Below are positions 1 through 8,663 of a stretch of 8,663 nucleotides of DNA, piece after piece. The number at the start of each line of letters is the position of its first letter. Position 1 is the first letter of the stretch. The notes below the pieces were generated by a model. The model saw nothing but the letters and a program-made list of their open reading frames with translations, had not been told where the DNA came from and ran no database searches. The stretch lies in the NCBI GenBank assembly GCA_016215705.1, contig JACRIR010000021.1, positions 1 to 8,663 on the forward strand, written 5' to 3'. The position numbers and the translations under genes are program-made. Source of the DNA: Candidatus Poribacteria bacterium. Lineage in GTDB: Bacteria; Abyssobacteria; SURF-5.

Positions 1-97
1 AATTATGCGAATTACACGAATGAACTCCTTCTTTTTGTCATTCGCGCTAAAGCTCGAATCCGTTTAATAACAATGAGTTATGCCCTCATGTTCATGA

Positions 98-177
98 AAA
101 TCACGACGGAAATTAAAGAAAATGCAATGAAGTAGTACGGATTTTGGGAAGAAGAAGAGGAAATCACGACAGAGATT
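98..177. repeat. Imperfect direct repeat pair (17 bases, two copies)
   Basis: AAATCACGACGGAAATT at 98-114 and AAATCACGACAGAGATT at 161-177 match at 15 of 17 positions, with start points 63 bases apart. They lie upstream of the promoter at 253-261. They could be a pair of regulator sites or the remnant of a dispersed repeat; nothing in the sequence decides between these. Confidence 0.35.
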
Positions 178-252
178 CACTGCTGTCCAAAATAGAGAAG
201 CCTGAACCCGAGGGGGCAGAGAAAAACGGCCGCATTCTCGTGTGAAAAGGTA

Positions 253-261
253 TGGTATAAT
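253..261 (+). promoter_or_regulatory. Extended -10 promoter for the glycosyltransferase
   Basis: TGGTATAAT is a perfect extended -10 element (TGn plus TATAAT at 256-261). The -35 region about 17 bases upstream (CATTCT) is poor, as is common for extended -10 promoters. Transcription would start near 268, which bears on the choice of start codon for the gene that follows. Confidence 0.55.
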
Positions 262-315
262 AAAAGTCATTTGGGGCAGCGACTGAACCGAAATGAATTG
301 GAAGGGCACGTCATC

Positions 316-1863
316 TTGACAGAAGAACGAGGCGGCGGTGCGCCGGCGACATTTTTCCCTCTCTTGAGTCAACTGAGGGAAGAAGCCGGGAACGAGGATA
401 GATCACATTTATGCTCGTTTCTTGCGATATTTCTGCTAGCGATTGGAGTCCGACTCTATTTCTTGTCAGAACCGATTCTTTTCGATGAGGCTTTCACGTT
501 CATGACTTATGCGTCGAAGCCTTTCTACGTTGGGCTATCGACTTACAGTTCGACGAACAACCATCTTCTCAACACATTTCTGGTTCATATCGCATATTTA
601 TTGTTTGGCAATGAACCGTGGGCATTGCGTCTGCCTGCGTTGTTTGCAGGCATCCTTCTGGTTCCGACAGCCTATGTTGTAACCCGCATTTTTTTCAATA
701 AGGATGCGGCGCTGCTGGCCGCCGGCATTATTGCCTGCTCTTCGCCGCTCATACGGTATTCGATACTCGCCCGCGGATACAGTTTGATGTTCTTGATTTT
801 TCTTCTTCTTCTTGGTCTCGCGGCATATCTGCGGCAGAGCAGCAACTCGAGCGCGTGGCTCCTTTTCGGCACAGTGGCCGCTCTGGGTTTCTATGCCATG
901 CCCATCATGATTTATCCATTCGGGATAGTCGTAGTGTGGCTTCTTCTCTCAATCGCATTTCAAGAGACGAGCACTGCCCGCGGCATCTTACTGAAACAAC
1001 TATTCAAAGCGCTGCTTATCGCAGGCCTTCTCGCTCTCGCGTTGTATTCTCCCATTATCATTATGACAGGTCTGAAGCCGATCATGTCTCAGGGTCATCT
1101 GAAGCCGGAGCCTTGGCGCGAGTATGTTTCAACTCTTTATCCGTTCCTTCGCATTTGCTGGGGCGACTGGAACAAGGATATGCCGGTTGCAGTCAGTTAT
1201 CTACTGGCAATCGGATTTCCGGTCTCTCTGGTCTTCCACAAACGAATCTCACGCTATCGGATTCCCGTGGTCCTTGCCGCATGCATTTGGCTAATTCCGA
1301 TGATATTCATATACCGGGTTCTGCTGATCGACAGGGTCTGGCTGTTCCTGCTGCCTCTGTACGTAGCGTCAGCGTCATCCGGCTTGAGCTATATAGTGGA
1401 GCCGGTCAAGGCAAAGCTGGGCAATTACAGGTCCATTGCAGTCCCGGTTGCGGCAATTGCTTTGTCGCTTTGGATGGGATGGAACGTGCTTCATACGGAG
1501 TATATTTACGATCCGACCGGAACGTTGAGAGACGCAGAAGAGATTACGGTTTTCCTGAAGGAGTATCTTAGGCCCGGCGACAGGGTCATTGTGCCCGCTG
1601 CCAGTACGGTGTTGCGATACTATTTCATCTTGTATGGCGTTCCTGTCGGCTACCTGAGTTCAGACGTAATTGAGGGTGAGCGGATTCTCGTAGTTGAAAA
1701 TGAGGCGCGTCAAAGAGTGGAGGTGTTTGTCGCTCAACAGGGGATAACGCTGCGGGAAAGATATCACAATGCTTTCCCGAATTATGGCGCGCCGAAGCCG
1801 GTTAAGAAATACAAGTTTGCGACTATCTATGAAATTCACAGGAAGAGCCACGCGGTATATTGA
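316..1863 (+). CDS. GT39-type membrane glycosyltransferase (ArnT/PMT-like, GT-C fold)
   Basis: This is a polytopic inner-membrane protein of the PMT_2/ArnT-like GT-C superfamily. Such enzymes move a sugar from a polyprenyl-phosphate donor to lipid, glycan or protein on the periplasmic side. Numbering is from the upstream TTG at 271. The first membrane segment is at about 47-65, followed by the luminal-loop acidic pair D72-E73 in ILFDEAF, where the family keeps its catalytic Asp. Then come NNHLL (96-100) and ALRLPALFAG (118-127), both family signatures. Many hydrophobic segments run to about residue 410, followed by a soluble C-terminal tail of about 120 residues. I prefer the TTG at 316 (515 residues): GGAAGGG at 300-306 lies 9 bases before it. 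The TTG at 271 has no ribosome site and would sit only about 3 bases from the predicted transcript start. The residues between the two starts are hydrophilic and not family-like. The substrate cannot be read from the sequence, and no sugar-nucleotide genes adjoin it. Confidence 0.82.
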   Translation: MTEERGGGAPATFFPLLSQLREEAGNEDRSHLCSFLAIFLLAIGVRLYFLSEPILFDEAFTFMTYASKPFYVGLSTYSSTNNHLLNTFLVHIAYLLFGNEPWALRLPALFAGILLVPTAYVVTRIFFNKDAALLAAGIIACSSPLIRYSILARGYSLMFLIFLLLLGLAAYLRQSSNSSAWLLFGTVAALGFYAMPIMIYPFGIVVVWLLLSIAFQETSTARGILLKQLFKALLIAGLLALALYSPIIIMTGLKPIMSQGHLKPEPWREYVSTLYPFLRICWGDWNKDMPVAVSYLLAIGFPVSLVFHKRISRYRIPVVLAACIWLIPMIFIYRVLLIDRVWLFLLPLYVASASSGLSYIVEPVKAKLGNYRSIAVPVAAIALSLWMGWNVLHTEYIYDPTGTLRDAEEITVFLKEYLRPGDRVIVPAASTVLRYYFILYGVPVGYLSSDVIEGERILVVENEARQRVEVFVAQQGITLRERYHNAFPNYGAPKPVKKYKFATIYEIHRKSHAVY

Positions 1864-1876
1864 AGGTGACGGATTT

Positions 1877-1896
1877 CACGAATAATGACATTCGTG
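1877..1896. repeat. Inverted repeat CACGAAT-N6-ATTCGTG
   Basis: A perfect 7-base inverted repeat with a 6-base loop begins 14 bases after the glycosyltransferase stop codon. It is followed by a T-rich stretch (TTCGTGTCTTCTTTGTTT). It could be a weak intrinsic terminator for that gene. It also lies just upstream of the -35 box at 1913, so an operator role for the next gene is possible. The words CACGAAT and ATTCGTG also recur near the left end of the window, which fits a dispersed repeat family. Confidence 0.4.
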
Positions 1897-1912
1897 TTCG
1901 TGTCTTCTTTGT

Positions 1913-1941
1913 TTGACAAGCGGCGGGGGCGATGATATTAT
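1913..1941 (+). promoter_or_regulatory. Near-consensus sigma70 promoter for the SDR gene
   Basis: A perfect -35 box TTGACA (1913-1918) is followed after exactly 17 bases by TATTAT (1936-1941), a 5/6 match to TATAAT. TGA precedes the -10, giving an extended -10. Transcription would start near 1948, leaving a leader of about 75 bases before the ATG at 2023. This is the strongest-looking promoter in the window and suggests substantial, largely unregulated expression. Confidence 0.75.
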
Positions 1942-2022
1942 TTGGCGGCTTTTTCCGGAATGTAGCAGAATAGACTGATAGAAGCAGACACGACAAGAAG
2001 AGAAGCGGAGGGAAGGATAGCC

Positions 2023-2784
2023 ATGTCGATTGAAAGGTTTGCGTTGACCGGCAAGATTGCGATCGTGGCCGGGGCCAGCCGGGGCATCGGGAAGGCGATT
2101 GCGATCGGGTTCGCCGAGGCGGGTGCGGACGTTGCCGTTTGCAGCCGGAAGATCGAGAACGTGCAACCCGTCGCAGAGGAGATAGAAAAACTGGGAAGGC
2201 GCTCGCTTGCATTTGCGGCCGAGGTCACCCAGCGGGAAGAGATCGAGCGTTTTGTGATGGACGTCATGGCCAAGTTCGGACGGATCGATATTCTCGTCAA
2301 CAATGTGGCGCGGAGCATCATGTCGCCCGTCATGAACCTGCGCGAGGACGGGTGGGACAAGATAATCAACACCAATCTGAAGAGCTATTTTCTTTTCGCG
2401 CAGGTTGTGGGCCAAATCATGATGGGGCAGGGGAGCGGTGTCATCATCAACATTTCATCGGTTGCCGGCCAGAAAGCGGCTCCGTTGCTCGGCGCATACA
2501 GTGTAAGCAAAGCGGGCGTGGATATGCTTACGAAGGTACTGGCGAAGGAACTCGGAGGCGTCGGCATCCGAGTGAACGCGATCTCTCCGGGCATGGTGGA
2601 AACGAAGTTCAGCGAGGCGATCTGGAGCAACCCGGAGATGCATGTCGAGGTTGTTCGGGGGATTCCGATCGGGCGTCTTGCGAGAACGGACGAAATCGTG
2701 GGGATTGCGATATTTCTTGCCTCGAACGCCGCGAGTTATGTCACTGGCGCAATCATCAATGTTGACGGCGGGTCGCTGACGTAA
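2023..2784 (+). CDS. Short-chain dehydrogenase/reductase, FabG-like (classical SDR)
   Basis: A 253-residue cytosolic NAD(P)-dependent oxidoreductase of the classical SDR family, at the usual length. The Rossmann glycine motif is GASRGIG (17-23). The structural NNVA (93-96) replaces the common NNAG. The catalytic tetrad is N118, S146, Y159 and K163, with YSVSK as the YxxxK motif. PG follows in ISPGMVET, and the C-terminus VTGAIINVDGGSLT is typical of the FabG/glucose dehydrogenase group. R20 in the glycine motif and R42 after the second strand (CSRK) favour NADPH, which is a family-based inference. The start is clear: GGAGGGAAGG at 2007-2016 lies 6 bases before the ATG. The gene stands alone, between a strong promoter and a strong hairpin, so context does not give the substrate. 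It could reduce 3-oxoacyl-ACP or another keto compound; I give no gene symbol because FabG-like paralogues are many. Confidence 0.9.
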   Translation: MSIERFALTGKIAIVAGASRGIGKAIAIGFAEAGADVAVCSRKIENVQPVAEEIEKLGRRSLAFAAEVTQREEIERFVMDVMAKFGRIDILVNNVARSIMSPVMNLREDGWDKIINTNLKSYFLFAQVVGQIMMGQGSGVIINISSVAGQKAAPLLGAYSVSKAGVDMLTKVLAKELGGVGIRVNAISPGMVETKFSEAIWSNPEMHVEVVRGIPIGRLARTDEIVGIAIFLASNAASYVTGAIINVDGGSLT

Positions 2785-2787
2785 CGC

Positions 2788-2828
2788 AAAATGGGGACAG
2801 ACCCAAACGTCGGGTCAGTCCCCATTTT
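2788..2828. terminator. Bidirectional intrinsic terminator, GGGGACAGACCC-type palindrome
   Basis: The arms at 2788-2804 (AAAATGGGGACAGACCC) and 2812-2828 (GGGTCAGTCCCCATTTT) pair at 16 of 17 positions, with a single A-A mismatch and a 7-base loop. The A run on the left and T run on the right give a short U tract on either strand. It lies 3 bases after the SDR stop and 14 bases after the stop of the converging minus-strand gene, so it can end both transcripts. The same core word is familiar as a dispersed palindromic (REP-like) element in many environmental bacterial genomes, so this terminator is probably a recruited repeat copy. Confidence 0.75.
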
Positions 2829-2842
2829 CTTGCCATTCCGAA

Positions 2843-3286
2843 TTAACGGTTCTTGTGGCGTGGCCAGATGCTGATGCGTCCGATTCTGCGGAATGGACTC
2901 AGCGCCACCGCCACTGCAAACTTCATCTTCAACCACATTCGTATTCCGAAACTGCGCGGAACTGTGCGGAATCGCGAAAGGATAATTTCTCTGCATCCGG
3001 GGCACAGGAAGCCGGTCCGCAGTCCGGAAATATTTTCGACCGCCATTGCGTTATCCAATGGAAGCGGCTTGCCGCATATGGAGCATTTCAATTTCTTGCT
3101 GCATTCCGCGCACACGCGAAAGGTCTTCTTCCCGAGGGCGAGCAGGACAATCGGTTGGCGAGAGAAGTAAATCTTTCCGCATGCGCAGCAATCGAGAAGC
3201 TGTTCGCAGAACGGAGATTTTGCATCTTCGCGGTTATAGCTCTTATCCCCATTGGCCCTATTTCGGTTTGCCTCTTCCATAATCAT
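2843..3286 (-). CDS. Small four-CxxC zinc-binding protein, unknown function
   Basis: A 147-residue protein that I do not recognise by name. It has four CxxC pairs: C33-C36, C59-C62, C68-C71 and C95-C98. The spacing is nearly symmetrical (22, 5 and 23 residues between successive pairs), as expected for two tandem treble-clef or zinc-ribbon modules, each binding one metal with four Cys. C27 and C34 are extra. The C-terminal 45 residues are strongly basic with a short hydrophobic patch (MKFAVAVAL), which may bind nucleic acid. The ATG at 3286 follows the stop of the upstream gene directly (TGAATG), and AGGA lies just before it. A second ATG two codons later (3280) is an equally good start. The abutment implies translational coupling and a joint role with the 151-residue zinc-ribbon protein. 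No shadow gene explains the regular Cys spacing, so I treat it as real. Confidence 0.7.
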   Translation of the reverse strand: MIMEEANRNRANGDKSYNREDAKSPFCEQLLDCCACGKIYFSRQPIVLLALGKKTFRVCAECSKKLKCSICGKPLPLDNAMAVENISGLRTGFLCPGCREIILSRFRTVPRSFGIRMWLKMKFAVAVALSPFRRIGRISIWPRHKNR

Positions 3287-3742
3287 TCAGTCCTGTTTTT
3301 GCGGATTCTGCATCCACTTCACGGATATGGTTCCCTCATCCTGTTTGGATCTGGGTCTGTGGCCGGGTGAGTCCTTGAATATGTCGATTCTCCCCTTGAA
3401 AGCTTGTTTGAATTGTTTGGCGATGTGGATTGCCAGAAGAGAATTGACAGTTCTTATTGTCATCTTTTGGCCGCTGCTATGTATGTCGAGAATGCGCGAA
3501 GTATGGTTGCGCGCGCGTTCGATCTCCTCCTCGTGTCTGATCATTCTCAGAATCTCACCGGAACGCGAGGCTATAACCTCTCCATCGAGGTGAACTGTTC
3601 CCAAAACTACTTTGTCCCGCATTCGCTTGCACGCAGTGCACAACGTTTTCTCAAGCACCGCAACGCCGTGTCGGTCAGTCTCGGGCGTCGACCTCCATTT
3701 CCTTCCGTCAAAAACGGCATTACATTCCGAACAAACTTTCAT
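3287..3742 (-). CDS. BCAM0308/NMD3-like zinc-ribbon protein
   Basis: A 151-residue protein. The N-terminal zinc ribbon is C4-C7 plus C35-C38, with the text CSECNAVFDGRKW before the second pair and CTACKRMRDK after it. A conserved-looking body follows: GEILRMIRHEE (62-72), ARNHTSRILDI (77-87), then a T-V-x-LA-x-x-IA stretch (about 95-109) and an A-F-x-G segment. It ends with ISVKW at 139-143. This order (C..C.AVF..GRW, C.AC.R.RD, EIL..I, RI..I, a final V.W) is what I recall of the BCAM0308 family, which is related to the ribosome-export factor NMD3. That assignment is from memory. Function is unknown; a ribosome- or RNA-linked role is only suggested by the NMD3 relation. The start is well supported: GGAGG lies 7 bases before the ATG. 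Residues after about 125 are basic and less conserved-looking. Confidence 0.72.
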   Translation of the reverse strand: MKVCSECNAVFDGRKWRSTPETDRHGVAVLEKTLCTACKRMRDKVVLGTVHLDGEVIASRSGEILRMIRHEEEIERARNHTSRILDIHSSGQKMTIRTVNSLLAIHIAKQFKQAFKGRIDIFKDSPGHRPRSKQDEGTISVKWMQNPQKQD

Positions 3743-3823
3743 CGTGATCCCTCCCTCAAGAACCGGTGCGCGCGGGAACTATTAATCCCCGGGCGAATTA
3801 TTGCGGAGGCCGCAGAGGTCTCT

Positions 3824-4057
3824 TCAGCCCGTGACGATGTTTGTAGATGTCCGCATTACTCCGGGGGTTGATTGAATTTTCTCGACCACAAACTTTCCAA
3901 GTTCGTTGATATCCGGCGAATCAATAAAAGCGATAACATCTACAGGACCCGTCACGGCGTGACAAGAGTTTATGCCTTTTATTTTCGAGAGCTTCTTGCA
4001 CACATCCAGGGCTTTTCCTTGCGTGCATTCGATAAAGACATAAGCTGAGATGGCCAT
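3824..4057 (-). CDS. Stand-alone Lrp/AsnC ligand-binding (RAM) domain protein
   Basis: A 77-residue protein that is a single RAM-type alpha/beta domain with no helix-turn-helix. It starts with the strand AYVFIEC (5-11), then a helix with VCKKLSKIKGI. VTGPVDVIAFI (35-45) carries the family's GxxD ligand-loop motif (G37, D40). A second helix ELGKFVVEKIQ leads to TPGVMRTSTNIV (64-75), the typical closing strand. Known members form dimers and higher rings and bind amino acids or other small effectors. I chose the ATG at 4057 because AAGGGGG sits 6 bases ahead and homology begins there; the frame stays open upstream to 4102, but those residues (MPPERGDLSTTKGVV) do not look like the family. It heads an apparent unit with the two zinc-ribbon genes, 81 bases away. 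It may sense a metabolite and modulate a full-length Lrp; that is inference. Confidence 0.85.
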   Translation of the reverse strand: MAISAYVFIECTQGKALDVCKKLSKIKGINSCHAVTGPVDVIAFIDSPDINELGKFVVEKIQSTPGVMRTSTNIVTG

Positions 4058-4139
4058 AACAACCCCCTTTGTAGTGGACAAATCCCCTCTTTCCGGCGGC
4101 AACGAACCGCTTTACATATTCAACCTCTCGTCTTCTCAT

Positions 4140-4168
4140 ATTATAGCGGCGTATTGGGGTTTTGGAAA
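4140..4168 (-). promoter_or_regulatory. Promoter for the RAM-domain gene unit
   Basis: On the minus strand a perfect TATAAT (4145 to 4140) lies 17 bases after TTTCCA (4168 to 4163), a 4/6 match to TTGACA. The start of transcription would fall near 4133, giving a leader of about 75 bases to the ATG at 4057. It lies just beyond the 3' end of the CDF gene, where I see no terminator hairpin, so read-through from the CDF operon is also possible. Confidence 0.5.
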
Positions 4169-4187
4169 GGAGGTTTCTTGAGGTTTC

Positions 4188-5132
4188 TTAGGGATGATAA
4201 AGAAATTTTTCGTATTCGGGGCTAAGGTTGACGTGCGAAATCTGGAACTTATGGAGAAGCGGCCCACTAAGGCGATGGAAGACCTTTGCGCATTCGCTCA
4301 ATGAACAGTCGTCGCGGAACACGAGGTGGGCGGTCATCGAGTACATTTGCGAGGTTATCTCCCATATATGTATGTCGTGGACGTCCGAGACCTCCGGGGC
4401 CTCCTTTCGTATCTCATTGATGACCTCATCGATATTTACGTGTTTGGGCGCGGTTTCAAGCAGTATGTTGACCGAATCACTGAGGAGGTTCCAACTCCAC
4501 ACGAGGATCACCGCCGCAATGAGCAGGCTCAGGATGGGATCGATTATGTACCAGCCGGTAAAGTAAATTATGACTGCGCCTGCCACGATACCTACGGACG
4601 ACGCCGTGTCGCCCACCATATGCATGAAGGCGCTCCTCACATTCAGGTCCGCCTGGCCCACGCCGAGCAGAATGAAGGCACTGGCTAGATTGACGGCCAA
4701 ACCCACCACGGCCACCACAAACATGGGCAATTCCTTGATGGGGGAAGGGTGGAGGAGGCGGCCTCCGGCCTCATAGAAGATGTAGCCTGTGATGAACAGG
4801 AGCGTGAGCCCGTTCAAGAGGGCGGCGAGGACTTCGATCCGATACAGGCCGAAGCTGCGGTTCGGGCGGGTGGGCATGGTCGCGAGCTTGATGGCTATGA
4901 AGCTGACCATAAGCGCAAAGAAGTGAGTGAGCATGTGGCCGGCGTCGCTCAAGAGGGCGAGGCTGCCGGTGAAAAGGCCGCCGATTACCTCGACAGCCAT
5001 CGTCGAGCCGGTGAGCGCCATCGTCAATACCAGGCGCTTTTGCTCGACGGCCCGGTGAATATGCTTATGATTGGCTTCCTCGTGCTCGTGAAAATGGGAC
5101 AACGTCGAGAGAGGGCGATGGAAATGTATCAT
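4188..5132 (-). CDS. Cation diffusion facilitator (CDF) metal exporter, CzcD/ZitB-like
   Basis: A 314-residue inner-membrane metal/proton antiporter that exports divalent metal (Zn, Co, Cd or Fe in known members). A His-rich N-terminus (H3, H5, H13, H15, H17, H22, H24, H26) precedes six membrane segments between about 34 and 220, followed by a cytosolic C-terminal metal-sensing domain (ETAPKHVNIDEVI onward, to 314). The transport site in TM2 and TM5 normally reads HxxxD and HxxxD. Here TM5 is intact (H171-MVG-D175), but TM2 reads H66-MLT-H70, with His in place of the Asp. The D198-P199 and YRIEVLAAL signatures (97-105) are present. The ATG at 5132 has only a weak ribosome site (GAG), so translation probably couples to the ferritin gene ending 16 bases upstream. 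Being co-transcribed with a ferritin-like protein suggests a role in iron or general metal overload. Confidence 0.9.
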   Translation of the reverse strand: MIHFHRPLSTLSHFHEHEEANHKHIHRAVEQKRLVLTMALTGSTMAVEVIGGLFTGSLALLSDAGHMLTHFFALMVSFIAIKLATMPTRPNRSFGLYRIEVLAALLNGLTLLFITGYIFYEAGGRLLHPSPIKELPMFVVAVVGLAVNLASAFILLGVGQADLNVRSAFMHMVGDTASSVGIVAGAVIIYFTGWYIIDPILSLLIAAVILVWSWNLLSDSVNILLETAPKHVNIDEVINEIRKEAPEVSDVHDIHIWEITSQMYSMTAHLVFRDDCSLSECAKVFHRLSGPLLHKFQISHVNLSPEYEKFLYHP

Positions 5133-5148
5133 TCGCTCTACTCGGAGC

Positions 5149-5448
5149 CTATTTCGGAGACTCTTCTATTTCAGTTATCGGTTTGTCGGTGAACAGGTAA
5201 TCCTTCAGCTCTTTTGCAAATGCGGCGTCGTTTCGCCTCACCCATTCCATGAGCATGGCGGCGTGTTCCTTCTCCTCATCCCGATTATGTTTCAATACTT
5301 CCTTCAGTTCTTTGTTATCCGTCGCATCGATTCGCTGCTGATACCAGTCCATCGCCTCGAGTTCTTCTTTGATCGACATCCATGCGCGGTGAAGATCGAG
5401 GGTCAGCTTCGTAAGTCTTTCAGCCGACTCGTGGTATTGGCCTGCCAT
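5149..5448 (-). CDS. Encapsulated-ferritin-family (EncFtn) ferritin-like protein
   Basis: A 99-residue two-helix ferritin-like protein. Members assemble into a ring decamer and oxidise Fe(II) at a site formed between subunits. Compared from memory with Rhodospirillum rubrum EncFtn, the motif EELEAMDWYQQR supplies E28, E29, E31 and W35 (E31, E32, E34 and W38 there). HNRDEEKEHAAM supplies E59 and H62 (E62 and H65 there), so all ferroxidase-centre residues are kept. YLFTDKP (84-90) is also a family signature. I chose the ATG at 5448 because AAGGAGG lies just ahead of it; the frame extends 9 residues upstream to 5475 without support. The protein ends ITEIEESPK. The family's usual encapsulin-targeting tail (a short hydrophobic GSL-type motif) is absent, and no shell gene is in the window. 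It is first in an operon with the CDF exporter. Confidence 0.9.
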   Translation of the reverse strand: MAGQYHESAERLTKLTLDLHRAWMSIKEELEAMDWYQQRIDATDNKELKEVLKHNRDEEKEHAAMLMEWVRRNDAAFAKELKDYLFTDKPITEIEESPK

Positions 5449-5477
5449 TGATGTCCTCCTTCCGAAATTTTGCATAA

Positions 5478-5507
5478 ATCATAACACGTTCCACAAGTAC
5501 AGAGCAA
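5478..5507 (-). promoter_or_regulatory. Promoter for the ferritin-CDF operon
   Basis: On the minus strand TATGAT (5483 to 5478), preceded by TGT (an extended -10), lies 18 bases downstream of TTGCTC (5507 to 5502). Transcription would start near 5471, about 23 bases before the ATG at 5448, leaving room for the AAGGAGG site only. I see no clear Fur, MntR or Zur box, but the AT-rich stretch ATAAATCATAACACG overlaps the -10. Confidence 0.45.
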
Positions 5508-5618
5508 GAGGCGGGTCAATATGATAAAATGAATAGGATGAGCGGATATGGCAGAGGATTTTCAGCGAGGTTGCAAAGGGCAGCGCTGAGGCGTCTGGAC
5601 CGTTGAGGGGGATTGATT

Positions 5619-8312
5619 GTGAACCTCAAACTTGAGCGGGAAGCCCGGATAGTTGTCATAGGGGGCGGACCTGCGGGCAGTTTCTTCGCCCATTTCATGC
5701 TCACCGCGGGGCCACGCGCGGGCATCAGGCCCGATATAACCATATATGACCGCAAATCATTTCTCGATTATGGCCCAAAAGGCTGCAATATGTGCGCGGG
5801 CGCTATCGGCCACCATCTGGTTGACCATCTCCGTCGAGAGGGTATCCCACTGCCCTCTCGTGTCGTCAGGCAGGAGATAGGGGGCTATGTTCTACACGTG
5901 CGCGACAAGAAGGTGTTTTTGCGACAGGATGAAAAACCCATTTACACGGTCTTTCGCGGCCAGAGCCCGATTCCTCAACCGGCTTCCCCCATCTCTGAAG
6001 ACGCCATCAGTTTCGACCAGTACCTGCTTGACAGCGCCGTTTCTTTGGGCGCGAAGTTTGTTCGGGATAAGGTCACACAGGTGATCTGGCCGGAGAGACC
6101 TTCCGAGAGGGTCCGACTGCTCATGAAAGACGGCGGCGACACAGAGGCGGATTTAGTAGTTGGCGCATTCGGGGTGAACACGAGCCTGCGCCACAAGTTT
6201 ATGGAGGGCTACGAGCCACCGCGCACATGGGTGGCGTGTCAGGCGGAGATGCCGGTCGACCCGGAATTCAACCGCAGGGCATTCGGGGGCAATATCCACG
6301 TCTTTGCGCTGGGAGAGTCGAGGATTCAGTTTGTCGCATTGACTCCAAAGGGTAAGTTCATTACCATTACCGCGATCGGGCCGTCCGTCAAGATGGTGGA
6401 CCTCGATGTGATTCTCCAGCGCCCCGAGTTTCGGCCTTATCTGCCGGAGGGTTGGACCATCACGTGTCATTGTCACCCACATTTCCCGGTGACTGCCGCC
6501 AAGAAGCCGTACAGGGACAGGGGGTTGCTGGTGGGTGACGCTTGCAAGGCCCGATACCTGAAGAACGGAATCGAGTCGGCATATTTCACAGCGTTGTTTG
6601 CCGCGCAGACCTGCCTGAACGTCGGCATAGGCGAGCGCGACCTTGCGAGCTACTATCGCCTCTGCCAGAAGCGATTCGGCTTCGACAACCGCTGCGGCAA
6701 AGTTCTCTTCGCGCTCCACAATGCCGCCGCGGCGCGTCATCGGATTGCCCGGGCGCACCTGATGGTTGCCGAGAGAGAGCGAATGCATGAAAGCCGGGAG
6801 AGGCAGGTTCTCGCCAATTCGCTCTGGAGCATGTTCACGGGCGACGTTCCTTACAAGCGGATATTGAGAGACTTGCTGAGCCCCAAGCTTATCATGCGAT
6901 TGTTATTTGAAACGGGGGTGTCGGCGATATTGAGGAGCGATGCGTGGGATGCTTACGCTGCAAGGAAACTCGGCGATTCGCGCGGTGGCTCAGTGGCGCT
7001 CGCACATGAGCCGCGCAGAGGCGATCGGAAGCTCCGCCTTGCACCCGGAAGTGTGATTGCAGTAATAGGCGGAGGTCCGGGCGGCGTAAGTTGCGCGATC
7101 AGGCTCTTGAAACGGGCGGACGCCGCTCATATTCCCGTGCGTGTGGTGATATTCGAGGGAAAGGACTTCGACAGGCACTATAACCAATGCGTCGGCGCGC
7201 TTTCTCCTCCGCTCGAGAGGATGCTGCGCGAGAGCCTGCGCGTCGAGTTGCCGGAAGAGTTGATCAAACGCCGAATCGAAAGTTACAAGCTTTACAGTGA
7301 CAATGCCCACGTTCTTCTTGAGGGGCCACCTGAGTCCGATCCGACATACACTGTCCGACGAGTCATGTTTGATCGCCTTATGCTCAACAAAGCCCAGGAA
7401 GCCGGCGCGGAGGTGATTCGCAGCCGAGTGACCGGCATCGAGTTTGTCAATGCGAATGGGTTGGACGAGGCGCGTATTTACAGCGAGAGCTTGTATCTGA
7501 GGGCCGACGTCGTCGTGGGCGCGTTCGGGCTCGACGAGGCAATGCTTGACCACTGGGAGCATGCGACAAAGGAGGCAGCGTTCCCGTACAAGAGGCCCCA
7601 GAAGCTGTTAAAGACTTTCGTGACCAAAATCCATACCGACCCCGAGTTCATCGAGTCTGTGCTCGGAAACACCATACATGCTTTCTTGTTGTCCGGATCA
7701 CGGGTGGAATTCGGCGCGGTCACACCCAAGGGTGATCATATCATCGTCAACATTGCGGGAAAGGACGTGCGCTCGCTCGACCTTGACGAGTTCCTGGATC
7801 GGCCCCAGGTGAGAGCCCTTCTCCCTCAATTCGATCGGCGCCTAGTCAACTTCTACGCGGGATATTTCCCGACGACTCCCGCAAGCAATCCATATGGACG
7901 GCGGTACGTTCTCGTGGGCGATGCCACGGGCTGGATGCGGCCCTTCAAGGGGAAAGGCATCAATACGGCGGTCATAAGCGGGATCAGGGCTGCCGACACC
8001 ATTTTCGAGCGTGGTTTTTCACAAAGAGCTTTTGAAGCATATGCTCGAGATTGCGCCGACCTGCGAAAGGACTATTATTATGGGCTGGCCGTCCGCGGCT
8101 TATGTCGCTTCAGCCGCTCGCTCGGGCTTTTCGATTCCGCTCTTCGCGTTGCGCAGAATGACAAACGCCTGCGAGAGATATTCTATACGGCCGTCTCAGG
8201 TGAGGATTCTTACAGGAGCGTACTGTCCCGACTTGCGGGGCCGACTACGTTCCACAAGCTTTTTATGAGTTCGGGCAGGGATTTGCTTGCGCGGCTTCTG
8301 CCGACGGCGTAG
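5619..8312 (+). CDS. Tandem fused FAD oxidoreductase (two geranylgeranyl-reductase-like modules)
   Basis: An 897-residue flavoprotein, about twice the usual 400-450 residues of the family. Numbering is from the TTG at 5613. Module 1 (about 10-445) has the FAD motif IGGGPAG (16-22), acidic D46 closing strand two, CNMCAGAI (58-65), VGAFG (183-187) and the second FAD motif LLVGDA (305-310). Module 2 (about 478-899) repeats the plan: IGGGPGG (485-491), E515, QCVGAL (525-530), VGAFG (635-639) and VLVGDA (766-771) with KGKGINTA. The halves are clearly homologous: DPEF, IH.F, TPKG, DLD..L.RP, FP.T.A..PY and the C-terminal F..G..SY/PY region align. A linker of about 35 residues joins them. Both nucleotide-binding motifs look intact, so both may bind FAD. 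Known relatives reduce isoprenoid double bonds or hydroxylate aromatics; the substrate here is unknown. GTG at 5619 is preferred (GAGGGGG 7 bases ahead); an in-frame TGA at 5604-5606 excludes earlier starts. It is divergent from the ferritin-CDF operon. Confidence 0.88.
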   Translation: MNLKLEREARIVVIGGGPAGSFFAHFMLTAGPRAGIRPDITIYDRKSFLDYGPKGCNMCAGAIGHHLVDHLRREGIPLPSRVVRQEIGGYVLHVRDKKVFLRQDEKPIYTVFRGQSPIPQPASPISEDAISFDQYLLDSAVSLGAKFVRDKVTQVIWPERPSERVRLLMKDGGDTEADLVVGAFGVNTSLRHKFMEGYEPPRTWVACQAEMPVDPEFNRRAFGGNIHVFALGESRIQFVALTPKGKFITITAIGPSVKMVDLDVILQRPEFRPYLPEGWTITCHCHPHFPVTAAKKPYRDRGLLVGDACKARYLKNGIESAYFTALFAAQTCLNVGIGERDLASYYRLCQKRFGFDNRCGKVLFALHNAAAARHRIARAHLMVAERERMHESRERQVLANSLWSMFTGDVPYKRILRDLLSPKLIMRLLFETGVSAILRSDAWDAYAARKLGDSRGGSVALAHEPRRGDRKLRLAPGSVIAVIGGGPGGVSCAIRLLKRADAAHIPVRVVIFEGKDFDRHYNQCVGALSPPLERMLRESLRVELPEELIKRRIESYKLYSDNAHVLLEGPPESDPTYTVRRVMFDRLMLNKAQEAGAEVIRSRVTGIEFVNANGLDEARIYSESLYLRADVVVGAFGLDEAMLDHWEHATKEAAFPYKRPQKLLKTFVTKIHTDPEFIESVLGNTIHAFLLSGSRVEFGAVTPKGDHIIVNIAGKDVRSLDLDEFLDRPQVRALLPQFDRRLVNFYAGYFPTTPASNPYGRRYVLVGDATGWMRPFKGKGINTAVISGIRAADTIFERGFSQRAFEAYARDCADLRKDYYYGLAVRGLCRFSRSLGLFDSALRVAQNDKRLREIFYTAVSGEDSYRSVLSRLAGPTTFHKLFMSSGRDLLARLLPTA

Positions 8313-8368
8313 ATAAAAGGCGAAAGGGAAAGATGATGAATTATGAATGCGGAGGATGCGAAAGGGGG

Positions 8369-8385
8369 CCGCGCGAAGCGCGCGG
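8369..8385. terminator. GC-rich hairpin after the flavoprotein gene
   Basis: CCGCGCG-AAG-CGCGCGG forms a perfect 7-base GC stem with a 3-base loop, followed by TGTTT. It lies 57 bases after the stop codon at 8312. The stem is stable, but the T tract is short and interrupted, so termination here may be partial or factor-assisted. Confidence 0.5.
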
Positions 8386-8450
8386 TGTTTAGGGTTAGTC
8401 GAAATTGGACTCAAGCTTGAGGGTATAGATCAGAGAGATTCTTCGCTTCG

Positions 8451-8557
8451 CTCAGAATGACAGTGAGGGGGCTCAGAATGACAGTGAGGGGGCTCAGAAT
8501 GACAGTGAGGGGGCTCAAGAATGGCGGTGAAGGGGCTCGGGAATGACAATCGTGGGT
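8451..8557. repeat. Tandem repeat array, 21-base unit
   Basis: Three identical 21-base units (8451-8471, 8472-8492, 8493-8513), each starting CTCAGAATGACAG and ending in five G, are followed by two diverged 22-base units (8514-8535 and 8536-8557). The array grows out of a GATTCTTCGCTTCGCTCAGAATGAC sequence just before and across its start, a dispersed repeat seen in many unrelated bacterial genomes. The unit is 7 codons long, so one reverse frame stays open and yields a false repetitive peptide. There are no spacers, so it is not a CRISPR array. Confidence 0.85.
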
Positions 8558-8663
8558 CAAGATTCGAGAAAAGGCTGCGCGATTTTGAGTCATGCGGATG
8601 AGAAGGCCAGGAATACCGGAAAGCAAGATGGAGAAACATGCAAAAGACAATGCAAGAGAATAA

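Follow-up and report, generated by a model that had tools for sequence, protein, structure and literature searches.

Two anciently diverged, non-equivalent flavin modules of the geranylgeranyl reductase superfamily fused in one chain in Ca. Abyssubacteria

The window analysed here, 8,663 nucleotides that make up the entire contig C48, comes from the 5.47-Mb genome of a deep-subsurface bacterium sharing its family with Ca. Abyssubacteria SURF_17. It carries a gene that fuses two flavin modules of the geranylgeranyl reductase (GGR) superfamily whose divergence is ancient; elsewhere these modules are encoded by two genes, mostly adjacent and overlapping. The product is a genuine, conserved two-module flavoprotein of this superfamily whose modules are not equivalent. 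Its most likely reading, to which we assign a probability of about 0.38, is a two-flavin reductase in which the second module (h2) is catalytic and the first (h1) serves as a relay or switch, a mechanism that we infer from the features described below.

The fused gene (5619-8312, forward strand) is one uninterrupted reading frame that opens with GTG and encodes 897 residues; an alternative TTG start at 5613 would give 899, and a GAGGGG run lies just 5′ of the gene's start. The two halves align from end to end, C-terminal helices included, with 28% identity (141 bits, E 8e-42), and each holds a GxGxxG and a GD motif together with VGAFG (residues 181-185 in h1, 633-637 in h2) and VGDA (305-308 and 766-769, respectively). 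The initial annotation of this DNA had described two intact but diverged FAD modules in one chain that can be matched throughout, down to the helical region at the C-terminus. The single frame, the motifs in both halves and the alignment bear this out, and the motifs that it quoted (CNMCAGAI, GDACKARYLKNGI, QCVGAL and GDATGWMRPFKGKGI) are all present. Its description of GDACKARYLKNGI as unusual has to be withdrawn, as the motif is ordinary for its clade, with D307, R312, K315 and G317 invariant in 23 h1 proteins.

Table 1. Features of the fused gene in the window, and loci elsewhere that carry h1 without an adjoining h2 or h2 joined to a GNAT domain.
Feature	Position	Strand	Basis or context
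Module 1 (h1), aa 1-440, complete FAD module, GGR/PHBH fold	5619..6938	+	AF2, structural match, separate clade 99/98
h1 GxGxxG FAD motif, aa 15-20	5661..5678	+	G15, G17, G20 invariant in 23 h1 proteins
h1 CNMC, C56 and C59	5784..5795	+	Both Cys invariant in 23/23 h1 proteins
h1 CHCHP, aa 283-287, C283 and C285	6465..6479	+	Both invariant in 23/23 h1; absent from h2
h1 GDACKARYLKNG, aa 306-317, GD motif and GGR 'GGG' loop position	6534..6569	+	G306, D307, R312, K315, G317 invariant
Linker, aa 441-476	6939..7046	+	Disorder prediction, drift between relatives
Module 2 (h2), aa 477-897, complete FAD module, GGR/PHBH fold	7047..8309	+	Structural matches, separate clade 100/99
h2 GxGxxG FAD motif, aa 484-489	7068..7085	+	Motif present
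h2 C524 (QCVGAL), GGR-type active-site Cys position	7188..7190	+	Cys in 17/17 h2 proteins
h2 RxxFD, aa 581-585	7359..7373	+	R, D invariant in h2
h2 GDATGWMRPFKGKGI, aa 767-781, GKG at GGG/GEG position of GGRs	7917..7961	+	Strongly conserved in h2
h1 without adjoining h2	L033 9303-11494		Overlaps cNMP-binding + GAF gene
h1 without adjoining h2	L112 2560-4757		Overlaps cNMP-binding + GAF gene
h1 without adjoining h2	L035 9765-11497 (Abyssubacteria SURF_17)		Overlaps cNMP-binding gene
h1 without adjoining h2	L113 7307-10112		Overlaps gene with FHA + weak nucleotide-cyclase match
h1 without adjoining h2	L040 211-3019		Overlaps sigma-54 response regulator gene
h2-GNAT chain	L003 1516-3273		
h2-GNAT chain	L004 6161-7879		
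h2-GNAT chain	L017 856-2649		
h2-GNAT chain	L032 10270-12000		
h2-GNAT chain	L114 6752-8470		
h2-GNAT chain	L115 3984-5702		

The fused gene is real and under selection. A search for other proteins with both modules in the h1-h2 order, suggested in the initial annotation, brings the number of genomes with an in-frame fusion of the same halves to eight: the window's own, the other two genomes of its family (G001 and G002, all three members being ~70-74% identical), three genomes from one other phylum (G043, G188 and G320), G056 and G210. Comparison of the three Abyssubacteria gives dN values of ~0.17-0.27 for either half against a near-saturated dS, above 1.6 or not computable; purifying selection thus acts on both halves, and the linker is left to drift (33-44% identity between relatives, with a 9-residue indel). 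It is the in-frame state in both Abyssubacteria relatives, combined with this selection, that leads us to regard the fusion as real. Nearly all source genomes are metagenome-assembled, which speaks for an artefact in which two genes were merged within a bin, but the recurrence of the same in-frame fusion in eight genomes, three of them from the Abyssubacteria family at the divergence given above, makes this very improbable. A stop at the linker had been named as the observation that would overturn the fusion; separate genes of this kind do occur in other phyla, whereas the window's own family keeps the fusion.

The initial annotation had proposed a tree to see whether the halves form two ancient sister clades. 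Such a tree, with 58 rows made up of 23 h1 modules, 27 h2 modules and an outgroup of eight proteins from the GGR family (some of which sit on long branches), places the halves in two separate, old and well-supported clades (99/98 for h1 and 100/99 for h2), which together with their 28% identity rules out a recent tandem duplication. The main fused clade, made up of the Abyssubacteria with G188, G043 and G320, emerges among the h1 and the h2 modules alike (99/96 and 97/96). A single fusion event for all is not favoured, since the fusion state changes three times on the tree of each half and a single fused h1 clade is weakly rejected (AU test on the h1 half, p 0.031). Where they are unfused, h1 and h2 are mostly adjacent, in the order h1-h2, and in most cases overlap by 4 or 11 bp; such pairs are found at L003 (Methylomirabilota), L007 and L009, across the greater part of the G022 phylum (G022, G307, G386, G387 and G391 among them) and in others, and in G170 the two genes lie 1 bp apart. 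One family holds both states: G056 is fused and G395, a bin that is 70% complete, has separate halves at 82% and 74% identity. In G395, h1 is closed by a stop codon of its own, next to the NapC-type cytochrome gene also seen in G056, and h2 lies on another contig. Split genes in other lineages, G395 included, indicate that the halves are able to exist as separate chains, and the adjacent or overlapping gene pairs, taken together with the fusion, argue for the partnership of the halves assumed from the outset. On the other hand, h2 need not depend on h1, since G007 (98% complete) has an h2 and no detected h1. A different arrangement is seen at L038 (8692-10183, reverse strand) in G003 (59% complete), where an h1 fragment of about residues 40-80 is immediately followed by a stretch of the h1 C-terminus, itself joined to h2; the core of h1 could have been deleted here, or the assembly could have collapsed.

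AlphaFold predicts two well-folded modules (full chain pLDDT 82.6; h1 alone, by AF2, pLDDT 89.8 and pTM 0.90) and a disordered segment at residues 452-472 of the linker (pLDDT ~30); how the modules sit relative to each other is predicted with low confidence (full-chain pTM 0.53). Judged by these models, both modules have the GGR fold. The best solved-structure match is in either case the T. acidophilum GGR 3oz2 (362 residues each; Z 32.9, rmsd 3.0 for h1 and Z 34.0, rmsd 2.7 for h2), and h2 also matches the S. acidocaldarius GGR 3atq (Z 30.9). It is important to point out that the GGR/PHBH fold does not by itself show function because monooxygenases and halogenases share it. FixC, the ETF-quinone oxidoreductase (7koe chain C), has the same fold, is the second structural match (Z 31.4 for h1, 32.6 for h2) and provides the best PDB sequence-profile match of h2; no fixAB(X) or ferredoxin genes were seen among the window's genes, the neighbours in other genomes having been partly scanned. 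The FAD-dependent halogenases PltA, Mpy16 and Bmp2 likewise share the fold, with Z ~30 to both modules, but differ in that no halogenase-type gene context was seen.

The resemblance to GGRs (TIGR02032; the S. acidocaldarius and T. acidophilum enzymes and ChlP/BchP) extends beyond best solved-structure matches and fold to the FAD motifs, the position of the active-site cysteine, the C-terminal helical part and, in h2 only, RxxFD, which has been described as a GGR motif (PMC10821996). C59 of h1 and C524 of h2 align, each invariant in its own clade, and are matched by motif position, as opposed to direct superposition, to the active-site cysteine of GGRs, Cys47 in SaGGR (PMC6309074). Unlike GGRs, the fused protein has two modules per chain and extra invariant cysteines in h1, falls below the TIGR02032 (GG-red-SF) cutoff of 158.8 bits (h1 52.2, h2 85.4, whole chain 132.8 bits), and has no match anywhere in its 897 residues to the GGR substrate motif YxWxFP, which was present in all archaeal GGRs studied in PMC6309074. 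The loop after the GD motif, GGG or GEG/REG in GGRs, reads GKG in h2 and KNG in h1. The bacterial sterol C-24 reductase Bsr and the menaquinone reductase MenJ are comparable as bacterial GGR-family lipid C=C reductases (PMC12004948) but consist of one module each. YxWxFP is reported to be retained in Bsr, and h2 matches MenJ weakly (21 bits). A narrow search of open-licence papers found no paper on a fused or tandem GGR. With both halves below the family cutoff and devoid of YxWxFP, GGR activity of the fused protein is not established from its sequence.

The initial annotation had called both halves GGR-like and offered, as one option, sequential reductions of a polyprenyl substrate, which would make both modules catalytic and let them reduce one long polyprenyl or quinone substrate in succession. 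The FAD motifs and GGR-type cysteine position kept in both modules, and GGRs as the nearest solved folds, are consistent with this model; however, h1 has RYLKNG instead of the GxxxPxxGxG loop, along with other invariant residues, YxWxFP is missing from both halves, and two modules are unnecessary for successive reductions because single GGRs already perform them. Gene context gives no more than a weak quinone hint: in G307 a MenG/UbiE methyltransferase gene precedes h1 by 27 bp, and in both G056 and G395 a gene for a NapC-type multihaem cytochrome follows downstream. Taken together, we consider successive reductions by two catalytic modules unlikely.

The earlier suggestion that the two active sites are not equivalent has, by contrast, been strengthened. 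Four cysteines of h1 (C56, C59, C283 and C285), arranged as CNxC and CxC, are invariant in all 23 modules versus one invariant cysteine in h2; the CHCHP pair had been overlooked. In total, 36 positions, R312 and K315 as well as the four cysteines among them, are invariant across these 23 divergent h1 proteins. Such conservation weighs against h1 being a pseudo-enzyme with a merely structural FAD that stabilises or anchors h2, as does the existence of genomes that have h1 without h2. Pairs of catalytic and non-catalytic paralogues occur across many enzyme families, and the GGG-loop position of h1 is altered, but on balance the pseudo-enzyme reading appears improbable.

In the two-flavin reductase that we prefer, h1 and h2 would form a built-in heterodimer with two FADs. 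The substrate-reducing module would be h2, which keeps the GGR-type cysteine, RxxFD and the GKG loop and probably acts on a C=C bond of hydrophobic or isoprenoid type. h1 may take up electrons or sense the redox state and pass this on to h2, with a putative four-cysteine site (CNxC plus CxC) near the flavin acting as a disulfide/dithiol pair or as a metal or Fe-S centre; within the h1 model, the C56-C59 loop is predicted with comparatively low confidence (block mean 61). GGRs ranking first among solved structures for both modules count in favour of the relay, as do the quinone hints, weak as they are. Against it we count the missing YxWxFP, the sub-cutoff scores, the h2 without detected h1 in G007, the pTM of 0.53 for module placement, and a context that is not consistently metabolic, with h1 genes that have no h2 partner sitting next to regulators.

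Five h1 genes without an adjoining h2 overlap a signalling gene, at its start, by 4-19 bp (Table 1). Two are extra copies in genomes with the fused gene (G043 and G002), and the other three come from genomes in which no h2 was found (G149, G208 and G032). These observations, together with four invariant cysteines that suit a thiol or metal switch, point to the explanation that ranks next after the relay reductase: a redox-sensing signalling pair, whose FAD modules, h1 above all, would read the redox state with no product made and whose output would run via coupled regulator genes or attached acetyltransferase domains. Such domains exist, as six proteins have an h2 chain that ends in a GNAT acetyltransferase domain, and in G088 a GNAT gene of its own lies 3′ of h2. 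A GNAT as universal partner was rejected, since matches are weak and generic or lacking in Abyssubacteria, G022, G307, G056 and G210, and Abyssubacteria yielded no close homologue of the GNAT. The overlap pattern was noticed after the fact, in five cases, and four of these form one clade (100/99) and are thus not independent. Furthermore, the fused gene and the adjacent pairs are without a consistent regulator neighbour, G033, G088 and G395, which have h2 on another contig, show no signalling neighbour at h1, and h2 keeps the GGR catalytic positions. A signalling pair is therefore possible but not probable.

A broader proposal, which we regard as doubtful, would have h1 found a class of its own among GGR-fold flavoproteins, marked by a metal, Fe-S or disulfide centre of four cysteines by the flavin; it would be a portable redox module that serves cNMP/GAF, FHA or sigma-54 regulators when without h2 and the reductase h2 when paired, so that the fused chain would be an intramolecular relay. 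If the catalytic/relay heterodimer holds true, it would pair two flavins in a family known, from its characterised members, for single modules, and the fused chain would offer a fixed 1:1 complex for studying electron delivery to GGR-type enzymes. Should h1 instead be a redox sensor, candidate phyla about which little is known would have recruited the fold of a lipid reductase to signalling. Both readings are directly testable, given that split as well as fused versions exist in different species.

The window's own neighbours, an EncFtn-like ferritin, a CDF transporter, an Lrp-type domain and an SDR, leave the fused gene unexplained. Searches against PLSDB and PADLOC gave no match, and a plasmid-borne or defence-system reading was rejected. 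The EncFtn-like encapsulin-cargo ferritin (5149-5475, reverse strand; PF22277 126.6 bits, TIGR04535 123.6 bits, just below the cutoff of 125) is divergent from the fused gene, and the encapsulin shell PF04454 was not found in the window's genome or two relatives. Two adjacent small cysteine-containing proteins are encoded at 2843-3742 on the reverse strand, of which one resembles the BCAM0308 family (85 bits, cutoff 100) and the second has no family match. Towards the end of the contig, a short way downstream of the fused gene, lies a tandem repeat (8450-8548) with 4.6 copies of the 21-bp unit GCTCAGAATGACAGTGAGGGG.
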